Shown: one piece after another, positions 1 to 64,000 of the stretch
Numbering within the stretch: the stretch's first letter is position 1
Layout: the number at the start of each line of letters is the position of its first letter
Source: Planctomycetota bacterium
GTDB taxonomy: Bacteria; Planctomycetota; MHYJ01; JACQXL01; JACQZI01
Assembly: GCA_016207825.1 (NCBI GenBank)
Contig: JACQZI010000017.1
Coordinates: forward strand, 1 to 64,000
Length of the DNA stretch: 64,000 nucleotides
Direction of reading: 5' to 3'
Made by a program: the position numbers and the translations under genes
The notes under the pieces: generated by a model
What the model saw: the letters and a program-made list of their open reading frames with translations, nothing else
The model's database searches: none
What the model was told of the DNA's origin: nothing

Positions 1-164
1 AGTTAAGGTTTAAGGGTAACATAATGAATCTGTTTAAGTTTGTTAGCAGAGGTTATCGGAAAGAAAAAGCCATAGCGTAGAGGTAAAACAGCTAATAAAC
101 CGAAAGAAGAAACTTATAAAAATTATTCAACAGAGCAGGGGTACCCCTACCCCCAAAAAAGACA

Positions 165-292
165 ACTGCACCAAAAAGGCAGTTTTAACGCAATATAACG
201 AGGATTCAGCCTGTTTTTGGATTTATTCAGATTTTTCACTGCACCAAAAACTCACTTTTGTGTGCACTCAACTGCACCAAAAACCATGTTTT
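165..292. repeat. Three dispersed copies of a 22-bp unit
   Basis: The 13-mer ACTGCACCAAAAA occurs exactly at 165-177, 238-250 and 271-283. Each copy is followed at the same distance by a CA-N-TTTT tail, giving a unit of about 22 bp. The copies are 73 and 33 bp apart, so this is not a simple tandem array. The function is unknown. A set of protein-binding sites upstream of the HTH gene at 626 is one possibility. Confidence 0.7.
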
Positions 293-434
293 TTGGGTAT
301 TTTAGCCACAGATTAGAGCTACTGCCTCCCGTGGGACACAGATTTAGTTAGTTAATCTGTTCAATCCGTTTAATCTGCTTACTGATTCTAAATATATTAA
401 GAATGGGTGTAAGTATATGCGTTTTTATAGCCAT

Positions 435-477
435 AGTTCCCTTTTTCATTTGACAAAGTTCCCTTTTTGGGTTGACA
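435..477. repeat. Two-copy 22-bp tandem repeat
   Basis: AGTTCCCTTTTT followed by a TTGACA-like end (TTTGACA, then GTTGACA) occurs at 435-455 and again at 457-477, a period of exactly 22 bp. The TTGAC ends could act as -35 elements, but no matching -10 box is evident, so a binding-site role is as likely. Confidence 0.65.
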
Positions 478-520
478 CCGTTAGAGCTTGCGATCGCCCA
501 GAGCGACCTATCTCTAACGG
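478..520. repeat. 9-bp inverted repeat around a GCGATCGC core
   Basis: CCGTTAGAG at 478-486 is perfectly complementary to CTCTAACGG at 512-520, with a 25-nt loop that contains the palindrome GCGATCGC. It lies directly after the 22-bp tandem repeat. It could be an RNA hairpin, a protein site or the end of a small mobile element. Nothing in the sequence decides between these. Confidence 0.6.
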
Positions 521-576
521 CGTAAACAAATAAAATAATGCTCGGAAAAAATAATACTCAATATTTTTCCCCGGTG

Positions 577-605
577 TTGACAAAACCATTTTTATGGTTT
601 ATACT
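577..605 (+). promoter_or_regulatory. sigma70 promoter with palindromic operator in the spacer
   Basis: TTGACA at 577-582 and TATACT at 600-605 are separated by 17 bp. The spacer is almost entirely a perfect inverted repeat, AAACCAT-tttt-ATGGTTT at 583-600, which overlaps the first base of the -10 box. This layout suits a repressor that blocks polymerase. The gene that follows encodes a DNA-binding protein, so autoregulation is the natural inference. Confidence 0.75.
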
Positions 606-625
606 TAATAAGGAGGACGAGAGTT

Positions 626-1069
626 ATGGCGCAAAGATGTTTGTTTATCAAACTAAGCCGGGAGGAATTATTCGCCCTGAACAAGTTTATTTCCGATATG
701 GCGGTCAAAAGCAAATTCCGGGCGCGCCTGCGCGGACAGGTCGCCTGGCTTTCCCACCAAAACCGGACGCCCGAATATATCGCCCGATATTTCCACTGCC
801 CCATAAAATCAGTTTATAAATGGCTCAGGCTCTACCGCCGGAAAGGATTGGACGGACTGCGTTATAATGCCCGCAAGCCAAAACTTTCCGCGGAGGAAAT
901 CGCGAAGGCAATGGCCGTCAGCCACTGGGCGGATTCAACCAATAATGACAAGGAATACCGGGCGCGCTGGACTTTCCGCCGGATAGCCGGCTGGATAAAA
1001 GAGAATACGGGAACGGCTATTTCCCACGAGCGGATAAGGCAGATAATTTATAAAAGGCTTAAGGAATAA
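626..1069 (+). CDS. IS630-type helix-turn-helix protein without a catalytic domain
   Basis: This 147-residue protein consists of the DNA-binding part of IS630-family transposases. A first helix-turn-helix lies at about residues 45-75, around the segment RTPEYIARYFHCPIKSVYKW. A second, winged-helix part ends at SHERIRQIIYKRL. The DDE catalytic domain that normally follows is absent, and the downstream DNA does not encode it in any frame. The start is well placed behind AGGAGG (611-616). With its own promoter and a palindrome in the promoter spacer, it looks like a domesticated transposase domain used as a regulator. A remnant of an insertion sequence is the alternative. The DNA target is not known. 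Confidence 0.75.
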   Translation: MAQRCLFIKLSREELFALNKFISDMAVKSKFRARLRGQVAWLSHQNRTPEYIARYFHCPIKSVYKWLRLYRRKGLDGLRYNARKPKLSAEEIAKAMAVSHWADSTNNDKEYRARWTFRRIAGWIKENTGTAISHERIRQIIYKRLKE

Positions 1070-1372
1070 TGAAATATCCCGACAGAAATATGAATAAGTC
1101 CCGACTGCCCCTCACGGGACGACCTGCTGGCTGCGGTCGGGATGCCTGAATAATTATAGCTGGTAAAGGCAGGACGCACGAATAAAGCAGTATGTGGGGC
1201 GGATTGAACTTTATGGATTAGAAAAATTAGTAATTACACCGCAAAGGCGCAAAGAATGTTTAAGTTTTCTTGGTGACTTAGCCCCGCTCCGCTTTGCTCC
1301 GGGGATACCCCATTATAGGGAGTCCCTGACGAAAGGAATGGGATGTCTTAGTGGCAGAAAGGAGATTAAATT
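1070..1372. other. Intergenic region with nested inverted repeats
   Basis: TCCCGAC occurs at 1077-1083 and 1099-1105, and its complement GTCGGGA at 1136-1142. GTCCCG (1098-1103) can also pair with CGGGAC (1115-1120), so alternative hairpins are possible. The part from 1240 to 1330 contains degenerate planctomycete-like intergenic sequence (CCGCAAAGGCGCAAAG). A 60-codon open frame at 1194-1376 crosses it without a ribosome site and is not called. Confidence 0.5.
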
Positions 1373-2392
1373 ATGACTTTACAACAAGGCGAAGTAAAAA
1401 CAGAAAACATCGCCAACGGCGCGGTCACCCGCGATAAAATCGGCGAGAAACAGGTTTCAAGTTCCCGGATAAAGGATGCCGCTGTCACTACCGAGAAAAT
1501 TGCCAATGAAGCAATCACCGCATCAAAAATCGGTGCCTTACAGGTAACTGATGCGAAGTTAAAATCCGGCGCAGTAACAACCGAAAAGATTGCCGATGGC
1601 GCGGTTTTAGTCAAGAAAATCGGCGATAGGGCGGTAACGACGGAGAAAATCGCCTTCGGCGCAATAACGAGTTCAAAGATTAGTTCAGGGGCAGTCGGCA
1701 GTCCCCAACTGGCTTCGAGCAGTGTAACTACGGAAAAGATTGCTAATGGTTCAATCACGCAAGCCAAGTTATCTTTTGTTCCGCCTTCCGTGGCACGACC
1801 GATTACTCCGCCGGTTACAACAGATGAGATTGCAAACTTGGCTGTTACTACACCGAAGATTGCCAATGGTGTAGTAACACCGGCGAAGTTATCTTTCGTT
1901 CCGGTGGCAAGACCGCTTGTCCCGCCGATTGTTGCGGCGGAAATCGCTACGGACGCCGTAGAGACGGAGAAAATCAAAGACGGCGCAGTCACTCCGGCAA
2001 AGCTGTCTTTTACCCCGGCTGGCGGCTCGCAAATAGTCGACTTCAGCCAGAACCTGCCGGTCTACCAGAACGCGGGCAGTGATGATTTCGGCTTGCAGGT
2101 GGATTTATCTGCATTCGTGCCGGACGGGGCTAAGGCAGTCTTCGTGGAACTCGAGCATCAGGCAGGCGAAGCCGTAACATTCGGGGCGATTGCCTCGGTC
2201 GGCGGTCCGGGCAATTACTATGCTTGCAGGGCGACACTGCCGGCCGGGCATACGGACACTGCTTACCCGGTTTGCAATGCGGGCAAGGTTGAACTTGCCG
2301 TAAAGACCCCGACAAGGAAGGTATTCGTCAGCGCGGAAAGGAACGGAAAAAGCACAACGGTGAATGTTTACCTGCTGGGTTGGGTGATATAA
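1373..2392 (+). CDS. Decapeptide-repeat surface or tail-fibre-like protein
   Basis: This is a 339-residue protein. Residues about 8-135 are successive ten-residue units with the pattern V-T-x-x-K-I-x-x-G-A, for example VTTEKIANGA. Three more widely spaced units follow, each ending in AKLSF, with Pro-rich linkers at about residues 135-215. The last ~120 residues form a separate, probably beta-rich domain that ends in VYLLGW. Repeats of this type occur in phage tail fibres and in surface proteins, where they are thought to form beta-helical stalks. No signal peptide is visible. The start follows GAAAGGAG. The gene looks GC-richer than its neighbours and has no phage genes around it, so its role is open. 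Confidence 0.7.
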   Translation: MTLQQGEVKTENIANGAVTRDKIGEKQVSSSRIKDAAVTTEKIANEAITASKIGALQVTDAKLKSGAVTTEKIADGAVLVKKIGDRAVTTEKIAFGAITSSKISSGAVGSPQLASSSVTTEKIANGSITQAKLSFVPPSVARPITPPVTTDEIANLAVTTPKIANGVVTPAKLSFVPVARPLVPPIVAAEIATDAVETEKIKDGAVTPAKLSFTPAGGSQIVDFSQNLPVYQNAGSDDFGLQVDLSAFVPDGAKAVFVELEHQAGEAVTFGAIASVGGPGNYYACRATLPAGHTDTAYPVCNAGKVELAVKTPTRKVFVSAERNGKSTTVNVYLLGWVI

Positions 2393-2402
2393 AGGTTACA
2401 GA

Positions 2403-2429
2403 GGCGGTCTCGGCATTCGCCGGGACGCC
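2403..2429 (+). terminator. Possible terminator hairpin after the repeat protein
   Basis: GGCGGTCTCGGC and GCCGGGACGCC pair around an ATTC loop with one bulged G, giving about 11 pairs. The hairpin begins 11 nt after the stop codon at 2392. The following tract is AT-rich but not a clean run of T, so the call is tentative. Confidence 0.4.
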
Positions 2430-2521
2430 TGATTATATAATTATTGTAGAGCCGAGTAAAGCTGGGGTGGTTTATATAATCCCACTTGAGGCTGGATAAG
2501 CTTTGAATAATATAATACGGC

Positions 2522-2989
2522 CTAATCCTGTTTTTCCAAGGACTGTTCGACTATCCAGACCTTGCAGGTGGCGCTGACGCCGCTTTCCAGCTTGACCTTG
2601 ACGCGGTAAACACCCAGTTCTTTGATGGGCGTTTCGATTTCTATCATCTCCGCTTTAATCTGCTTCCAGCCCTGCTTTTGGAGGGATTCGGCTATCATTT
2701 CCTGGCTGACCGCGCCGAAAAGCACGCCTTCCTCGTTTGCCTTGACCTCGATGGTGGATGAGGCATTTTCCAACTCGCCGGCGGCTTGCTGCAATGCCAG
2801 CTTGGCTTTTTCCTCTTCCGCCTTCATCCGTTTTTTATAGCTTTCCAGCTGTTTCAGGTTCTCTTTGGTCGCCATGGAAACCAGTTTTCTGGGTAAAAGG
2901 TAATTCCGGGCGTAGCCATCGGAAACCTTAAGGACATCACCGCGCTTACCTAACTTTGGAACATCGTGCCAGAGCAAAACTTCTACCAT
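2522..2989 (-). CDS. rplI: 50S ribosomal protein bL9
   Basis: This 155-residue protein has the N-terminal bL9 rRNA-binding domain with the family signature GKRGDVLKVSDGYARNYLLP. A long connecting helix rich in Lys and Glu follows (about residues 42-75), then the C-terminal domain. The length matches the family, about 150 residues. It binds 23S rRNA at the base of the L1 stalk. It lies 35 nt downstream of rpsR on the same strand, so the two are probably co-transcribed. The start follows GGAGATTA. The usual rpsF and ssb neighbours are absent from this cluster. Confidence 0.96.
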   Translation of the reverse strand: MVEVLLWHDVPKLGKRGDVLKVSDGYARNYLLPRKLVSMATKENLKQLESYKKRMKAEEEKAKLALQQAAGELENASSTIEVKANEEGVLFGAVSQEMIAESLQKQGWKQIKAEMIEIETPIKELGVYRVKVKLESGVSATCKVWIVEQSLEKQD

Positions 2990-3024
2990 AATTAATCTCC
3001 GTTATACAAAAATACAAGAAAATG

Positions 3025-3339
3025 CTAACCCACAAAAGGAAGCAGTGCCATAATGCGGGCCTGTTTAATCGCTTTCTGGACCAGGCGCTGATGGGGAGCG
3101 CACATACCGGAACGCTTGCGTGAAACCATTTTAGCCTGGCTGGTGCAAAGTCGGGAAAGAACCGCCAGATTTTTGTAATCGACCGATTCGGTTTTATGCT
3201 GGCACAGACGGCATTTTTTGGTTCTTAATCTGGGATGGCCCATATCCCGGCTTTTGCCGTCACGGTCGCGCGGGCCGCCCCTGCCGCCGCCGAACCTTGA
3301 ACCCGGGCCTGACTGTCTTGATTGAAAACTTCTTTGCAT
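3025..3339 (-). CDS. rpsR: 30S ribosomal protein bS18 with Gly/Arg-rich N-terminal extension
   Basis: This 104-residue protein has the bS18 core at about residues 38-100, including VDYKNLAVLSRL and an Arg/Lys-rich C-terminal half. The CRLC pair at about residue 43, with later Cys residues, suggests a zinc-binding form. The first ~35 residues are an unusual Gly-, Arg- and Ser-rich tail, which makes the protein longer than the usual 75-80 residues. The ATG at 3339 is preceded by GGAGGATTAA. It heads the rpsR-rplI pair behind a good promoter. Confidence 0.95.
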   Translation of the reverse strand: MQRSFQSRQSGPGSRFGGGRGGPRDRDGKSRDMGHPRLRTKKCRLCQHKTESVDYKNLAVLSRLCTSQAKMVSRKRSGMCAPHQRLVQKAIKQARIMALLPFVG

Positions 3340-3364
3340 TTAATCCTCCGTTTTTATTTCTCTT

Positions 3365-3392
3365 ATCATACAATCTCTTTTGAAACTGTCAA
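3365..3392 (-). promoter_or_regulatory. sigma70 promoter for rpsR-rplI
   Basis: Read on the minus strand, TTGACA (3392-3387) and TATGAT (3370-3365) are separated by 16 bp, with the rpsR start codon 25 nt further on. The match to consensus is very good. Confidence 0.8.
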
Positions 3393-3536
3393 GAAAAAAT
3401 GCTTTGCCACAAAGGCTCTAAGGCACTAAGCCAATCCGAAAATCACGGTGAAGCGATTATTCGAGATATATTTATTGACTTTTAAGGGAAACTATATTAT
3501 TTATAGATATTAGTTCATGTAAAAGGAATTACGGCA

Positions 3537-4883
3537 ATGAAAAACAATTCCCCTGATAAAAAAGCTAAAATAAAAGAAATCCTCGGCAAGATAAAAGAGT
3601 TTGATATCAAATTCATCAATCTTTGGTTTACCGATATATTAGGCTACCTTAAATCTTTTACCATTACCAGGCAGGAACTGGAAGCGGCTTTTACCGAAGG
3701 AATGGGTTTTGACGGCTCCTCCATCGAAGGCTTTACCAGGATAGATGAAAGCGATATGGTCGCCATCCCGGACCCGGAAACATTTCGGATAACCACTTGG
3801 CGCACCAATGATGAAGGCACTGCCCGGATGTTTGCGGACGTGGTAACGCCGGACGGCAAGCCCTTCGAAGGAGACCCCCGTTATATATTAAAATTGAACC
3901 TGGAACGGGCGGCAAAATTGGGATTTGTCTTTTATGTCGGCCCGGAACTGGAATATTTCTATTTTAAATCGGAACACTCCCCGGAAAAGCTCGATGAGGG
4001 CGGTTATTTTGATTTAATTCCGCGCGATGAAGCGATTCATTTACGGAGAGAAACCATCCTGGCTTTAGAATCGGTCGGGATTCCCGTGGAATACGCCCAC
4101 CACGAAGTCGCCCCGTCCCAGCATGAAATTGATTTACGATATACCAACGCCCTTACCATGGCGGATACGGTCATGACTTACCGGCTAATCGTCAAGGAAA
4201 TAGCCCAGAAATACGGTGTTTACGCAACCTTTATGCCCAAGCCGATTTTCGGGGAAAACGGTTCGGGCATGCATGTCCACATGTCCTTGTTCCAAGGAAC
4301 GAGAAACGCCTTTTTTGACCAGAAAAGACGCTATCATCTTTCCAAATCTGCCGAGCAGTTTATCGCGGGACTCTTAAAATACGCCCCGGAATTCACAAGC
4401 GTAACAAACCAGTGGGTTAATTCCTATAAAAGGCTGGTGCCCGGTTATGAAGCGCCTGTTTATTTATCATGGGCACACAAGAACCGTTCGGACCTTATCC
4501 GCATCCCGATGTATAAACCGGGGAAAGAAAAAGCAACCAGAATTGAATTCCGTTCGCCGGACCCGGCATGTAACCCTTACCTGGCATTTTCCGTATTACT
4601 ATCTGCCGGTCTTGCCGGTATCGAGGAAAAATTAAAGCCTTCTTCTCCAATTGAAGGGAACCTGTATGAAATGCCGCAGGAAGAACGCGACCGGAAAGGA
4701 ATAAAAACGCTTCCCGGCAGTTTACTTGAAGCAATCCAGTTAACCGAAAAAAGCCGGCTGGTAAAAAAAGCGCTCGGCGAACACGTTTTTGAGCATTTTA
4801 TACAAAACAAGAAAATCGAATGGGAACGCTACCGCGTCCAGATAACGTCTTACGAAATAGAAAAATATTTACCTGTGTTATGA
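3537..4883 (+). CDS. glnA: Glutamine synthetase, type I
   Basis: This 448-residue protein makes glutamine from glutamate, ammonia and ATP. The diagnostic family segments are all present: GFDGSSIEGF near residue 57, the metal and glutamate site around HHEVAPSQHEIDLRY near residue 188, GENGSGMHVHMS near residue 238, and EFRSPDPACNPYLAFS near residue 335. The length and the lack of a large insertion fit the shorter GSI-alpha type (about 445 residues). A sequence resembling the adenylylation site, NLYEMP, is nevertheless present near residue 380. The next gene overlaps its stop codon by four bases. A -35-like TTGACT at 3475-3480 has no clear -10 partner. Confidence 0.96.
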   Translation: MKNNSPDKKAKIKEILGKIKEFDIKFINLWFTDILGYLKSFTITRQELEAAFTEGMGFDGSSIEGFTRIDESDMVAIPDPETFRITTWRTNDEGTARMFADVVTPDGKPFEGDPRYILKLNLERAAKLGFVFYVGPELEYFYFKSEHSPEKLDEGGYFDLIPRDEAIHLRRETILALESVGIPVEYAHHEVAPSQHEIDLRYTNALTMADTVMTYRLIVKEIAQKYGVYATFMPKPIFGENGSGMHVHMSLFQGTRNAFFDQKRRYHLSKSAEQFIAGLLKYAPEFTSVTNQWVNSYKRLVPGYEAPVYLSWAHKNRSDLIRIPMYKPGKEKATRIEFRSPDPACNPYLAFSVLLSAGLAGIEEKLKPSSPIEGNLYEMPQEERDRKGIKTLPGSLLEAIQLTEKSRLVKKALGEHVFEHFIQNKKIEWERYRVQITSYEIEKYLPVL

Positions 4884-5920
4884 ACTTTCTAAAACCAGAG
4901 CAAAAGCCGTCGCTATTCAAAATGATATTCCGCTCGGCGGAATTCAGGCAGTTCGCCCTTATGACTGGATTGTGCCTGTTGTTTATCGGGACCATAGTTG
5001 TCTTCTCCGCCAAATGGGATAAATTATTCCCGCAAACAGCACAGGCACAGGGCAACCCGGAAGAAACGCCGGATGACAAGGAGAAACCTCCGGAAGAACA
5101 AAGCTTTCCCATCAAAATAGAGCCGATTAACGACGAACCACAACCGGTAACCCCGACCATTCACGGACCGGTTATCCCTTCCGTCCAACCGGCAATCACG
5201 GGCGAGGCTGATACAATCTTCAAATTAGCCATCGGCAGATTAGATAATGCCCGGGATGGCACGAGGGTAGAACAGGATGAGCCTTATAATAACCTGTTAT
5301 CAGCTATCGGCAAAATGACGCGTGAAGAAATCTCTAAAAACATCAACCTTAACATAAAATTCAACGATTTGATGAAAAACCCCTCCAAATACAGGGGGGC
5401 GTTAATCAGCGTTAAAGGACTTCTTATCGTCGGTCCCCATGTTTTTGATTACCCCTCCACGAATCCAGCCGGGGTAACCCGTTATTATGCCGGAACGATT
5501 TTTGACCCTGAAAAGGACGAATGCTACCGCTTTCATTTGATTGACCGTCCGCAGGAACACAAAGATTGGAAAGGAGCCGGCTACGGCGATATGGTCTGGG
5601 TTGAAGGGGCGTTTCTCAAAGTCGAGCGGTATGAAATCAGCGAGAAATCAGGGGGCGGTTTCAAGGAAGCACCTTTCATTATTGGCCGAGCCATAAGAAA
5701 AGTAACACTGCCGACAAAAGGAGTTTCCGAGCTGCAGTGGGTGTTTGGCGGTATTATCATTTTGGTTACAATTGTTGTAATTATTATCGTTATTTTCTCC
5801 GGCAAAAGCGATAAAAAATACCAGGAACAATTACAGGCAAAACGGAAGAAAAAAGCCGAGGAGTTCATGCAGAAAAAGGAAAAGAGCACTACAGGGGAAG
5901 ATAAACCTAAATCATCTTAA
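4880..5920 (+). CDS. Two-TM membrane protein coupled to glnA, function unknown
   Basis: This is a 346-residue protein. The ATG at 4880 forms an ATGA overlap with the glnA stop codon, so I chose it over an upstream frame that runs inside glnA. A first membrane segment lies at about residues 25-46 and a second at about residues 282-305 (GGIIILVTIVVIIIVIF). Between them are a Pro/Glu-rich linker and a soluble domain of about 130 residues that includes KYRGALISVKGLL and GDMVWVEGAF, reminiscent of OB-fold outer-membrane or nucleic-acid-binding proteins. The C-terminal tail is Lys-rich. I do not recognise the family. The tight coupling to glnA suggests co-regulation but does not show a shared function. 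Confidence 0.8.
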   Translation: MNFLKPEQKPSLFKMIFRSAEFRQFALMTGLCLLFIGTIVVFSAKWDKLFPQTAQAQGNPEETPDDKEKPPEEQSFPIKIEPINDEPQPVTPTIHGPVIPSVQPAITGEADTIFKLAIGRLDNARDGTRVEQDEPYNNLLSAIGKMTREEISKNINLNIKFNDLMKNPSKYRGALISVKGLLIVGPHVFDYPSTNPAGVTRYYAGTIFDPEKDECYRFHLIDRPQEHKDWKGAGYGDMVWVEGAFLKVERYEISEKSGGGFKEAPFIIGRAIRKVTLPTKGVSELQWVFGGIIILVTIVVIIIVIFSGKSDKKYQEQLQAKRKKKAEEFMQKKEKSTTGEDKPKSS

Positions 5921-5969
5921 TCCGTCCCGGACCTGGGCGGGCAAAAAGAAAGCCGAGCCATTTCAATCC

Positions 5970-7223
5970 ATGCTTCCTTCAAATATAGAACAAAAATACC
6001 GGAAACTGATTGAGTTAATCCGCGGTTTAGGCTCAGTGGTCGTGGCATATTCCGGTGGCACCGACAGCACTTTACTGGCAGTCGTTTGCCATAATGTCCT
6101 CGGCGACAAGATGAGGGCTATTACCGCACAATCAGAAACTTACGCCCGGCACGAACTCGACGACGCCGTCCGGATTGCCCGGGAATTTAATTTCCCGCAC
6201 GAGATAATACAGACCTCGGAATTCACAATTACCTCTTTTTCCGACAACCCCCCTAACCGCTGTTACTTTTGCAAGAAAGAATTATTCAAGAAACTAAAGG
6301 CGATTGCCGATAAAAAAAGTGATGCCTATGTAGTAGACGGAACGACTTTAAGCGACGAAGGCGACTTTCGTCCGGGCCGTCAAGCGGCAATCGAACTTGG
6401 TGTAAGAAGTCCTCTTCTTGAGGCGGGGTTAAGAAAGGAGGAAGTAAGAACACTTTCGCAATTTCTGGGGCTTCCCACCTGGAATAAACCCGCTTATGCC
6501 TGTTTAGCTTCAAGGTTCCCATATGGCGAAAAAATAAGCCGGGAAAAACTGGAAACACTGGAACAGGCTGAAAACTTCCTGCGCGATTTAGGATTCAAAC
6601 AGGTGCGTGTCCGGTGGCATGCAAAAATCGCCCGGATAGAAGTGGACCCGGAAGACATCAACCGCTTGACCGAAGGAAAGACAAGAGACCTTATCGTAAA
6701 TAAGTTCCTCTCCTTAGGCTTTTTATACGTAACAGTTGATTTAGAAGGATATAGGAGTGGAAGTATGAACAGAGAAATAGAAAAAAACGAACTAGAAGGA
6801 TTTGAAAACGCGGACCATACCGGAGAAACCGAAAATGAGGAAATAAACCACCTGGCCTGCCCCCGTTGCAAGGATAAAAAGCTGGAAAACGTGGTCGCCA
6901 AAGACGCAAGATTCAAACAATGCCACCATTGCGGCGGAAGCTGGTTCAACCTTAATGAGCTGGAAAAAGCAATCGGGAAAAAGATAAAATTCATGATGCC
7001 GAACGGGAGCAAGGCAAGCGAAGCTTTTTCTTATTCTAACAAACCGATCTGCCCGACCTGCCATGCGCCGCTGATTCATATTAAATCGTTCGATTTTGCC
7101 GAGATAGGCATTGAAGCCTGCATCATATGCCAGGGACGATGGGTAGACGGCGCCGAAATAGAAAAGCTGCAAAACAGGGGACTTCTCACACAGGTCAAGA
7201 ATTTTGTGATGCGCCTGTTCTAA
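5970..7223 (+). CDS. larE: LarE-type sulfur transferase fused to two zinc ribbons
   Basis: Residues 1-270 match LarE, the ATP-dependent sulfur transferase of nickel-pincer nucleotide cofactor synthesis. The PP-loop SGGTDS is at 28-33, and the domain ends with the family motif GYRSGSMN. Three cysteines (98, 101 and 178, in RCYFC and ACLASR) fit the [4Fe-4S]-dependent LarE form rather than the single-Cys sacrificial form. About 150 further residues carry two TFIIB-like zinc ribbons (CPRC..CHHC and CPTC..CIIC). LarE normally ends where this extension begins. AGGAG and a Met codon (6753-6767) lie exactly at the junction, so an internal start is possible, although that Met is part of the LarE motif. 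No larA, larB or larC is seen nearby. Confidence 0.88.
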   Translation: MLPSNIEQKYRKLIELIRGLGSVVVAYSGGTDSTLLAVVCHNVLGDKMRAITAQSETYARHELDDAVRIAREFNFPHEIIQTSEFTITSFSDNPPNRCYFCKKELFKKLKAIADKKSDAYVVDGTTLSDEGDFRPGRQAAIELGVRSPLLEAGLRKEEVRTLSQFLGLPTWNKPAYACLASRFPYGEKISREKLETLEQAENFLRDLGFKQVRVRWHAKIARIEVDPEDINRLTEGKTRDLIVNKFLSLGFLYVTVDLEGYRSGSMNREIEKNELEGFENADHTGETENEEINHLACPRCKDKKLENVVAKDARFKQCHHCGGSWFNLNELEKAIGKKIKFMMPNGSKASEAFSYSNKPICPTCHAPLIHIKSFDFAEIGIEACIICQGRWVDGAEIEKLQNRGLLTQVKNFVMRLF

Positions 7224-7268
7224 AAATAAGGGAAAAACAGCCCGTTCCAAGCTGCGGCAACCAATGGG

Positions 7269-10235
7269 TTATCTCCGGCGACCCCAATATTCAATATATT
7301 TTTTGAGTTCCGCAGCTTTAGGATGGTTGGGGGAAAGATTGAGGACTTGCCTGAAATCATTACTTGCCTTTACATTATCTTTCTTCTTTACATAGGCCGC
7401 ACCGCGATTCAAATAGCCGTCAACGATATTTTCAGGTTTTAAAGCAATGAATACATCATAGCACTTAATCGCGCTGTCCATATCGCCTATTTTGTAATAA
7501 ATACTCCCAAGATTCAGGTAAGCCGCAGTGCGTTTGCGGTCAAGCTCAATTACCCTAATATAATCACTCGCCGCGCTCTTCAAGTTATCCTTCCGGTAAA
7601 AGATATTTCCACGATTCAAATAGGCATTAGTAAGATTTGGATTACGGGTAATCGCCGCACTATAATCACTCAGCGCCTTTTCCAATTCGCCTTTTTTAAG
7701 ATAGGCATTACCGCGCATGTTATATGTTTCAGCATCATCTTTATTCAAGTCGACTGCCTTGTCAAAATCTTTAATCGCCAGGTCCATTTTATCCTGTTTA
7801 TAATACAGGGAACCCCTTATCGCATAGGCAGATAAACTATCAGGGTCTGTATTTATTGCCTTGCTATAAGCTTCAATCGATTGGTTGATATCGCCTTTTT
7901 TATTATATATATCACCAATTTTGCAATAAACCGCCGCATCGTCCGGTTTTAATTCCAGTGCTTTGTTAAAATCAGCTATTGCCAGGTCAAATTCGTGCCT
8001 TTCACAGTAAATATCACCGCGAAACACATAAATATCCCTTGACCCCGGGTTAATCTCAATCAGCCTGTTGAAATCATCGAACGCCGATTCAGCATCCCCT
8101 TTATCCATATAAACCCTAACGCGCTTTTTATATCCCTCTTCGTTATTGGGAGACAATTCTATCACCCGTGAATAATCCTGTATCGCCTTTTCTATCTCCT
8201 TTTTATTATAATATGCATCGCCTCTCAACAAATGAGCCTCAAGATGGTCCGGAATAAATGTTATCACCCGGCTATAATTGGTTACGGCGTTATCCCAATC
8301 TTTTCCGTTACCATATGCCCTGGCAAGGGCAAAATAAGCTTCGACGAAATCGCTCTTGTATTTTACCGCTTCAAGGTATTTTTCGATGGCATTACAAATA
8401 TCATCTTTTTCCTGATAAACATATCCGAGAGCATAATGGGCTTCGGCATAATTTGGTTTTTCCCTGAGCGCCTTGGTAAAACAATCTATAGTCTTATCAT
8501 AGTTTGCTTCAGTTAATGCTATCACCGCTTTAGCAAACCATGCCAAATGGCTGTTAGGGTCACCTTTGACGACCTTCTCCATATCAACTTTAGCTTCAGC
8601 GGGTTTTTTATCTATAAAAGCCGTAATATAGCCTCTTTCATAATATGAAGATTCCAAGTCGGGAGAACTTTCAATCGCTTTGGTAAAGCACTCGACAGCC
8701 ATTTTATAATTGCGCTTCTCTTTATAAGCATAACCCATCACCTGATAAGCATCGCCGAAAGACCCGTCAATTTTAATGGCATCTGCAGCAATCCTGATTT
8801 TATCGTCCGGCGTAGAAGCAAGCAAAGCGCCGCCTAAAACCTCCTTGGCTTTATTCCGTATTTCCTGCGCTCGTTTTTCTTTCTCTTTAGCTTCGGCTTC
8901 TGTCTTCTGCACCAAGCTGGCTTTTTCTCCCCGTTTCTTAATCGCGGTATCGCATTTATTCAGCATTTCTTTCGCCTTGGCGTCATCCGGAACTAACGCT
9001 AAAATATTTTTATATATATCACGAGCCTCCTCGTACTTTTCACGCTCAAAAGAATTAAGCCCTTTAAGATGATAATCACTTATCGCCTGGCTGGTTCTTA
9101 TGGACGAGCTTACCAAGATAATTATCCCGATGATTATCAAAACCGCGGCAGAAACGATGGCAGCGGTTACAGCAGTTTTATTCTTTTTGTAAATGCCTGT
9201 CCATGTCCCGCCTGCTTTAGCGCTGACGCGTTCGTTTTTAAGGTATTTATCCAAATCAACAGCCATGGTTTCCGCCGTTTGGTAGCGGTCTTCATGTTTT
9301 TTCTCCAGGCATTTCAGGCAGATGGCCTCTATGTCTGGGGAAATTGTCTGAACTAATTTACGCGGTGGAATCGGCGCTTTATTTACCACTTGAATCAATG
9401 TTTGGTAAAGCTCTTTGCCTTTAAAGGGAGATACACCGGTTAGAGCGAAATAAAGAGTTGACCCTAGTGAAAAAACATCGCTTCGCCTGTCTATTTTATG
9501 CTTATCGCCCTTTGCCTGCTCCGGAGACATGTAATCAGGAGTCCCCATTATAGTACCGGTTACGGTAAGCGAACGTTCTGATTCCGTTGTTTCCTTCGCC
9601 AATCCGAAATCGGTAAGATACGCGTTGCCGGCCGAATCAAGCAATATATTTGAGGGCTTAATATCCCGATGAACTATCCCCTGGCTGTGCGCGTAATGAA
9701 GGGCGAGGGCGATATCGCGGATAATTTCTGCTGCCCGGTCATGGCTTAATTCCTTTTTATTCCTACCGACTATCTGGTCGAGAGAAACCCCATCGATATA
9801 ATCCATGGTCAGATAATGGTATTTGTCAATCTTTCCGACTTCATAAACCCTGATGATATTTGAATGCTGCAACTTGGAAGCAGCCCTGGCTTCCCTGTTA
9901 AAACGCTCTATGGCCACATCGCCTTTTAAGAGCATGATTTTTAAAGCAACCCTCTGGTTTGATTCGGTATCCAAAGCAAGATAAACCACACCCATACCCC
10001 CTTGTCCGAGTTTCTTTTCTATCTGGTATTTACCAAATACTTTTCCGGTCGGCTGGGGATAATAGGGTGCTTTTTCAATCTGTTTAAGCCATGGCTCGAC
10101 ATAAGGATGTTTGCTGATACTGGTGATTTCATCCGGTTGTTTCTGGCGTGCCTGAACCACTTCCGGGCTTTCCCACCAATTACGGAATTCATCCAGTGAT
10201 TTAAATTCCTTTAATTGCAATTGTATGCTTGACAT
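7269..10235 (-). CDS. Membrane Ser/Thr protein kinase with long TPR array
   Basis: This is a 988-residue protein. An N-terminal Hanks-type kinase domain (about residues 68-335) has the Gly loop GQGGMG, catalytic Lys99, the HRDIKPSN loop with Asp191, DFG with Asp209, and GTPDYMSPEQ in the activation segment. One membrane segment follows at about 365-390, then about 16 tetratricopeptide repeats to the C terminus. The layout predicts a cytoplasmic kinase tied to an extracytoplasmic TPR scaffold, common in Planctomycetes. I use the ATG at 10235 because the longer frame begins inside the tRNA gene upstream. The substrate is unknown. It converges with larE without a clear terminator. Confidence 0.93.
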   Translation of the reverse strand: MSSIQLQLKEFKSLDEFRNWWESPEVVQARQKQPDEITSISKHPYVEPWLKQIEKAPYYPQPTGKVFGKYQIEKKLGQGGMGVVYLALDTESNQRVALKIMLLKGDVAIERFNREARAASKLQHSNIIRVYEVGKIDKYHYLTMDYIDGVSLDQIVGRNKKELSHDRAAEIIRDIALALHYAHSQGIVHRDIKPSNILLDSAGNAYLTDFGLAKETTESERSLTVTGTIMGTPDYMSPEQAKGDKHKIDRRSDVFSLGSTLYFALTGVSPFKGKELYQTLIQVVNKAPIPPRKLVQTISPDIEAICLKCLEKKHEDRYQTAETMAVDLDKYLKNERVSAKAGGTWTGIYKKNKTAVTAAIVSAAVLIIIGIIILVSSSIRTSQAISDYHLKGLNSFEREKYEEARDIYKNILALVPDDAKAKEMLNKCDTAIKKRGEKASLVQKTEAEAKEKEKRAQEIRNKAKEVLGGALLASTPDDKIRIAADAIKIDGSFGDAYQVMGYAYKEKRNYKMAVECFTKAIESSPDLESSYYERGYITAFIDKKPAEAKVDMEKVVKGDPNSHLAWFAKAVIALTEANYDKTIDCFTKALREKPNYAEAHYALGYVYQEKDDICNAIEKYLEAVKYKSDFVEAYFALARAYGNGKDWDNAVTNYSRVITFIPDHLEAHLLRGDAYYNKKEIEKAIQDYSRVIELSPNNEEGYKKRVRVYMDKGDAESAFDDFNRLIEINPGSRDIYVFRGDIYCERHEFDLAIADFNKALELKPDDAAVYCKIGDIYNKKGDINQSIEAYSKAINTDPDSLSAYAIRGSLYYKQDKMDLAIKDFDKAVDLNKDDAETYNMRGNAYLKKGELEKALSDYSAAITRNPNLTNAYLNRGNIFYRKDNLKSAASDYIRVIELDRKRTAAYLNLGSIYYKIGDMDSAIKCYDVFIALKPENIVDGYLNRGAAYVKKKDNVKASNDFRQVLNLSPNHPKAAELKKYIEYWGRRR

Positions 10236-10256
10236 AACAAATATTATCTTATCAAA

Positions 10257-10330
10257 TACGCCCGGCAAGAGTCGAACTTGCGACCTGCGGTTTAGGAAAC
10301 CGCCGCTCTATCCTGCTGAGCTACGGGCGC
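10257..10330 (-). tRNA. tRNA-Arg (CCU anticodon)
   Basis: The minus strand folds into a complete 74-nt cloverleaf. The acceptor GCGCCCG pairs with CGGGCGT, including one G-U pair. The D arm is GCTC/GAGC. The anticodon stem GCGGT/ACCGC encloses the loop TTCCTAA with anticodon CCU. The T arm is GCAAG-TTCGACT-CTTGC, and the discriminator base is A. CCA is not encoded. It sits 21 nt upstream of the kinase gene in the same direction. Confidence 0.96.
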
Positions 10331-10539
10331 GTTTATTAATATTGAGCCTCTGCCCGGAGCGAAGCCCCTGCCGCTAGGGACTGAGCAACGGACGCATTAA
10401 CACATAAATTTTAACCTTTTTGCGTTAAAAGTCAAGGATAAAAATCGATGATAAAACCAACGCGTGCTTATAGGCACTCAACGCACAGCCTGGCACAAAA
10501 AAAACAAACGGAGCTGCAAGGAAACCGCCCTAAATTAAT

Positions 10540-11061
10540 TTACTTATTATATTTCAACAACGTGAATTTAGGAAAGCTGCAAACCTGTTTATTTGGGATG
10601 TCGGTCAATTCCATTAACGCAATAAGCCCCATGATTTTACCTTTCTCCTGCTTAATCATTTTAGCAATGGCTTCTACCGTTCCTCCGGTGGCAACAACAT
10701 CATCTACAATCAGTACTTTGTTGTCACGTTTTATAATCCCTGCCGGAATTTCCAATAAAGAAACCCCGTATTCTAAAGCATACCCTGCTCGTTTCTTTGC
10801 CCCCGGTAGTTTGTTTATCTTACGAGCCATTATAAACCCGCACTTTAATTCAAACGCCAATGCCGCACCAAATATAAAACCCCTTGCTTCAGGCGAAACG
10901 ATATAATCAGGATGCATACGGTTTTTACGCACGATAGCCGCCATTTTTTTTATAACAAGAGGAAACTTTTTAGACGCCAAACAAGGGCTGATATCCTTAA
11001 ACAATATCCCTTTTTTTGGAAAATTCGGGTATTGTGCAATCAATCTTTTTAAATGCTTCAT
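10540..11061 (-). CDS. apt: Adenine phosphoribosyltransferase
   Basis: This 173-residue protein converts adenine and PRPP to AMP. The type I PRPP-binding loop VLIVDDVVATGGT lies at about residues 117-129. The family segments FPKKGILFKDISP (N-terminal) and PEARGFIFGAALA (near 60) are present. The length is typical. AGGAGGA precedes the ATG. The hypoxanthine enzyme gene lies 41 nt upstream on the same strand, giving a purine salvage pair. Confidence 0.94.
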   Translation of the reverse strand: MKHLKRLIAQYPNFPKKGILFKDISPCLASKKFPLVIKKMAAIVRKNRMHPDYIVSPEARGFIFGAALAFELKCGFIMARKINKLPGAKKRAGYALEYGVSLLEIPAGIIKRDNKVLIVDDVVATGGTVEAIAKMIKQEKGKIMGLIALMELTDIPNKQVCSFPKFTLLKYNK

Positions 11062-11102
11062 AAAAATTCCTCCTATTCGTTGATTCTATGCCTGTAATTA
11101 TA

Positions 11103-11660
11103 TTATTTTATCTTTTTAGAATCTAAATACCCTACATAAGGTAGATTACGATATTGCCCTTTATAATCAAGTCCATAGCCGATTATAAATTTATCCGGTG
11201 TTTTAAACCCATAATAATCAATCTTTATCTTCACTCGCCTCCGGCTGGGTTTATCCAGAAGAGCACACAGGCGGATACTTCGCGGTGAAAACGATTTCAA
11301 CCTTTTCATAAGGAAATCCATTGTCAAGCCGGTATCGACAATATCATCAATAATAATGATATCTTTTCCTTTAATCGCATCAAAACGCCTTGTTTTTAGT
11401 TTTATTTTGCCTGATGAAACCGTTCCATTACCATAAGAAGAAACCTGTATAAAATCGCATTCCACCGGTATTTTAATCTCCCGAACAAGATCTGCTAAGA
11501 AAACAAAAGCGCCTTTAAGGATGCCGATTAGAAGCGGATTTTTACAGCGGTAATCTTTTTGAATAAGAGAAGCTAATTCACCAACCCGTTTTTTTATTTC
11601 CTGCTGAGAGATAAGGACTACTAATGTATCCTGCATATAAAGATAGCAACGCAATAGCAA
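11103..11660 (-). CDS. hpt: Hypoxanthine(-guanine) phosphoribosyltransferase
   Basis: This 185-residue protein recycles hypoxanthine and/or guanine with PRPP. It shows the PRPP loop IIIIDDIVDTGLT near residue 105, the family segment LLIGILKGAFVFLADLVR near 44, and DYYGFKTPDKFIIGYGLDY near the C terminus. The start is uncertain. A TTG at 11660 lies behind AAGGAAT at the end of the upstream sigma factor gene. An ATG at 11636 would give 177 residues but has no clear ribosome site. Only 6 nt separate it from the sigma factor gene, so it is almost certainly in that operon. Confidence 0.92.
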   Translation of the reverse strand: MLLRCYLYMQDTLVVLISQQEIKKRVGELASLIQKDYRCKNPLLIGILKGAFVFLADLVREIKIPVECDFIQVSSYGNGTVSSGKIKLKTRRFDAIKGKDIIIIDDIVDTGLTMDFLMKRLKSFSPRSIRLCALLDKPSRRRVKIKIDYYGFKTPDKFIIGYGLDYKGQYRNLPYVGYLDSKKIK

Positions 11661-11666
11661 ACTGGA

Positions 11667-12485
11667 TTACTCATTCCTTTTGGAAATGGCATAATATAAT
11701 TTCCGCAGGGCATTTTTTTCCACCTGCCTGATTCTTTCGTAAGAAAGTCCCAGTTGTTTGCCTATCTGACGCAAAGTCATCGGAGGCTGTTTTTCTTCCA
11801 GCCCGTAACGCATTTTTAAAACAAGCGCTTCTTTGGGTTTGATGTTTTCAATCGTCCGCCTGAGCCATTCGGATTCCTCCCTGGTAAAAATATTGTGCAC
11901 CGGAAGCCTGATGGTATCGTGCGGGGGAACATACGCTGATTCGGTAAAGTAATCCAGGCTGGTCGGGCGGCTTACTGATAATCCGTTTTGCAGAGTCTTT
12001 TTAAAAAGGTTGATGCTCTCGTGCGACATGTTCATCGTCTCGCAAACCTCATAAGGCTCCGGAAATCTACCTAGTTTCTGGGAAAGGGCAACCGAAACGC
12101 TCTTCCATCTTGAAATAAGCTCCACCACATGGCAAGGCAACCGGATGGTTTTGGATGACATATATAAAGCACGCATAATGGATTGCTTAATCCACCAGGA
12201 AGCATAGGTACTAAAACGCCCTTTTGAGGGATTGAAGCGCTTGACGGCTTTCATTAAACCGATATTTCCATCTTCAATCAAATCCTGGAATGATAACCCC
12301 CTATTCAAATATTTCCTGGCAATCTTAACGACCAAACGCAGGTTCGCTCTGATTAATTTATGCCTTGCTAAACGGTTGCCGCGCTTCATGGCGCCGGCTA
12401 GTTTATTTGTTTCGGGTATGCTTAATAAAGGATATTTGTTGATATCCTTGATGTACATCACCAGTTCATTCGAGTCTCTTTTCAT
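11667..12485 (-). CDS. RNA polymerase sigma factor, sigma70 family (RpoD-like)
   Basis: This 272-residue protein has region 1.2 (about residues 3-30), regions 2.1-2.4 including RFSTYASWWIKQSIMRAL (about 95), a region 3, and region 4 with the DNA-binding helix TLRQIGKQLGLSYERIRQVE near the C terminus. There is no region 1.1 and the protein is short, so it is more likely a group 2-type alternative factor than the main housekeeping sigma. The ATG at 12485 overlaps the stop of the upstream aminotransferase gene (ATGA), so the longer frame that extends into that gene is rejected. hpt and apt follow in the same direction. Confidence 0.88.
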   Translation of the reverse strand: MKRDSNELVMYIKDINKYPLLSIPETNKLAGAMKRGNRLARHKLIRANLRLVVKIARKYLNRGLSFQDLIEDGNIGLMKAVKRFNPSKGRFSTYASWWIKQSIMRALYMSSKTIRLPCHVVELISRWKSVSVALSQKLGRFPEPYEVCETMNMSHESINLFKKTLQNGLSVSRPTSLDYFTESAYVPPHDTIRLPVHNIFTREESEWLRRTIENIKPKEALVLKMRYGLEEKQPPMTLRQIGKQLGLSYERIRQVEKNALRKLYYAISKRNE

Positions 12486-13609
12486 TTCAGGTAAAATCGG
12501 GCGATTTGCGAAACCACATGTTCCTGCATTTCTTCGGTCAATTCCGCATAAATAGGCAGGGAAACGCATGTTTGGGCGCACTTTTCGGAAACCGGCAAAT
12601 CTCCTTTTTTATATCCCATATCATTAAAGCATTCCTGGAGGTGCAACGGCAGCGGATAATAAACCTCGGTGCCAACGCCACCATCTTTAAGGAATTTAAT
12701 CAGTTCATCGCGCTTCTCTTTTACCCGGATAGTGAACTGGTGGTATGTATGGTTACGCTCCGGTTTTGTTATTGGTGCGGTGATGATATCATCCAGTTTA
12801 TATTTCTTAAAAAGATTTATATAACGCTGGGCATTCCTGGCACGCCCTTTATTCCATTCTGCAAGGTGTTTTAACTTGGCGGATAACACGGCCGCTTGTA
12901 ATGCATCAAGGCGGCTGTTGCAACCGACATACTGGTGATAGTATTTCTTCAACCCGCCGTGTATGCGCAGGGTTTTTATAAGAATCGCCGATTTTTCATC
13001 ATTTGTAGTCACCAAACCGGCATCACCCCAAGCGCCTAAGTTCTTGGATGGGAAGAAAGAAAAACACCCGAATATTCCGAAGGTTCCCGCATGTTTGTTT
13101 TTATACTTAGACCCGATTGCCTGCGCGGCATCTTCAACCACAGCAATGTTGTATTTGCGGCTCAACTCCGTTATCGCATCCATTTCGGCACACTGTCCGT
13201 AAAGATGGACCGGCATAACGGCTTTTACCTTTTTGCCGTTACGTTTGAGGTAATCTTCTATTTTATTAGGGTCAAGGTTATAAGTATCCTGTTCGATATC
13301 CACAAAAACAGGCTTGGCGCCCAAGCGCGCAATAGAACCGGCGGTCGCAAAGAAGCTGAAAGGGGTGGTGATCACCTCATCACCGCTGCCGATTTTTAGC
13401 GCCATAAAAGAAAGCAAAATCGCGTCCGAGCCGGAAGCGACCCCGATTGCGTATTTCACGTTGATATAACCGGAAATTTCTTTCTCAAAGTTTTCTACGG
13501 TTGCCCCTAAAATGAAATGCTGGCTTTGGATAACCGGCTGGATGGATTTTTCAATATCGCCCTTGATTGCTTGATACTGCGCTTTCAAATCCAGTATAGG
13601 GACCTGCAT
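12482..13609 (-). CDS. DegT/DnrJ/EryC1/StrS family PLP aminotransferase
   Basis: This 375-residue protein is of the sugar aminotransferase type. The motifs are the cofactor-contacting VVEDAAQAIGSKY near residue 157, the Schiff-base lysine in FSFFPSKNLGAWGDAG near 188, and HGGLKKYYHQYVGCNSRLDALQAA near 220. Enzymes of this fold add an amino group to nucleotide-linked keto sugars for surface polysaccharides or secondary metabolites. The substrate cannot be read from the sequence. It heads a run with the sigma factor, hpt and apt. The -10 box lies only 8 nt from the ATG, so the mRNA leader is extremely short. Confidence 0.92.
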   Translation of the reverse strand: MQVPILDLKAQYQAIKGDIEKSIQPVIQSQHFILGATVENFEKEISGYINVKYAIGVASGSDAILLSFMALKIGSGDEVITTPFSFFATAGSIARLGAKPVFVDIEQDTYNLDPNKIEDYLKRNGKKVKAVMPVHLYGQCAEMDAITELSRKYNIAVVEDAAQAIGSKYKNKHAGTFGIFGCFSFFPSKNLGAWGDAGLVTTNDEKSAILIKTLRIHGGLKKYYHQYVGCNSRLDALQAAVLSAKLKHLAEWNKGRARNAQRYINLFKKYKLDDIITAPITKPERNHTYHQFTIRVKEKRDELIKFLKDGGVGTEVYYPLPLHLQECFNDMGYKKGDLPVSEKCAQTCVSLPIYAELTEEMQEHVVSQIARFYLK

Positions 13610-13617
13610 AGCACCCT

Positions 13618-13645
13618 ATTATAGAAAGTTTAAAGGACAGCGCAA
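13618..13645 (-). promoter_or_regulatory. Probable promoter giving an almost leaderless mRNA
   Basis: On the minus strand TATAAT (13623-13618) is preceded at 16 bp by TTGCGC (13645-13640). The ATG of the DegT gene is at 13609, so transcription should start one to three bases before the start codon. The -35 match is only moderate. Confidence 0.55.
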
Positions 13646-13678
13646 ATATTTTTGTATTTGATATGAAAACGAATTTGC

Positions 13679-14032
13679 CTACTTGGGAGGAAATTCATTA
13701 AAGGCAAGGCTTTTATCTTTCACAATAGAGAAAACATTGGATAAACCCAAGAGATCAAAAACATTGCGAACCGCAGATTGCGGATTAACCAGAACTATTT
13801 TACCGTTGTTTTCCTCGGTAACACCGAGGGTGCCGATGAAAACACCGGCACCCGCGCTGTTTAAATAATCAACTCCGGTCAAATCGACCACCATTTCATA
13901 CTGCTGCTTGGCTAAAAGCTTGTTAAAAACCTCCTCCAGTTTGCTGTACGAGTAGGCATCGATTGACCCATCGAGTATAATCGTAACCACCCCGTTTTCA
14001 TTAACCTGTGTTTTTATTTCCAGGTCTTTCAT
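13679..14032 (-). CDS. STAS-domain anti-sigma factor antagonist-like protein
   Basis: This 117-residue protein is a single STAS domain of the SpoIIAA/RsbV type. The phosphorylatable serine lies in the usual place, in VDYLNSAGAGVF (Ser about 65). Such proteins bind an anti-sigma kinase and are switched by phosphorylation. No matching anti-sigma kinase is in the window, and the sigma factor at 11667 is not of the usual partner class. It lies 13 nt behind the small regulator at 14046 and is probably in the same transcript. Confidence 0.9.
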   Translation of the reverse strand: MKDLEIKTQVNENGVVTIILDGSIDAYSYSKLEEVFNKLLAKQQYEMVVDLTGVDYLNSAGAGVFIGTLGVTEENNGKIVLVNPQSAVRNVFDLLGLSNVFSIVKDKSLAFNEFPPK

Positions 14033-14045
14033 ATGAGATTACCTA

Positions 14046-14402
14046 TTAGTATCCCAACAGCCGCAGTTGGCCGGCTACATCCTTATTCTTCACCAAATCA
14101 TACGCTTTCTGGGCGGGCATACCTTCAGCCACCTCGAAAACGAGATGCTTGTTAACCTTCAGCACCGAAGCCAACTCGCTTACTTTTTCCAGGCGGGGAA
14201 CCGGATATTCGCCTGTTTTAAATTCATGGAAATTCTTCTCATCCATTTTCCATTTCCGGGCAATATACCTGTCCGGAAGTTTTTCCCCCAGCACCAAACG
14301 GACAAACCGGTATAGGTTCAGGGACCGCGGGTTCTTAACCAAGGACATCTTCATCTGTTCGTATGTCCTTTTGTGTATCTTCCTTACACCCTTTCTGCTC
14401 AT
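14046..14402 (-). CDS. Small helix-turn-helix-like regulator
   Basis: This 118-residue basic protein has a Cro/CI-like helical core at about residues 45-95 (DRYIARKWKMDEKNFHEFK, then EKVSELASVLKVNKHLVFEV), where the segments resemble a helix-turn-helix with a following helix. AAAGGAGAG precedes the ATG. Its promoter contains a perfect palindrome between the -35 and -10 boxes, which supports a role as an autoregulated DNA-binding protein. It precedes the STAS gene. I do not recognise a named family, so the repressor role is inferred. Confidence 0.7.
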   Translation of the reverse strand: MSRKGVRKIHKRTYEQMKMSLVKNPRSLNLYRFVRLVLGEKLPDRYIARKWKMDEKNFHEFKTGEYPVPRLEKVSELASVLKVNKHLVFEVAEGMPAQKAYDLVKNKDVAGQLRLLGY

Positions 14403-14458
14403 ACTGCTCTCCTTTCATGTTGCTACTGCACAATGCTGCTAATTCAATTTTGTTAGGT

Positions 14459-14487
14459 ATCATACCAAATGGATTTGGTTTTGTCAA
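14459..14487 (-). promoter_or_regulatory. sigma70 promoter with palindromic operator
   Basis: On the minus strand TTGACA (14487-14482) and TATGAT (14464-14459) have a 17-bp spacer. The spacer holds ACCAAAT-cc-ATTTGGT (14464-14479), a perfect inverted repeat with 7-bp arms that touches the -10 box. The layout parallels the promoter at 577-605. Repression by the product of the first gene is the simplest reading. Confidence 0.8.
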
Positions 14488-14546
14488 GAAAAATAGTTGT
14501 TTTTCCGCTATTTCCCCAAGCCGGCGGCCCCTCCCTTTAGTTTTTA

Positions 14547-14575
14547 TTGACTTGCCCTATAATTTATGATAAAAT
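14547..14575 (+). promoter_or_regulatory. sigma70 promoter for the HypC-HydE fusion gene
   Basis: TTGACT (14547-14552) and TAAAAT (14570-14575) are separated by 17 bp. The start codon follows 33 nt later. This promoter diverges from the one at 14459-14487. Confidence 0.75.
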
Positions 14576-14608
14576 AAATACTTTTAGAGATACCGAAAGA
14601 ATACGCCT

Positions 14609-15805
14609 ATGTGTTATGCTATCCCCGGAAAGGTTATTGAGCTTGCCGACCGCCTGGCAACGGTTGATTATTACGGCGAGCGCAAGAAGGCGTATACCGA
14701 CCTCCTTGACGTAAAGGTGGGCGATTATGTCTATGCCCAGGGCGGATTCCTCATCCAGAAAGTATCTTTCAAGGAAGCCCAGGAAATATTAGCCGACTGG
14801 AAAGAACTATTCTTCCGCTTGCAAGAAACGGATAAAAACCTCACCACGAACCCTAAAAACCTCTATGAAAGAGCCAATGCCATCCGGCAAAAGCACCAGG
14901 GCAATTCCTGCTGCGTCCATGGAATACTGGAATTTTCCAACTATTGCCGCTGCAATTGCCTTTACTGCGGCATACGGCGCGATAACAAAGCGCTCCAGAG
15001 ATACCGCATGGAAATACCCCAGATACTGGAATCCGTGGAATATGCCGTTAAGCTCGGATTCAAGGCGCTGGTCCTGCAATCGGGCGAAGACCAGTATTAC
15101 GACGACGACAAGCTTTATTCTATAGTAAAACAAATCCGCGACCGTTATCCTGTGCTTCTGTTTGTCTCGATAGGCGAACGCAGCTTAAACGCCTACAAAC
15201 GGCTTTACGATGCCGGTGCACGGGGGGTTCTCATGCGTTTTGAAACATCTAACCCCAAAATATATGCCGAAGTCAAGCCGGAATCATCTCTCGAACAACG
15301 CCTTAAACTTCTAAACGATCTGAGGGAAATGGGTTATCTCATTATCACCGGTTTCCTGGTAGGACTCCCCGGAGAAAAAGCGAAAGATATCCTTAAAAGC
15401 ATAAAACTTACCGCCTCTCTTGCCGCGGATAAGCCATCGGGCGAAGCCGGGATGTTTTCCTTCGGGCCGTTTATTCCGCATCCGCAAACGCCACTGGCAA
15501 CCACCCCGCGCCCGACGATTGAAAAAATGCTGAAAATCATCGCCAAGGCGCGCATCATGAATCCGGATGCCCGGATACTCGTCACCACCGCGCTGGAAAC
15601 CTTGGATAAAGAGAACGCGGCTCGTGACGGGCTTATGGCAGGCGCAAATTCGCTTATGATAAACGTCACCCCTCCCAAATACCGCAAATTATACGATATC
15701 TATCCCCAAAGATTCGGGACGGATTTGGAGGTCCAGGAACATATCAACCGGGCAATCGAATTATTGAAATCACTGGGACGCGCCCCAACTGATTTGAGCG
15801 TATGA
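14609..15805 (+). CDS. HypC-like domain fused to HydE-like radical SAM enzyme
   Basis: This is a 398-residue protein. Residues 1-75 match HypC/HupF, the chaperone that carries the Fe(CN)2CO unit in [NiFe]-hydrogenase assembly. It begins with the family signature MCYAIPGKV, with the functional Cys2, and also has VGDYVYAQGGFLIQ. From about residue 85 it matches HydE, the radical SAM enzyme of [FeFe]-hydrogenase H-cluster maturation. The SAM cluster motif is Cys113, Cys117 and Cys120 in NYCRCNCLYCGIRRDN, followed by VLQSGED and GFLVGLPGE. Those two modules belong to different hydrogenase pathways, so the fusion is unusual. No hydrogenase, hydF, hydG or hypD is in the window. It overlaps acpS by four bases. 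Confidence 0.88.
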   Translation: MCYAIPGKVIELADRLATVDYYGERKKAYTDLLDVKVGDYVYAQGGFLIQKVSFKEAQEILADWKELFFRLQETDKNLTTNPKNLYERANAIRQKHQGNSCCVHGILEFSNYCRCNCLYCGIRRDNKALQRYRMEIPQILESVEYAVKLGFKALVLQSGEDQYYDDDKLYSIVKQIRDRYPVLLFVSIGERSLNAYKRLYDAGARGVLMRFETSNPKIYAEVKPESSLEQRLKLLNDLREMGYLIITGFLVGLPGEKAKDILKSIKLTASLAADKPSGEAGMFSFGPFIPHPQTPLATTPRPTIEKMLKIIAKARIMNPDARILVTTALETLDKENAARDGLMAGANSLMINVTPPKYRKLYDIYPQRFGTDLEVQEHINRAIELLKSLGRAPTDLSV

Positions 15806-16188
15806 TTATAGGTATAGGAATAGACTTGGTCAAAATCCGCCGTATTAATAAATTGATACGCTCATCAAGCCTTCCCAAAATATTCACCCCAAATGAAATA
15901 AAATACTGCAAATCCAAAAAGAACCAGGCAGAATCATTTGCCGCGCGGTTTGCCGCCAAGGAGGCATTCCTTAAGGCAATCGGCACCGGCTGGGGCACAT
16001 CCAAAAGCCCTCACTTTTCCCAAATAGAAGTTGTCAGGAACAATAAATCCCCTTTTCTATCCCTAAAACTAACCGGCAAAGCCAGGGAAATCGCCATGAA
16101 ACTAAAAGTTAATAAAATCCATCTTTCCGTGGCTCATTCAGGAGAATATGCTATTGCCGTGGTGATACTGGAAGGCAAATCACAATAA
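15802..16188 (+). CDS. acpS: Holo-[acyl-carrier-protein] synthase
   Basis: This 128-residue protein transfers phosphopantetheine from CoA to acyl carrier protein. It has the two family motifs: IGIGIDLVKIRRI at the N terminus with the metal-binding Asp8, and FAARFAAKEAFLKAIGTG at about residues 46-63. The size is typical (about 125 residues). The start codon is in an ATGA overlap with the HypC-HydE gene, so translation is coupled. Its 3' end overlaps the convergent HD-domain gene by 9 nt. Confidence 0.94.
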   Translation: MIIGIGIDLVKIRRINKLIRSSSLPKIFTPNEIKYCKSKKNQAESFAARFAAKEAFLKAIGTGWGTSKSPHFSQIEVVRNNKSPFLSLKLTGKAREIAMKLKVNKIHLSVAHSGEYAIAVVILEGKSQ

Positions 16189-16839
16189 CTTTGTCTTATT
16201 GATAACCAGCTTGAACTCACACCCCAGAAGTTTGGCGGCTTTCTGGCTGACGACCATCCGGCTCATGAATATTTCAAAATATTCCATCACCTTGGAAATT
16301 CGCGTATCAATCACCAGTTCCATTGTTATCTTTTTGCGCTTTTTATCAATCTTGACATGGGACTCTTTAACCGCATAATTTACCCGGTCGTGGATATCAA
16401 AATCTATCTCCTTCATCGTCCGGACGCGCGAGCGGTGGACATCCGATTTATCCGCAATGATTACCGCCGCGGAAATAGAATTAACCGGCTCGCCTTTTTC
16501 TTCATCATGATTACCCACAGCCGCAACCACCTGGGCAATATCTTTGTAATCGGCTTTCAGGTCTTTCAAAATATGATAGACCAAAAACGCCCCATCCTGC
16601 CCATGGTCATGGCGGTTTATCGCGTTTCCAATATCATGCAAATATCCGGCAACTTCACCCATGTCCCGCATTTTTTTATTAAATCCGAGTGACTTAAGGA
16701 TATGCCCTGTTCTCATGGCAACCAATTCGGCATGCCTTATTCCGTGCTCGGTATACCCGATGGCTCCGAGGTTGGCATTGGCAACCTCCATAAAAGCCTT
16801 TGTTTGCGGGTGGTTTATAACTTCTTTCAACGTAACCAT
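16180..16839 (-). CDS. HD-domain metal-dependent phosphohydrolase
   Basis: This 219-residue protein has the HD superfamily metal ligands: His33 with the ERHAELV-like helix, the doublet in GYLHDIGNAINRHDHGQDGA (about 65-84), and a later His-Asp in NHDEEKG (about 110). It then continues with an alpha/beta C-terminal part. HD proteins cleave phosphate esters such as nucleotides or cyclic nucleotides. The substrate is not evident. It converges on acpS and is divergent from prfB. Confidence 0.85.
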   Translation of the reverse strand: MVTLKEVINHPQTKAFMEVANANLGAIGYTEHGIRHAELVAMRTGHILKSLGFNKKMRDMGEVAGYLHDIGNAINRHDHGQDGAFLVYHILKDLKADYKDIAQVVAAVGNHDEEKGEPVNSISAAVIIADKSDVHRSRVRTMKEIDFDIHDRVNYAVKESHVKIDKKRKKITMELVIDTRISKVMEYFEIFMSRMVVSQKAAKLLGCEFKLVINKTKLL

Positions 16840-16922
16840 GCCCTAACTTATATTATTATTTCTCCTTCGTGTAAAGGATTTTTATTGCCTTTTTAATTAC
16901 GTGATGTTAATATATGGAATTA

Positions 16923-16943
16923 TCCCATACCTCCGGTATGGGA
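16923..16943. other. Hairpin in the prfB leader region
   Basis: TCCCATACC and GGTATGGGA form a perfect 9-bp stem with a TCC loop, about 40 nt before the prfB start. No T-run follows on either strand, so it is not a standard terminator. It may lie in the prfB 5' leader. Confidence 0.5.
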
Positions 16944-16982
16944 CGCCCTATCCATATACGGGAATGGGCGAAGGAGAATAAA

Positions 16983-18084
16983 ATGATGACTCTCAATGAA
17001 TTGCGCGAAAAACTGCAGAAAATCCATGAACGGCTGGCTATATTGGGAGATTCTCTTTGACCTGCCCGGCAAAGAAAAAGAGCTAACACTAATCGAGCAG
17101 GAAATGGCGCAACCGGGTTTCTGGGGCAACCAGACCGCTGCCCAGGAAAAAGTCAACCGCTTAAAGATTCTTAAAACTATCGTGCTGCCTTATCACAAAC
17201 TGGAAAAAGAAAGCGCCGACAACCTAGAATTATCCGCCTTGGCAACCGAAAGCGGAGGCGAGAAAATTCTGGATGAGCTTGTTGCCGGGATATCCCCGCT
17301 GGAAAAATCGCTCGAACACCTGGAATACCAGCTATATTTAAACGGCCCTAACGACCAGAAGAATATCTTTTTAAGCATCCATGCGGGCACCGGCGGCACG
17401 GACGCCTGCGACTGGGCGGCCATGCTTTTAAGGATGTACCTAAGGTGGCTTGATAAAAACAATTACGAAAGCCAGATTATCGATTCGCTGGATGGGGACA
17501 GCGCCGGCATCCGGCACGCCACGGTTTATGCCAAAGGGCCTTACGCTTTCGGCTTCTTGAAATCGGAAATCGGCGTGCATAGATTGGTCCGCATTTCCCC
17601 TTTCGACTCCAATAAGCGCCGCCATACATCCTTTGCCGCTATTGATATCGTGCCTGAAATGGAAACGGAAGAACTTGATATTAACGAAAATGATATCAGA
17701 ATTGATACCTACAGCGCCGGCGGTCCGGGCGGGCAGCACGTGAACAAAACCACCTCAGCTGTCAGGATTACCCATCTCCCGACCGGCATCATCGTCCAGT
17801 GCCAGAACGAGCGCTCCCAGCATTCCAATAAACAAACCGCCTTTAAACTGCTCGCCTCCAAGCTGAACGCCTTGAAGCAAAAGGAAAAGGAGGATGAGTT
17901 CAAGAAAATCTACGGGGAAAAAGGTGAAATCGCCTGGGGTTACCAGATACGCTCTTACGTCCTCCAGCCTTACACCCTGGTCAAAGACCACAGGACGGAA
18001 GTGGAAAACGGGAATGTCAACGCAGTTCTGGACGGTGATTTGGATATGTTCATAGAAGCTTATTTACAGACGAAGAAAAAATAA
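16983..18084 (+). CDS. prfB: Peptide chain release factor 2 with programmed +1 frameshift
   Basis: RF2 terminates translation at UGA and UAA. The gene starts at ATG 16983 (or the adjacent ATG 16986), behind AAGGAGA. It runs 25 codons to an in-frame TGA at 17058-17060. The site reads CTT-TGA-C, with the internal Shine-Dalgarno-like GGGAGA (17045-17050) just before it, which is the classical autoregulatory +1 frameshift. The CDS is therefore 16983-17057 joined to 17059-18084 (366 residues). The second part contains the peptidyl-tRNA hydrolysis motif GGPGGQHVNKTTSAVR. Low RF2 favours the shift and so restores RF2 synthesis, as known for the family. Confidence 0.95.
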
Positions 18085-18085
18085 T

Positions 18086-19264
18086 ATGTGGATAAACCGG
18101 TTGTTGTTAGTTTGCCTCGCAGCCGTCCTGGTTGCATGCCCGCCCGGATGCGGCAAAGGCAATTCGGAAGAGGGGGAAACAAAAATCATCACTCTAGGCG
18201 CATATTATTTCCCGATGAACCCGGGAAAGAACAACCTACGCCAGAAACTGGTCCCGGAACAACTGCCCCTTTTGGGCAATTACGACTGCCGCGCTGAAAC
18301 AACCTTAAAACAACATCTCCTGTGGGCAAACCAAGCAGGGATTAATTTCTTCCTGATGCACTGGTGGGGTCAGAGCACCACCACGGATAACACCGTTAAA
18401 AGCTTTTCCGACAACCTCACTAAAGAAAAGTCGGCGGTTAAATTTTGCATCTCTTACATGACCCCGTATATCCATAAAACACTGAACTTCGAAACCGCCT
18501 TGGACCAAACCTGCGAAGGACAAATGGTCGCCAATTTCATCTATTTAGCCCAGGCTTATTTCAAGCATCCGAATTATTTCCGCATTAATAATAAACCGGT
18601 CGTTTTCCTTTACCTCTCACGGCTTTTGAAAAGCGATAAAGGCGATTACCATAAGGCGTTTTCCAGAATCAGGACGCTCGTCAAGGATAAAACAGAAGAC
18701 GAGCTTTATCTTATCGGCGATGAGGTCTTCTGGAACGAGCCCAAGCAAACCAGAATCAATGAACTGGACGCCGTCACGGCTTATAACATGTATGGCCCGG
18801 TCCGCTACAGCGGTTATGCGGAAGAAAGCGGGATTCTCAAGGATATGGACGAAGTTTTCGCCTCTTATAAAAAGTCAGCGCAAACTCTAAGCAAAGGCTT
18901 TATCCCTGCAGTCATGCCCGGCTTTAACGACCGCGGCGTGCCGGAAGCGGAAAGGCTGAAGTTCCAAGAAACACATTATATCATCCCGCGCCTGGTTTCC
19001 GTGGCAAACCAGGAAGAAGGTTCTTTTTACCGTGCTTATTTCCGGCTGGCTAAAAAGCATATCGACCCGAACCTGAATATTATCCTAATCAATTCCTGGA
19101 ACGGATGGGAAAGCGACACCCAGATAGAACCGGTAAAAAGCTTCGTGGTCGGCACCAAACACCCGCCAGAACTGACCGGTGGTTATGAATATAACCCCTA
19201 CGGGGATACGTATTTGAATATCACCAGGGAAGAAAAAATCCTTAAAATAGATAAACAGGAGTAA
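18086..19264 (+). CDS. WbsX/GH99-like lipoprotein
   Basis: This is a 392-residue protein. The N terminus has a lipoprotein signal (hydrophobic residues 5-17, lipobox LVAC with Cys18). The rest matches the WbsX-like family related to GH99 endo-mannosidases: ITLGAYYFPMNPG, FFLMHWWG near residue 90, KPVVFLYLSR, and NSWNGWESDTQIEP near the C terminus. Members act on or make mannose-containing polysaccharides. The exact activity is not provable here. It begins 1 nt after the prfB stop, and the activase gene follows 2 nt later, so 16983-21008 looks like one transcript. Confidence 0.82.
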   Translation: MWINRLLLVCLAAVLVACPPGCGKGNSEEGETKIITLGAYYFPMNPGKNNLRQKLVPEQLPLLGNYDCRAETTLKQHLLWANQAGINFFLMHWWGQSTTTDNTVKSFSDNLTKEKSAVKFCISYMTPYIHKTLNFETALDQTCEGQMVANFIYLAQAYFKHPNYFRINNKPVVFLYLSRLLKSDKGDYHKAFSRIRTLVKDKTEDELYLIGDEVFWNEPKQTRINELDAVTAYNMYGPVRYSGYAEESGILKDMDEVFASYKKSAQTLSKGFIPAVMPGFNDRGVPEAERLKFQETHYIIPRLVSVANQEEGSFYRAYFRLAKKHIDPNLNIILINSWNGWESDTQIEPVKSFVVGTKHPPELTGGYEYNPYGDTYLNITREEKILKIDKQE

Positions 19265-19266
19265 TT

Positions 19267-20043
19267 ATGTTCATCGTTGGAATAGATATCGGCGCTTCAG
19301 CCACCAAGGCGGTGATAATCGACCCGGCAAAAAAGATTATTGCCTCACACATCCACAAAACAGGCATAGACTTAACAGAAGCCAGCCAGACTGCTTATCA
19401 CGAATTGCTCCACACCTCAAGGCTTAAACCCAGTGATATCAGCCTGATTGCCGCCACCGGATTCGGCAGGAACAACGTCACTTATGCCGACCGCACCATC
19501 ACGGAAATCACCTGCCATGCCGTAGGCGCTTACCACTATTTTCCAAGAGCCATAACCGTGATAGATATCGGCGGGCAGGATAATAAAATCATCAAGGTTG
19601 ACGAAAAGGGTTTGGTCACGAATTTCAAGATGAACCGCAAATGCGCGGCAGGAACAGGCGCCTTTATCGAAGAAATCGCATTTAAAATAGACGTAACGGT
19701 ATCGGAATTGAATGAGATTGCGCGGGAGTCAACCAAAGATGTGGAAATCGGAAGCTTTTGCACGGTCTTTACCGCGACGGAAATACTCGCCAAAATACGC
19801 GCCGGAGAGAAAAAGGAAGATATCATCCGCGGCGTATTCCTGGCCGTGGCAAAAAGAGTCATTGAAATGGATACGCTGGAAGGAGAAATCGTCCTGACCG
19901 GCGGCGTGGTGGCCTATAATGATATCATGATATCCATTTTCAGCACCATGCTGAATAAACCCGTCCTGGTCCCGCCCGAACCGCAGTTAACCGGCGCATT
20001 AGGCGCGGCGCTCATCGGATTGAAAAACCTCGTGGATAAGTAA
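19267..20043 (+). CDS. 2-hydroxyacyl-CoA dehydratase-type activase (BadF/HgdC family)
   Basis: This 258-residue ASKHA-fold ATPase couples ATP hydrolysis to low-potential electron transfer. The nucleotide motif GIDIGASATKAVI is N-terminal, and DIGGQDNKII lies near residue 100. The two cysteines that hold the dimer-bridging [4Fe-4S] cluster are seen as Cys126 (NRKCAAGTGAF) and Cys165 (GSFCTVFT). The size fits HgdC. Its usual partners (HgdAB, benzoyl-CoA reductase or a double-cubane cluster protein) are not in the window. It is tightly linked to a radical SAM activase gene, 2 nt downstream. Confidence 0.92.
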   Translation: MFIVGIDIGASATKAVIIDPAKKIIASHIHKTGIDLTEASQTAYHELLHTSRLKPSDISLIAATGFGRNNVTYADRTITEITCHAVGAYHYFPRAITVIDIGGQDNKIIKVDEKGLVTNFKMNRKCAAGTGAFIEEIAFKIDVTVSELNEIARESTKDVEIGSFCTVFTATEILAKIRAGEKKEDIIRGVFLAVAKRVIEMDTLEGEIVLTGGVVAYNDIMISIFSTMLNKPVLVPPEPQLTGALGAALIGLKNLVDK

Positions 20044-20045
20044 AC

Positions 20046-21008
20046 ATGTCAAGCTATTTTAAGTTGTTCAATTCGGGCGAACTAGCAAAACGCGTCAGCC
20101 AAGCCAAAGAAATCTTAAAAGAATGCACCTTATGCCCGCGCGATTGCAAAACAGATAGGACTAAAGGCAACAAAGGTATATGCAAGAGTGGAGTTGATGT
20201 GGTCATATCCTCAGCCGGACCTCATTATGGGGAAGAACCGCCTATATCTGGAGTTAAAGGATCTGGGACAATATTCTTTACCGGATGCAATATGCGCTGC
20301 CTCTTCTGCCAGAATTACCAGATAAGCCACCTTTATGAAGGGAAACCTATAACCATTGATGATTTGGCAAAGAAGATGATTCACCTGCAAGACCTCGGAT
20401 GCCATAATATCAACCTGGTTACACCAACCCACTTTCTCCCTCAAGTTCTGGAGGCGTTATCGATTGCCTGCGGACAGGGATTAAAGATACCGATTGTCTA
20501 TAACACCAACGGATACGATACCGTTGAAACGCTCAATCTCCTTGACGGGATTGTGGATATCTACCTCCCTGACATAAAACACAGCGATGAAGAATCGGCA
20601 AAGTTATGTTCCGGGGTTTCCGATTATGTCAAACACAACAGGCCCGCGTTAAAGGAAATGTATAGACAGGTTGGGAATTTGACGGTTGATGAAAATGGCA
20701 TTGCCATCAGGGGATTAATCATCAGGCATCTGGTCCTGCCGGAAAGGCTGGCCGGGAGCTTTGCCTCTCTTGATTTTATCTCTAAGGAATTATCTCCGGA
20801 TACCTGTGTCGGCATTATGTCGCAGTATCATCCGTGTTACAAAGGCGAGACACACCCGACACTTAACCGGCGGATTACGAACCGGGAATATGAAGAGGTG
20901 GTGGATTACGCGGAGAAGTTGGGGATGGAAAACTGTTTGGTGCAGTCTTTAACCAGCGCGGATAACTATCTGCCGGACTTTAAGAAGGAAAAACCGTTCA
21001 GTAAATAG
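20046..21008 (+). CDS. Radical SAM protein, PflX-like (pyruvate formate-lyase activase family)
   Basis: This is a 320-residue protein. The radical SAM cluster motif lies at Cys81, Cys85 and Cys88 in TGCNMRCLFCQNYQIS. A preceding Cys-rich segment (Cys27, Cys30, Cys34, Cys46) is typical of PflX-type proteins. The later DGIVDIYLPDIKHSD and IIRHLVLPERL segments also fit. The target is unknown, since no glycyl-radical enzyme is in the window. Placement 2 nt after an ATP-driven electron-transfer activase is suggestive: the two may serve one unknown redox target. Confidence 0.88.
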   Translation: MSSYFKLFNSGELAKRVSQAKEILKECTLCPRDCKTDRTKGNKGICKSGVDVVISSAGPHYGEEPPISGVKGSGTIFFTGCNMRCLFCQNYQISHLYEGKPITIDDLAKKMIHLQDLGCHNINLVTPTHFLPQVLEALSIACGQGLKIPIVYNTNGYDTVETLNLLDGIVDIYLPDIKHSDEESAKLCSGVSDYVKHNRPALKEMYRQVGNLTVDENGIAIRGLIIRHLVLPERLAGSFASLDFISKELSPDTCVGIMSQYHPCYKGETHPTLNRRITNREYEEVVDYAEKLGMENCLVQSLTSADNYLPDFKKEKPFSK

Positions 21009-21042
21009 TAGTTAGTGGACAGTTGTCAGTAAACAGAGAAAG

Positions 21043-21462
21043 ATGAGTATTTTTAACATCAGTCCGTTCAAGGAAAAGGCCTTGCTTGACCGCATGGCGC
21101 GGCTGGGAATCAAGGAAGCCGATTTAGAGGAGCAATTCATCCGCTCAGGGGGCCATGGAGGGCAGAATGTCAACAAGGTGGCGACTTGTGTCTACCTAAA
21201 GCACTTACCTACCGGGATAGAGGTCAAGTGTCAGCAGGAGCGCTCCCAGGCGCTTAACCGCTTCCTGGCAAGGCGTATTCTGGCTGATAAGATCGAGAAT
21301 ATGATTCTGGGCAAGGCGAGCAAGGAAGAGCAGCGGAGGGAAAAGATACGGCGACAAAAACGCCGGCGCTCAAGGCGCGCCAAAGATAAGATGCTTCAGG
21401 ATAAGAAATTGCATTCGTTGAAGAAGCAGAATCGTTCATTTAAACCGAACATGGACGGTTAG
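21043..21462 (+). CDS. Release factor-like GGQ protein (ribosome rescue type)
   Basis: This 139-residue protein contains only the RF-1 catalytic domain with the motif [15 protein letters not shown] at about residues 35-49. The codon-recognition domains are absent. The C-terminal ~50 residues are extremely rich in Lys and Arg ([19 protein letters not shown]). In ArfB-like factors such a tail enters the mRNA channel of stalled ribosomes. This suggests peptidyl-tRNA hydrolysis on non-stop ribosomes. It is the last gene of the plus-strand run that starts with prfB. Confidence 0.85.
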
Positions 21463-21639
21463 CAGTGAATATACAACGGGATTAAACGGATTTAGCGGGA
21501 ATTAAGTAAGGTGGAGCTTGTCTAAAAACACTTTCCACCTATAACTACCCCTAATAATGCTACAAAATCTTAAATTAATTCTTACTGCCCTATTTTTGTA
21601 AAATTCCGTTTTAAAATCTCCACTCCTCCCTATGGACGG

Positions 21640-21800
21640 TTACTCCCTGCCGTATGAAGGGTCTATCCATACCGTATAAACCATCCATCCCCGCCCAATA
21701 GAGGGTTACTCCATGCCGTACGAAACACTGCTCCCCGCCCTGCGGAATAACCATCCCCACCATACAGACCGCCCCTCCCTACCGTAGAAATACCCCATAG
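21640..21800. repeat. 22-bp periodic tandem array (locus A)
   Basis: The trinucleotide TCC recurs at 21644, 21666, 21688, 21710, 21732, 21754 and 21776, always exactly 22 bp apart. Most units read CTCC-x-TGCCGTA or ATCCATACCGTA followed by A/G-rich sequence. The units are strongly diverged but the period is held without a single slip, which argues for selection on spacing. The core CCATACCGTA is the complement of the core at locus B (47419-47760). Confidence 0.75.
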
Positions 21801-22125
21801 GGAGGGTGGGGATGGGGGGTAGTGGTCAGAGAGGTGGAAAATCGCCCCAATTTCTTATAAAACAAGGAGATACAACCCGGTGACTTCATAACATTCTTGT
21901 AAATATGGAGTTAGGCAGTCCGACGCATAAATTCACCATAAAAAGCGTTGTGGTTTTGCCATAAGAAGGGTGAAGGAAGACGGCGAACCACTAAGGATTC
22001 ACCGCATGGAAATCGTAAAAATCTTCAAGGAAAAATAATTTTTCCATATAACCACCCCCCATACTTTCTAATTTGATTATAGAGGGAGAGATAGTGAGGA
22101 AGGCTAAAAGGCTATGAGGCTAAGA

Positions 22126-22360
22126 GTAAGAAAATATGATAAATTTTAGGGGATTTATAAGATTTTATGTCACATTTAGCCTTTTTTGTCAATAGACTAT
22201 GCAAGGGGATATGAAAATATGAAAAATTTTACCAAGAAAATGATTTTTCCTGTCAAAAGGGTGGGGGGTCAAACGCCTTATAGATAGAGGGGGAAATAAG
22301 AATATCATGAATTTTACAGGAATTCCGATTTTTGGATGTCACATTCTGGGTTTTTCCGGG
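22126..22360 (+). repeat. Three diverged copies of a ~65-nt AT-rich sequence
   Basis: Copies start near 22126, 22207 and 22297. Each has GAAAATATGA or a close variant, then AATTTTA, then GATTTT about 25-30 nt after the start, then a GTCA (GTCACAT in two). They are interleaved with G-rich tracts such as GGGTGGGGGG. Their function is unknown. They directly precede the unrecognised genes at 22390 and 22571. Confidence 0.5.
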
Positions 22361-22389
22361 TTAGGTTATGGAAAGAGAAAGAAAGAAAT

Positions 22390-22569
22390 ATGAAAAACGG
22401 ATTAAATAAAGAATCAGTCAGATGGCCGTATCAGCAAAACGGAGGTGTCTGTGATAGCGTTGCGCGTCAGGTGTCATGTGTTTGGCGCCAAGCACAGGAT
22501 TCAGGACGTATGACGCCACGGGACGTTTTGCCGGCCAACTGGCGCTACATTTCGATTGGAGGTGAATAA
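22390..22569 (+). CDS. Possible small protein upstream of the 22571 gene
   Basis: This is a 59-codon frame whose TAA (22567-22569) lies one base before the next start codon, with the ribosome site of the next gene inside its last codons. It ends in ANWRYISIGGE. The upstream ribosome site is weak (AAAGAAAG). Tight abutment and normal codon use make translation plausible. I recognise no family and cannot exclude a chance frame. Confidence 0.35.
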   Translation: MKNGLNKESVRWPYQQNGGVCDSVARQVSCVWRQAQDSGRMTPRDVLPANWRYISIGGE

Positions 22570-22570
22570 A

Positions 22571-23365
22571 ATGAGTACAATTAAAAGTCACGCGATGCTG
22601 ATGATCGGCTGGCCACTGGATACGCCGGCGGATATGGGCGAAAAGTGGCTGGAAGGCATGAAAGCCAATGCGCTTCGTATCTACCAGAACATTTTAGCCA
22701 GAATTCCGGACAGCGGCAAGTTCCAGGAAAGGTTATCCGGTCCATCAAGCACGGGTTACGCGGGTTATGTGAATCCCGGTTTCGTTTCCAGAAGCGGAGA
22801 CGAAAGTGGCGATATCCTGAACGGCCAGGTGGCAAACCTGCGGGATTCCTACGAGAAGTTCGTCCGGGGACTTGAACACGCCTTTGAAACCGTGGACGGG
22901 GTCGCTGCCAAGCGGTTCAAAGAGAAGGTGGAAAAGGCCAAGGAAAACTTCTTGGCGGGAATGGCCCGGCGCACGCTCATCTTCGGCGGAACAAGGGTAA
23001 CGGGACGCGGCGCGGCGGCAATCGCCCCGCACTGGCTCGTGAATGACCTTCGGGTTATGGATTGGCTGAGAGCTGACGACAAGGTGCTGGAAGGCGGACC
23101 CTTCAAGGTCTGCAAGACTTCCGACCGGTCGGCGTTCAAGGCGGCCCTGACCGAACGGCTCATCCAGGCGGGAATCCGGATTATCAAATCCGGGCTCTCC
23201 CATCCGGTTATCGACAAGGAGAACGACCAGACAAACGCGCTGGTGCAGAAGTTCATCGACCCTTCGCTGGGTCTTGAATCTTTTGCCACCGGAGGATTAT
23301 CCAGGCTTGATTTTATCAAGCAGGGTAACCGTTTGTTCCTGGAAATCCAGGTTTCACAAGTGTAG
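22571..23365 (+). CDS. Unrecognised 264-residue protein
   Basis: I do not recognise this protein. The ATG at 22571 follows GGAGGTG at the ideal distance, so I prefer it to the in-frame ATG at 22556. The protein is soluble, without signal or membrane segments. A mixed helical N-terminal half includes GYAGYVNPGFVSRSG near residue 65. A Lys/Glu-rich helix lies at about residues 105-140, then a Gly/Arg-rich stretch FGGTRVTGRGAAA (about 142-154). The end is beta-like (FIKQGNRLFLEIQVSQV). The gene looks clearly GC-richer than its surroundings and is bracketed by repeats and a strong terminator, which suggests a transferred cassette. Confidence 0.75.
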   Translation: MSTIKSHAMLMIGWPLDTPADMGEKWLEGMKANALRIYQNILARIPDSGKFQERLSGPSSTGYAGYVNPGFVSRSGDESGDILNGQVANLRDSYEKFVRGLEHAFETVDGVAAKRFKEKVEKAKENFLAGMARRTLIFGGTRVTGRGAAAIAPHWLVNDLRVMDWLRADDKVLEGGPFKVCKTSDRSAFKAALTERLIQAGIRIIKSGLSHPVIDKENDQTNALVQKFIDPSLGLESFATGGLSRLDFIKQGNRLFLEIQVSQV

Positions 23366-23368
23366 CCA

Positions 23369-23388
23369 TCCCGACACTTCGGTCGGGA
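23369..23388. repeat. Short palindromic hairpin of the TCCCGAC/GTCGGGA type
   Basis: TCCCGAC (23369-23375) and GTCGGGA (23382-23388) pair around ACTTCG. The same arms occur at 1077-1142, and a near copy at 54492-54509, so this is a small dispersed palindrome family in intergenic DNA. Confidence 0.6.
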
Positions 23389-23438
23389 CGTCGCTACGCT
23401 CCGGGTGAGCCAGGTCTAAATCCGAATCGGTAAAGAAC

Positions 23439-23473
23439 AGGGGTGTTGGCAAGCCAACACCCCTGATTCTTTT
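23439..23473 (+). terminator. Strong intrinsic terminator after the 22571 gene
   Basis: AGGGGTGTTGGC and GCCAACACCCCT form a perfect 12-bp stem with an AA loop (23439-23464), followed by GATTCTTTT. It isolates the 22390-23365 unit from the DUF362 operon. Confidence 0.85.
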
Positions 23474-23566
23474 CTCGGGCTAATTCTTTTTTATTGCCTT
23501 CCGCTTTATTAAATGGTTTATTATATTTTAATATATATTCATTTAATCAGTAAAGGACTTACTATT

Positions 23567-24568
23567 ATGAAGAATAAAAAGACTTCCATCTCCAGGCGTG
23601 ATTTCCTGAAGAACGCGCTCATTATCGGCGGGGCGGGCTTGATGGCGCCTTCGCTTTTCCCCATTCTTTCCCATGGAGAGGATGATAAGAAGAAAAAAGA
23701 GGATGAGAAAGAAGTTCCGATAGAGAAAATCTTGGCGATCTGCTCAACCGAATCCGATAAGACTAACCCCGGCGTAATGGTAAAAGAAGCCTTGGCGCTT
23801 TTGGGCGGGATGAAGAAATTCGTCAAGAAAGGCGATGTCGTCCTGGTTAAGCCTAATATCGCCTGGGAAAGGAAACCGGAATTCGCCGCCACGACCAATC
23901 CGAAAGTGGTCGCCGCCGTTATCGAAGAAGCGCTGGCCGCCGGCGCCAAGAAGGTCAAAGTCTTTGACCGGACCTGCAACGATGCCCGGAGATGCTACAA
24001 AATCACGGAGATAGAAGAAGTTGCCAAGAAGGCAGGCGCGGAAGTATTTATCATAGAAAAAGACGCCAGCTTTTACCAGGAGGTTAAAATACCCAAAGGC
24101 AAGATATTAAAATCATGCGACGTGGTAAAAGAGGTTCTGGAAAGCAATGTTTTTATCAACGTGCCGATAGCCAAGCACCACGGCATTTCGCGCTTAACGC
24201 TGGGGATAAAGAACCTGATGGGCGTGGTCGGCGGCAACCGCGGAGAACTGCATAAGGAAATCGGGACGAAACTGACGGATATACTTTCCGTAACAAAGCC
24301 GCACCTTAATATTATGGACGCCTTTAACGTCCTGGTGGCGCACGGGCCGATAGGAGGGGATTTAAAAGACGTGCGTTTCTGCGGAAAGATTATCGCCGGA
24401 GTGGATATCGTGGCGGTAGATTCCTACACCGCAGGCTTAAAGCCTTTCAGCGAAGGCTCCAAAAAAGAGCTTACTTGGGAAGATATCCCATACATAAAAG
24501 AAGCCGCTGAAAGAGGCCTGGGCGAAGCGGATATTACTAAACTGAAAATCCTTGAGAAAAAGGTTTAA
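23567..24568 (+). CDS. Tat-exported DUF362 protein
   Basis: This is a 333-residue protein. A twin-arginine signal is present (SRRDFLKNALIIGGAGLMAP, about residues 8-27). The mature part matches the DUF362 domain: VKPNIAWERKPEFAATTNP near residue 100, then VPIAKHHGISRLTLGIKNLMG near 207 and an Asp-rich end. The function of DUF362 is not settled. Such proteins often accompany ferredoxin-type proteins, and here a polyferredoxin gene follows 33 nt downstream. I start at the ATG at 23567, behind AAAGGA, rather than at an upstream in-frame codon. Confidence 0.88.
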   Translation: MKNKKTSISRRDFLKNALIIGGAGLMAPSLFPILSHGEDDKKKKEDEKEVPIEKILAICSTESDKTNPGVMVKEALALLGGMKKFVKKGDVVLVKPNIAWERKPEFAATTNPKVVAAVIEEALAAGAKKVKVFDRTCNDARRCYKITEIEEVAKKAGAEVFIIEKDASFYQEVKIPKGKILKSCDVVKEVLESNVFINVPIAKHHGISRLTLGIKNLMGVVGGNRGELHKEIGTKLTDILSVTKPHLNIMDAFNVLVAHGPIGGDLKDVRFCGKIIAGVDIVAVDSYTAGLKPFSEGSKKELTWEDIPYIKEAAERGLGEADITKLKILEKKV

Positions 24569-24601
24569 TAAGCTGTTAAATAGCTGTCTTTCGAGCATTT
24601 C

Positions 24602-26059
24602 ATGATAATACTACGCCGTATCAGCCAGTTTATTTTCTTCAGCCTCTTTATTTATCTCATTTTCCGGACGGTCAGCCCGCTTGCCTCGTGGATACCGGTT
24701 AACCTATTCTTTACGAGCGACCCATTGGTAGCAATCGGAGCCGGAATAGCCGGAAGGGCTTTGGTAATCAAGTTTATCGCGGCATTGGTTGTAATCATTA
24801 TCACCGTTCTTTTAGGCCGGGTCTTTTGCGGATGGATATGCCCATTGGGCGCGACGATTGACTGGTTTGACAAAGTATTCCTGTGGTGGCGCAAGAAGCG
24901 GATTGTTATGTGGCTGGGCTGGCGGAAGGTAAAATACGCGATACTCGTTATCTTATTAACGGGCGCGGTTTTCGGGGTGAATGCCATCGGCTGGCTCGAC
25001 CCGATTTCGATTGCCTTTAAAGGATACGGGCTTTTCATATATTCGGCACTGGACTGGGCAGGAACCAAAGTAGGCCTGGACAGAACCACCGTTTCAAGCC
25101 TGATTGATATTGGCATTTTTGACCGCAATGAGGTGTTATTCAAATACTCAGCGGTATTCGCGATTACCCTGGCAGTTATCTTATTATTAAGCATGCTTGA
25201 GAGACGCTTCTGGTGCAGGAACCTTTGCCCTTTGGGGGCATTGCTTGGATTGCTTTCCAAATGGCGGCTGGTGCGCACGCATACGGGAGAGGATTGCAAC
25301 GAGTGCAAGCTGTGCGTCCGCACCTGCAAGATGGGGGCGCGGAGTAAGGAATTAGAGGCGCTGGATGAAGAGTGCATACATTGTTACACCTGCGTTAACG
25401 GATGCCCGAAGGACCAATTGTTTATAAAGAAGGCGGCTAAAGTAAAAACGGTTTCTATCCTGCCTTCAAGAAGAGGATTTTTGATAAGCGGGATGCTGGG
25501 GATATTATCGTTCCCGCTTCTTAAATACAGCCTTTTAAAGAAGAAGGAAGAAAATCCTGTATTACCGATACTGAGGCCGCCCGGAGCGAATCCGGATGAG
25601 GAAAAATTCCTCGTCAAATGCGTCCGTTGTGGAGAGTGCATGAAGGTTTGCCCTTATAACGCAATACAACCGTTGATGTTCGAAGGCGGTATTTACGGGA
25701 TGTTTTCCCCGGTCATTATTCCGATTATAGGCTACTGCGGTTATGAATGTAACTTATGCGGACAAGCCTGCCCGACCGGCGCTATTAAAAACATGCCGTT
25801 AGCTGAAAAGAAGAAATGGAAAATCGGCACGGCAAAAACATATGAGGATATCTGTATAAACTGCCTGGTTTGCGAGGAATATTGCCCGGTCCCGGATAAA
25901 GCAATTAAGAATATAGAAAAGGACGGGCTTCAGTATCCCTGGGTAATAGATGAAATGTGCATCGGATGCGGGACATGCGAGAATGTCTGCCCGGCGTCGC
26001 CCCAAAAGGCGATAAGGGTGTTTAGAGACGCCAATCCTCCATCCAATCCCGCAAAATAG
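24602..26059 (+). CDS. NapH-NapG-like membrane polyferredoxin fusion
   Basis: This is a 485-residue protein. The N-terminal half resembles NapH/FixG, with several membrane helices (about 10-25, 45-70, 115-130, 180-200) and the motifs FCGWICPLG (Cys76, Cys80) and CRNLCPLG. Two 4Fe-4S motifs follow (CNECKLCVRTC and CIHCYTCVNGC). A second section opens with a twin-arginine-like SRRGFLISGMLG near residue 292 and carries four more clusters (CVRCGECMKVC, CNLCGQAC, CINCLVCEEYC, CIGCGTCENVC), as in NapG. It probably passes electrons from the membrane to exported partners such as the DUF362 protein. No nitrate reductase is nearby. Confidence 0.88.
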   Translation: MIILRRISQFIFFSLFIYLIFRTVSPLASWIPVNLFFTSDPLVAIGAGIAGRALVIKFIAALVVIIITVLLGRVFCGWICPLGATIDWFDKVFLWWRKKRIVMWLGWRKVKYAILVILLTGAVFGVNAIGWLDPISIAFKGYGLFIYSALDWAGTKVGLDRTTVSSLIDIGIFDRNEVLFKYSAVFAITLAVILLLSMLERRFWCRNLCPLGALLGLLSKWRLVRTHTGEDCNECKLCVRTCKMGARSKELEALDEECIHCYTCVNGCPKDQLFIKKAAKVKTVSILPSRRGFLISGMLGILSFPLLKYSLLKKKEENPVLPILRPPGANPDEEKFLVKCVRCGECMKVCPYNAIQPLMFEGGIYGMFSPVIIPIIGYCGYECNLCGQACPTGAIKNMPLAEKKKWKIGTAKTYEDICINCLVCEEYCPVPDKAIKNIEKDGLQYPWVIDEMCIGCGTCENVCPASPQKAIRVFRDANPPSNPAK

Positions 26060-26194
26060 CGGCGTTTTACAGATGGGGTCGGGGCAACCAGAAATTATCG
26101 CTTCAGTTTTCATCCCCGGTCAACCGAAATAATATAGTAGTTCCGCGCTATCGCGCACACGGATTACAACTTACTTTATAAAATACTGCTTATT

Positions 26195-26785
26195 ATGAAA
26201 CAGGTATTTGAGAAGATTGTTTCCGAATATTTTAGCCGCCACAGGATATTATTCGGCATTGCCGGGGTGATTGTCATCATATTAACCTTTTCCTTTATCA
26301 TGGGAAGCGGACATCCCGTCGCTAAGGGCGAAGAGGTAAATATAGACCGGCAAGCCATGAAGAACTCCAGCGACTCGATAGAATTAATAAACACCAGAAA
26401 CCGTGTAAACACCGAGGGAAACGCCAAAATGATTACCGTAGAAAAGGCGTTGATTTGCGTTAACGTGGATGATATGTCTCCGGTCGGCGCGATACGCCAG
26501 ATTCCGCCTGATATCGAACGCATTTTCTGCTGGGCAAGGGTATTGGAAGCGAAGGGCGAAAAAATCAGGTATCTGTGGTATTTCAACGGCACGGTGGTAA
26601 CCAGCAACTGGCAGGTAATCCTAAGCGACCGTTTCATAACATGGTGCCCATACCGATTCAACACCAATGCAGGCGGTAAGGGGCACGTTGATATAGTCAA
26701 CAGCCGCGGTAAAGTCTTAAAGCGTATTCAATTTGAGGTAATGGAAAAACAGGAGCCCACACGGGTGCGCCTGAAACGTTCGTAA
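26195..26785 (+). CDS. Membrane-anchored DUF2914 protein
   Basis: This is a 196-residue protein with one N-terminal membrane segment (about residues 18-36). The C-terminal ~110 residues match DUF2914: IFCWARVLEAKGEKIRYLWY near residue 110, ITWCPYRFNTNAGGKGHVDI near 150, and GKVLKRIQFEV at the end. The domain is probably a small extracytoplasmic beta-sandwich of unknown function. A 135-nt gap separates it from the polyferredoxin gene. Confidence 0.82.
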   Translation: MKQVFEKIVSEYFSRHRILFGIAGVIVIILTFSFIMGSGHPVAKGEEVNIDRQAMKNSSDSIELINTRNRVNTEGNAKMITVEKALICVNVDDMSPVGAIRQIPPDIERIFCWARVLEAKGEKIRYLWYFNGTVVTSNWQVILSDRFITWCPYRFNTNAGGKGHVDIVNSRGKVLKRIQFEVMEKQEPTRVRLKRS

Positions 26786-26809
26786 GAAACTGCTATTTCC
26801 AATCCTGAA

Positions 26810-27154
26810 CTACTTCTTAGCAGCCGGCTTGTCTTTTGCGCCCGCTTTGGGAGCGGCGGCAGCCGGAGCAGCGCCTTTGGCCGGGACGGCACCTGCTTTA
26901 GCCGGAGCACCTGCGGCAGCAGGAGCGGCACCCGCAACAGGGACGGCGCCCGGAGCAGCGGCGGCAGCTTCTTCCTTCTTAGCAGCTTTCTTGGCTTTGG
27001 GCTTGATATTCTTTACTTTCATCAAACCGAAAACCGAATTGGCTTCTTTCCACTTGCCTTCTTTGCCTAAATAAGCCAGGCGTTCGGCCCGTGAAAGCAC
27101 ATTACGATGCCTTTTAAGTTTGCCTGATAATACCAGACTTTTGTGAATCGTCAT
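26810..27154 (-). CDS. PVC-type small basic protein with Ala/Pro-rich tail
   Basis: This is a 114-residue protein. Residues 1-55 match the small basic protein family that I associate with planctomycetes, verrucomicrobia and chlamydiae (TIGR04137, from memory): SLVLSGKLKRHRNVLSRAER, then KEANSVFGLMKVKNIKPKAKK. The remaining ~55 residues are a low-complexity tail of Ala, Pro, Gly and Lys, longer than I expect for the family. The protein is strongly basic, and a role on rRNA or DNA is plausible but unproven. The start codon lies 2 nt after the stop of the SPOR gene, behind AGGAGG. Confidence 0.85.
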   Translation of the reverse strand: MTIHKSLVLSGKLKRHRNVLSRAERLAYLGKEGKWKEANSVFGLMKVKNIKPKAKKAAKKEEAAAAAPGAVPVAGAAPAAAGAPAKAGAVPAKGAAPAAAAPKAGAKDKPAAKK

Positions 27155-27156
27155 TT

Positions 27157-27858
27157 TTACCTCCTAATCTGAACAACTTCGCTTATGGAAAATACTCTGA
27201 TATCGCGATTAGCGTTTTTTATGGATTTGAAAGCTTCTTCGGCCTCTGACCTTGAACCATACGGCCCTATATACACACTGATTTGGGAAGAATCCCGGTG
27301 GTTCCGGTCAACCGAGGAATTTGTAATCTGCTTATTTTGTAAGAGCTTTAACATACGGTCGGCCGAATATTTGCCGACGGTAGTATTATCGTAAGAAACC
27401 ACTTCTATCATCCATTTTTGCTGAGTGGCGGCAGGAGCCGGAGCCGGGGCAGGTGCTGCCCTGACTGTATCCGCCGTAGACGTTTGCCCGTCTGTAACGG
27501 CAGGCTCAACCGTACCGGAAGAAGATGTGTCTTTTGAAGGGCTGCTTTCACGCCCCATAATAAACACAATCGCCAGTATGATGATACCGATTAAAATGCC
27601 GAAAAAGACCGCATTATACGAAAGCTTAAACTCTTTATTTTGCGGGGATCCAGGCTTTTTTACAAAGGAACTTTTAAGCTTAGGATAAACCCTTTCCGGA
27701 ATTGGGGTAAGCGTTACAAGAGGCACAACATTGGAATCTGAGCTTTTCGCCGTGCTGTCTTCTTTAACAGCATCTTCTTCTTTAAGCGAAGGTTTCCTGA
27801 TATCAACGTTTCCCCTTTTTAAGACCTCGTATAATTCAGGAGCGCTCCTTTTTTTCAT
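27157..27858 (-). CDS. SPOR-domain-like membrane protein
   Basis: This is a 233-residue protein. A cytoplasmic N terminus with RSAPELYEVLKRG (about 4-16) is followed by one membrane segment (about 84-101, FFGILIGIIILAIVFIMG), an Ala/Pro linker, and a C-terminal SPOR-like domain at about residues 148-230 (KWMIEVVSYDN, QISVYIGPYGSRSEAEEAF). SPOR domains bind denuded peptidoglycan at division sites. The fit is by pattern only. It is co-transcribed with the small basic protein from a strong promoter. Confidence 0.82.
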   Translation of the reverse strand: MKKRSAPELYEVLKRGNVDIRKPSLKEEDAVKEDSTAKSSDSNVVPLVTLTPIPERVYPKLKSSFVKKPGSPQNKEFKLSYNAVFFGILIGIIILAIVFIMGRESSPSKDTSSSGTVEPAVTDGQTSTADTVRAAPAPAPAPAATQQKWMIEVVSYDNTTVGKYSADRMLKLLQNKQITNSSVDRNHRDSSQISVYIGPYGSRSEAEEAFKSIKNANRDIRVFSISEVVQIRR

Positions 27859-27891
27859 AAGCCGTCATTCCTTTATTTTTGGACGGTAGAC

Positions 27892-27920
27892 AATATAGCA
27901 CAAAACTTGTTGAGTGTCAA
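27892..27920 (-). promoter_or_regulatory. sigma70 promoter for the SPOR-small basic protein pair
   Basis: On the minus strand TTGACA (27920-27915) and TATATT (27897-27892) are separated by 17 bp, near consensus. The start codon of the SPOR gene lies 33 nt further on. Confidence 0.8.
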
Positions 27921-27926
27921 AGTTTT

Positions 27927-29270
27927 CTATTCTAAACCGTATTTCTTTAATTTTTCCCAAAGGTTCTTCCGGCTGATTTGGAGAATACCGGCCATTTCGG
28001 TTTTATTGCCCTTGGTAAACTCATTAAGGCGCTTAAGATAGGCCACTTCCGCCTGGTTAAGATATTCAACCAGGCTGATAAACTGGTCAGGCATTTGGGG
28101 CGAATCCGACTCGGCAGGCTGCACCGGTTGAGGCTTTATAAGATGCTCCTTTTTCAAAACAAGGCTGTCGCCGGCCAGGGTCACGGCGCGTTCCACGGCG
28201 TTTTCCAGCTCCCGGACATTGCCCGGCCAATTATAGTTTTGCAAGGCAAAAAGGGTTTCAGGATCAACTTTATACTCTTTCCCCTTGCCGTACTTTTTTA
28301 TGAAATGGTCCATCAAAAGCTGGATATCAGACTCTCTTTCACGCAAGGGCGGTATTTTTATATTGACGACATTCAAACGATAATATAAATCCTCCCGGAA
28401 AGAGCCGTCCTTGACTTTTTTAAGGAGGTCATCCTTCGTCGCAACAAGGATTCTGATATCAACTTTTATGGTAGCCGTACCGCCGATACGCTCGAATTCG
28501 TGCTCCTGAAGCACGCGCAACAACTTGACTTGGGTACGTGGAGACATATCGTCGATATCATCGAGGAAAATGGTGCCTTTATCAGCCATTTCGAACCGGC
28601 CGATTTTCTGTGATTTGGCATCGGTAAAAGCGCCTTTTTCGTGCCCGAACAGTTCCGCTTCTATCAGGTTTTCCGGGAATACTGCACAGCTTATTTTCAC
28701 CAACGGCGCGTCTTTTCTCAGGCTTTGGGTATGGATGGCTTCGGCAACCAGTTCCTTGCCGGTTCCGCTTTCCCCCTGGATCAAGACGCTTGCATCGCTT
28801 TTGGCAACGCTTTCAATCAACTGAAAAACCTCCTTCATTTTATGGCTTTTGCCGACCAGGTTTTCGTAATGCTGTTTTTCCTCTTTGAGCTTCAGGTATT
28901 CCTGGCGGATTTTATTCTGCTGCCTGATACGTTCCAGAATCAGGAGGACTTTTTCATTATAGAAAGGCTTTTCGAGATAATCATAAGCCCCGCTTTTGAG
29001 GGCAACTATGGCGGAATCAACCGTGCCGAACCCGGTAATGATAATGATGGGCAAATCAGGCTTGGCAACGGTGGTTTTCTGCAAGATTGTCATCCCGTCC
29101 ACGCCAGGCAGTTTAATATCCAAAAGGACGCAATCAAAGTCCTGCTGGGAAAGCAACTCCAGAGCGCGATTGCCGTCCGGTGCAACGGTAAGGTCATAAC
29201 CTTTTTCTTTTATGGCATCGCCTAATGTTACGCGGATACCTTTGTCATCTTCGGCTAAAAGCACTCTCAT
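27927..29270 (-). CDS. NtrC-type sigma54-dependent response regulator
   Basis: This is a 447-residue protein. The receiver domain (1-120) has the phosphoacceptor Asp in LLDIKLPGVDG. The AAA+ domain (about 145-375) has Walker A GESGTGKE and Walker B GTIFLDDIDD. A Fis-type helix-turn-helix closes the C terminus (TEMAGILQISRKNLWEKLKK). The sigma54-contact loop reads GAFTDA instead of GAFTGA. This variant is also found in a subgroup of NtrC-like proteins, so it need not be inactive. No histidine kinase lies beside it. A sigma54-like promoter is present at 56450-56466 in this window, but no link is shown. Confidence 0.93.
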   Translation of the reverse strand: MRVLLAEDDKGIRVTLGDAIKEKGYDLTVAPDGNRALELLSQQDFDCVLLDIKLPGVDGMTILQKTTVAKPDLPIIIITGFGTVDSAIVALKSGAYDYLEKPFYNEKVLLILERIRQQNKIRQEYLKLKEEKQHYENLVGKSHKMKEVFQLIESVAKSDASVLIQGESGTGKELVAEAIHTQSLRKDAPLVKISCAVFPENLIEAELFGHEKGAFTDAKSQKIGRFEMADKGTIFLDDIDDMSPRTQVKLLRVLQEHEFERIGGTATIKVDIRILVATKDDLLKKVKDGSFREDLYYRLNVVNIKIPPLRERESDIQLLMDHFIKKYGKGKEYKVDPETLFALQNYNWPGNVRELENAVERAVTLAGDSLVLKKEHLIKPQPVQPAESDSPQMPDQFISLVEYLNQAEVAYLKRLNEFTKGNKTEMAGILQISRKNLWEKLKKYGLE

Positions 29271-29396
29271 GTTATGCTCGGTGTTATTAATAAGATGTCA
29301 AATGCGAGCCGGATGGGATGGAATTATCGGCAATTCCGGAAACACCTTGCCCATACCGGGTTCTCAAGTAAAGGAATGACCGTTATATATATAAAC

Positions 29397-30128
29397 CTAT
29401 TTTCTTATTTTTTCGTCCGTCGCTTCAGGAGCTTCTTTCGATTCAACGGGCATAAAACCTATGACAACCCGCCTGTTTTCGGCTTTTTTCTCACTCTTGG
29501 GTTGGTGTTCGCCGAAGCTGCATAGGAACATCTTCGCCGGATCAATGCCTTGTTCCTGGAAATACAAAAGCACCTTTAATGCCCTATAAGCACCTAACTC
29601 AAAATTAGAACGGGTTTTCCACTCCCCTGCGGATTTATCAATCGGGTCTGTATCCGTATGGCCGTCTACGCGAATGATATAATCAGGATGCTGTTTGAAT
29701 ACTTCGGCAACACGGCCAAGTATTTCCTTGCCGCTTTCTTTAAGTGTAACCTTACCAGAATCAAAAAGGACTTCCCCTTGAATTTCAATTCCACCCGGGG
29801 TTATTTCAATGCCTTCGATTCCTCTTAGTTTGCTGCCAATTCCTTCAAGTAATCTTGCCCGGGCCATCTGTTCAGCTTTCCATTTTTTTGTTAAAGCAGC
29901 GTTTTCGCCTTTAGCGATCCCTAGCTCCTGGCTAAGGTCGTAATTCTTCTTTTCAATATCTTCCTTAGCATCTTTCAAGGCATTGCGCTGGTTATTTAAA
30001 GCTTCTATCTCGGCGCGATATTTATTTTCCATCTTCTTGTATTTTCCCAAGGAAACGCATCCGCCGGCAATCCAGACCATTCCTACAATCAACATAATAA
30101 CAACCACCATCCTCACTGATTTTGCCAT
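29397..30128 (-). CDS. OmpA/Pal-like peptidoglycan-binding lipoprotein
   Basis: This is a 243-residue protein. A lipoprotein signal (membrane stretch 6-22, lipobox AGGC) is followed by a coiled coil at about residues 30-100 (NKYRAEIEALNNQRNALKDA). An OmpA-C/MotB domain follows at about residues 120-225, with GEVLFDSGKVTLKESG, VDGHTDTDP and the RSNFELGAYRA segment that contacts diaminopimelate. It should tether the outer envelope to peptidoglycan. I use the ATG at 30128 because AGGAGG precedes it at a good distance. A longer frame begins 13 codons earlier, inside the end of the upstream gene. Confidence 0.9.
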   Translation of the reverse strand: MAKSVRMVVVIMLIVGMVWIAGGCVSLGKYKKMENKYRAEIEALNNQRNALKDAKEDIEKKNYDLSQELGIAKGENAALTKKWKAEQMARARLLEGIGSKLRGIEGIEITPGGIEIQGEVLFDSGKVTLKESGKEILGRVAEVFKQHPDYIIRVDGHTDTDPIDKSAGEWKTRSNFELGAYRALKVLLYFQEQGIDPAKMFLCSFGEHQPKSEKKAENRRVVIGFMPVESKEAPEATDEKIRK

Positions 30129-30163
30129 ACCCTGGCCTCCTTTCTTATATTTTAATATCTTAT

Positions 30164-31087
30164 TCACGGTTTATAATTCTTCATATCAATGGGCGTCCCG
30201 GACTCATCTTTAATTCCAAAAAGATCAATCACTATTTGGCCTAAGTCCCGGGTAACCCCAACGGGCAAATCCGTCCTGCCGGATGATATGCTTATTATAT
30301 CGCCCAAAAACGACCCGACAAACATCAAAAAAACGAAAGAGAGCACTAATATTATTACAAAAGCCGGATGAACCTTTGGCCTTACTGTCGGCGCATCAAC
30401 CGCAGGGGCGTAACGCCTGGAAGGCCGGAGCGCGGCGGCTGAAGGAGGTGGAGGCGGCGCTTTAAACTCGACCGGTTTTTCCGCAACGGTTTCGGCAAAT
30501 TCCTCCGCAATCGTGGCTTGTTCGTCCTCCACTGTTTCTTCGATAAACGTTCCTTCAGTATCCTTTAAGGGAGCGGTAACGTTACTGCTTTCATCGCCTT
30601 CAAGGCTGATTTTTTCGTCTTCAAGCGATGGAATTGTTATATCAGTATCACCGAAAGGAAGCTCTTCTGTAATACTGGAAGTATCTTCTTCCAGAAATGT
30701 TTCTTCCTTACCGCTGCCAGCTTTAAGAAGGTCGTCAGGAGGCAAAATCACGGTAGGCTCAGTAATTTTACCCTTTTTTATGCTGTCAATATCTTCTTTT
30801 TTGAAGTGGACCCTATCGGCTTCTTTGAACGCCTGGATTTCACCTTCGGAAACCATCCGGTTAAGCTCATCCTCGCTCAACTTCAGCTCGTCAAGGACAT
30901 CATCAAAAGAATAAAATTTACCTTTGCGGAAACTTTCAATATCTTCCTTACGGAATTTAATCTGGTCATCCTGGCGAAATGCCCGTAAATCGCCTTCTGA
31001 AACTATTTTCTTCAGGTCTTCCTCGTTTAATTTCAGCTCTTTAAGGACGTCGTCAAACGAATAAAACTCTTCTTTTTCCGGAGTCAT
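30164..31087 (-). CDS. Membrane protein with two tandem excisionase-like HTH repeats
   Basis: This is a 307-residue protein. Two ~50-residue copies of an excisionase/MerR-like helix-turn-helix lie at about residues 8-55 and 58-106. They share YSFDDVLKELKL, xxMVSEGExxAF and FRKEDIES. An acidic linker of about 100 residues follows, then a Pro-rich PPPPPS stretch, one membrane segment (about 242-265, FVIILVLSFVFLMFVG), and a short exported end. It could be a membrane-tethered DNA-binding or protein-binding module. It starts 3 nt after the gene at 31091 ends. Confidence 0.75.
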   Translation of the reverse strand: MTPEKEEFYSFDDVLKELKLNEEDLKKIVSEGDLRAFRQDDQIKFRKEDIESFRKGKFYSFDDVLDELKLSEDELNRMVSEGEIQAFKEADRVHFKKEDIDSIKKGKITEPTVILPPDDLLKAGSGKEETFLEEDTSSITEELPFGDTDITIPSLEDEKISLEGDESSNVTAPLKDTEGTFIEETVEDEQATIAEEFAETVAEKPVEFKAPPPPPSAAALRPSRRYAPAVDAPTVRPKVHPAFVIILVLSFVFLMFVGSFLGDIISISSGRTDLPVGVTRDLGQIVIDLFGIKDESGTPIDMKNYKP

Positions 31088-31090
31088 AAT

Positions 31091-31504
31091 TTATTTTTCG
31101 TTCTTCAGCAATTCGTCAATCTGCCTTTGCAATTCTTTTTCAATTCTCTTATATCCCTGTCTTATTTCAAGAGGAGAATCGCCTTTTGACATCTGGAATC
31201 CAAAATAACCATTCGGGATATCTAAATCGAAAGAAATATCCCTAAAAGCCTTTAGTTTTATAGTGCTGTCACCGGCAAATTCATAAATCAAAAGATTAGA
31301 GTTTTTCGCATCGACCAGCCACAAAATAGTTGCCTGCGTTTTCACTGTATTAGTTGTCAGTGCGATAAACCCATCACTGGCCCCATTAGCCGAATTAGCG
31401 GGGTCTACGGCATAAAGAGGCTGAAGGGGAAGCTTCGCCAAGGCTAGAACGATAATTATCCCGATAAGGATTCCAATCAATACGTATAAGCCCTTATTAT
31501 GCAT
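31091..31504 (-). CDS. Single-TM exported protein, function unknown
   Basis: This 137-residue protein has an N-terminal membrane segment (about 6-24, LIGILIGIIIVLALAKLP). An exported domain of about 110 residues includes FIALTTNTVKTQATILWLVD, a beta-rich pattern, and ends in a Lys/Glu helix. The ATG at 31504 follows AGGAG, so I prefer it to an in-frame codon nine residues earlier. I do not recognise the family. It heads a run with the tandem-HTH and OmpA-like genes, which suggests an envelope role. Confidence 0.75.
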   Translation of the reverse strand: MHNKGLYVLIGILIGIIIVLALAKLPLQPLYAVDPANSANGASDGFIALTTNTVKTQATILWLVDAKNSNLLIYEFAGDSTIKLKAFRDISFDLDIPNGYFGFQMSKGDSPLEIRQGYKRIEKELQRQIDELLKNEK

Positions 31505-31544
31505 ATACTTCTCCTTTCTAATAAGATGCATTGATGATGGTAAT

Positions 31545-31573
31545 AAAATACATCTTTATTAAAATAATTTCAA
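31545..31573 (-). promoter_or_regulatory. sigma70 promoter for the 31091-29397 envelope genes
   Basis: On the minus strand TTGAAA (31573-31568) and TATTTT (31550-31545) are separated by 17 bp, ending 40 nt before the start codon at 31504. Confidence 0.55.
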
Positions 31574-31644
31574 GTATTTTCTGGTTTTCCCTTATTTTAT
31601 TTGCCCTTTAAAAAGGAACTCCGGTTATTTCTCAAAAAGTATCT

Positions 31645-32904
31645 TTAAATGCTACAGACTTTGTTTCTGCCTGTTTGTTTTGCCTGATACAACGACTTGT
31701 CTGCCCGGCTGATAAGATGGGCAACATCTTCCATATGGTCATTGTATTCACTGACACCGAGGCTGATGGTAACTTCAATTTTAGAACCTTCTTGTATTAT
31801 TATTCTATAACTTTCCACTTTTTTACGCACCCGTTCGGCAGCTTGTATAGCTCCTTTGAGATCTGTATTCGGTAAAATAATGGCAATTTCTTCACCGCCA
31901 TAACGATAAGCTGACGATGTTTTCCGGAGATTTTTCTCTATCAGCTTGGTTATCTCACGTAAAACAAGATCGCCAACAGGGTGTCCGTAGGTATCATTTA
32001 CTGACTTAAAATGATCTATATCTATCATAAGCAAAGAAAAAGGAGTTTTATGCCTGCGGCTTAACTCAAAGTAGGTTTGTATTTGAGCGAAAAAATGCCG
32101 CTTACTAAATAATCCGGTAAGAGAATCCGTGATGGTACGGCTGTAAAGAGTAGGTGTTTTAATGGCCAAAGAAATTATCTTGGCAAATTCCATAAGGTTT
32201 ATCTGGATTTGCCCGACTTTTCTTGTGCGTTCCTCGGCATCGCCTTCCAATATGGTTTTAACCTTAACTACACCGACAGCCTCTCGGTCAGCTACTAAAG
32301 GCAGGCTAAAATCAAATTCATCCCCTGTTACGGAAAGGAACAGCCTTTGATGCTCAAAAGACTCTTTGACATTTTTGTTATTGACATTCTGGCGGTTTAA
32401 TTCTTTTTCAAAATAAGTAACCCCTTTTTCCCTTTTAGCAACAGGGATTAATTTATCATCTCGCCCTGATTTCAAGAAAACAGTAACCGCATCGGTTTCC
32501 CCATATGAACTGCTTAATTGGGTGATAATTTCCATAGATTTAGTAAGGATTATCTCAAATTCAACATCCTCGTTAAGGATTAAGCTGATTTCCCGCGTGG
32601 CAGATAAAAGGTCTATCTTTGCTTGAAAACCATGGTTTTGCTTTATTAAATCAGCATTGTTTTTTTCAACTGATTTTATTTTATCCGATGCATCCTTATT
32701 TTTGATATTAGAAATAGCCAGGAGAACCAGTAAAATCATGCTATATACCGCGGTAAGCCCGGCAAATGCGGTTAATAAAGGAGGAAATGTACCGGAAAAA
32801 CGAGGAGTCTGATATTCAGGGGAAAAATGATATACCGCCGCTAGGACAAGAGTGATAAGAGGAATCAAACATATTAAAAATATAACGATAATTCTAGAAT
32901 ACAT
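31645..32904 (-). CDS. Membrane diguanylate cyclase (GGDEF)
   Basis: This is a 419-residue protein. Two membrane helices (about 5-24 and 44-65) are followed by a coiled coil and a GAF-like sensor region (about 100-245). A GGDEF domain follows at about 255-415, with the active-site motif RYGGEEIAI and the preceding DIDHFKSVNDTYGHPVGD. It should make cyclic di-GMP from GTP. The RxxD inhibitory site is not obvious. The ComEA-like gene lies 27 nt upstream in the same direction. In this window type IV pilus genes are plausible downstream targets of c-di-GMP, but that is inference. Confidence 0.9.
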   Translation of the reverse strand: MYSRIIVIFLICLIPLITLVLAAVYHFSPEYQTPRFSGTFPPLLTAFAGLTAVYSMILLVLLAISNIKNKDASDKIKSVEKNNADLIKQNHGFQAKIDLLSATREISLILNEDVEFEIILTKSMEIITQLSSSYGETDAVTVFLKSGRDDKLIPVAKREKGVTYFEKELNRQNVNNKNVKESFEHQRLFLSVTGDEFDFSLPLVADREAVGVVKVKTILEGDAEERTRKVGQIQINLMEFAKIISLAIKTPTLYSRTITDSLTGLFSKRHFFAQIQTYFELSRRHKTPFSLLMIDIDHFKSVNDTYGHPVGDLVLREITKLIEKNLRKTSSAYRYGGEEIAIILPNTDLKGAIQAAERVRKKVESYRIIIQEGSKIEVTISLGVSEYNDHMEDVAHLISRADKSLYQAKQTGRNKVCSI

Positions 32905-32931
32905 AGTTTATACAATAAGTAAGCGAAAAGT

Positions 32932-33255
32932 TTAATCACTTATTGTTATTTTATTTTTTATTTTATTAAGAATGCCCTCGCTAAGCCCTTTTACCTCCAA
33001 TAAATTAGTTAATTCAGTAAAACCGCCTTTTCCCACACGCATATTTTCTATTTCCCCGGCGATACCCGGCCCAATCCGCGGCAATAATTCGAGAACATCC
33101 CGCCCGGCTTTATTTATATTAATCAAAAAGTATTTTTGGGGTAAATCAAAATAAAACGGAGGAATAGGTTTTCGATAATATCGAACTGCGTAAACCGTTG
33201 AAAGAACAATCGCCGCCGATAAAACCAATACAACTTCATGAATTCTGCTATACAT
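32932..33255 (-). CDS. ComEA-like helix-hairpin-helix protein
   Basis: This is a 107-residue protein. An N-terminal membrane anchor (about 7-24) precedes a short linker and a helix-hairpin-helix domain (about 44-105) with the characteristic ININKAGRDVLELLPRIGPG and LLEVKGLSEGILNKIK. ComEA proteins bind incoming DNA at the cell surface in natural competence. The presence of PilM-PilQ, PilB and PilT genes in the window fits that role, although no ComEC is seen here. Confidence 0.85.
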   Translation of the reverse strand: MYSRIHEVVLVLSAAIVLSTVYAVRYYRKPIPPFYFDLPQKYFLININKAGRDVLELLPRIGPGIAGEIENMRVGKGGFTELTNLLEVKGLSEGILNKIKNKITISD

Positions 33256-33278
33256 AAAAACGCTTTTTGTTTGCCTTG

Positions 33279-34241
33279 TTAATGATTTACTAAATTAGGC
33301 GGTTGTTTTCCGGAAAGCGCGATTACAACATTTTCGGCAACCATAGTGGCCATCTTATCCCTGGCCTCTTTTGTAGCACTGCCGATATGGGGCAATAAAA
33401 CAACGTTATCCAGTTTCAATAAAGCAGGATTGACTTTTGGCTCATTTTCGTATACATCTAAACCGGCACCGGCTATTTGACCTGATTTTAAAGCCACCAC
33501 CAACGCCTTTTCATTTACAACAGCCCCACGTGAGGTATTGACCAGATATGCGCTCGGCTTCATCAATGCAAATTCGTTTGAAGAAATCAGATGTTTAGTT
33601 TCCTGCATAAGAGGCGTATGTAAAGTTATAAAATCAGATTTACTTAAAACAGTGTGAAGACTGCTTTTCTTCGCTCCGGTTAAAAGCTCAAGTTTCCGAT
33701 TACGGGATAAATCTGTATATACAATTTCCATATTAAAACCTTTTGCTTTATAAGCAACCGCTTGTCCGATACGTCCAGCACCAATAATCCCAAGTATTTT
33801 ATTATTTAAACCGGTTCCTACCATCAAATCAGGCCGCCAAAACCACTTCTCTTTTTTACGGATAAACCTATCTGATTCCGCAATCCGCCTGGCGCAGGCA
33901 AAAATAAGTGCCCATGTTAATTCCGCCGTGGCATCAGTCAAAACACCCGGCGTATTTGTAACCATTATCCCCCGTTTAGAAGCATAAGAAACATCTATAT
34001 TATCATACCCGACAGAATAAGTAGCGATAATTTTAAGGTTACTACCGGCATTTATAATATCTTTATCAATATTATCCCCAAGGAGACATATTAACCCGTC
34101 TTTGTTTCTGACCCTTTCCAGTAATTCCCTTTTCGAGACCGGTTGCTTTTCAGATTTAATCTCAATATTAAAACGGTTCTTTTTAAGGATCGCCAAACCG
34201 CATTCCGGGATTTTTTGTGTTATATAAACGCTTTTATTCAT
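33279..34241 (-). CDS. D-isomer-specific 2-hydroxyacid dehydrogenase
   Basis: This is a 320-residue NAD(P)-dependent enzyme. It shows the Rossmann motif GIIGAGRIGQAVAYKAKGF near residue 150, the substrate-binding ATYSVGYDNID near 90, the catalytic Arg in VNTSRGAVVNEKAL, the Glu in DVYENEPKV, and the His in LPHIGSATKEARDKMA. It most resembles glyoxylate/hydroxypyruvate reductases, but phosphonate or other 2-hydroxyacid substrates cannot be excluded. The start is in an ATGA overlap with the DUF2344 gene. Confidence 0.91.
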   Translation of the reverse strand: MNKSVYITQKIPECGLAILKKNRFNIEIKSEKQPVSKRELLERVRNKDGLICLLGDNIDKDIINAGSNLKIIATYSVGYDNIDVSYASKRGIMVTNTPGVLTDATAELTWALIFACARRIAESDRFIRKKEKWFWRPDLMVGTGLNNKILGIIGAGRIGQAVAYKAKGFNMEIVYTDLSRNRKLELLTGAKKSSLHTVLSKSDFITLHTPLMQETKHLISSNEFALMKPSAYLVNTSRGAVVNEKALVVALKSGQIAGAGLDVYENEPKVNPALLKLDNVVLLPHIGSATKEARDKMATMVAENVVIALSGKQPPNLVNH

Positions 34242-34873
34242 ACACTGGCACTGTTAAGAATTGTTTTTATTTTACGCACATAAGCCGAGCTTAACTTCAC
34301 ACCGAAAGACTCAAGAACTTCTTCCGGAGAAACCGAACCTTCTGGCGTAAACTTAACGCCCAAGAACAGAGTCTGGTCGTTTAATTTACGAACATTTGTA
34401 ATAAATTTCTTAACATCCTTAAGCTGAACTTTTTCCTTGCGGGTGCGTTGAATCAACACCTGTTTCTGCTCCATAAACCTAGCGATTTGGTGTTCATCAG
34501 GACTGTCTTTATACGAATTAAAAATGATATGATATTCAACCTCTTCAACCTTGGGTAAAACAGTAGATAAAACCGGTTCAACTTCAATAATCTTTATGCC
34601 CGAGGGAAGTTGTGCCTGGAATTTTTTGATAACATCGTTTGGCGTAATCCATTCAGAAAGAATCATATAAATCACCTCATCGTTAGACTCAATACCCAAG
34701 CTCAAAGCAGTCGGGAAAGAAATTCTGGGACGCGGGTTAAAGCCTTCTGACATTTTTACAGGTATGTTACCACGCCTGACTGCTCTTTGAATTGCCGTCA
34801 TTAACTCACGATGGGAAAGAAAACGAGACTGGCCGTGTTTGGTAAAACGGACTTGTATAACAAACCGATTCAT
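34238..34873 (-). CDS. DUF2344 (radical SAM-linked) protein
   Basis: This 211-residue protein matches the radical SAM-linked family DUF2344/TIGR03936: RFTKHGQSRFLSHRELMTAI at the N terminus, then GNIPVKMSEGFNPRPRISFP near residue 35 and the later FTPEGSVSPEEVLESFG. In most genomes it sits next to or is fused with a B12-binding radical SAM protein and ribonuclease E/G. Neither is here, so it is an orphan copy. The downstream dehydrogenase is translationally coupled. Its biochemical function is not established. Confidence 0.88.
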   Translation of the reverse strand: MNRFVIQVRFTKHGQSRFLSHRELMTAIQRAVRRGNIPVKMSEGFNPRPRISFPTALSLGIESNDEVIYMILSEWITPNDVIKKFQAQLPSGIKIIEVEPVLSTVLPKVEEVEYHIIFNSYKDSPDEHQIARFMEQKQVLIQRTRKEKVQLKDVKKFITNVRKLNDQTLFLGVKFTPEGSVSPEEVLESFGVKLSSAYVRKIKTILNSASV

Positions 34874-34879
34874 TAAGAT

Positions 34880-34908
34880 ATTTTACGATGATAAAAAAGG
34901 ATTGTCAA
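34880..34908 (-). promoter_or_regulatory. sigma70 promoter for the DUF2344-dehydrogenase operon
   Basis: On the minus strand TTGACA (34908-34903) and TAAAAT (34885-34880) are separated by 17 bp. The start codon is only 6 nt after the -10 box, so the transcript is nearly leaderless unless another promoter is used. Confidence 0.7.
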
Positions 34909-34991
34909 GCAAAAGCTCAATCACTCTGCTAGAAAAGCATTAGGTAATACCTACAAGAGCAACAGTTGTTTAAACCGAATTCCTATCCCTA

Positions 34992-36827
34992 TTATTCCTT
35001 ATCCGGGTTCATTCCCTCCTCTGCTTTTTTTACTTCTTCAAGCTCGCTGGCTAACGCCTTCTGGCTTTCTTCGGCATTGCGAATAATACGGGGGGTTAAG
35101 AAAATAAGCAAATATGATTTGCGGATGGAATCATTCGTATACTTAAAGAGGAAATCACCCAATACAGGAATATCACCAAGCAAGGGGATTTTAGTTATGG
35201 TTTTACCCAAACGCTCCGTAGACAACCCACCGATTACTGCAGTTTGATTATCCTGCACAATTAAATGTGTCACCAAAGTTGACTCCTGTATCCTCGGTAA
35301 ATCAATTGAGTTAGCAGTTCCGGCCGTAGTAACGGTGAAAGTGTCAAATCCCTGAGGAGTAGTCGCTTTAGCTCCGGTAAGAACCGTATTTTTGGGTATT
35401 ATGGTCAGCATTATTTTCCCTGTCCCTCTAATTATATTGGGAACCACCAAAAGCTGGAACCCTTGCTCAGCAGGAGATTTACTTGCTTCTTTAATAGTCA
35501 CCTGTGAAGTAGCGCCACCTGCCGTTGCCTCAGTAACGGTAACTTCCGGATAATGAATTTTTTCGCCAACCCAAATCGTCGATTCTTTTCCATCAAGCGT
35601 CATAATAAAAGGACGTTGCTCCAACTTTGAAAAAGCATCTTTTGAAAATATCCTCAAAGTGGATGTTAAATCAAAAGTGCTCAAAAAGCCCATGGCAAAT
35701 TCACCGGCCTTATAAGTACCAGTTGACCCAGCTTCTAGCTCACCACCAACCCCAAATGGAGCTCGCGTAAGGCGTGTTTTATCAACCGCTGAACCGGAGC
35801 TTGTTGATTTAGGAACGGATGTGATTTTCCATCCGTCTGTTTCACCGGTGGTTGTATAATCTATACCGAATTTAAGCAAATCCTCGTTTGAAGTATTGAC
35901 AAAGTTAACCATAAACATTATTTGTAACGGTTCAATATCCAGCTGTTTTACCATTTTTTCCATTTCATCCAAAGCAGGTTTGGTATCCTTGGCGATAATA
36001 CTATTAGTTTTTCCGTCATATTTAAGCATGCCATTCGGGGAAAGCATATTTTGAAGTATTTCGAGTACGGTAAATTCCTTAGCCGGGTCGGGTTTTTGCG
36101 CGCTGCCTAATGCGTATGTAACGCTTATAGTTGCACGGTAATCTGTAGGAGGCCGCAAATATTGCAACTGGAAGATGCGGGTTTCCAGTTGTGAAGTCAA
36201 GGCTTCCTGACGGATTATCCTGTAAACATTATGCGCCTCTTTAACCACCACGAAACCGGACGTTTTACAGACATATTCCAACGCTTCCATCCACGGCACT
36301 TTAGAAAATTTGAATTTAGGCACGGTTACGCCTTCAACATCCCTCGCTATAATAATACTTACTCCGGCCATATCGGCAATACGGTTAATAATTTTATCCA
36401 TTTGTCTTTTTTCCGGAGCATCACTGGTGATTTCCATGTCAACCCAAACGGCTCTCTTAATCTGAAAATAATTCAATTTGACTTCTTCGACAATGCAATC
36501 GCTCAAACGAACCGCCTCATTTAAAACATCGCGCCAAGGCAATTTGTTAACAGCCAATTGCTGGTTTATAACCACAGAATTATCCACTGTGATATCAGCA
36601 ATTATAGTTACGCCTATTTTTTCAGATATGAATGTAAGTATATCCCTTAAAGGAGTATCTTTATTCCATTCGTTGGTAATGACCATCTCCTGTATGGAAA
36701 CATCTTGTTTAACCTCATCGGCTTTCGGCGGTTGTGGCGTTACGACCGGTTCATCCGATACACCTATTCCGCAAAAGGACATGACCAATCCGAACGAAAG
36801 TAAAACTATAAGATATCGCTTTGCCAT
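34992..36827 (-). CDS. pilQ: Type IV pilus secretin PilQ-like
   Basis: This 611-residue protein is an outer-membrane channel subunit. A signal peptide (about 1-24) is followed by an N0-like region (LRDILTFISEKIGVTIIADI near 62), repeated N1-type domains (VPWMEALEYVCKTSGFVVV, near 175), and the secretin domain from about 320 to the end. That domain contains EPLQIMFMVNFVNTSNEDLLKFGID, VVPNIIRGTGKIMLTI, and the closing VIGGLSTERLGKTITKIPLLGDIPVLG. AGGAGG precedes the ATG at 36827. It is the last gene of the pilM operon. Confidence 0.93.
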   Translation of the reverse strand: MAKRYLIVLLSFGLVMSFCGIGVSDEPVVTPQPPKADEVKQDVSIQEMVITNEWNKDTPLRDILTFISEKIGVTIIADITVDNSVVINQQLAVNKLPWRDVLNEAVRLSDCIVEEVKLNYFQIKRAVWVDMEITSDAPEKRQMDKIINRIADMAGVSIIIARDVEGVTVPKFKFSKVPWMEALEYVCKTSGFVVVKEAHNVYRIIRQEALTSQLETRIFQLQYLRPPTDYRATISVTYALGSAQKPDPAKEFTVLEILQNMLSPNGMLKYDGKTNSIIAKDTKPALDEMEKMVKQLDIEPLQIMFMVNFVNTSNEDLLKFGIDYTTTGETDGWKITSVPKSTSSGSAVDKTRLTRAPFGVGGELEAGSTGTYKAGEFAMGFLSTFDLTSTLRIFSKDAFSKLEQRPFIMTLDGKESTIWVGEKIHYPEVTVTEATAGGATSQVTIKEASKSPAEQGFQLLVVPNIIRGTGKIMLTIIPKNTVLTGAKATTPQGFDTFTVTTAGTANSIDLPRIQESTLVTHLIVQDNQTAVIGGLSTERLGKTITKIPLLGDIPVLGDFLFKYTNDSIRKSYLLIFLTPRIIRNAEESQKALASELEEVKKAEEGMNPDKE

Positions 36828-36865
36828 TTTGAGCCTCCTTTTCATATAAGTTAAAGTTAATTACC

Positions 36866-38578
36866 TTATTTTAAGACCAATTCTTCCCCTTTATAAGAAA
36901 ATATGACTTTTTTATCCTTAGTAATCTTCTTTACGATAAGGCCTTCCTCAACCTTTTCATTTTCACCGTAATAATTCCCGTTAATTAAAACAGAGGCGAC
37001 CGGCGTTTCCTGCGTAAAAGCAAACACGTCGTTAAACCGTAGCCCGAAAATACTTATTTTAAATGGTGATTTTAAAGCAACGATATCTCGCTTCTCATAA
37101 AACAAGACGCCATCAATCTTTATTCCCTTTACCGTATAAAACTCGTTGATTATCTTTGCCCGATTATTAAAACCTTCAACTTCTATAGCCAATTCCATTA
37201 TTTTTTGCTCATATTCCGTGCCCTTGATTTCTTCCCGTGCACAATATTCTTTGAGGGTCTTTAATTTCTCTTCGAGTTTTCCGAAGAGGTTTTTTTCTAT
37301 TGCAGCATTAAGGTCTTTTTTAATATCCGCCAAAATAGCGGCTGCGTTATCGCGCAAGTCTTTGGCGCGCTCGTAAAGCAATTGCTTAATCGGGAAAATC
37401 TCTTCAAGCCTTTTTACGACCTCATCCATTTGTTGTTTAAAATCTGTTTTATCTGTCTTATTAAGAGCCTCGTAAATGGCGCGGATTTCCAAATACTTAT
37501 CGGAGAGTTCTTTTTCTTTGGTTTCCGGCTTCATTGTTTCATCCGCTATCATTTTTTCCATTTTACTTAATGAGTCCTTAGCACTATCGACTTTTTTTAA
37601 CCATTCTAAATCATCTCCCGGATTTCCGTCTGACCCTGCGGGGCCTTCTCCTTTATTATCCCCTAAAAAATCCAAGTAAGGAGCTTTCTTAGCACCTTTA
37701 GGCGTATGGCGCGGGATAAACGGATCTATCCGTCCGTTTACGTCAAAAACCGTCCTCTTCTTTGAGCGCGCTTCTTCTTTCGAAACCATTGTCATAACCA
37801 TATAATCATTCGTGAATTTCACGATATAGCCTTCCCTGTCTATTATTATTTTAAAGGTGTTCGGTTTAATTGCGGCGTCCGTATATTGGCATTCCACAAG
37901 ATGACCTTCGGTCTCCTTCCCCATGACAATCTCGGTAATCTTACCGACTAATTTAACCTTTAATTCAGCCAGAGGAGAAGCGATACGCCCTTCGAAAATT
38001 ATAGAGACCCCTTCGGTCAAATTTCTTGTCGGGTCAGGTGGCTGTTTAATAAGCCTACCGATGCATTCAAAATCATAAATCCCCCCTGCGGGAATCGGTT
38101 TTTCTGTTACATAAGTCTTATTGCTTGTCAGCAAATATTTAAAAACAATTTTATCTTCCTCGGCGTTTATAACAAGGTCTTTTTCCATATCCCTGCCAAC
38201 CTGTCTGGTGGCCTCTATAAAAGAAAGATTATCCTGCCTGATATATATGGTTTTAATCTTGCGCTGTATTGGTAGATTAATCCCTGTTCTGGTCGGCGCC
38301 ACTTCAGCCACTATTTTCCATGCAGGAGCTTCTTTAACAGTTACACTGGTCCATGTGGTATGGCCAAACCCAATCTGCAACCCCTTAGAATCTGTTATCA
38401 TATACCAAATCTCTTTTGTAACCGGCTCCTGTTCCGGCTTAGCAGTTTCCTCTTTTCCTGATTGCCCCCAAACATTAACATTTTGAACAAACAATATTCC
38501 CGTAATCATGACGATTAAAACAATCATCATTAAGGAACGATGCATAAAAACATATATTAAATCAATTTTAGTTCTCAT
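36866..38578 (-). CDS. Large PilP-like component of the pilus operon
   Basis: This is a 570-residue protein. An N-terminal membrane or signal segment (about 14-32) is followed by a beta-rich domain (about 50-290), a helical coiled-coil region (about 325-470, rich in Lys/Glu), and a C-terminal ~85-residue domain. That last domain, with KGIKIDGVLFYEKRDIVALK and VEEGLIVKKITKDKKVIFSY, resembles the PilP/GspC homology region that docks onto the secretin. Its place between pilO and pilQ is where pilP normally sits. It is about three times the length of classical PilP, so the added domains are lineage-specific. It starts 1 nt after pilO. Confidence 0.75.
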   Translation of the reverse strand: MRTKIDLIYVFMHRSLMMIVLIVMITGILFVQNVNVWGQSGKEETAKPEQEPVTKEIWYMITDSKGLQIGFGHTTWTSVTVKEAPAWKIVAEVAPTRTGINLPIQRKIKTIYIRQDNLSFIEATRQVGRDMEKDLVINAEEDKIVFKYLLTSNKTYVTEKPIPAGGIYDFECIGRLIKQPPDPTRNLTEGVSIIFEGRIASPLAELKVKLVGKITEIVMGKETEGHLVECQYTDAAIKPNTFKIIIDREGYIVKFTNDYMVMTMVSKEEARSKKRTVFDVNGRIDPFIPRHTPKGAKKAPYLDFLGDNKGEGPAGSDGNPGDDLEWLKKVDSAKDSLSKMEKMIADETMKPETKEKELSDKYLEIRAIYEALNKTDKTDFKQQMDEVVKRLEEIFPIKQLLYERAKDLRDNAAAILADIKKDLNAAIEKNLFGKLEEKLKTLKEYCAREEIKGTEYEQKIMELAIEVEGFNNRAKIINEFYTVKGIKIDGVLFYEKRDIVALKSPFKISIFGLRFNDVFAFTQETPVASVLINGNYYGENEKVEEGLIVKKITKDKKVIFSYKGEELVLK

Positions 38579-38579
38579 A

Positions 38580-39167
38580 CTATTTAGCTGAATTTACGTA
38601 AGTGGTTATTTTAATAGTCAGCTCATGAATAATTTCGCCTGTTTTCAAAGCATCCCCCATTTTTATCGGCCTGAAAGAAAAACTGCTTACTTTAATAAAA
38701 CGAGGATATTCTTCCAGTAGAGAAATAAATTTAATCAAATCAAATAATTTACCTTCAAGCTGTAAATCATAAGAAATCTGCTCGAAATCCGCGGTTACCG
38801 GAGCAGCTGATCCACGCCCGCCGCTGCTTTGAGTAATAGATGCTGTTTTTAAAACAACATTCACGCTATCGCTTAACCCGGTCAATGTCTCGACAAACAC
38901 TTCGTAAGCAACCTCGTTTTTAGTCGGCAGTTGTTTTTGAAGCTCCTTGTTTTCTTCTTCAAGCTTTACTATGTCGTTTTCCAGTTCTTGTTTTTTCGGA
39001 AGTTGTTCTGACGCCGTCTTTAGCTTTGTTTCTATGCCTGCCAGTTCGGTACGCGCCTGGCTGAGATTCTTCCGAAAAACGAATATCCCCAATACCGCCA
39101 GGGTAACAGCAACAACCCCGGCCACGCCGAGCGTAACAAACAACAACTGTTTTTCTGACAATCTCAT
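38580..39167 (-). CDS. pilO: Type IV pilus assembly protein PilO
   Basis: This 195-residue protein has one N-terminal membrane helix (about 9-31, LFVTLGVAGVVAVTLAVLGIF), then a coiled coil (about 33-85), then a ferredoxin-like fold (about 90-190) with LQLEGKLFDLIKFISLLEEYPRFIKV, the best-conserved PilO segment. It pairs with PilN in the inner-membrane alignment complex. It is 1 nt from pilN. Confidence 0.9.
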   Translation of the reverse strand: MRLSEKQLLFVTLGVAGVVAVTLAVLGIFVFRKNLSQARTELAGIETKLKTASEQLPKKQELENDIVKLEEENKELQKQLPTKNEVAYEVFVETLTGLSDSVNVVLKTASITQSSGGRGSAAPVTADFEQISYDLQLEGKLFDLIKFISLLEEYPRFIKVSSFSFRPIKMGDALKTGEIIHELTIKITTYVNSAK

Positions 39168-39168
39168 C

Positions 39169-39813
39169 TTACTTGGTTCCTGTAACGGGTAAACGATACA
39201 GCTCTATCTGGAAATCAGCTATCCAGTCTTCTTTCGCATCCGTTGCGTTAAGTTTAAACGTCAACTCTTCATTTATACCGCCATTAAAAATATCTATTAA
39301 TTCCGGGGTGTTTTTCAGCCTGCGGCGGAAATCTGTCATAATTATGATAGGATTTTTACTTTCGTCCGGGGCCACTGCCTGGCAATTCATTTTTATCATG
39401 GCTTCAATAGCTTTTTTTGTCCTGGTTCCACCGATTGCTTTATCGGCGCATTCAAAACTCGTCACCCAAACAGTCTGATTTTCGTGCAACACATCAAAAA
39501 GCGTATCAATTGCATGCCACCATTTGAAAACGCGTGATTTTGTAATCTTTTCCGCAGCTTCTTTCCACTTCTTTAAGTCATTTTTTTTCTGCTCTAAAGC
39601 TGGAATCTGATTTAAAATTGCTTCTACTTTAGCCAATTCTACGTTCTTCTCTGTAATATCCTGTTTTACTTTCTTGGTATCCATCATGGTTTTGACATCC
39701 CAACCTAAAACGCCTAGACATACTACCACGGCTATAATAATACCAACGAACCGTGGTAATGGTGTTCGTTCTTTACGCCTTCGTTCAAACGGAATCAGGT
39801 TTATTTTTAACAT
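39169..39813 (-). CDS. pilN: Type IV pilus assembly protein PilN
   Basis: This is a 214-residue protein. The N terminus MLKINLIPFERRRKER is the PilM-binding motif (consensus INLLP-x-R). A membrane helix follows (about 22-42), then a coiled coil and a periplasmic alpha/beta domain. It sits between pilM and pilO with 4 and 1 nt gaps, as in the conserved operon. Confidence 0.92.
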   Translation of the reverse strand: MLKINLIPFERRRKERTPLPRFVGIIIAVVVCLGVLGWDVKTMMDTKKVKQDITEKNVELAKVEAILNQIPALEQKKNDLKKWKEAAEKITKSRVFKWWHAIDTLFDVLHENQTVWVTSFECADKAIGGTRTKKAIEAMIKMNCQAVAPDESKNPIIIMTDFRRRLKNTPELIDIFNGGINEELTFKLNATDAKEDWIADFQIELYRLPVTGTK

Positions 39814-39817
39814 ATGC

Positions 39818-40882
39818 TTATTTCGGTTTTACGCGGGAAGCCAACCCTATTGCTATAGCCAAACGGGAAGCATGCCGCCCGATATCTTCTTTCGTAAGCT
39901 TTTCTTCATCAACCGCCAAATACTCCAATGGATTCCACCAAATCGGACGTTTCTCCAGGTTCTTTTCAAAAGCATCTTCCAACCCAACCAAACGGCCGCT
40001 TCCTCCGGAAAGATAAACCATGTCTATTGGTTTTTCAAACTGGTGCTCAAAGTAATCAAAAGATAAATGCACTTCGTGAATCAAATCATCCACCAAAGAA
40101 GCTGTTGCATCTTTAATATCTTCTATTTTATCAGCCGGGTTGCATTTAAGTTCGTCGGCCTGAGCAGACTGCAATCCGGTTCTTTTGCTTATTGCCTCCG
40201 TGAAATCATTCCCGGCAATGGTTATCTCACGTGTAAAACAGGAAACAGGACCTGACATAATATTCAACGACGACTTAATGGTCCCGATATCAATCAAAGC
40301 TATTGTCTTATTATCCTCGACCTTACCTTGATTAGCCGCCAGCATCTGGTGAAGCTCGTAAGCGTTGCCAAGAGCAAAAGTATCTATATCAATAATATAC
40401 GGCCATAGCCCAGCTCCTTCCAAAATAGCCAGGTGGTCTTCAATCAAAGTCCGTTTGGAAGCCACCAAAACCACCTTCATCTCTTTGTTTGCAGAATCCG
40501 CCGGCGGCGCTTCTGCGCTTGCCGGAGCAGGCAAATCCATGCGCTGGCAATCGAGCACAACTTCATTTGCTTCAAAAGGAATATACTTGCTGGCTTCATA
40601 TTTTATGGCATTAGGCAATTCTTCATCAGACATTTCCGGCATTGTGATATAACGAACGATAACCGGCCTTCCGGAAACTGCCGTTACCACTTTCTTTGAA
40701 CTAAACCCCGCTTTTTGGAACAGGCTTTTCAGGAATTCCTTCAAATCGGCTCCGGCCGGTATATCTTCAACGGCATAACCGGTAATGGTATAAACGCCTT
40801 CTCCGCTGACAAGCTCAACGGCCTTAACGCATTTACTCCCGATATCCAAGCCGATTAACGATTTTCCTTTTATTTTCGCCAT
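39818..40882 (-). CDS. pilM: Type IV pilus assembly ATPase-fold protein PilM
   Basis: This 354-residue actin-like (FtsA-fold) cytoplasmic protein binds the N terminus of PilN. It shows the phosphate motif IGLDIGSKCVKAVEL at residues 9-23, YITMPEMSDEELPNAIKYEASKYIPF near 75, the second motif ALIDIGTIKSSLNI near 195, and YLSGGSGRLVGLEDAFEKNL near 275. The length matches the family. Confidence 0.94.
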   Translation of the reverse strand: MAKIKGKSLIGLDIGSKCVKAVELVSGEGVYTITGYAVEDIPAGADLKEFLKSLFQKAGFSSKKVVTAVSGRPVIVRYITMPEMSDEELPNAIKYEASKYIPFEANEVVLDCQRMDLPAPASAEAPPADSANKEMKVVLVASKRTLIEDHLAILEGAGLWPYIIDIDTFALGNAYELHQMLAANQGKVEDNKTIALIDIGTIKSSLNIMSGPVSCFTREITIAGNDFTEAISKRTGLQSAQADELKCNPADKIEDIKDATASLVDDLIHEVHLSFDYFEHQFEKPIDMVYLSGGSGRLVGLEDAFEKNLEKRPIWWNPLEYLAVDEEKLTKEDIGRHASRLAIAIGLASRVKPK

Positions 40883-40895
40883 AAAATTTATATTT

Positions 40896-41669
40896 TCACG
40901 CTAACGTTAAAGACGTATGATGACGTTTGACTTTTTTAGCGAAATACTCATTCGCCTTATTATAGGAATCAATATCGCCTATGTCAAACCATTTACCCTT
41001 CATTTCACAACCAAAAAGAGCAGTTTGCTTATAAAGCCATTGGATATAATAACCGGGCGCATCCGGGTTATAACAGCAATCCAAATAATCGTTTATTAAC
41101 CCTAACCTATCCCTGGAAAAAATATACAAACAAACAGCCGCTAATGTGCTTTTGGGAACAGGCGGCTTTTCTTCAAATTCAACTATTTGTTTGGCTTTAT
41201 TTAAAGTAGCAATACCATACTGGGAAAGAAGCTTTTCGTCAAGTTTTTTAAGATTAATTAACGCAATACAAGGCCCTTTCTTTTTATAAAAATCCACGAG
41301 CGGTTTCAGCGCGAAATCAAAAAGATTATCTCCTGCCACAATCAAAAGGTCATCGTTTATCTTCTCCTGTTCAATCACAAAACGGATATCCTTGATTGCA
41401 CCTAACCTGTCATCAGGAGAAGTCGTACCGTCGTTAACCACCGTAATTTTCTTTGGACCTTTAAATTCTTTTACCCACCTCTCGTAATTCGGATAAAACC
41501 GCTGGTTAACCACGATAAACAATTCCTTAATCTCTTTGATTTTATTCAGGCGTTCAATCGTCCAGTTAATCACCGGTTTGCCGGCAATTGCCAGTAATGG
41601 CTTGGGCATATTTTGGGTTAGCGGGTATAATCTAACGCCGTATCCGGCTCCTAATATCAATGCCTTCAT
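40896..41669 (-). CDS. Sugar-1-phosphate nucleotidyltransferase
   Basis: This 257-residue enzyme of the NTP-transferase family couples a sugar 1-phosphate to a nucleotide. The signature GAGYGVRLYPLTQNMPKPLL is at residues 7-26, the metal-binding Asp lies in IVAGDNLFDF near 107, and EFEEKPPVPKS near 170 follows. The C-terminal acyltransferase domain of GlmU-type proteins is absent. The exact sugar cannot be read. It heads the pilus operon (14 nt before pilM) behind a good promoter, which may point to pilus or surface glycosylation. Confidence 0.88.
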   Translation of the reverse strand: MKALILGAGYGVRLYPLTQNMPKPLLAIAGKPVINWTIERLNKIKEIKELFIVVNQRFYPNYERWVKEFKGPKKITVVNDGTTSPDDRLGAIKDIRFVIEQEKINDDLLIVAGDNLFDFALKPLVDFYKKKGPCIALINLKKLDEKLLSQYGIATLNKAKQIVEFEEKPPVPKSTLAAVCLYIFSRDRLGLINDYLDCCYNPDAPGYYIQWLYKQTALFGCEMKGKWFDIGDIDSYNKANEYFAKKVKRHHTSLTLA

Positions 41670-41679
41670 AATTTTCTTT

Positions 41680-41707
41680 ATTATAAATTAATACGGCGTG
41701 CGGTCAA
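41680..41707 (-). promoter_or_regulatory. sigma70 promoter for the nucleotidyltransferase-pilMNOQ operon
   Basis: On the minus strand TTGACC (41707-41702) and TATAAT (41685-41680) are separated by 16 bp. The start codon lies 10 nt after the -10 box. Confidence 0.75.
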
Positions 41708-41802
41708 GAAAATATACATACATAACTATAAAGATAATACGCCTCCCCTCTTAAAACAACAAATTCCCCCGCTTTTCAGGCTTTTCAATCCCTTTATTAT
41801 CC

Positions 41803-41830
41803 TTGACAAACTTATACGGGCTGATATATT
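41803..41830 (+). promoter_or_regulatory. sigma70 promoter for argS
   Basis: TTGACA (41803-41808) and TATATT (41825-41830) are separated by 16 bp. The argS ATG is 19 nt after the -10 box, and I see no Shine-Dalgarno sequence in the short leader. Confidence 0.8.
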
Positions 41831-41849
41831 TAGTTCTCAAATAGCTTTT

Positions 41850-43574
41850 ATGAATATACTCAAGAATGAAATAACCAACCTGCTTAAAGGGCATGACACC
41901 CTGTCAGGAATAAATATCGACTCTGTCCTGGAAAGGCCGCCGGACCGGGCTAAAGGCGATTATGCTTTAGCCTGCTTTTCACTGGCTAAATCGCTGAAAC
42001 AAGTTCCTAATAAACTCGCCTCGGATATTGCCTTGCAATTAAAACCTTCGGGCCTCATTGCCTCCATCCAAGCAGAGGGCGGTTATATAAATTTCAGGGC
42101 GGACCCGGTAAAGCTGACGCCCCTTGTCATAAAACAAATTCTTACGGATAAAGAAAAATACGGGACATCCTCTATAGGCGAAGGAAAAACCATCGTCATA
42201 GATTACTCCTCGCCAAATATCGCCAAGCCCATGGGTATCGGCCACTTGCGCTCAACGGTCATCGGCAACTCTCTCTATAAAATATTCTCCGAGCTTGGGT
42301 ATAAATGCATCGGCATAAATTACCTGGGCGACTGGGGCACACAGTTCGGAATGCTTATTGCGGATTACAAGGAAAACAAAAACCTCTATTCCGAATTTAA
42401 TTCCGCGTTCCTGTCCGAACGCTATGTCGCTTTTAACGAACGGGCTAAAACCCAGCCGGAGCTCCTGGAAAAAGCGCGTGAGGAATTCAAGAAACTGGAA
42501 TCAATGAATTCGGAAAACATGGAAATCTGGAATAAATTCCGCGCGCTCAGCATTAAGGAATTCCAGCGCATTTATAAATTAATAGGGGTGAGCTTCGACG
42601 ATTACTCCGGCGAATCAGCCGTAACCAATATCAACGAAGTGATTGCCCTGATAGAAAACAAGGGTTTGTGCGAAATCAGCGAAGGCGCTTTAATCGTCAA
42701 CATGGAAAAACAAAACTTACAGCCGTGCCTCTTAAAGAAAAGCGACGGCGCCACCCTTTATGCCGCGCGAGACATCGCCGCCGCCATCGGCCGCCACGAT
42801 AAATATAAATTCCATAAATTAATCTACGTGGTCGGCGCGGACCAGAAACTCCACTTCCGCCAGTTCTTTAAAGTCCTGGAACTGATGGGCTACGAATGGG
42901 CAAAGGAATGTGTCCACGTTGAGTTCGGGCTGGTCCGTTTATCCGGTGAAAAAATGTCCACCCGCCAGGGAAAGACCATCATGCTGGAAGAAGTCCTGAA
43001 CGAGGCGATTGAAAAATCCAAACAGGTGATTAAATCAAGGCCGCGGGAATTATCCGATAAAATCGCTTCCGCCGACCCCGATGAAATCGCCAAAGCGGTC
43101 GGCATCGGAGCGATTATCTTTAATGACCTTAAAAACAGACGCACGCGGGATGTGGATTTCAACTGGGAACACATTCTCTCATTTGACGGCGAAACCGGGC
43201 CATACCTGCAATATACCCATACAAGACTGGCAAGCCTCCTGGAAAAAGCCAAACACACCGGTTATAATACGGAAAGCGTTTCGCCGGCAAAAGCGGAACT
43301 CTTGACCGCGGATGAAGAAATATTACTTGCTAAACTCCTGAATGAATTCCCGGAAACCATAGAAAAAGCGGCGAAAAATTTCGAGCCGTCTATTCTCAGT
43401 AATTATCTTTTGGAACTCTCCTCGGTTTTCAACCGCTTTTACCGTTTCCACAAAGTGATTAACGATTTGGATAAAGATTTGAGTAATGCCAGAATATCTC
43501 TGGTCCGTTCCTTAAAATATGTTCTGGCAAAAGGGTTAAGTCTTCTCGGAATTAATCCTATCGAAAAAATGTAA
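41850..43574 (+). CDS. argS: Arginyl-tRNA synthetase
   Basis: This 574-residue class I synthetase charges tRNA-Arg. The N-terminal tRNA-binding Add-1 domain covers about 1-115. The HIGH-type motif is SPNIAKPMGIGHLRSTVIGN near residue 120. The KMSKS-type loop is GEKMSTRQGKTI near 370. The helical DALR anticodon-binding domain covers about 450-574, with YLQYTHTRLASLLEKA. The length is typical. The HEAT-repeat lipoprotein gene follows 27 nt downstream. Confidence 0.97.
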   Translation: MNILKNEITNLLKGHDTLSGINIDSVLERPPDRAKGDYALACFSLAKSLKQVPNKLASDIALQLKPSGLIASIQAEGGYINFRADPVKLTPLVIKQILTDKEKYGTSSIGEGKTIVIDYSSPNIAKPMGIGHLRSTVIGNSLYKIFSELGYKCIGINYLGDWGTQFGMLIADYKENKNLYSEFNSAFLSERYVAFNERAKTQPELLEKAREEFKKLESMNSENMEIWNKFRALSIKEFQRIYKLIGVSFDDYSGESAVTNINEVIALIENKGLCEISEGALIVNMEKQNLQPCLLKKSDGATLYAARDIAAAIGRHDKYKFHKLIYVVGADQKLHFRQFFKVLELMGYEWAKECVHVEFGLVRLSGEKMSTRQGKTIMLEEVLNEAIEKSKQVIKSRPRELSDKIASADPDEIAKAVGIGAIIFNDLKNRRTRDVDFNWEHILSFDGETGPYLQYTHTRLASLLEKAKHTGYNTESVSPAKAELLTADEEILLAKLLNEFPETIEKAAKNFEPSILSNYLLELSSVFNRFYRFHKVINDLDKDLSNARISLVRSLKYVLAKGLSLLGINPIEKM

Positions 43575-43601
43575 CTGCATCAAGAAAAGGAGTTCGACTA
43601 A

Positions 43602-45470
43602 ATGAGGAAATTATTATTAACCCTGCTGGGAACGGGATTGTCAATTATCTATTTGGGTTGCGGGTCAACGGCAAGCGAAGTAAAAAAACCGGTAACGGCA
43701 AAAGAACCGCCGCCGGCAACCAAGCAAGCCCAACCGTCGGAGCTCGTTAAAGAAAAACTCTCCTTGATAGAAGAACTCGGCTCTGACGACTGGGAAACCA
43801 GGGAAAAAGCACAGAAAGAACTGGAAAAAATGGGGGAAAAAGCGGAAGGCCAGCTTAAAGAAGCGGCCAAAAGCGCAAACCCAGAAATAAGGAGCCGGGC
43901 CACCCGTATCCTGAAACTTATTGAAACTCAAAAGCGGTGCAAACTTTCCGATGGCTTCTTAAGAGAATTCCCAAATATTTATTATAATATCCTGGGGCTT
44001 TCCCCGGCGGGCAAATATGAACTCTTGGAAGAAGTTGTTTCCAAAGATAAAAACGGGCAGTTGAAATTCATCGGGAAAATCTCGCCCGCCGATATCGCCG
44101 TATTGACTGGCGAAATCTTGCGCGAGGACGGCAAAGGGCTAACCGATGACCAGAAAATAAAACTTATCCACACAAACTTATCAAGCGGTTTCGGGCAGAT
44201 AAACCAATCCGGCATACATTTGATAAAACTCCTGAAGGATCAGAACACGGAAATAAAACGCCTGGCCATCGAAACAGCAGGCTACATGGGTGTAAAAGAA
44301 GCAATTCCGGAAATCCGGGCTTTCCTAAAAGATCCTGCCGGGATACTGCGCGGCTATGCCGCCAAGACGCTCGGAACGCTGGGCGATAAAGAAAGCATGA
44401 AAGACATCGCCGCGCTCTTAAACGACTCAGAAGCACTCCCTTACGAAGTAATCAACGCGCTGGTCATGCTCGGCGCTAAAGAATATGTAAATGAAATAAG
44501 ACCTTTATTAAAAAGTGGTGATTCCTCTGCGCGGGTGGCCGCTGCCGTGGCCATGGGAAATTTTGGAGACAAGGAATCGATTCCTCAGCTTATGGAACTG
44601 CTTGGTGATTCGTCGGATTCCAGCGTGCCTGCTATGGCGGCCGAGGCACTCGGCAGGCTCGGCCACAAGGAAGCCATCCCGAAAATAATACCTCTCCTGG
44701 GCGCGGAGACATCTGATTGCCGAGAATATTCACTTAGGGCGCTGACCACCCTCAGAGCGTCCGATGCCGTCCCGGAAATAATGAAAAGACTGAGTGATGA
44801 AGACCCCTATATCACCCAGCTTTCCATCCAATCCCTTAAAATTCTCGGTTCTAAAGAGCTTATCCCGAAAATGATTCAAGAGCTACAAAGCAACAGCGAG
44901 CCTTCCCATCAGGAACCCTACCTAAAAATCGACCTCTTAAACACGTCCGCCCACATGATGGCAAAGGAACTCTTTCCGGAAATAGCCAGTCTCTTGAAAG
45001 ATTCAGACAAAACAACCGTCGCCGTAGCGGCTTTTTCGCTTATCAACGCAAATATCGGGATGACCGGCGAGGAAGTCCCGGAAATAACGGAACTTCTGAA
45101 AAAAGAAAATGTCTCCAGCGCCCAGCTTAACGAAATCTCCGAGCCGGTTTATGGATTCTTCCCGGAATACACCGCGGAAAAAACAGCCGGGTTACTATCG
45201 GATAAAAGAAAGGCTGTCCGGGCATCGGCCCTCTTAACATTGGGCAACTTAGTCCTAAAAGAATCCACGCCGGAAATAATAAAAATGCTCGGTGACAAAG
45301 AACCACCCGTCCGCGCCACGGCAATTTCCGCCTTATGCAACCTCGAAGCGGTTAACGCCTCGGACTATATCAAAAAGCTTTATTCGGATAGCGACCCGGC
45401 AATCCGAGCCATGGCAGAACTCGCCATCCAATACTTAAAAACAATCGAGGAACCGCCGCCACAGGAATAA
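43602..45470 (+). CDS. HEAT-repeat lipoprotein
   Basis: This is a 622-residue protein. The N terminus has a membrane stretch and a probable lipobox (IIYLGC, Cys at about 21, with an atypical Tyr at -3). From about residue 45 to the end it is a series of about 14 HEAT/PBS-lyase-type helical repeats of about 32 residues, for example KEAIPEIRAFLKDPAGILRG, KESIPQLMELLGDSSDSSVP and KEAIPKIIPLLGAET. Such solenoids usually bind other proteins. No catalytic motif is seen. An envelope scaffold is the best guess. Confidence 0.85.
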   Translation: MRKLLLTLLGTGLSIIYLGCGSTASEVKKPVTAKEPPPATKQAQPSELVKEKLSLIEELGSDDWETREKAQKELEKMGEKAEGQLKEAAKSANPEIRSRATRILKLIETQKRCKLSDGFLREFPNIYYNILGLSPAGKYELLEEVVSKDKNGQLKFIGKISPADIAVLTGEILREDGKGLTDDQKIKLIHTNLSSGFGQINQSGIHLIKLLKDQNTEIKRLAIETAGYMGVKEAIPEIRAFLKDPAGILRGYAAKTLGTLGDKESMKDIAALLNDSEALPYEVINALVMLGAKEYVNEIRPLLKSGDSSARVAAAVAMGNFGDKESIPQLMELLGDSSDSSVPAMAAEALGRLGHKEAIPKIIPLLGAETSDCREYSLRALTTLRASDAVPEIMKRLSDEDPYITQLSIQSLKILGSKELIPKMIQELQSNSEPSHQEPYLKIDLLNTSAHMMAKELFPEIASLLKDSDKTTVAVAAFSLINANIGMTGEEVPEITELLKKENVSSAQLNEISEPVYGFFPEYTAEKTAGLLSDKRKAVRASALLTLGNLVLKESTPEIIKMLGDKEPPVRATAISALCNLEAVNASDYIKKLYSDSDPAIRAMAELAIQYLKTIEEPPPQE

Positions 45471-45501
45471 AACGAAAATAATATAAAACCCTGAAGTTTT
45501 C

Positions 45502-45530
45502 TTGACCTTAAAAAGGTATTCTGTTATAAA
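45502..45530 (+). promoter_or_regulatory. sigma70 promoter for pilT
   Basis: TTGACC (45502-45507) and TATAAA (45525-45530) are separated by 17 bp. The start codon at 45575 follows a leader that contains CAAGGAGAT. Confidence 0.8.
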
Positions 45531-45574
45531 CCCTTTTATCAAACAGTGTTAACTATTTAACAAGGAGATAAAAA

Positions 45575-46636
45575 ATGGCGTCATTTGAAGACCTGCTGGT
45601 CCAATTGGTAAAAAGAGGCGGTTCTGATTTGCATATCACGAAAGATTCTCCACCGCGCATCAGGGTGGACGGCAAGTTGGCTCCGCTTGAAGGCGACAAA
45701 CTGACTGCCGCAGACTCCCAAAAATTAATCTACGGTCTTCTGGACCCATCCCAGGTTGCCCGTTTTGAAAAGAATAAAGAGCTCGATTTCTCTTTCGGTA
45801 TCGAAGGCTTAGGCAGGTTCAGGACGAACGTTTTCATGCAGCGCGGCGCGGTCGGCGCAGTCCTGCGTATCATCCCGACCAAAATAAAAACATTCGAGGA
45901 TTTGGGGCTTTCCCGGCAGGTCTGCGAATCGCTGTGCAACCTGCCCAAAGGCTTGATTCTGGTCACCGGCGCGACCGGCAGCGGCAAATCCACCACCCTC
46001 GCCGCGATGATTGATTTCATCAACACCACGGATTACGGGCATATAATCACCGTGGAAGACCCGATAGAATTCGTCCACTCGAACAAAAACTGCCTGGTCA
46101 ACCAGCGCGAAGTCGGCTCGGATACCAACGAATTCAAAAACGCCTTGAGAACGGTCTTAAGGCAGGACCCGGACGTGGTGCTAATCGGAGAAATGCGCGA
46201 TACGGAAACGACCGAAGCAGCATTGACCATTTCCGAAACCGGCCACCTGACATTCGGGACACTGCATACCAGCGATTGCGTCCAGACCATGAACCGTATC
46301 ATAGATATCTTCCCGGCTTACCAACAATCGCAGATACGGACTCAATTATCCTTTACATTATCAGCCGTATTCTGCCAGCAGTTGTTACCGCGTGCAACCG
46401 GCAAAGGGCGCGTGCTGGCGGCGGAAATCATGCTTGCCAACTCTGCCATCCGCTCGCTCATCCGGGATAATAAGGTACACCAAATTTACTCGGTCATCCA
46501 GACCGCCGGGAAGTCCGGAATGAAGACGATGAACCAGTCGTTATACGAACTCTATAAATCAGGCACGATAAAATATGATACGGCATTGGAATACTCAAGC
46601 GACCCGGACGATCTGAAACGCCTGATGCAGAAATAA
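45575..46636 (+). CDS. pilT: Type IV pilus retraction ATPase PilT
   Basis: This 353-residue hexameric ATPase depolymerises pili. The N-terminal PAS-like domain has KRGGSDLHITKDSPPRIRVDG. Walker A is GATGSGKSTT near residue 131, the Asp box is VEDPIEFVH, and Walker B is DVVLIGEMRD. The PilT signature AIRSLIRDNKVHQI lies near residue 290. The gene stands alone between its own promoter and a terminator. It complements the pilus assembly operon and pilB elsewhere in the window. Confidence 0.95.
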   Translation: MASFEDLLVQLVKRGGSDLHITKDSPPRIRVDGKLAPLEGDKLTAADSQKLIYGLLDPSQVARFEKNKELDFSFGIEGLGRFRTNVFMQRGAVGAVLRIIPTKIKTFEDLGLSRQVCESLCNLPKGLILVTGATGSGKSTTLAAMIDFINTTDYGHIITVEDPIEFVHSNKNCLVNQREVGSDTNEFKNALRTVLRQDPDVVLIGEMRDTETTEAALTISETGHLTFGTLHTSDCVQTMNRIIDIFPAYQQSQIRTQLSFTLSAVFCQQLLPRATGKGRVLAAEIMLANSAIRSLIRDNKVHQIYSVIQTAGKSGMKTMNQSLYELYKSGTIKYDTALEYSSDPDDLKRLMQK

Positions 46637-46655
46637 GACAATAAAAAATTAACCC

Positions 46656-46688
46656 AAAACCCCGTTCTCTCGCGGAGCGGGGTTTTTT
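46656..46688. terminator. Intrinsic terminator after pilT (bidirectional)
   Basis: AAAACCCCG (46656-46664) and CGGGGTTTT (46678-46686) form a 9-bp stem around a 13-nt loop and are followed by TT. The A-run before the stem means it could also stop minus-strand transcripts from the HTH gene at 46784. Confidence 0.85.
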
Positions 46689-46783
46689 CATATCTTTAAT
46701 GAACAACCATACTTATTCCACGCAGATAATATCTTCCAAGCGCCACATCTCCGCCCTCTCCATACAAAACACCAAGGGAGGTG

Positions 46784-47347
46784 TCAGACGACCTCTGTTC
46801 CCGGCATACTTAAACGATGAATCTCGTAACTAGTCCAATGTTTGTATTCTTCAGAATTTGATTGTACCTTCTCGAATTCCGCGGGCGCAACCACCACCAA
46901 CAATTCCCAATGAACCGGCTCATAGGGCGAGGCGGTATTCAAACGCACCTTCTTGTATTCCACTTCCACAAATTCCTCTTTCCAGTTGCGGCCTGAACCG
47001 GAATTGGCCTTCCATTCGACATAAAGGGCTGTCAAGCCCAATTTGCCGGAAAAAGCCTCGTCAAATATATAATACTTGTGCCCGCTCATATCAGATTTCG
47101 GCCTGGATTCTTGCAGGTATTTCTTCAGGACCTCGGCGCGGAAAAAATAAGGCCTTGCCCCGGTATGCCCGAAGGTGTAATATTTGTAAGTGACATAACG
47201 CTCCACATCCGCACGGTGGAACCGCCAGGCGCGGCCTGCTTTGAATGCCGGTAATTTCCCTGCCTTGGCTAAGCGGTAAACTGTGTGGTTATTTACCCGC
47301 AGGTATTTTGCCACTTCGTCAAGGGTCAATATTTCAGGAAGTTCCAT
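46784..47347 (-). CDS. Excisionase-type HTH protein with unknown C-terminal domain
   Basis: This is a 187-residue protein. Residues 4-52 are a clear excisionase/MerR-type helix-turn-helix (LTLDEVAKYLRVNNHTVYRL, then AGRAWRFHRADVERYV). The remaining ~130 residues are an unrecognised domain rich in Tyr and Trp (YFFRAEVLKKYLQESRP, ALYVEWKANSG, PVHWELLVVVAP). The -10 box lies 6 nt before the ATG, so the mRNA should be leaderless. A direct repeat overlaps the -35 box, suggesting autoregulation. The gene borders the 22-bp array and may be its binding protein, which is inference. Confidence 0.8.
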   Translation of the reverse strand: MELPEILTLDEVAKYLRVNNHTVYRLAKAGKLPAFKAGRAWRFHRADVERYVTYKYYTFGHTGARPYFFRAEVLKKYLQESRPKSDMSGHKYYIFDEAFSGKLGLTALYVEWKANSGSGRNWKEEFVEVEYKKVRLNTASPYEPVHWELLVVVAPAEFEKVQSNSEEYKHWTSYEIHRLSMPGTEVV

Positions 47348-47353
47348 AATAAT

Positions 47354-47382
47354 ATTATACCAAACCGGACACTATTTAGCAA
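47354..47382 (-). promoter_or_regulatory. Promoter producing a leaderless mRNA
   Basis: On the minus strand TTGCTA (47382-47377) and TATAAT (47359-47354) are separated by 17 bp. Six bases remain between the -10 box and the ATG at 47347, so transcription should begin at or next to the start codon. No Shine-Dalgarno sequence is possible. Confidence 0.75.
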
Positions 47383-47406
47383 TATTTTACTCTATTTAGC
47401 AATATT
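47372..47406. repeat. Two-copy direct repeat over the -35 box (operator-like)
   Basis: CTATTTAGCAATATT occurs at 47372-47386 and 47392-47406, a period of 20 bp. The first copy contains the -35 element of the HTH gene, the second lies just upstream. Two same-face sites 20 bp apart fit a cooperatively bound regulator. Confidence 0.7.
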
Positions 47407-47418
47407 GTACATTAACCC

Positions 47419-47760
47419 CTACCCTACCTACCCACCCTCTGTACGGTAGGGAAGGGCGTTCTGTACGGTGGGGAGAGGTACTCCGTACGGTATGGAAGCA
47501 TACTCTGTACGGTCAGGAGCGGTATTCCGTACGGTATGGAGACACGCTCTATACGGTCAGGAGTGGTATTCCGTACGGTATGGAGGCACACTCTGTACGG
47601 TCGGGAGTGGTATTCCGTACGGTATGGAGGCATACTCTGTACGGTCGGTATGAGTATTCTGTACGGTCAGGAGAATGCACCTGATGGGTATGGAGAAGTA
47701 TTCGCTTGGGTATCCGGGCACCTTCGCTATGGAATACTGGGATTCTCCCTTGGGGAGGAT
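47419..47760. repeat. 22-bp periodic tandem array (locus B, first block)
   Basis: The core GTACGGT (once ATACGGT) occurs at 47441, 47463, 47485, 47507, 47529, 47551, 47573, 47595, 47617, 47639 and 47661, eleven times at exactly 22 bp. Units alternate between CCGTACGGTATGGAG and CTGTACGGTCAGGAG, a 44-bp super-period. Degenerate copies in the same phase continue to about 47760. Many units contain the 8-bp palindrome CCGTACGG. There are no spacers, so this is not CRISPR. Open frames that cross it are by-products of the repeat. Confidence 0.9.
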
Positions 47761-47783
47761 AGTTTTTTTAACCTGAACCGACC

Positions 47784-47940
47784 CTAGTATAGATTAATCC
47801 CACCTCTTGTATAGATTACTACCCGTCCTAGTATAGATTACAGCACCCTCTTATAAGGATTATATCCCCCTCTCGTATAGATTATATCTACTACCCGCAT
47901 AGATTGTACTATCCTATTACAGAATATACTCCACCTCATC
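47784..47940. repeat. 22-bp periodic tandem array (locus B, second block)
   Basis: The units begin at 47784, 47806, 47828, 47850, 47872, 47894 and 47916, again 22 bp apart, with the different core GTATAGATTA preceded by CT/CC-rich sequence. The block follows the first one with nearly the same phase. Together the two blocks cover about 500 bp of 22-bp periodic DNA with two unrelated cores. Confidence 0.8.
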
Positions 47941-47963
47941 ATGGGATATCCATCCGGTATTTG

Positions 47964-48500
47964 TCATACTTTAGAAGAAGTTCTTTCCATGCTCCGTTCT
48001 GTACACCCTTGTAATGGACACGTCGGACAGTAAAACCAGGATTTATAAACCTCACCTAACCGCCCGGTGAGTTTAGCCTCACGCATTATTTTAATGGCGT
48101 TTTTTAGTTTCTGGATAGCCTTATTTTGCACCTTAACTTTAAAGGTTTTGCCCGGATATTGGACCAATCCATATTTAGGCAATTTATTATAGGTGGCTTC
48201 CACTAAAAGCGCCTAGGCAATTAATTGCATCCGAACCGAACTATAAAGTTTTTTAGGCGGTGCGGCGGATTTAATTTCAACCGGTATGTAATTTTCGTCT
48301 TGTTTGATAACATAATCAGGATAGCCTCTGATAAAGTAACGAGGAGCCGAAAGCATTTTAGCATCTTTTACACTAATTCCTTTATAAACGATTTCCCCTG
48401 CGGGCATATTTGTTTCATTTTGCAAGGCTTTTGCTGAATGCCTTAAAACATACCATATGATAAAAAATAAAAGCGCAATAAATAAGAACCAATAAATCAT
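47964..48500 (-). CDS. Cas4-like nuclease, catalytic half, interrupted by in-frame UAG
   Basis: Frame 48500-47964 would encode 178 residues, but codon 96 (48215-48213) is TAG. Before it is a membrane helix (about 3-20) and the RecB/Cas4-type nuclease core: GYPDYVIK with the catalytic Asp, then YIPVEIKSAAPPKK with the E-x-K pair. After it the same frame continues with ALLVEATYNKLPKYG, the expected next family segment, and ends with Cys-x2-Cys-x4-Cys (CPTCPLQGC), the three C-terminal cluster ligands. The family consensus suggests Tyr at the TAG. Either this is a recent nonsense mutation, or the stop is read through. The N-terminal part of the family is the separate gene 48506-48766. Confidence 0.7.
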
Positions 48501-48505
48501 CTTGT

Positions 48506-48766
48506 TTATTTAAGCATTAAGAGGATGATAAAAGCTAATAAAGACGAGAGTCCTATAATTAAGAATGCAACCGACCACCGGCTATAGCTCTGTTCTTTTT
48601 TAACGTTATCCTGCTGATGGGCATGGAAGACTTCGCCTTTATGTAATAATTCAAGGTCTGCGGAAATGACACCGGTTCTCCTGAGCCACCAGGCATGAGG
48701 GCAATAAAAGAATTCATTGATTTCTGATGCGCTAACCCATATTTCTTCGCGTTTATCCGGTTCCAT
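48506..48766 (-). CDS. Cas4-like N-terminal half with TM anchor
   Basis: This 86-residue protein starts with the N-terminal Cas4-like segment WVSASEINEFFYCPHAWWLR, containing the first Fe-S cluster cysteine (Cys21), and continues with GEVFHAHQQ. It ends in one membrane helix (about 65-84, VAFLIIGLSSLLAFIILLML). The catalytic half is encoded 5 nt downstream in another frame and begins with its own membrane helix. The break thus falls in the short loop between two membrane helices. The pair could work as two subunits or reflect decay of one gene. No cas genes or CRISPR array are nearby. Confidence 0.7.
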   Translation of the reverse strand: MEPDKREEIWVSASEINEFFYCPHAWWLRRTGVISADLELLHKGEVFHAHQQDNVKKEQSYSRWSVAFLIIGLSSLLAFIILLMLK

Positions 48767-48808
48767 GATTTTACGATTTATAGTTCGCCCTGTCGTCCCC
48801 AGCTTTAG

Positions 48809-49164
48809 TTATAACCTCATTAATGTTTTGATATGTTTTTGCAATAGAACGAAATGATCTGATTCAAGCATGCCTATTTTAGTTGTCAACTGCCTTCTAT
48901 CGATTGCCATTATTTGAAACGGCAATAATACCGACTTCATTTTAAGGCCATTTACAGGTGAGGGCTCAACAGGGAAAGCAAATGGAAAACGAAGAGCCCC
49001 ACTTGTTTAGTAAAAGGAATAATTACAATAGTCGGGAGAGTGGAATAATCATCTTCATCCTGAACTATAACAACCGGCCTGGGTCCGCTTTGCACATGCG
49101 TGTGTTGGTCTTTTGGAGAGGGTAAATTCGCGTAGACAATATCACCATTTTTAAATATCGCCAT
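48809..49164 (-). pseudogene. MazF/PemK-family toxin gene broken by a one-base frameshift
   Basis: The start (MAIFKNGDIVYANLP, GPRPVVIVQDEDDYSTLPTIVIIPFT) is a normal MazF N terminus. After TKQ the frame leads to 16 unrelated residues and a stop at 48952. In the next frame the DNA continues with ALRFPFAFPVEPSPVNGLKM and ends in LQKHIKTLMRL at 48809, the expected MazF C terminus. Adding one G to the run at 48997-49000 would restore the toxin. It is therefore a frameshifted or phase-variable toxin gene. It follows the candidate antitoxin at 49175. Confidence 0.8.
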
Positions 49165-49174
49165 TTGTTATTTC

Positions 49175-49432
49175 TCATCTGGCTTCTTCATAAAGGCCTA
49201 ATCCTTCTATTCCAGCCTGTTCTAACCCATGAAATTCTCTTTCGATTTCTTCGTTAATAAAAGGAGGATTTTCACTTATATTATCCGAGCCTGAATAAAC
49301 GTAGTTGCTAAGGGGGATTCCAATAAGGTTCTTATCTTTCGTCACTTCAACCACATAAAAGACAATAGAAGGCTGTCCCCACTGGTCAGACCTTTCTCTC
49401 AATGCCGAACTGTTAATTTCTTTGGTTATCAT
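49175..49432 (-). CDS. Candidate antitoxin upstream of the broken MazF
   Basis: This 85-residue acidic protein lies 10 nt before the mazF start, in the place of an antitoxin. I use the ATG at 49432, preceded by GGAGG at 8 nt. The C-terminal half is acidic (PFINEEIEREFHGLEQAG) and could wrap a toxin. The N-terminal half, with SIVFYVVEVTKDKNLIGIPLSNYV, does not look like a usual AbrB or ribbon-helix-helix domain. I do not recognise the family, and the antitoxin role rests on position only. Confidence 0.6.
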   Translation of the reverse strand: MITKEINSSALRERSDQWGQPSIVFYVVEVTKDKNLIGIPLSNYVYSGSDNISENPPFINEEIEREFHGLEQAGIEGLGLYEEAR

Positions 49433-49433
49433 A

Positions 49434-50150
49434 TTAATTTCCTCCATTTGGCGTTGCGGTAATAAATTTTATTACTTCAGTTTTAGCGTAACTATCCACT
49501 AAGTTTAGCAATTTCCCCGGCTCAAAATTCTTAGTGGGTTGCAATGGCTGCGGCCAAACAAATTGAGTTTCCACAAAGATTTTCTTGGTATATCTTAAAA
49601 ACGATTCTATTTTAACTTCTATTTCACAAGGAATCTTCTCATCTTTCTTCGGCGGCATAACAAGCCTGAGGCCACCTCCAAGAACTGGCCGGCCTAATGC
49701 CGACAAACCCGTCTCATCTTGCCCCAATCTTTTTTCCCAAAGATACTGAAACGCATGCTGTTCTTTTGATTGATACAGATATCTCAAGCAAACATCTCTT
49801 TTAATGATTTGAAACGGCTGTTTCCAAATATTATTAAACGACAAACAAATCGCCTCCGCCTGTTTAATAAAAAACGTGCTGTCCTCTTTTGGCTGAGATT
49901 CTATAATCAATAATTGCCCTATTCCTATGGGCGTTTGTGCTCCTGCTATGATTTTAAGCTGTAAGTTAGGGCTCTGTACTTCTTTAACAAAGTTAAAGCT
50001 GGTTTCTTCTCGTTGCGCCGTAACAAAATTAACGCCCTGCCCTCCCAGCTCTTTCTGTAAATCCAAAAACGCCTCTTTAGTCAATACTGGCATTGGGGCA
50101 AAGATATAATTTACGCCAAAGTGAAATGGTATTCTTGATTCTGTTAACAT
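49434..50150 (-). CDS. Unrecognised 238-residue protein in the MazF operon
   Basis: I do not recognise this soluble protein, which has no signal or membrane segment. It starts with ESRIPFHFGVNYIFAPMPVLT, has a helical stretch FIKQAEAICLSFNNIWKQPF near residue 97, and a Gly-rich segment ALGRPVLGGGLRLVMPP near 152. Its last codons carry the ribosome site of the candidate antitoxin gene. It is first in a three-gene unit behind a good promoter. It might be a third component of the toxin locus, but nothing in the sequence proves that. Confidence 0.7.
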   Translation of the reverse strand: MLTESRIPFHFGVNYIFAPMPVLTKEAFLDLQKELGGQGVNFVTAQREETSFNFVKEVQSPNLQLKIIAGAQTPIGIGQLLIIESQPKEDSTFFIKQAEAICLSFNNIWKQPFQIIKRDVCLRYLYQSKEQHAFQYLWEKRLGQDETGLSALGRPVLGGGLRLVMPPKKDEKIPCEIEVKIESFLRYTKKIFVETQFVWPQPLQPTKNFEPGKLLNLVDSYAKTEVIKFITATPNGGN

Positions 50151-50163
50151 ATATCCTCTTTAT

Positions 50164-50192
50164 ATAATACGAGTTCTTACATTCAAATGCAA
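50164..50192 (-). promoter_or_regulatory. sigma70 promoter for the MazF-type operon
   Basis: On the minus strand TTGCAT (50192-50187) and TATTAT (50169-50164) are separated by 17 bp, with the start codon at 50150. Confidence 0.6.
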
Positions 50193-50271
50193 GTAATTTT
50201 TACCGATTTTGTATAACCGCTATAATATCGGGAAACGCTTTATTAAAGTACACCTTTTCCCGCGTTGCCAT

Positions 50272-50454
50272 TCAACCTTTTTCCCCGCTAAGCCCTAAAA
50301 ATGACACCCTCACTTCGGCGACCGGATTATCAGTTTCCTGTTTACCCACGCACCAGAAAGCCACAGGTGTAAAGCCGTGGAGCTTCATCGTATCGCGCAG
50401 ATTTAAGACACCCCGCACCTCTTGATTATTAACTTCACTTTGGTAATTTCTCAT
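50272..50454 (-). CDS. Small hypothetical protein coupled to the GH5 gene
   Basis: This 60-residue frame starts at an ATG in a TGATG overlap with the stop codon of the GH5-like gene, which suggests coupled translation. The protein has a hydrophobic middle (HGFTPVAFWCVG) and no recognisable domain. A GTG one codon earlier is also possible. It could be a real short protein or a remnant of a longer C terminus of the GH5 protein. Confidence 0.4.
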   Translation of the reverse strand: MRNYQSEVNNQEVRGVLNLRDTMKLHGFTPVAFWCVGKQETDNPVAEVRVSFLGLSGEKG

Positions 50455-51959
50455 CACGGCACGGCCAATATATAATCAGCCACTGCCGGAGTTACGTTAA
50501 TCGTGCCGAGAAAAGTTTCCCCAATCCAAATATCCACCGCATTATTTGCCTGATAAGAAAACACATTCACTTTAATTGAAGCCGTGTTTGCCGGAATATC
50601 CACATACAGCGTATTCACCTTATCAAGGTTTCCGGTCCACTGCCCCCAAGGCTCATTCGGATACCAGCCCTGCCCCTGGAGTTTATTGGCTTCAATCGTT
50701 CCGAAATCTACGCGTTTTAATACCGAAGTATCCGCCGCCAGAAACTCCAGATACGTAAAAGCCAGCGCCAGATACCTGCCGTCGCCCGGGACAGGGGTTG
50801 TTTCCACCTGCGAATATTGGAATTTTATCCTTTTGGCGGATGTATTCTGACCGGTAAAGTATTTATTTATTACTTCAACCGAAGGCTTGGCTTCCAGTGT
50901 GGAGCTGAAGGCGCCGTATTTCAAATCGAGATCCTCCGCCCCGGCGCGGCATAAAGCAGTCGCCGGCGGATTATTCAAATCCATAAGCATCCAAAAAATC
51001 CCACCGGCAAGGTTTTCGTTATTGAAAATAATATCGGAATGGCTTGCCAGGCGGGTGACATTGCCTGATGCGCTTGCCCAGGCGTTGCCGGCGGAGGCAT
51101 AGCCGTATTCCTGGTCGACTATGGGCATAGCTTTGCCGAGGCTCGCTTTTAACGTTCGGATTTTCGGCCCTAAATCAGCCGGGTCTTCGTAACGGTGGAA
51201 AGAGATAAAATCCACGAAATCCTTGGAATCCGCGGCTTTATCAATCTTCCCGAATCCAGCGGTGATAAGGTGGTTCCTGTCCAAAACACTGATATGCGCC
51301 GACATATCGCGGTAGAAGCTGAGGAGTTTGTCGTAATCCGTTCCGTATTTATCCACCAGCATATCGCCTTCGTTCATGATATCCCAGGCGGCGATGGTCG
51401 GGCTATTGCGGAAATGCGGGATTAATTCCGTGAGGTATTTTTTGGGGGTTTCGTGGTCGCCATTATCGATAAAAGCCCAGCCGGGCATATAGTCAAAAAA
51501 GCCCAGTATTACCTTTAAGTTGTATTTCGCCGCGATATTGAGAAACCGCTGGATAGAGTTTATATAAGCCATGGTCGGGTGGTAATTGGTGTAGATATCT
51601 TTGCTTTCATCCGGATTATCGGTAGAATAACCGTAATCAATAAATGTCCTGACCGTATTCGCTCCGAGCGAGGAAGCCAGGGCAAGCTCTTCATCCACTT
51701 CAACCCAATCCCATTCGGCCATGGACGCCCAGGCATAGTTCCTGGGGAAGTAATTAAAACCTTTCATGGTAAAGGCGGAATTTCCATGCATGAATTTATC
51801 GCCGCTTGTGGTTAGGAAATAATTGCCGCTGCTGCCCGTATTGATATCATGGTTTTGGCTTCCGAAGCATCCTCTAAACGCAACGGTAAAAGAAACGATT
51901 AAGAAAGCTAACAGCAGGATAATAAGCTTTAACGCGCGCTTTTTCCCCATATTAATCAC
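50454..51959 (-). CDS. GH5-like secreted glycoside hydrolase
   Basis: This is a 501-residue protein. A signal or membrane anchor (about 9-28) is followed by a (beta/alpha)8 barrel of the cellulase/mannanase GH5 type (about 50-370). The acid/base Glu197 lies in AAWDIMNEGD and the nucleophile Glu284 in PIVDQEYGY. FTMKGFNYFPRNYAW near the start is a family marker. The last ~110 residues form a beta-sandwich domain, possibly carbohydrate-binding. The start is GTG at 51959 or ATG at 51950. Substrate specificity cannot be told, and plant-type glucan or mannan is likely. Confidence 0.85.
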   Translation of the reverse strand: MINMGKKRALKLIILLLAFLIVSFTVAFRGCFGSQNHDINTGSSGNYFLTTSGDKFMHGNSAFTMKGFNYFPRNYAWASMAEWDWVEVDEELALASSLGANTVRTFIDYGYSTDNPDESKDIYTNYHPTMAYINSIQRFLNIAAKYNLKVILGFFDYMPGWAFIDNGDHETPKKYLTELIPHFRNSPTIAAWDIMNEGDMLVDKYGTDYDKLLSFYRDMSAHISVLDRNHLITAGFGKIDKAADSKDFVDFISFHRYEDPADLGPKIRTLKASLGKAMPIVDQEYGYASAGNAWASASGNVTRLASHSDIIFNNENLAGGIFWMLMDLNNPPATALCRAGAEDLDLKYGAFSSTLEAKPSVEVINKYFTGQNTSAKRIKFQYSQVETTPVPGDGRYLALAFTYLEFLAADTSVLKRVDFGTIEANKLQGQGWYPNEPWGQWTGNLDKVNTLYVDIPANTASIKVNVFSYQANNAVDIWIGETFLGTINVTPAVADYILAVP

Positions 51960-52049
51960 TGACGATATTCCTAATAAACAGCTTTACTATATTATTTATT
52001 ACAGAGAACAGCCTGCTTAATTCCGTAATTTCGAGGAACCGTCATCCCA

Positions 52050-53858
52050 TTACTTCGGCGACCAGATGACTTGCTCCCCGATATCGCCTCCGTTGGTTGC
52101 CTGGTATATCTTGCCGCTTTCCACTTCTATCACGTAAATATTATAAGTCTTCCTGAAGGCAATCCATTTGCCGTCCGGACTCCAAGAGGGAGATAATTCC
52201 TCATCCTTGCTATCGGTCAGATTCTTAAATTCGCTCCCATCCGCTTTCATAATACAGATATCATTGGTAAAATGTCCGTGGGGCGAACACTGGACAATCA
52301 CCAGGGAGCCGTCCGGAGACCAGATGAGCGGCTTTCGGTCCAAAATCTTTACATCCAATTGGGTTTTGTTGGTGCCTTCCGAATCCATGCTAAAAACCTT
52401 TACCCCTTCGCCTATCTTACTGCTGAGAAAGAGTATGCTGTCGTCTTTCGGAGAGCAAACAGGAAAATCGTCCCAGCCATCACTGTCAGTGAGCTGTTTT
52501 TCATCGCCGCCGTCTATGTCTATGCTAAAAATCCGGAAACTATTATCCCGTGAACTGCGGTAAACAAGGCGGTCACTGCCGGAAGACCAGCTGATATTTT
52601 CCGCGCCGCCTTTGCCTGAAGTCAGCTGTTTAAGGCCGGAGCCATCGGGTCGGACAACCCATATATCCGGTGGATTATAGCTTCTGGAATTTTCAGTTTT
52701 GCTTTCCACGGAAGAAGAACTGAAGGCAATCCATCTGCCGTCCGGCGACCAGACCGGTGCGCGGTCTTCGGCATCGTTTTTGGTCAGGCGGGACAGACCA
52801 CGCCCGTCTATGTTTACGGTGTAGAGTTCTGTAGCCTCGCTTATGGGATGGGAATCAAAGACGAGCTTCATGCCGTCCGGCGACCAGGCGACGAAATCCT
52901 TGAAGCCGCCGGTCTTGGTGACCGGCTTGCACTTTGAGCCGTCCGGATTCATTACGTAAACCTCATACTGTCCCTCGCGGTTGGAAATGAAAGCAATCTT
53001 TCCCGGGAGCCCGGCGAGTTCGGCAACGGGCTTTTGCCTGGACTTCGCGCCGACATTGAAGCTATGCTTTTTTATTTTCCAAGCGCCCCCTTCTCTGACA
53101 AAATCCACAGAGCCTTCTCCTTCCTGGTCTCCCATCTTGCCTTCAAAGGAAAGTGTTCCTTCATCTCCGGAGATAGCCACATCCGTCACGGTCGTTTCGG
53201 TCGGCATAAAACCAATGGCCATGGACATAAGCTCCTGCGGGTCGCCCAGTTGCTCCATTTCCTTGATGGCATCCGCGGAAAGATATTTCTTTAGCTCTTT
53301 AAAGTCGCCGGATTTCATGGCTTTGCGGAAATTATCATAAAGTATTTTTAACGCGTCTTCATCGCTTGAGGGCTTTGATTCCGGTTTTGTATCTTTTTTA
53401 TCCGGCTGGGGAACGGGCGGCTGGACGGGTTTGGGAGGGGCCGGAGGAGGGGTAAAATCGAACTCTTCATCAAACTTCTGCCCGGAAAACTTCCACTCAC
53501 CGTCTTCCAGAACCATATAGACCGTGCCGGAAACGCTGCGTCCATTAAAGGTGCCATCCACCATCAGGCTCGCCTTTGACTGGAAGACAGAAATACCGAA
53601 GATATCAACTTGAGAGGGCGTCTTCTTTTTAAGCTCCAGAAGTTTCTGTTTTGAATCGTCTGTTTCAAGCTCGTGGCGCAGTCCGGCGGTAACACATTTC
53701 TTAACCGTTTCCAGGTTTTCTTCGGCAACGGCAGTAATGTAATCGGTATACGCTTTTTTTGCCTCGCTCTTGTCGTCACCGACGGCTTTATAGATAAAAG
53801 CACCGTTTAAAGAAATAACCGCCAAAGCGATAACCAGTGTTCTAAAAAAAGATTTCAT
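52050..53858 (-). CDS. Exported TolB-like beta-propeller protein
   Basis: This is a 602-residue protein. A signal peptide (about 1-26) is followed by a SnoaL/DUF4878-like domain (about 30-135), a Pro-rich linker (PPPAPPKPVQPPVPQP), a second similar domain (about 165-270), and a C-terminal TolB/PD40 propeller of six blades (about 280-602). The blades carry repeats such as WSPDGMKLVFDSHP and WSPDGRWIAFSSS. Propellers of this type bind proteins or ligands in the periplasm. The role is unknown. It lies about 90 nt upstream of the GH5 gene in the same direction. Confidence 0.85.
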   Translation of the reverse strand: MKSFFRTLVIALAVISLNGAFIYKAVGDDKSEAKKAYTDYITAVAEENLETVKKCVTAGLRHELETDDSKQKLLELKKKTPSQVDIFGISVFQSKASLMVDGTFNGRSVSGTVYMVLEDGEWKFSGQKFDEEFDFTPPPAPPKPVQPPVPQPDKKDTKPESKPSSDEDALKILYDNFRKAMKSGDFKELKKYLSADAIKEMEQLGDPQELMSMAIGFMPTETTVTDVAISGDEGTLSFEGKMGDQEGEGSVDFVREGGAWKIKKHSFNVGAKSRQKPVAELAGLPGKIAFISNREGQYEVYVMNPDGSKCKPVTKTGGFKDFVAWSPDGMKLVFDSHPISEATELYTVNIDGRGLSRLTKNDAEDRAPVWSPDGRWIAFSSSSVESKTENSRSYNPPDIWVVRPDGSGLKQLTSGKGGAENISWSSGSDRLVYRSSRDNSFRIFSIDIDGGDEKQLTDSDGWDDFPVCSPKDDSILFLSSKIGEGVKVFSMDSEGTNKTQLDVKILDRKPLIWSPDGSLVIVQCSPHGHFTNDICIMKADGSEFKNLTDSKDEELSPSWSPDGKWIAFRKTYNIYVIEVESGKIYQATNGGDIGEQVIWSPK

Positions 53859-53988
53859 AAAACGCTCCTTGTTTTTATTATAGCGCCTCTAACATTATTC
53901 AATAAAAGGCGTTTAGTCAAGAAAATACCGCGCGGGCGCTCTGCTCCACCGGTCGGAATAAAATCTTCAGATAAATATTATTTTTCTC

Positions 53989-54017
53989 TTGATAAATCTA
54001 TTTTTTGAGGATATAAT
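53989..54017 (+). promoter_or_regulatory. sigma70 promoter for the MshEN-pilB genes
   Basis: TTGATA (53989-53994) and TATAAT (54012-54017) are separated by 17 bp, almost consensus. The ATG at 54032 follows 14 nt after the -10 box, giving a leader of about 8 nt without a Shine-Dalgarno sequence. Confidence 0.8.
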
Positions 54018-54031
54018 ATATAGCAGTATTT

Positions 54032-54490
54032 ATGGTTAATATTTCAAAGATAACCAAGAAGCGCCTGGGCGAGCTTTTGGTCTCCGAAGGCTTAGTCACC
54101 AACGACCAGGTTACCGAGGCGTTAACCGAGCAGAAAAAAGTCGGCTCGCTCCTGGGCGAGACGTTGATTAAGCTGGGTTACGTAACCGAATCCGATATCG
54201 CCGCGGCAATAGCGGCGCAATTCGGGCTGCCTTATATTGATACCTCCCGTTACACCATAGAAAAAGAGATTTTCGAACTGATTCCGGTGGATTTCATGAA
54301 GAAAAACGAGCTGATTCCGCTGGACAGAATCGGCAATATCATTACCATTGCCGTATGCGGCCCTTTGAGCGAGAAAGTCTTTGAGGAACTGGAAAAGCTT
54401 ATGGGATGCGAAGCATATCTTTTTGTTTCAACTTCGTCACAAGTTCATAAAATAATAGAAGATTTTACATCAGGCGAGAAAAAGAAATAG
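54032..54490 (+). CDS. Stand-alone MshEN/GspE N-terminal domain protein
   Basis: This 152-residue protein matches the N-terminal domain of PilB/GspE ATPases: RLGELLVSEGLVTNDQVTEAL at residues 11-31, GETLIKLGYVTESDIAAAIAAQFGLPYID near 55, and a later VPVDFMKKNELIPL-type segment. In MshE this domain binds cyclic di-GMP. Here it is separate from, and just upstream of, a full PilB that has its own copy. A regulatory subunit for PilB is a reasonable inference. Confidence 0.85.
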   Translation: MVNISKITKKRLGELLVSEGLVTNDQVTEALTEQKKVGSLLGETLIKLGYVTESDIAAAIAAQFGLPYIDTSRYTIEKEIFELIPVDFMKKNELIPLDRIGNIITIAVCGPLSEKVFEELEKLMGCEAYLFVSTSSQVHKIIEDFTSGEKKK

Positions 54491-54491
54491 C

Positions 54492-54509
54492 CCCGACACC
54501 CTTGTCGGG
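54492..54509. repeat. Short palindromic hairpin of the CCCGAC/GTCGGG type
   Basis: CCCGACA (54492-54498) and TGTCGGG (54503-54509) form a 7-bp stem with a CCCT loop between the MshEN gene and pilB. It belongs to the dispersed palindromes also seen at 1077-1142 and 23369-23388. It could modulate the pilB ribosome site, which is weak. Confidence 0.6.
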
Positions 54510-54529
54510 ACTTGCAAGAGACTAATTAT

Positions 54530-56239
54530 ATGGCGAGTAATTTCAGCGGCTGGTTAAAGATGTTTCTAGTTAAGAAGAACCTGCTTACCGAGGAGCAAAA
54601 AAAAACGGCTGACGATATAACATCCAAGGATAAAAGATTATTAAGCGAAGTCCTGATAACCAATAAGTTTATTGAAGAAGAAACCTTATTAGCCTTGATT
54701 GCCAGGGAAGCGCGCATCCCACCCATAAACGTGGAAAAAGTCTTGCCGGATGAAGCGGCCCTTAAGATGATTCTGGAAAGCCAGGCGCATTCTTACGGGG
54801 TTCTTCCCGTTTCCAAAATAGGCGATATCCTTACCATTGCGGTAAGTAATCCTTTCGACATACTTAAAATAGACGACCTGAAAATAATCACCGGATGCGA
54901 TATCAGGTATGTAGTGGCACTGGATTTCCGGATAGCAGAGCGAATCCGCCCGTTTTATAACCCGGAAGAACTGGCCATGGAAAAGATGCTGGAGGAAAAC
55001 GAAGAGACCGACGAGGTGGAGCTTACCAAGCACCAGATGGAAGACGTGGACGTGGCATCGTTGACTGCGGCGGGAGAAGACGCACCGATTGTGAAATTCG
55101 TCAACCTGATTATTTATAAAGCACTCGAGGAAGGGGCAAGCGATATTCATATCGAGCCCTATGAAAACATGGTGGCGGTCCGTTATCGCAAAGACGGCGT
55201 GCTTCATGAAGCAATGCAGCCGCCCAAGAAGATTTTCAACGCCATCATTTCACGCGTAAAAGTAATGACTTCGCTCGATATCGCCGAACGCAGGGTTCCC
55301 CAGGACGGCAAATTCCAGATAAAGTATGAGAACCGTCAGATAGATTTCCGCGTTTCCACCCTGCCGACCATTTACGGGGAAAAGGTCGTTATGCGCGTCC
55401 TGGATTCTTCCAGCATTAATTTAGGACTGGATGTTTTAGGGTTTGAACCGCAGGCAATGAATGCATTTAAAACGGCAATTATGGCTCCTTATGGAATGAT
55501 TCTGGTAACAGGCCCGACCGGAAGCGGAAAATCAACCACTTTGTATTCAGCGTTAAAAGCAATCATGTCGAATGAAGATAATATCATGACCGTGGAAGAC
55601 CCGGTGGAATACCAGCTGGAAGGCGTCGGGCAGGTACCGATAAACCAAAAAAGGGGAATGACCTTTGCTTTGGCATTAAGGTCTCTTTTACGCCAGGACC
55701 CGGATAAGATAATGGTCGGAGAAATCCGCGACGGAGAAACGGCCGATATCGCGGTAAAAGCGGCGATGACCGGGCACCTGGTTTTAAGCACGCTCCATAC
55801 GAACGATGCGGCTTCGGCTATCACACGCCTGGCTGATATGGGAGTTGACCCATTCCTGATTGCCTCATCAACTATCCTTCTTTCAGCGCAAAGGCTTGCC
55901 AGAAAACTATGCGAAAGATGCAAACAGCCCTTTGACCCCCTTCCGCCTCCGGAAAGATTAATCAATATCGGTTTTAAAGAAGCGGAGTGTAAAAACATTA
56001 TTTATAAACCGGTCGGCTGCGCACATTGCCGTGACGGCTACAAAGGACGTTTTGCCTTCCTGGAAGCGCTTGAAATTGATGATGAAGTACGCAGGATGAT
56101 TATTAAAAGCAAGTCTGTTTTTGAGATAAAGAAATATGCCGTAGATAAAGGAATGATTACCCTGCGCCGTTGCGGGGTGCTTAATATCCTAAAAGGAAAG
56201 ACCTCTATTGAAGAAGTGCTGAGAATGACCGAGGCATAA
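54530..56239 (+). CDS. pilB: Type IV pilus extension ATPase PilB
   Basis: This 569-residue ATPase powers pilus assembly. The N-terminal MshEN-type domain covers about 1-145. The ATPase core has SDIHIEPYENMVAVRYR, Walker A GPTGSGKSTT near residue 330, VEDPVEYQ, and Walker B KIMVGEIRDGETA. The zinc site, two Cys pairs (CERC and CAHC), lies at about 463-503. I use the ATG at 54530 over a TTG six codons earlier. It probably shares the transcript of the MshEN gene. Confidence 0.93.
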   Translation: MASNFSGWLKMFLVKKNLLTEEQKKTADDITSKDKRLLSEVLITNKFIEEETLLALIAREARIPPINVEKVLPDEAALKMILESQAHSYGVLPVSKIGDILTIAVSNPFDILKIDDLKIITGCDIRYVVALDFRIAERIRPFYNPEELAMEKMLEENEETDEVELTKHQMEDVDVASLTAAGEDAPIVKFVNLIIYKALEEGASDIHIEPYENMVAVRYRKDGVLHEAMQPPKKIFNAIISRVKVMTSLDIAERRVPQDGKFQIKYENRQIDFRVSTLPTIYGEKVVMRVLDSSSINLGLDVLGFEPQAMNAFKTAIMAPYGMILVTGPTGSGKSTTLYSALKAIMSNEDNIMTVEDPVEYQLEGVGQVPINQKRGMTFALALRSLLRQDPDKIMVGEIRDGETADIAVKAAMTGHLVLSTLHTNDAASAITRLADMGVDPFLIASSTILLSAQRLARKLCERCKQPFDPLPPPERLINIGFKEAECKNIIYKPVGCAHCRDGYKGRFAFLEALEIDDEVRRMIIKSKSVFEIKKYAVDKGMITLRRCGVLNILKGKTSIEEVLRMTEA

Positions 56240-56326
56240 CCGGCCAATTACCACAGAGAAGACAAGAAAATCAAGTTTTACCGACTAACATCCAAGAAAA
56301 ACCCTGTAATAACACCAGAAAACCAA

Positions 56327-56437
56327 TAAAAAACCCCCAGCATATCGCCGGGGGATGATTGCAGAGCCTTAAGCTATGTCCGTCGCCGGAACTATATAGC
56401 CTAAGGACTCCGGAGAGGGGTTTTAATTATTCCTATA
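56327..56437 (-). ncRNA. Free-standing structured small RNA of unknown family
   Basis: Read on the minus strand, a ~110-nt RNA is predicted from about 56437 to 56327. Its main hairpin pairs 56396-56406 with 56367-56377 (CCTTAGGCTAT with ATAGCTTAAGG, one mismatch). The apex is CCG-GCGA-CGG, a GNRA tetraloop on this strand only. A palindromic CTCCGGAG precedes the hairpin. The 3' end is an intrinsic terminator (56328-56354). A promoter lies directly upstream. No start codon with a ribosome site is present. Nothing codes on this strand downstream, so it is not a usual riboswitch. I could not match it to a known RNA family. Confidence 0.65.
56328..56354 (-). terminator. Intrinsic terminator of the small RNA
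   Basis: On the minus strand CCCCC (56354-56350) pairs with GGGGG (56338-56334), followed immediately by six T (56333-56328). The same CCCCC on the plus strand could instead pair with GGGG at 56417-56420, giving AAAACCCC/GGGGTTTT as a possible end of the pilB transcript. Confidence 0.8.
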
Positions 56438-56438
56438 T

Positions 56439-56466
56439 ATTATATATAAGGCAAAATTCGTGCCAA
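56439..56466 (-). promoter_or_regulatory. Overlapping sigma54 and sigma70 promoter for the small RNA
   Basis: On the minus strand TTGGCACG (56466-56459), four bases, then TTGCC (56454-56450) give the GG-N10-GC spacing of sigma54 promoters. The same TTGGCA (56466-56461) lies 16 bp from TATAAT (56444-56439), a sigma70-type arrangement. Both would start transcription around 56431-56439, just before the structured RNA. Confidence 0.65.
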
Positions 56467-56576
56467 CCAGATAATAATTAGAGTGATATGGCGTATTTTC
56501 CGAAAGACATCCGTTCCAACACCCTGAAATATAAAGAGATACAAAATTACGCTTTTTACAAGGAAAATCGGCTGGT

Positions 56577-56607
56577 TATCCTACAGGCGGAAGTTTTTTC
56601 CGCCTGT
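56577..56607. other. Hairpin downstream of the PIN-TRAM gene
   Basis: ACAGGCGGAA and TTCCGCCTGT pair perfectly (10 bp) around a short T-rich loop about 20-50 nt after the stop codon at 56627 on the minus strand. No T-run follows on that strand, so it may be a processing or stabilising structure rather than a full terminator. Confidence 0.5.
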
Positions 56608-56626
56608 ACGGTAATTTCTGCCTATT

Positions 56627-57661
56627 TTAAGAACCTCTTTGGCTACCGCCGACATTGGCGAATATCATTTTACCGGCACTTGTCTGCAATACACTGGTCG
56701 TGGTTACGGTAAGGCGCTGGCCAATCTTATTCCCAGCACCTTCAACAACTATCATGGTGCCGTCATTTAGATAAGCAACCCCCTGCTGGTATTCTTCCCC
56801 CTGGCGGACAATCCTGACTTCCATGGTTTCACCCGGTAAAACGACGGTTTTTAGGGCATTGGTCATATCGTTCATGTTGATAACGGTAATACCCTGTACC
56901 TGCGCCACTTTATTCAGGTTAAAATCGGTAGTCATCAAACGCCCTTTGAGGTGTTTGGCAAGTTCTATAAGCTTATCGTCCGTATTTTTTATATTGGGCA
57001 TTTCCACTTCGCTTATTTGCACGTCAATATTCTTGCTATCCTGCATCTTTTTAAGGATATCCAACCCATGCCTACCGCGGGTTCTTTTCAGGCGGTCGGC
57101 TGAATCGGCAATGCGTTGTAGTTCCATCAGGACAAAACGCGGGATTATCAAAGGGGCTTCGATAATTCCGGTCTCACCGATATCCGCAATACGGCCATCA
57201 ATAATCACGCTGGTATCAACGATGATCGGACTCATGCCTTTTCCTTCCTTGGAAAGTTCGATAAAGGGTATCACGAACTTGAAATCATCCTTGCTGCGTA
57301 TGATTGCCAGGATAGAAAGAAACGAAACCGCAAAGGTAATGGCAAAAGATAGCCATTCTTTGAAATTAGGCGTATCGGTTACCAGTTTTTGCATCCAAGG
57401 AAGCAAAAACAACGCCTGGATGAAAAGGAAAGACACGATAAACCCGAAAACCAACCCGAACATTACCACGGAAATCGTGCCGATATAACGCCTGGTGAAG
57501 AAGACCTCCCCCGTCACGAATAGCACGGCTAAAACCATGCCGATAATCAATCCGTAATAGCCGGTGGCATGGTCTGCCGGACCGGTTGAAAACAAAGAAC
57601 CTATATACCAGCCGATGATTCCGCTGATAATCAAAAATATCGCTCTTAAAATATATAACAT
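56627..57661 (-). CDS. Membrane PIN-TRAM protein (YacL-like)
   Basis: This is a 344-residue protein. Four N-terminal membrane helices (about 5-20, 36-52, 63-88, 106-120) are followed by a PIN nuclease-like domain (about 145-265). That domain has the acidic residues in IIVDTSVIIDGRIAD, VLMELQ and TTDFNLNK. A C-terminal TRAM domain follows (about 275-335, VVLPGETMEVRIVRQGEEYQQGVAYL). YacL-type proteins are widespread, and RNA or nucleotide binding is suspected. AGGAGG precedes the start. Confidence 0.9.
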   Translation of the reverse strand: MLYILRAIFLIISGIIGWYIGSLFSTGPADHATGYYGLIIGMVLAVLFVTGEVFFTRRYIGTISVVMFGLVFGFIVSFLFIQALFLLPWMQKLVTDTPNFKEWLSFAITFAVSFLSILAIIRSKDDFKFVIPFIELSKEGKGMSPIIVDTSVIIDGRIADIGETGIIEAPLIIPRFVLMELQRIADSADRLKRTRGRHGLDILKKMQDSKNIDVQISEVEMPNIKNTDDKLIELAKHLKGRLMTTDFNLNKVAQVQGITVINMNDMTNALKTVVLPGETMEVRIVRQGEEYQQGVAYLNDGTMIVVEGAGNKIGQRLTVTTTSVLQTSAGKMIFANVGGSQRGS

Positions 57662-57689
57662 TAAACACCTCCTTGCCCTGAATCCGCCT

Positions 57690-57709
57690 CTGAACCGTTA
57701 ATGGTTCAG
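57690..57709. other. Intercistronic hairpin before the PIN-TRAM gene
   Basis: CTGAACC (57690-57696) and GGTTCAG (57703-57709) pair around six bases between dgt and the PIN-TRAM gene. No T-run follows, so it is more likely an mRNA structure than a terminator. Confidence 0.45.
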
Positions 57710-57733
57710 GAATAGTGGTACGGGGCTTTCTAA

Positions 57734-58885
57734 TTACATTTTCTCAAAGGGATAAAATAATTTTTGGTACTCCTCCTGCAAGTACCGATCAGTCATCCCC
57801 GCGATATAATCGCAGGTGATACGGTACTTTAACTCATCCTTTTCCAATCTTTTCTGATAACGCAAAGGCAGTTGCTTGGTATCATTTACATACGTATTGA
57901 ATATCCGTTCGATAAAAAGCCTGCCTTTCCTGGTCATCCTTATCAATTGCGGATGAATATAGAAATTATCGTAAAGGAATTTCTGCAATTCCTTTTTCTG
58001 CCTTGACATCGGCTCGGAAAAACAAACCAACCTGACCGGTAATTGGCGAACCTCATCTATCGTTTTTATTTTGTGCTCTTCAAGCAGGCGTTTTGAGTTC
58101 TCTATTATATCAGTAATCTCCAGGTTAATGATATAAATAATTTTCTGGGAACGGGATATACTGGGATTATCCGTATCCAAATTTGCTTTATTTTCGGTAG
58201 AAGCCCGTTTCCAGAGTTCGAGATTTAATAAATCTTTTTCGTTAATTACTCCCGCCCTGATACCGTCATCAAGGTCATGGTTATCATAGGCGATGCTATC
58301 CGCCATATCAACGACCTGCGCTTCAAGTAAAGGCTGCCATTCCGGATGATACATAGGATTAATCTGCGGTTGGTCATAAGCCGTTTTGTGTTTAATCATG
58401 GATTCCCTGATTTCCCAGGAAAGATTCAATCCGGGGAAATGCGGGTAGCGCTGTTCGAGCAGTTCCACGACGCGAAGCCCATTGGAATTATGCTCGAAAC
58501 CACCGTGGTTTTTCATCAGGTCATGAAGTGCTTCTTCTCCGGCGTGTCCGAAAGGGGTGTGTCCGATATCGTGTGACAAAGCGATGCATTCGGTGAGATC
58601 TTCGTTAAGGCCCAATGCTCTGGCAATGGTGCGGGCAAGCTGGGTGACTTCAATGGTATGAGTTAGGCGGGTGCGGTAATGGTCGCCTTCGTGGTTTACA
58701 AAGACCTGTGTTTTGTATTCGAGGCGGCGGAATGCGGTGGAATGGATAATGCGGTCACGGTCGCGCTGATATACGGTCCGGTATGAATGCTCCGGCTCAG
58801 GATACTGCCGTCCTTGGCTCAAACGGCTTTTCATTGCATAAGAAGCCAGTAATTTCTCCTCACGCTCTTCTAATAATTTACGCAT
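57734..58885 (-). CDS. dgt: dGTPase-like deoxynucleoside triphosphohydrolase
   Basis: This 383-residue HD-domain enzyme removes triphosphate from dGTP or other dNTPs. The family marker is RDRDRIIHSTAFRRLEYKTQVF (part) near residue 42. The metal ligands are His79 in RLTHTIEV and the doublet in ALSHDIGHTPFGHAGEEAL. Later EAQVVDMADSIAYDNHDLDDG carries the final Asp. It matches the shorter dGTPase-like class. The upstream neighbour on the same strand is isolated by a terminator. Confidence 0.92.
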   Translation of the reverse strand: MRKLLEEREEKLLASYAMKSRLSQGRQYPEPEHSYRTVYQRDRDRIIHSTAFRRLEYKTQVFVNHEGDHYRTRLTHTIEVTQLARTIARALGLNEDLTECIALSHDIGHTPFGHAGEEALHDLMKNHGGFEHNSNGLRVVELLEQRYPHFPGLNLSWEIRESMIKHKTAYDQPQINPMYHPEWQPLLEAQVVDMADSIAYDNHDLDDGIRAGVINEKDLLNLELWKRASTENKANLDTDNPSISRSQKIIYIINLEITDIIENSKRLLEEHKIKTIDEVRQLPVRLVCFSEPMSRQKKELQKFLYDNFYIHPQLIRMTRKGRLFIERIFNTYVNDTKQLPLRYQKRLEKDELKYRITCDYIAGMTDRYLQEEYQKLFYPFEKM

Positions 58886-58904
58886 ATTGAATACAAAAAC
58901 AGAA

Positions 58905-58947
58905 AAGGGGAAAATGATGGAACTTATTAGCGCACCATTTTCCCCTT
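58905..58947 (-). terminator. Intrinsic terminator after the class V aminotransferase gene
   Basis: AAGGGGAAAATG (58905-58916) and CATTTTCCCCTT (58936-58947) form a perfect 12-bp stem. On the minus strand it is followed by TTCTGTTTTTG, and it lies just past the stop codon at 58955. Confidence 0.85.
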
Positions 58948-58954
58948 GAGAAAT

Positions 58955-60046
58955 TTATTTAGCTGCCACTAAGGCCGGATTGCTTTTCAGTGTAGCATCT
59001 ATGACCGAAAGCAATTCTTTCAATTCGTCCTTTGTGGTATCGCCCATATGAGCGATACGGAAAGTGGTATCTTTGAACTTTCCGTAACCGGCGGAAATCA
59101 TAAACCCTTTCTTGCCGAGTTCTTTATTAAGCTCGCCGATATTGATATTCCTGGTATTGGCAATTGTCGTCAGGGTGATTGATTCATAACCCGGTTCCGG
59201 GAACAAGCCGAATCCACCTTTTTTCGCCCATTCACGGCAGTGCATTGCCATATCTTTCACGCGGTTAAACTTATTGTCCAAGCCTTCCTTAAAGAACTTA
59301 TCCAATTGGTAATTCAAGGCAAAAATATGCGGAAGCGAAGGCGTGGTCGGGGTCTGATTTTTCTCGTCAAACTTCTCGAATTCCGGGAAGCTGAAATAAT
59401 AACCGCGGTTCTTGACGGTTTTGGATTTATCCAACGCTTTTTTACTGATGGAAAACACCGCGAATCCCGGCGGCAAGGCAAAGCCTTTCTGTGTACTTGA
59501 AAGGCAAACATCTATTCCCCATTTATCCACTTCTATTTTGACGCTTGCCATAGAACTTACCGCATCGACCAGGAATATCACTTCGGGATATTTTTTCATG
59601 ACTTCGCCGATTTCAGGCATAGGATTCATTACGCCGGTAGAAGTTTCGTTGTGGGTTACCAATATTGCATCATATTTACCTGTTGCCAATGCCTTATCAA
59701 TCATCTCCGGTTTTATCGCTTTGCCCGGGTCAACTTTCAACGAATCAGTCTCTTTGGCGTTGACTATGGCGATTTCATTCCACCTATCGCCAAATTCGCC
59801 GCAACTACAGGAAAGAATCCGCTTATCGGAACAATTCCGTACGCAGCCTTCCATAACTCCGGTAGCGGAAGATGTTGACAAAAACACCTTGTTATTAGTG
59901 TATAATAATTTCTGTAATTTAGTTTTAACCTGCCCGTGTAAATCCGTATAAGCCTTGGTGCGATGTCCAATCATGGGGGTGCTGAGACTGTTTAACACAT
60001 CCGGATACACCTCGACCGGACCAGGGATAAACAACTTTATGTGCAT
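58955..60046 (-). CDS. Class V aminotransferase (alanine/serine-glyoxylate type)
   Basis: This is a 363-residue PLP enzyme. It begins with LFIPGPVEVYPDVLNSLSTPMIGHR, typical of serine-pyruvate and alanine-glyoxylate aminotransferases. It has HNETSTGVMNPM near residue 131, the cofactor Asp in FLVDAVSSMASV near 156, and the Schiff-base Lys in SSTQKGFALPPG near 186. It may convert glyoxylate to glycine or serve as a phosphonate or sulfonate aminotransferase. It forms a single-gene unit with its own promoter and terminator. Confidence 0.92.
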   Translation of the reverse strand: MHIKLFIPGPVEVYPDVLNSLSTPMIGHRTKAYTDLHGQVKTKLQKLLYTNNKVFLSTSSATGVMEGCVRNCSDKRILSCSCGEFGDRWNEIAIVNAKETDSLKVDPGKAIKPEMIDKALATGKYDAILVTHNETSTGVMNPMPEIGEVMKKYPEVIFLVDAVSSMASVKIEVDKWGIDVCLSSTQKGFALPPGFAVFSISKKALDKSKTVKNRGYYFSFPEFEKFDEKNQTPTTPSLPHIFALNYQLDKFFKEGLDNKFNRVKDMAMHCREWAKKGGFGLFPEPGYESITLTTIANTRNINIGELNKELGKKGFMISAGYGKFKDTTFRIAHMGDTTKDELKELLSVIDATLKSNPALVAAK

Positions 60047-60090
60047 ACCAATCTCCTTTCTTAAATTATAATAGAATTTACAATATTATT

Positions 60091-60119
60091 ATTTTAATGG
60101 CGAATTGCTGCTGGGTCAA
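60091..60119 (-). promoter_or_regulatory. sigma70 promoter for the class V aminotransferase gene
   Basis: On the minus strand TTGACC (60119-60114) and TAAAAT (60096-60091) are separated by 17 bp. AAAGGAGA precedes the start codon at 60046. Confidence 0.7.
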
Positions 60120-60180
60120 GTAAAATAACCTTTTGTGAATATGCCGTAATAAATAGAAATCTACTTTAACATAATGTTTT

Positions 60181-60879
60181 TTAGTTGCTTGGCTGGCTCC
60201 ATGGTTTCCCTCCGGAAATAGGGGGCCAGGTTGTAGTGTTGGTAGGATCAGGGGAATTCCATCTTCTTTCTGTAGTGCCAGTTGTATACCATTTATTAGC
60301 GTCAAGCATCGGATCTGCTCCATAAACGACCCCTTTTTCGTTTATAATGAAAACCCTATCTCCGCTTGATCCATATTGAGCCGGAGCAGCCATAAAACCA
60401 AAAACATAATTATTAGCAATTGCCACACCGGTTCCTGCGTAACAATTTTCGTTATAAACTACCGCCGCATCGTGATCTATCATTGTTTGAAGATAATATC
60501 CTGCTTTTGCTCCCAGAGTGGTGCTGATAGAATTCCAATCCTGTGTTATGCTGGCCGTTATACTATCATCCGCATGCCATGAAAAATCAGCCTTAGCCAC
60601 ATCCAGAGAAATATATGCCGCAGGCTGTCCTTCTTTTAACATCCTATAAAGGCCGGAAACATCATAAGTCCAAAAATCCTGTCTCCCCGTCCCGGACATG
60701 CCTGTCTGTCGCCAGGTCGCTTCGCCGGCAAAGATGGCTTTTAAGCTGCCGATAGCGGCAACTTCATTAGTTCCTTTCCTGGAAGCCAATAAATTCGGGA
60801 TTGAAATCGCCGCAATAATGGCGATAATCGCCACTACAATCATCAATTCTATAAGAGTAAATCCTTCTTTACGTAACAT
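60181..60879 (-). CDS. Type IV pilin-like / pseudopilin protein
   Basis: This 232-residue protein has the prepilin signature: a short basic leader (MLRKEG) ending in Gly6, then FTLIELMIVVAIIAIIAAIS, with Phe7 as the mature N terminus and Glu11 (the fifth mature residue). The large globular part (about 40-232) is longer than classic PilA and ends in a low-complexity Pro/Trp-rich tail (TTTWPPISGGKPWSQPSN). It could be the major pilin or a minor pseudopilin handled by the PilB/PilMNOQ machinery here. It has its own promoter. Confidence 0.9.
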   Translation of the reverse strand: MLRKEGFTLIELMIVVAIIAIIAAISIPNLLASRKGTNEVAAIGSLKAIFAGEATWRQTGMSGTGRQDFWTYDVSGLYRMLKEGQPAAYISLDVAKADFSWHADDSITASITQDWNSISTTLGAKAGYYLQTMIDHDAAVVYNENCYAGTGVAIANNYVFGFMAAPAQYGSSGDRVFIINEKGVVYGADPMLDANKWYTTGTTERRWNSPDPTNTTTWPPISGGKPWSQPSN

Positions 60880-60889
60880 ACTAATATTA

Positions 60890-60918
60890 CTTTTATATTA
60901 ATCACTCATAACTGTCAA
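60890..60918 (-). promoter_or_regulatory. Promoter of the pilin-like gene
   Basis: On the minus strand TTGACA (60918-60913) is followed by TATAAA (60897-60892, 15-bp spacer) or TAAAAG (60895-60890, 17-bp spacer). The start codon is at 60879. No sigma54 GG-N10-GC motif was seen upstream of this pilin gene. Confidence 0.65.
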
Positions 60919-61082
60919 CTAAAAAGTAAAGCCTCTTTGTATTTAAAAAGCTCTTTATTGTTTTTCATTTATTCTAACAAATGGAACTAACTTACGTATC
61001 TATTTCACCCGAAGGAGGTCAGAAAAACAGGCTTACGTGCGAGAAAGCCTATAAAAACTCTATCTTTTAGTCAATTTTATCC
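60919..61082. other. Intergenic stretch with an isolated SD-like site and hairpin
   Basis: A GGAGGTC (about 61014) has no start codon near it. AGGCTT and AAAGCCT then pair around nine bases (about 61030-61051). I see no gene. The stretch lies between the divergent pilin and HtrA promoters. Confidence 0.4.
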
Positions 61083-61111
61083 TTGACTTTTAGTTAATAG
61101 ATGAGTATATT
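61083..61111 (+). promoter_or_regulatory. sigma70 promoter for the HtrA-like gene
   Basis: TTGACT (61083-61088) and TATATT (61106-61111) are separated by 17 bp. AAAGGAG precedes the ATG at 61162. Confidence 0.8.
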
Positions 61112-61161
61112 TAACAATATAATAGCAGATGATAAACTGCCAATAAATTAAAGGAGAAAAA

Positions 61162-62307
61162 ATGAACCAACACAACTTAAAGCATAAAATATTATGGGAA
61201 ATCTCTTTTGTTATTGCCATTTTGTTAACTATTCCGATTTTGATAAAATTAGATGTTTTTGCACAAGTTAAACCACCCCCAAACAAAGGTTCTTCACCTT
61301 TGAAACCAGCCGATACTCCTAACTTTACCAAGAAATCAATAAGCGATGTGGCCAAATTTGTTATTCCATCAACCGTGCAGATTATTAATTTAGTGGAACA
61401 AAAATCACAGTTCCAGGGAGAAAAAGGCCAATTAATACCGAGGGGCACCGGGACTGGCAGTATTATCAATAAAGAAGGTATTATTCTTACAAACTCACAC
61501 GTGGTAAACGGTGCATCGGCACTTTTGGTAATGCTCTCAGACGAAAGGCAATTACCGGCAACTCTAATCGGAGAAGACGTAAAAGCAGACGTCGCTGTTA
61601 TTAAAATAGATAATCCCCCAGCGGATATTATTCCGATTAAATTAGGAGATTCGGATAAACTGGAAATCGGCGATTGGGCGGTAGCTATAGGTAACCCATT
61701 CCGAATGCGTAACACCGTAACCACCGGCATTATCAGCGCCTTAAACCAGCCCCAATCCGCTGAAGTTGCCCAGGAAGACCTTCTTTATATCCAAACCGAT
61801 GCCCCGATTAACCCGGGCAACAGCGGAGGCCCGCTTGTAAATATGCAGGGAGAAGTCATTGGGATAAACTCATGGATATACAACGCCGGCGCGGGCGGTT
61901 CCATCGGACTAGGATTTGCCATCCCTATTAATGCCGCAAAGGAAATCATGCAATCATTGATTACCGATAAAAAGAGTTTCCAGCGATATGTCGGGGTAGA
62001 ACTCTGGCAAATAAACACCTTCTTAGCATATAGCTACAACCACAAAACACTGGATGATTTCCTGCGTGACATGAAACTTAAGGAAACCACGGGAGGCTTT
62101 GTTAAAAATGTTGAACCGGGATCTCCCGCAGCCGAAACAGGGTTAAAAGAAGGAGATGTTATCATTGAATTCGATAAGGCAAAAATAAATTCACCGCGTG
62201 AATATTCTATCGCCATATCCAAGCATAAACCGGGCGACACTGTTGATATTAAAGTTATTCAGAGCGGAGAAATCAAAACATTAAAACTAACCATCGGCAA
62301 AAAATAA
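61162..62307 (+). CDS. HtrA/DegP-like serine protease with PDZ domain
   Basis: This is a 381-residue protein. An N-terminal membrane anchor or signal (about 14-32) is followed by a Pro-rich linker and a trypsin-like protease domain (about 60-270). The catalytic triad is His in LTNSHVVNG (about 114), Asp in KADVAVIKI (about 146) and Ser in NPGNSGGPLV (about 220). One C-terminal PDZ domain follows (about 285-378, GGFVKNVEPGSPAAETGLKEGDVI). It degrades or chaperones misfolded envelope proteins. The downstream gene follows after 21 nt. Confidence 0.94.
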   Translation: MNQHNLKHKILWEISFVIAILLTIPILIKLDVFAQVKPPPNKGSSPLKPADTPNFTKKSISDVAKFVIPSTVQIINLVEQKSQFQGEKGQLIPRGTGTGSIINKEGIILTNSHVVNGASALLVMLSDERQLPATLIGEDVKADVAVIKIDNPPADIIPIKLGDSDKLEIGDWAVAIGNPFRMRNTVTTGIISALNQPQSAEVAQEDLLYIQTDAPINPGNSGGPLVNMQGEVIGINSWIYNAGAGGSIGLGFAIPINAAKEIMQSLITDKKSFQRYVGVELWQINTFLAYSYNHKTLDDFLRDMKLKETTGGFVKNVEPGSPAAETGLKEGDVIIEFDKAKINSPREYSIAISKHKPGDTVDIKVIQSGEIKTLKLTIGKK

Positions 62308-62328
62308 TTATTATAAAGGGAGCTAATT

Positions 62329-64000
62329 ATGGGAACGCCTATAATCTATTGTTCTAAATGTCGCGAAATGATACCTCCGGCTGATATAAGCGCCGGAAAA
62401 ATCATTGAAATTGACGGCAGAAATTTCTGCTATAAATGTTCCCTGGCCTTAAGCCAGGGACAAGCTTCTCCCCCATCTAAACCGGCCGTAAGGCCTCCAG
62501 CGCCGAAACAAACCCCTGCGGCAAGACCAATCTCTGCGACACAACCGGCCAAACCATCGGGTATTCGTCCCGCCGGAGTAAAGCCAACTGTTACCAGACC
62601 ATTAGGCTCACCCCCAGCACTCCATAAACCAGGCGTTTTCCCGTCTACCGTAAAAGGAACATCTCGCCAAAAACCGGTAAGCGGGTTAAGAAAGCCGCAA
62701 CCTTCACGAGTTGCTTCATCTGAAGAAAATGACGATTTTGAAGTCGTTGATAAAAAGCCATCTTCCAAAAAGTATCTTGTCGGCGGTATAGTTGCGGTAG
62801 TCGTAATCGCCCTGGTAGCTATTATATTTGTTTTTTCAGGAAACGATGACAAAGACAAACAAGAGAAAACCAGCAAGAAAAACCCTAAAAAAACATCCCT
62901 AACCGATGCCACGAAAAGCCCAAGCTCAAAATCTCCTGATAAATCAACAACAACCACTCCTCCTGTTAGCAAAGAAGAAGCCCTGGCTAACGCGAAAAAA
63001 GCCTTCGAGGAAATTGAAGCTTACGAATCTAAAAACCCGCTCGAAAGCAAAGAAATCCTTAAACGCATAAAAAATTCGATTGGGCTTATGGCAAATACAC
63101 CTTATGAAGAACCAATAAAGAAAAAACAAACAGAACACGATGAAAAAGAGTTTATTATACGTGAAGTCAGGGACTATTACGACTCTTTCGAGGGGGCAAA
63201 AAATAAAGGGGAAACCATTGATTATGACTATTACATGAAGAATCTAACTGAGCTTAAAGAGAAAGCCGAAAAGACGACCAACAATACCGAATTGCTCAAA
63301 TTTACAGACGACCAAATCGCCAAGGTTCAGGAAGGACAAAAAGGCGAAGGACTGCAAAAACTAAGCGATTTAAAAAAGAATGTAGATGAGTTTTTAGGGA
63401 AAGAATCTTTCGAAATGGCAAAATCAGAATGCAATAATTTCCCTGAAGGCTATAAAAGCGACCCTGCTATTGCCCAAGAAATAGACAAGCTCGTAGAAAA
63501 AATAAACCAGGCTGAACAAGCTTATATCAAAAAGAAAAAAGAAGAAGGCGAAGTCCTATATGACGGTGGCCAACCCGATACCTCCAAATGGATTCCATTT
63601 GGCCTGCCCCCGAAAATGGAAGTTCTCGATGACAACACTCTTTCTTTAGAAAATATAAGCGGGCAGGAAAGTTATATTTTTATGGGCGAAACTTCTTGGG
63701 TTAATTATACCGTTGAAGTAGAATATAAAGTTGTCCAGGGAGCGCTTAATATGCTGATGCGTTTTGATTACGAACCCCTTAAACAACAGCCTCCTTCCAA
63801 TCCTAAACCCCCCGTTGAATACCCCTTGAAACGAACACCCGGAGATGAAAGCTGGAAAAAAATAACCTTGGGAATAAACGATAAAACGCTCACCGTTAAA
63901 CAGGACGACAAACCGGAGGAAAAAAAGACGCTCAACCAAGACTCTGCCACAAACGGGGCATTTGGCTTTGCGTTACGAGCCGGTGATAAAATAATAATCA
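62329..64000 (+). CDS. Zinc-ribbon membrane protein with C-terminal sugar-hydrolase-like domain (partial)
   Basis: The frame is open from the ATG at 62329, behind AAAGGGAG, to the end of the window (557 codons, no stop). The N terminus is a four-Cys zinc ribbon (CSKC at about 8-11 and CYKC at about 34-37). A Pro-rich linker of about 100 residues follows, then one membrane segment (about 147-167, VGGIVAVVVIALVAIIFVF), a Lys/Glu-rich helical region (about 210-410), and a final beta-rich domain. That domain, with WVNYTVEVEYKVVQGALNMLMRF, resembles concanavalin-like 3-keto-disaccharide hydrolase domains. The C terminus is missing. The coupling to the HtrA gene suggests an envelope role. Confidence 0.8.
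   Translation, partial: MGTPIIYCSKCREMIPPADISAGKIIEIDGRNFCYKCSLALSQGQASPPSKPAVRPPAPKQTPAARPISATQPAKPSGIRPAGVKPTVTRPLGSPPALHKPGVFPSTVKGTSRQKPVSGLRKPQPSRVASSEENDDFEVVDKKPSSKKYLVGGIVAVVVIALVAIIFVFSGNDDKDKQEKTSKKNPKKTSLTDATKSPSSKSPDKSTTTTPPVSKEEALANAKKAFEEIEAYESKNPLESKEILKRIKNSIGLMANTPYEEPIKKKQTEHDEKEFIIREVRDYYDSFEGAKNKGETIDYDYYMKNLTELKEKAEKTTNNTELLKFTDDQIAKVQEGQKGEGLQKLSDLKKNVDEFLGKESFEMAKSECNNFPEGYKSDPAIAQEIDKLVEKINQAEQAYIKKKKEEGEVLYDGGQPDTSKWIPFGLPPKMEVLDDNTLSLENISGQESYIFMGETSWVNYTVEVEYKVVQGALNMLMRFDYEPLKQQPPSNPKPPVEYPLKRTPGDESWKKITLGINDKTLTVKQDDKPEEKKTLNQDSATNGAFGFALRAGDKIII

Follow-up and report, generated by a model that had tools for sequence, protein, structure and literature searches.

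On the minus strand of the Planctomycetota DNA analysed here (the window, 64,000 nucleotides), a small RNA transcript of ∼112 nt is predicted at positions 56328–56439 from a covariance model match and from its fold, the 5′ end being placed by inference. The neighbour directly upstream on the same strand, which is not part of the RNA, is a gene for a protein with Pfam PIN and TRAM domains (56627–57661), and the convergent gene on the other side is pilB, an assignment supported by Pfam domains. The transcript contains no gene, and an interpretation of the locus from its letters alone (hereafter the sequence-only reading) had noted that none lies downstream on this strand; the next gene on the minus strand (53858–52050) is located beyond pilB. 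A transcript that holds no gene and ends in its own terminator is what is expected of a stand-alone small RNA (sRNA) gene.

Structure and distribution of the RNA

The covariance model matches the minus strand from 56427 to 56355 with a score of 83.5 bits. Near the 5′ end of the predicted transcript is a conserved pyrimidine run, CCCCUCUCC (56412–56420), followed by a bulged stem-loop (56412–56362) of 5 bp, a bulge, 11 bp that include one G-U pair, and a short apical helix capped with a GCGA loop of the GNRA type. A conserved linker, CAAUCAU (56355–56361), joins the stem to an intrinsic terminator, CCCCCGGCGATATGCTGGGGG-TTTTTT, in which a hairpin precedes a run of six T residues (56328–56354). 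The hairpin of 11 positions, the GNRA loop and the terminator with its T run had all been recognised in the sequence-only reading; the first proves to be part of a longer, 16-bp bulged stem, and the GNRA loop, read from the aligned sequences, occurs in just three of the seven known members. The fold of the 113-nt RNA is more stable than expected by chance (z-scores of −3.7 to −3.9, with at most one of 200 shuffled sequences equally stable).

A nucleotide search of related genomes detected homologues in six further genomes of the same order, the weakest (G008) with an E-value of 0.18. The seven members represent seven genera and three families (f1, f3, and f4) of this one Planctomycetota order, with a single copy per genome. 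Their alignment yields a consensus of 20 base pairs, seven of which have changed on both sides, and 94.2% of paired cells can pair, compared with 86.4% in shuffled alignments (0–1 of 500 as good) and with 52% or less if the pairing partners are slid; compensatory change and conservation of the stem in relatives, proposed as a check on the original interpretation, are thus both seen. Read on the opposite strand the alignment pairs in just 81% of cells, which identifies the minus strand as the RNA. The pyrimidine run (CYCUCUCC) is nearly invariant and mostly unpaired by predicted probabilities, being partly paired in the predictions for three members (G000, which is the genome of the window, G007, and G006), and the lower stem and linker are conserved in sequence as well as in structure. 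All relatives have a hairpin at the terminator position, with differing sequence, and a T run follows it in five of the seven; the terminator is the least conserved part of the RNA in sequence, whereas conservation is highest in the 5′ run and in the stem before the terminator.

A covariance model built from four sequences, with the window, G005, and G008 left out, recovers these three at E-values of 5e-20, 2e-14, and 8e-12, respectively (81.6 bits for the window). Together with the homologues and the compensatory pairs, this recovery shows that the RNA is real beyond chance, and there is little doubt that the minus strand at ∼56439–56328 holds a genuine, conserved RNA gene, its structure, strand, promoter elements, and distribution being established computationally. 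The core of the sequence-only reading, namely a structured RNA predicted to stand free and to have a terminator of its own, holds. No known family in Rfam 15 reaches its threshold for the RNA; under gathering and loose thresholds the best matches score 21.7–24.3 bits against thresholds of 39–102 and mostly reflect terminator similarity, and a search with the RNAs of the relatives was likewise negative. The sole match within the window at the gathering threshold is a tRNA gene (10257–10330, minus strand). The small RNA represents a previously unlisted, order-restricted family, although RNAs of its kind are known.

When 294 and 392 genomes of the phylum were searched, just the seven members were detected, together with two matches with E-values near 0.01, in G002 and G311, which were judged to be due to chance as they lie inside flgI and opposite the dnaJ/grpE region, respectively. 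The G002 match (L245, 1680–1759) runs in the sense direction over TPLRGP codons of flgI; G002 belongs to the same order and in G015 flgI stands behind a promoter similar to that of the RNA. Descent of the RNA from an flgI fragment was considered for this reason and left as unlikely. A genome of the same genus as the window (G001) gave no match, although this says little because it is 56% complete and the PIN-TRAM gene is missing from it too. Named database records that contain the RNA core come from uncultured Planctomycetota and include one with the label Candidatus Brocadiaceae, and none of the viral contigs searched carries the RNA.

In four genomes (G000, G003, G007, and G008) the RNA lies ∼200 nt past the stop codon of the PIN-TRAM gene and is encoded on the same strand. 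The convergent partner is ftsK in G003, G005, and G008 and pilB in G000 alone, so that adjacency to pilB is particular to that genome. In G005 a guaA-like gene is located upstream of the RNA and PIN-TRAM is found elsewhere, in the f4 members (G004 and G006) the RNA precedes a small, unrelated gene, and near the PIN-TRAM genes of class members from beyond the order no copy of the RNA is detectable. In f1/f3 no gene follows the RNA. Preservation of the RNA whichever genes flank it indicates an independent unit that has changed neighbours. The possibility that the element is merely a terminator or barrier between convergent genes, with no function as RNA, draws on the terminator hairpin at its end and on the convergent genes (with pilB or ftsK opposite) that flank it in most f1/f3 genomes. 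It is highly improbable given that conservation is lowest in the terminator itself, that the setting in f4 is not convergent, and that promoter elements are conserved as well.

Promoters and the upstream control region

A sigma54-type −24/−12 box, TGGCACGAATTTTGC, is situated immediately upstream of the predicted transcript (56451–56465, minus strand), as the sequence-only reading had pointed out. All nine fixed positions of the box (GG-N10-GC; TGGCAY-N5-TTGC) are identical in the five f1/f3 members, while the 40 bases that precede it are at the random level of identity (25%) in the same five, and the box is missing in both f4 members. One such box in 64 kb is by itself unremarkable, at least one being found in 26 of 100 shuffled sequences, and the case for sigma54 is consequently one of comparison among relatives. 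The TTGGCA-N16-TATAAT sequence that had been read as an overlapping sigma70 promoter is present (56466–56439), but TATAAT falls in an AT-rich stretch and its spacing from TTGGCA varies in relatives, and it was rejected as a conserved promoter.

The rpoN product (Sigma54_DBD above cut-off) was detected in 20 of 23 genomes of the class, including G000, where sigma54 boxes are strongly enriched across the genome (59 sites compared with 8 for the reversed pattern, and 31 compared with 2 in a stricter form). Many of these boxes precede genes for secreted proteins and one precedes a type IV pilin gene, which is consistent with the prediction that sigma54 controls flagellar and type II secretion genes in the Planctomycetia (PMC12316311). 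In Campylobacter, a sigma54-like motif beside the sRNA CJnc230 was not its main promoter (PMC11187230), so that such a motif next to an RNA need not be its promoter. On the strength of the comparative evidence, transcription of the RNA in G000 is nonetheless quite probably driven by sigma54, and the proposal of an unnamed, free-standing sRNA gene with a sigma54-type promoter is borne out by the homologues, the covariation, and the conserved box.

Other sigma54 boxes were found in repeated settings. Contigs C5 and C8 of G000 (loci L252, L255, L280, L282, and L218–L243) contain repeated modules built on a sigma54 activator gene (∼660–690 aa), which ends ∼130 bp before a strict TGGCACGATATTTGC box; behind this box come a small protein bearing an LRGKPxAK motif and then a large secreted protein (DSWSETTFT.GTF family). 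In G008 (L079 and L088; C72, ∼2118–2326), two sigma54 boxes face each other at the ends of a ∼200-bp element, and pairs of boxes with this spacing recur on contigs C92, C111, and C129, which points to a repeated element of MITE-like type.

Upstream of the box in the window is a perfect palindrome, CGGAA-N5-TTCCG (56588–56602), a candidate enhancer site with its centre 130 bp from the box, and 21 bp further upstream is a weaker partner that agrees at 7 of 10 positions (56609–56623). At 120–202 bp from the box on its upstream side, G000, G003 (two perfect copies), G007, and G008 each have such a 15-bp palindrome, accompanied by a second copy, perfect or imperfect, at a distance of exactly 21 bp (two helical turns) upstream of the first; G005 has a degenerate pair with the same spacing. 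Summed over seven loci, the partner score is 52 at −21 compared with a mean of 18 over other spacings. A perfect copy of the palindrome is missing from all 29 further strict sigma54 promoters that were examined in G000. The position of the palindromes behind the PIN-TRAM stop codon led to their consideration as a plain terminator of that gene; this reading is opposed by the degenerate pair that precedes the RNA in G005 behind a gene other than PIN-TRAM, and by the lack of palindromes at most PIN-TRAM genes without the RNA. It retains some probability, since G015 and G011 have the palindromes and no RNA. The tandem palindromes resemble a site for one specific enhancer-binding protein, and are a likely candidate enhancer for an NtrC-type activator. 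The sequence-only reading had named a possible activator, encoded at 27927–29270 (minus strand); this is a genuine NtrC-type protein, and no link between it and the RNA promoter was found. It has GAFTDA, as does a paralogue in L262, in place of the GAFTGA of most sigma54 activators, the loop that makes contact with sigma54.

Position downstream of PIN-TRAM could also mean that the RNA has no promoter of its own and is processed from the 3′ part of the PIN-TRAM transcript. The distance of ∼200 nt on the same strand in four genomes would be compatible with this, and the related CJnc230 is cut from an mRNA (PMC11187230). A conserved sigma54 box and the candidate enhancer, however, intervene between the two, G005, G004, and G006 have the RNA without PIN-TRAM upstream, and PIN-TRAM genes outside the order lack the RNA, all of which makes processing very improbable.

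A clear sigma70-type promoter is found just in f4, at a different place, and consists of TTGACA-N16-TATAAT or TATACT followed by a shared AAGTGTAAGTTACG; transcripts from it would start 69–126 nt before the pyrimidine run. Behind the sigma70 promoter these two loci (L050 and L051) also have AAGTGTAAGTTACGAA in common, a possible operator in the form of an imperfect TGTAA-N-TTACA palindrome. The class of promoter thus differs between families, with sigma54 in f1/f3 and a sigma70 type in f4, whereas the RNA is kept. Retention of the RNA body under different sigma factors in sister families raises the question of whether selection keeps the action of the RNA or the signal to which it responds.

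Control elements of the same kind are found in two genomes that lack the RNA. In G011 a palindrome pair follows PIN-TRAM and precedes an imperfect sigma54-like box, and in G015, a relative within the class, a perfect palindrome and a related second one occupy the same place after PIN-TRAM and precede a sigma54-like box, downstream of which come a small reading frame and flgA-flgH-flgI (FlgH, 2e-6; FlgA, weak at 0.007; FlgI, 31% identity to the G002 protein). The frame behind the box in G015 and G011 (L210, ∼2490–2780; same place in L213) has ∼45–55 codons and ends in VVF, and the small G015 protein has no Pfam match. No relatives of flgI or flgK were found in the ∼0.8 Mb of G000 that was read. 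The arrangement in G015 makes a flagellar origin of the control region possible, and it may tentatively be suggested that the RNA has captured a flagellar-type module whose wiring was rewritten at least once; if so, the small RNA would be tied into the circuit that controls a surface organelle. The flagellar-like enhancer and the difference in promoter between families are the most unusual features of the system.

Proposed action and comparison with known systems

In f1/f3, RNA polymerase with sigma54 would transcribe the RNA from the conserved box, and the most likely switch is an NtrC-type activator acting from the tandem palindromes, 120–220 bp upstream; in f4 the sigma70-type promoter would take its place. 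Sigma54 promoters work such that transcription is expected to start ∼12 nt past the GC element, which would put CYCUCUCC 5–21 nt from the 5′ end in f1/f3. This run is complementary to purine-rich ribosome-binding sites, and a trans-acting RNA whose 5′ end pairs with the ribosome-binding sites of at least one mRNA, lowering translation without a recognisable Hfq, can be envisaged. There is perhaps an even chance that CYCUCUCC pairs in this way, and the RNA probably silences other genes. The explanation as a whole, a small RNA gene transcribed by sigma54 in f1/f3, switched by an activator and pairing with ribosome-binding sites, is moderately favoured.

Exact-seed searches for targets (GGAGAGGGRT; GGAGAGRG-N-ATG) in six to seven genomes gave few sites and no orthologue shared by two species; one glnA-like start was matched in G004 and was absent from the other hits. 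Leaders in the sigma54 regulon are no more complementary to the RNA than the background (p = 0.29 for the 5′ end and 0.24 for the linker) and pilB is a neighbour only in G000, so that the earlier suggestion of pilus or envelope targets finds no support. Hfq was not detected above cut-off in 23 genomes of the class in which controls were positive, a search that may miss a distant Sm-like protein.

An RNA that acts instead by binding a protein, as a decoy or scaffold in the manner of CrcZ/CrcY or of the CsrB type, with the stem and its flanks as the site, would account for the conservation of the lower stem and linker in sequence and for the lack of a shared mRNA in the target searches. It is rather unlikely, as there is a single hairpin with no repeated motif and no CrcZ-like A-rich repeats, GGA is not kept in loops, Hfq is not recognisable, and among the unpaired parts it is the pyrimidine run, on which the pairing proposal is founded, that varies least.

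Regulatory small RNAs appear to have been little studied in Planctomycetota, and full-text literature searches on small RNAs and sigma54 in the phylum returned nothing relevant. The family described here, well supported and with its control region complete, provides a concrete case of sRNA use in a lineage without a recognisable Hfq, and the covariance model and enhancer motif can be applied directly to other genomes.

The Qrr sRNAs of Vibrio (∼110 nt) are transcribed from a sigma54 promoter with the NtrC-type activator LuxO, end in an intrinsic terminator, and pair in trans. The planctomycete RNA is comparable in size, sigma54 promoter, and terminator, and in the activator and trans pairing proposed here. 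The Qrr RNAs differ in their structure, in having several copies per genome, and in their dependence on Hfq, which was not recognised in the 23 genomes of the class; no Rfam match links the two. RoxS/RsaE and RepG are anti-Shine-Dalgarno sRNAs with C/U-rich unpaired seeds aimed at ribosome-binding sites, and share a pyrimidine-rich seed with the planctomycete RNA, which is not homologous to them in sequence or structure and has its proposed seed at the extreme 5′ end.

CJnc230 (FlmE) of Campylobacter jejuni is a ∼98-nt RNA linked to sigma54-dependent transcription; it resembles the planctomycete RNA in length, in the sigma54 link, in having a gene just upstream, and in a single-stranded anti-Shine-Dalgarno stretch, which in CJnc230 lies between two stem-loops (PMC11187230). 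It differs in being processed from the flgE mRNA and made from an RpoD promoter as well, in lying behind the flagellar hook gene in all species known to have it, in its unrelated sequence and structure, and in having known targets, flgM and another (PMC11187230). CrcZ and CrcY of Pseudomonas and Azotobacter are, as predicted for the planctomycete RNA, stand-alone sigma54 RNA genes, with the NtrC-family activator CbrB, but sequester Hfq-Crc (PMC8657755), whereas no A-rich Hfq/Crc-binding repeats were seen by eye in the aligned planctomycete sequences and Hfq was not recognised. By analogy, the planctomycete RNA may work most like CJnc230, under a control logic similar to that of CrcZ/CrcY, while being a member of neither family.
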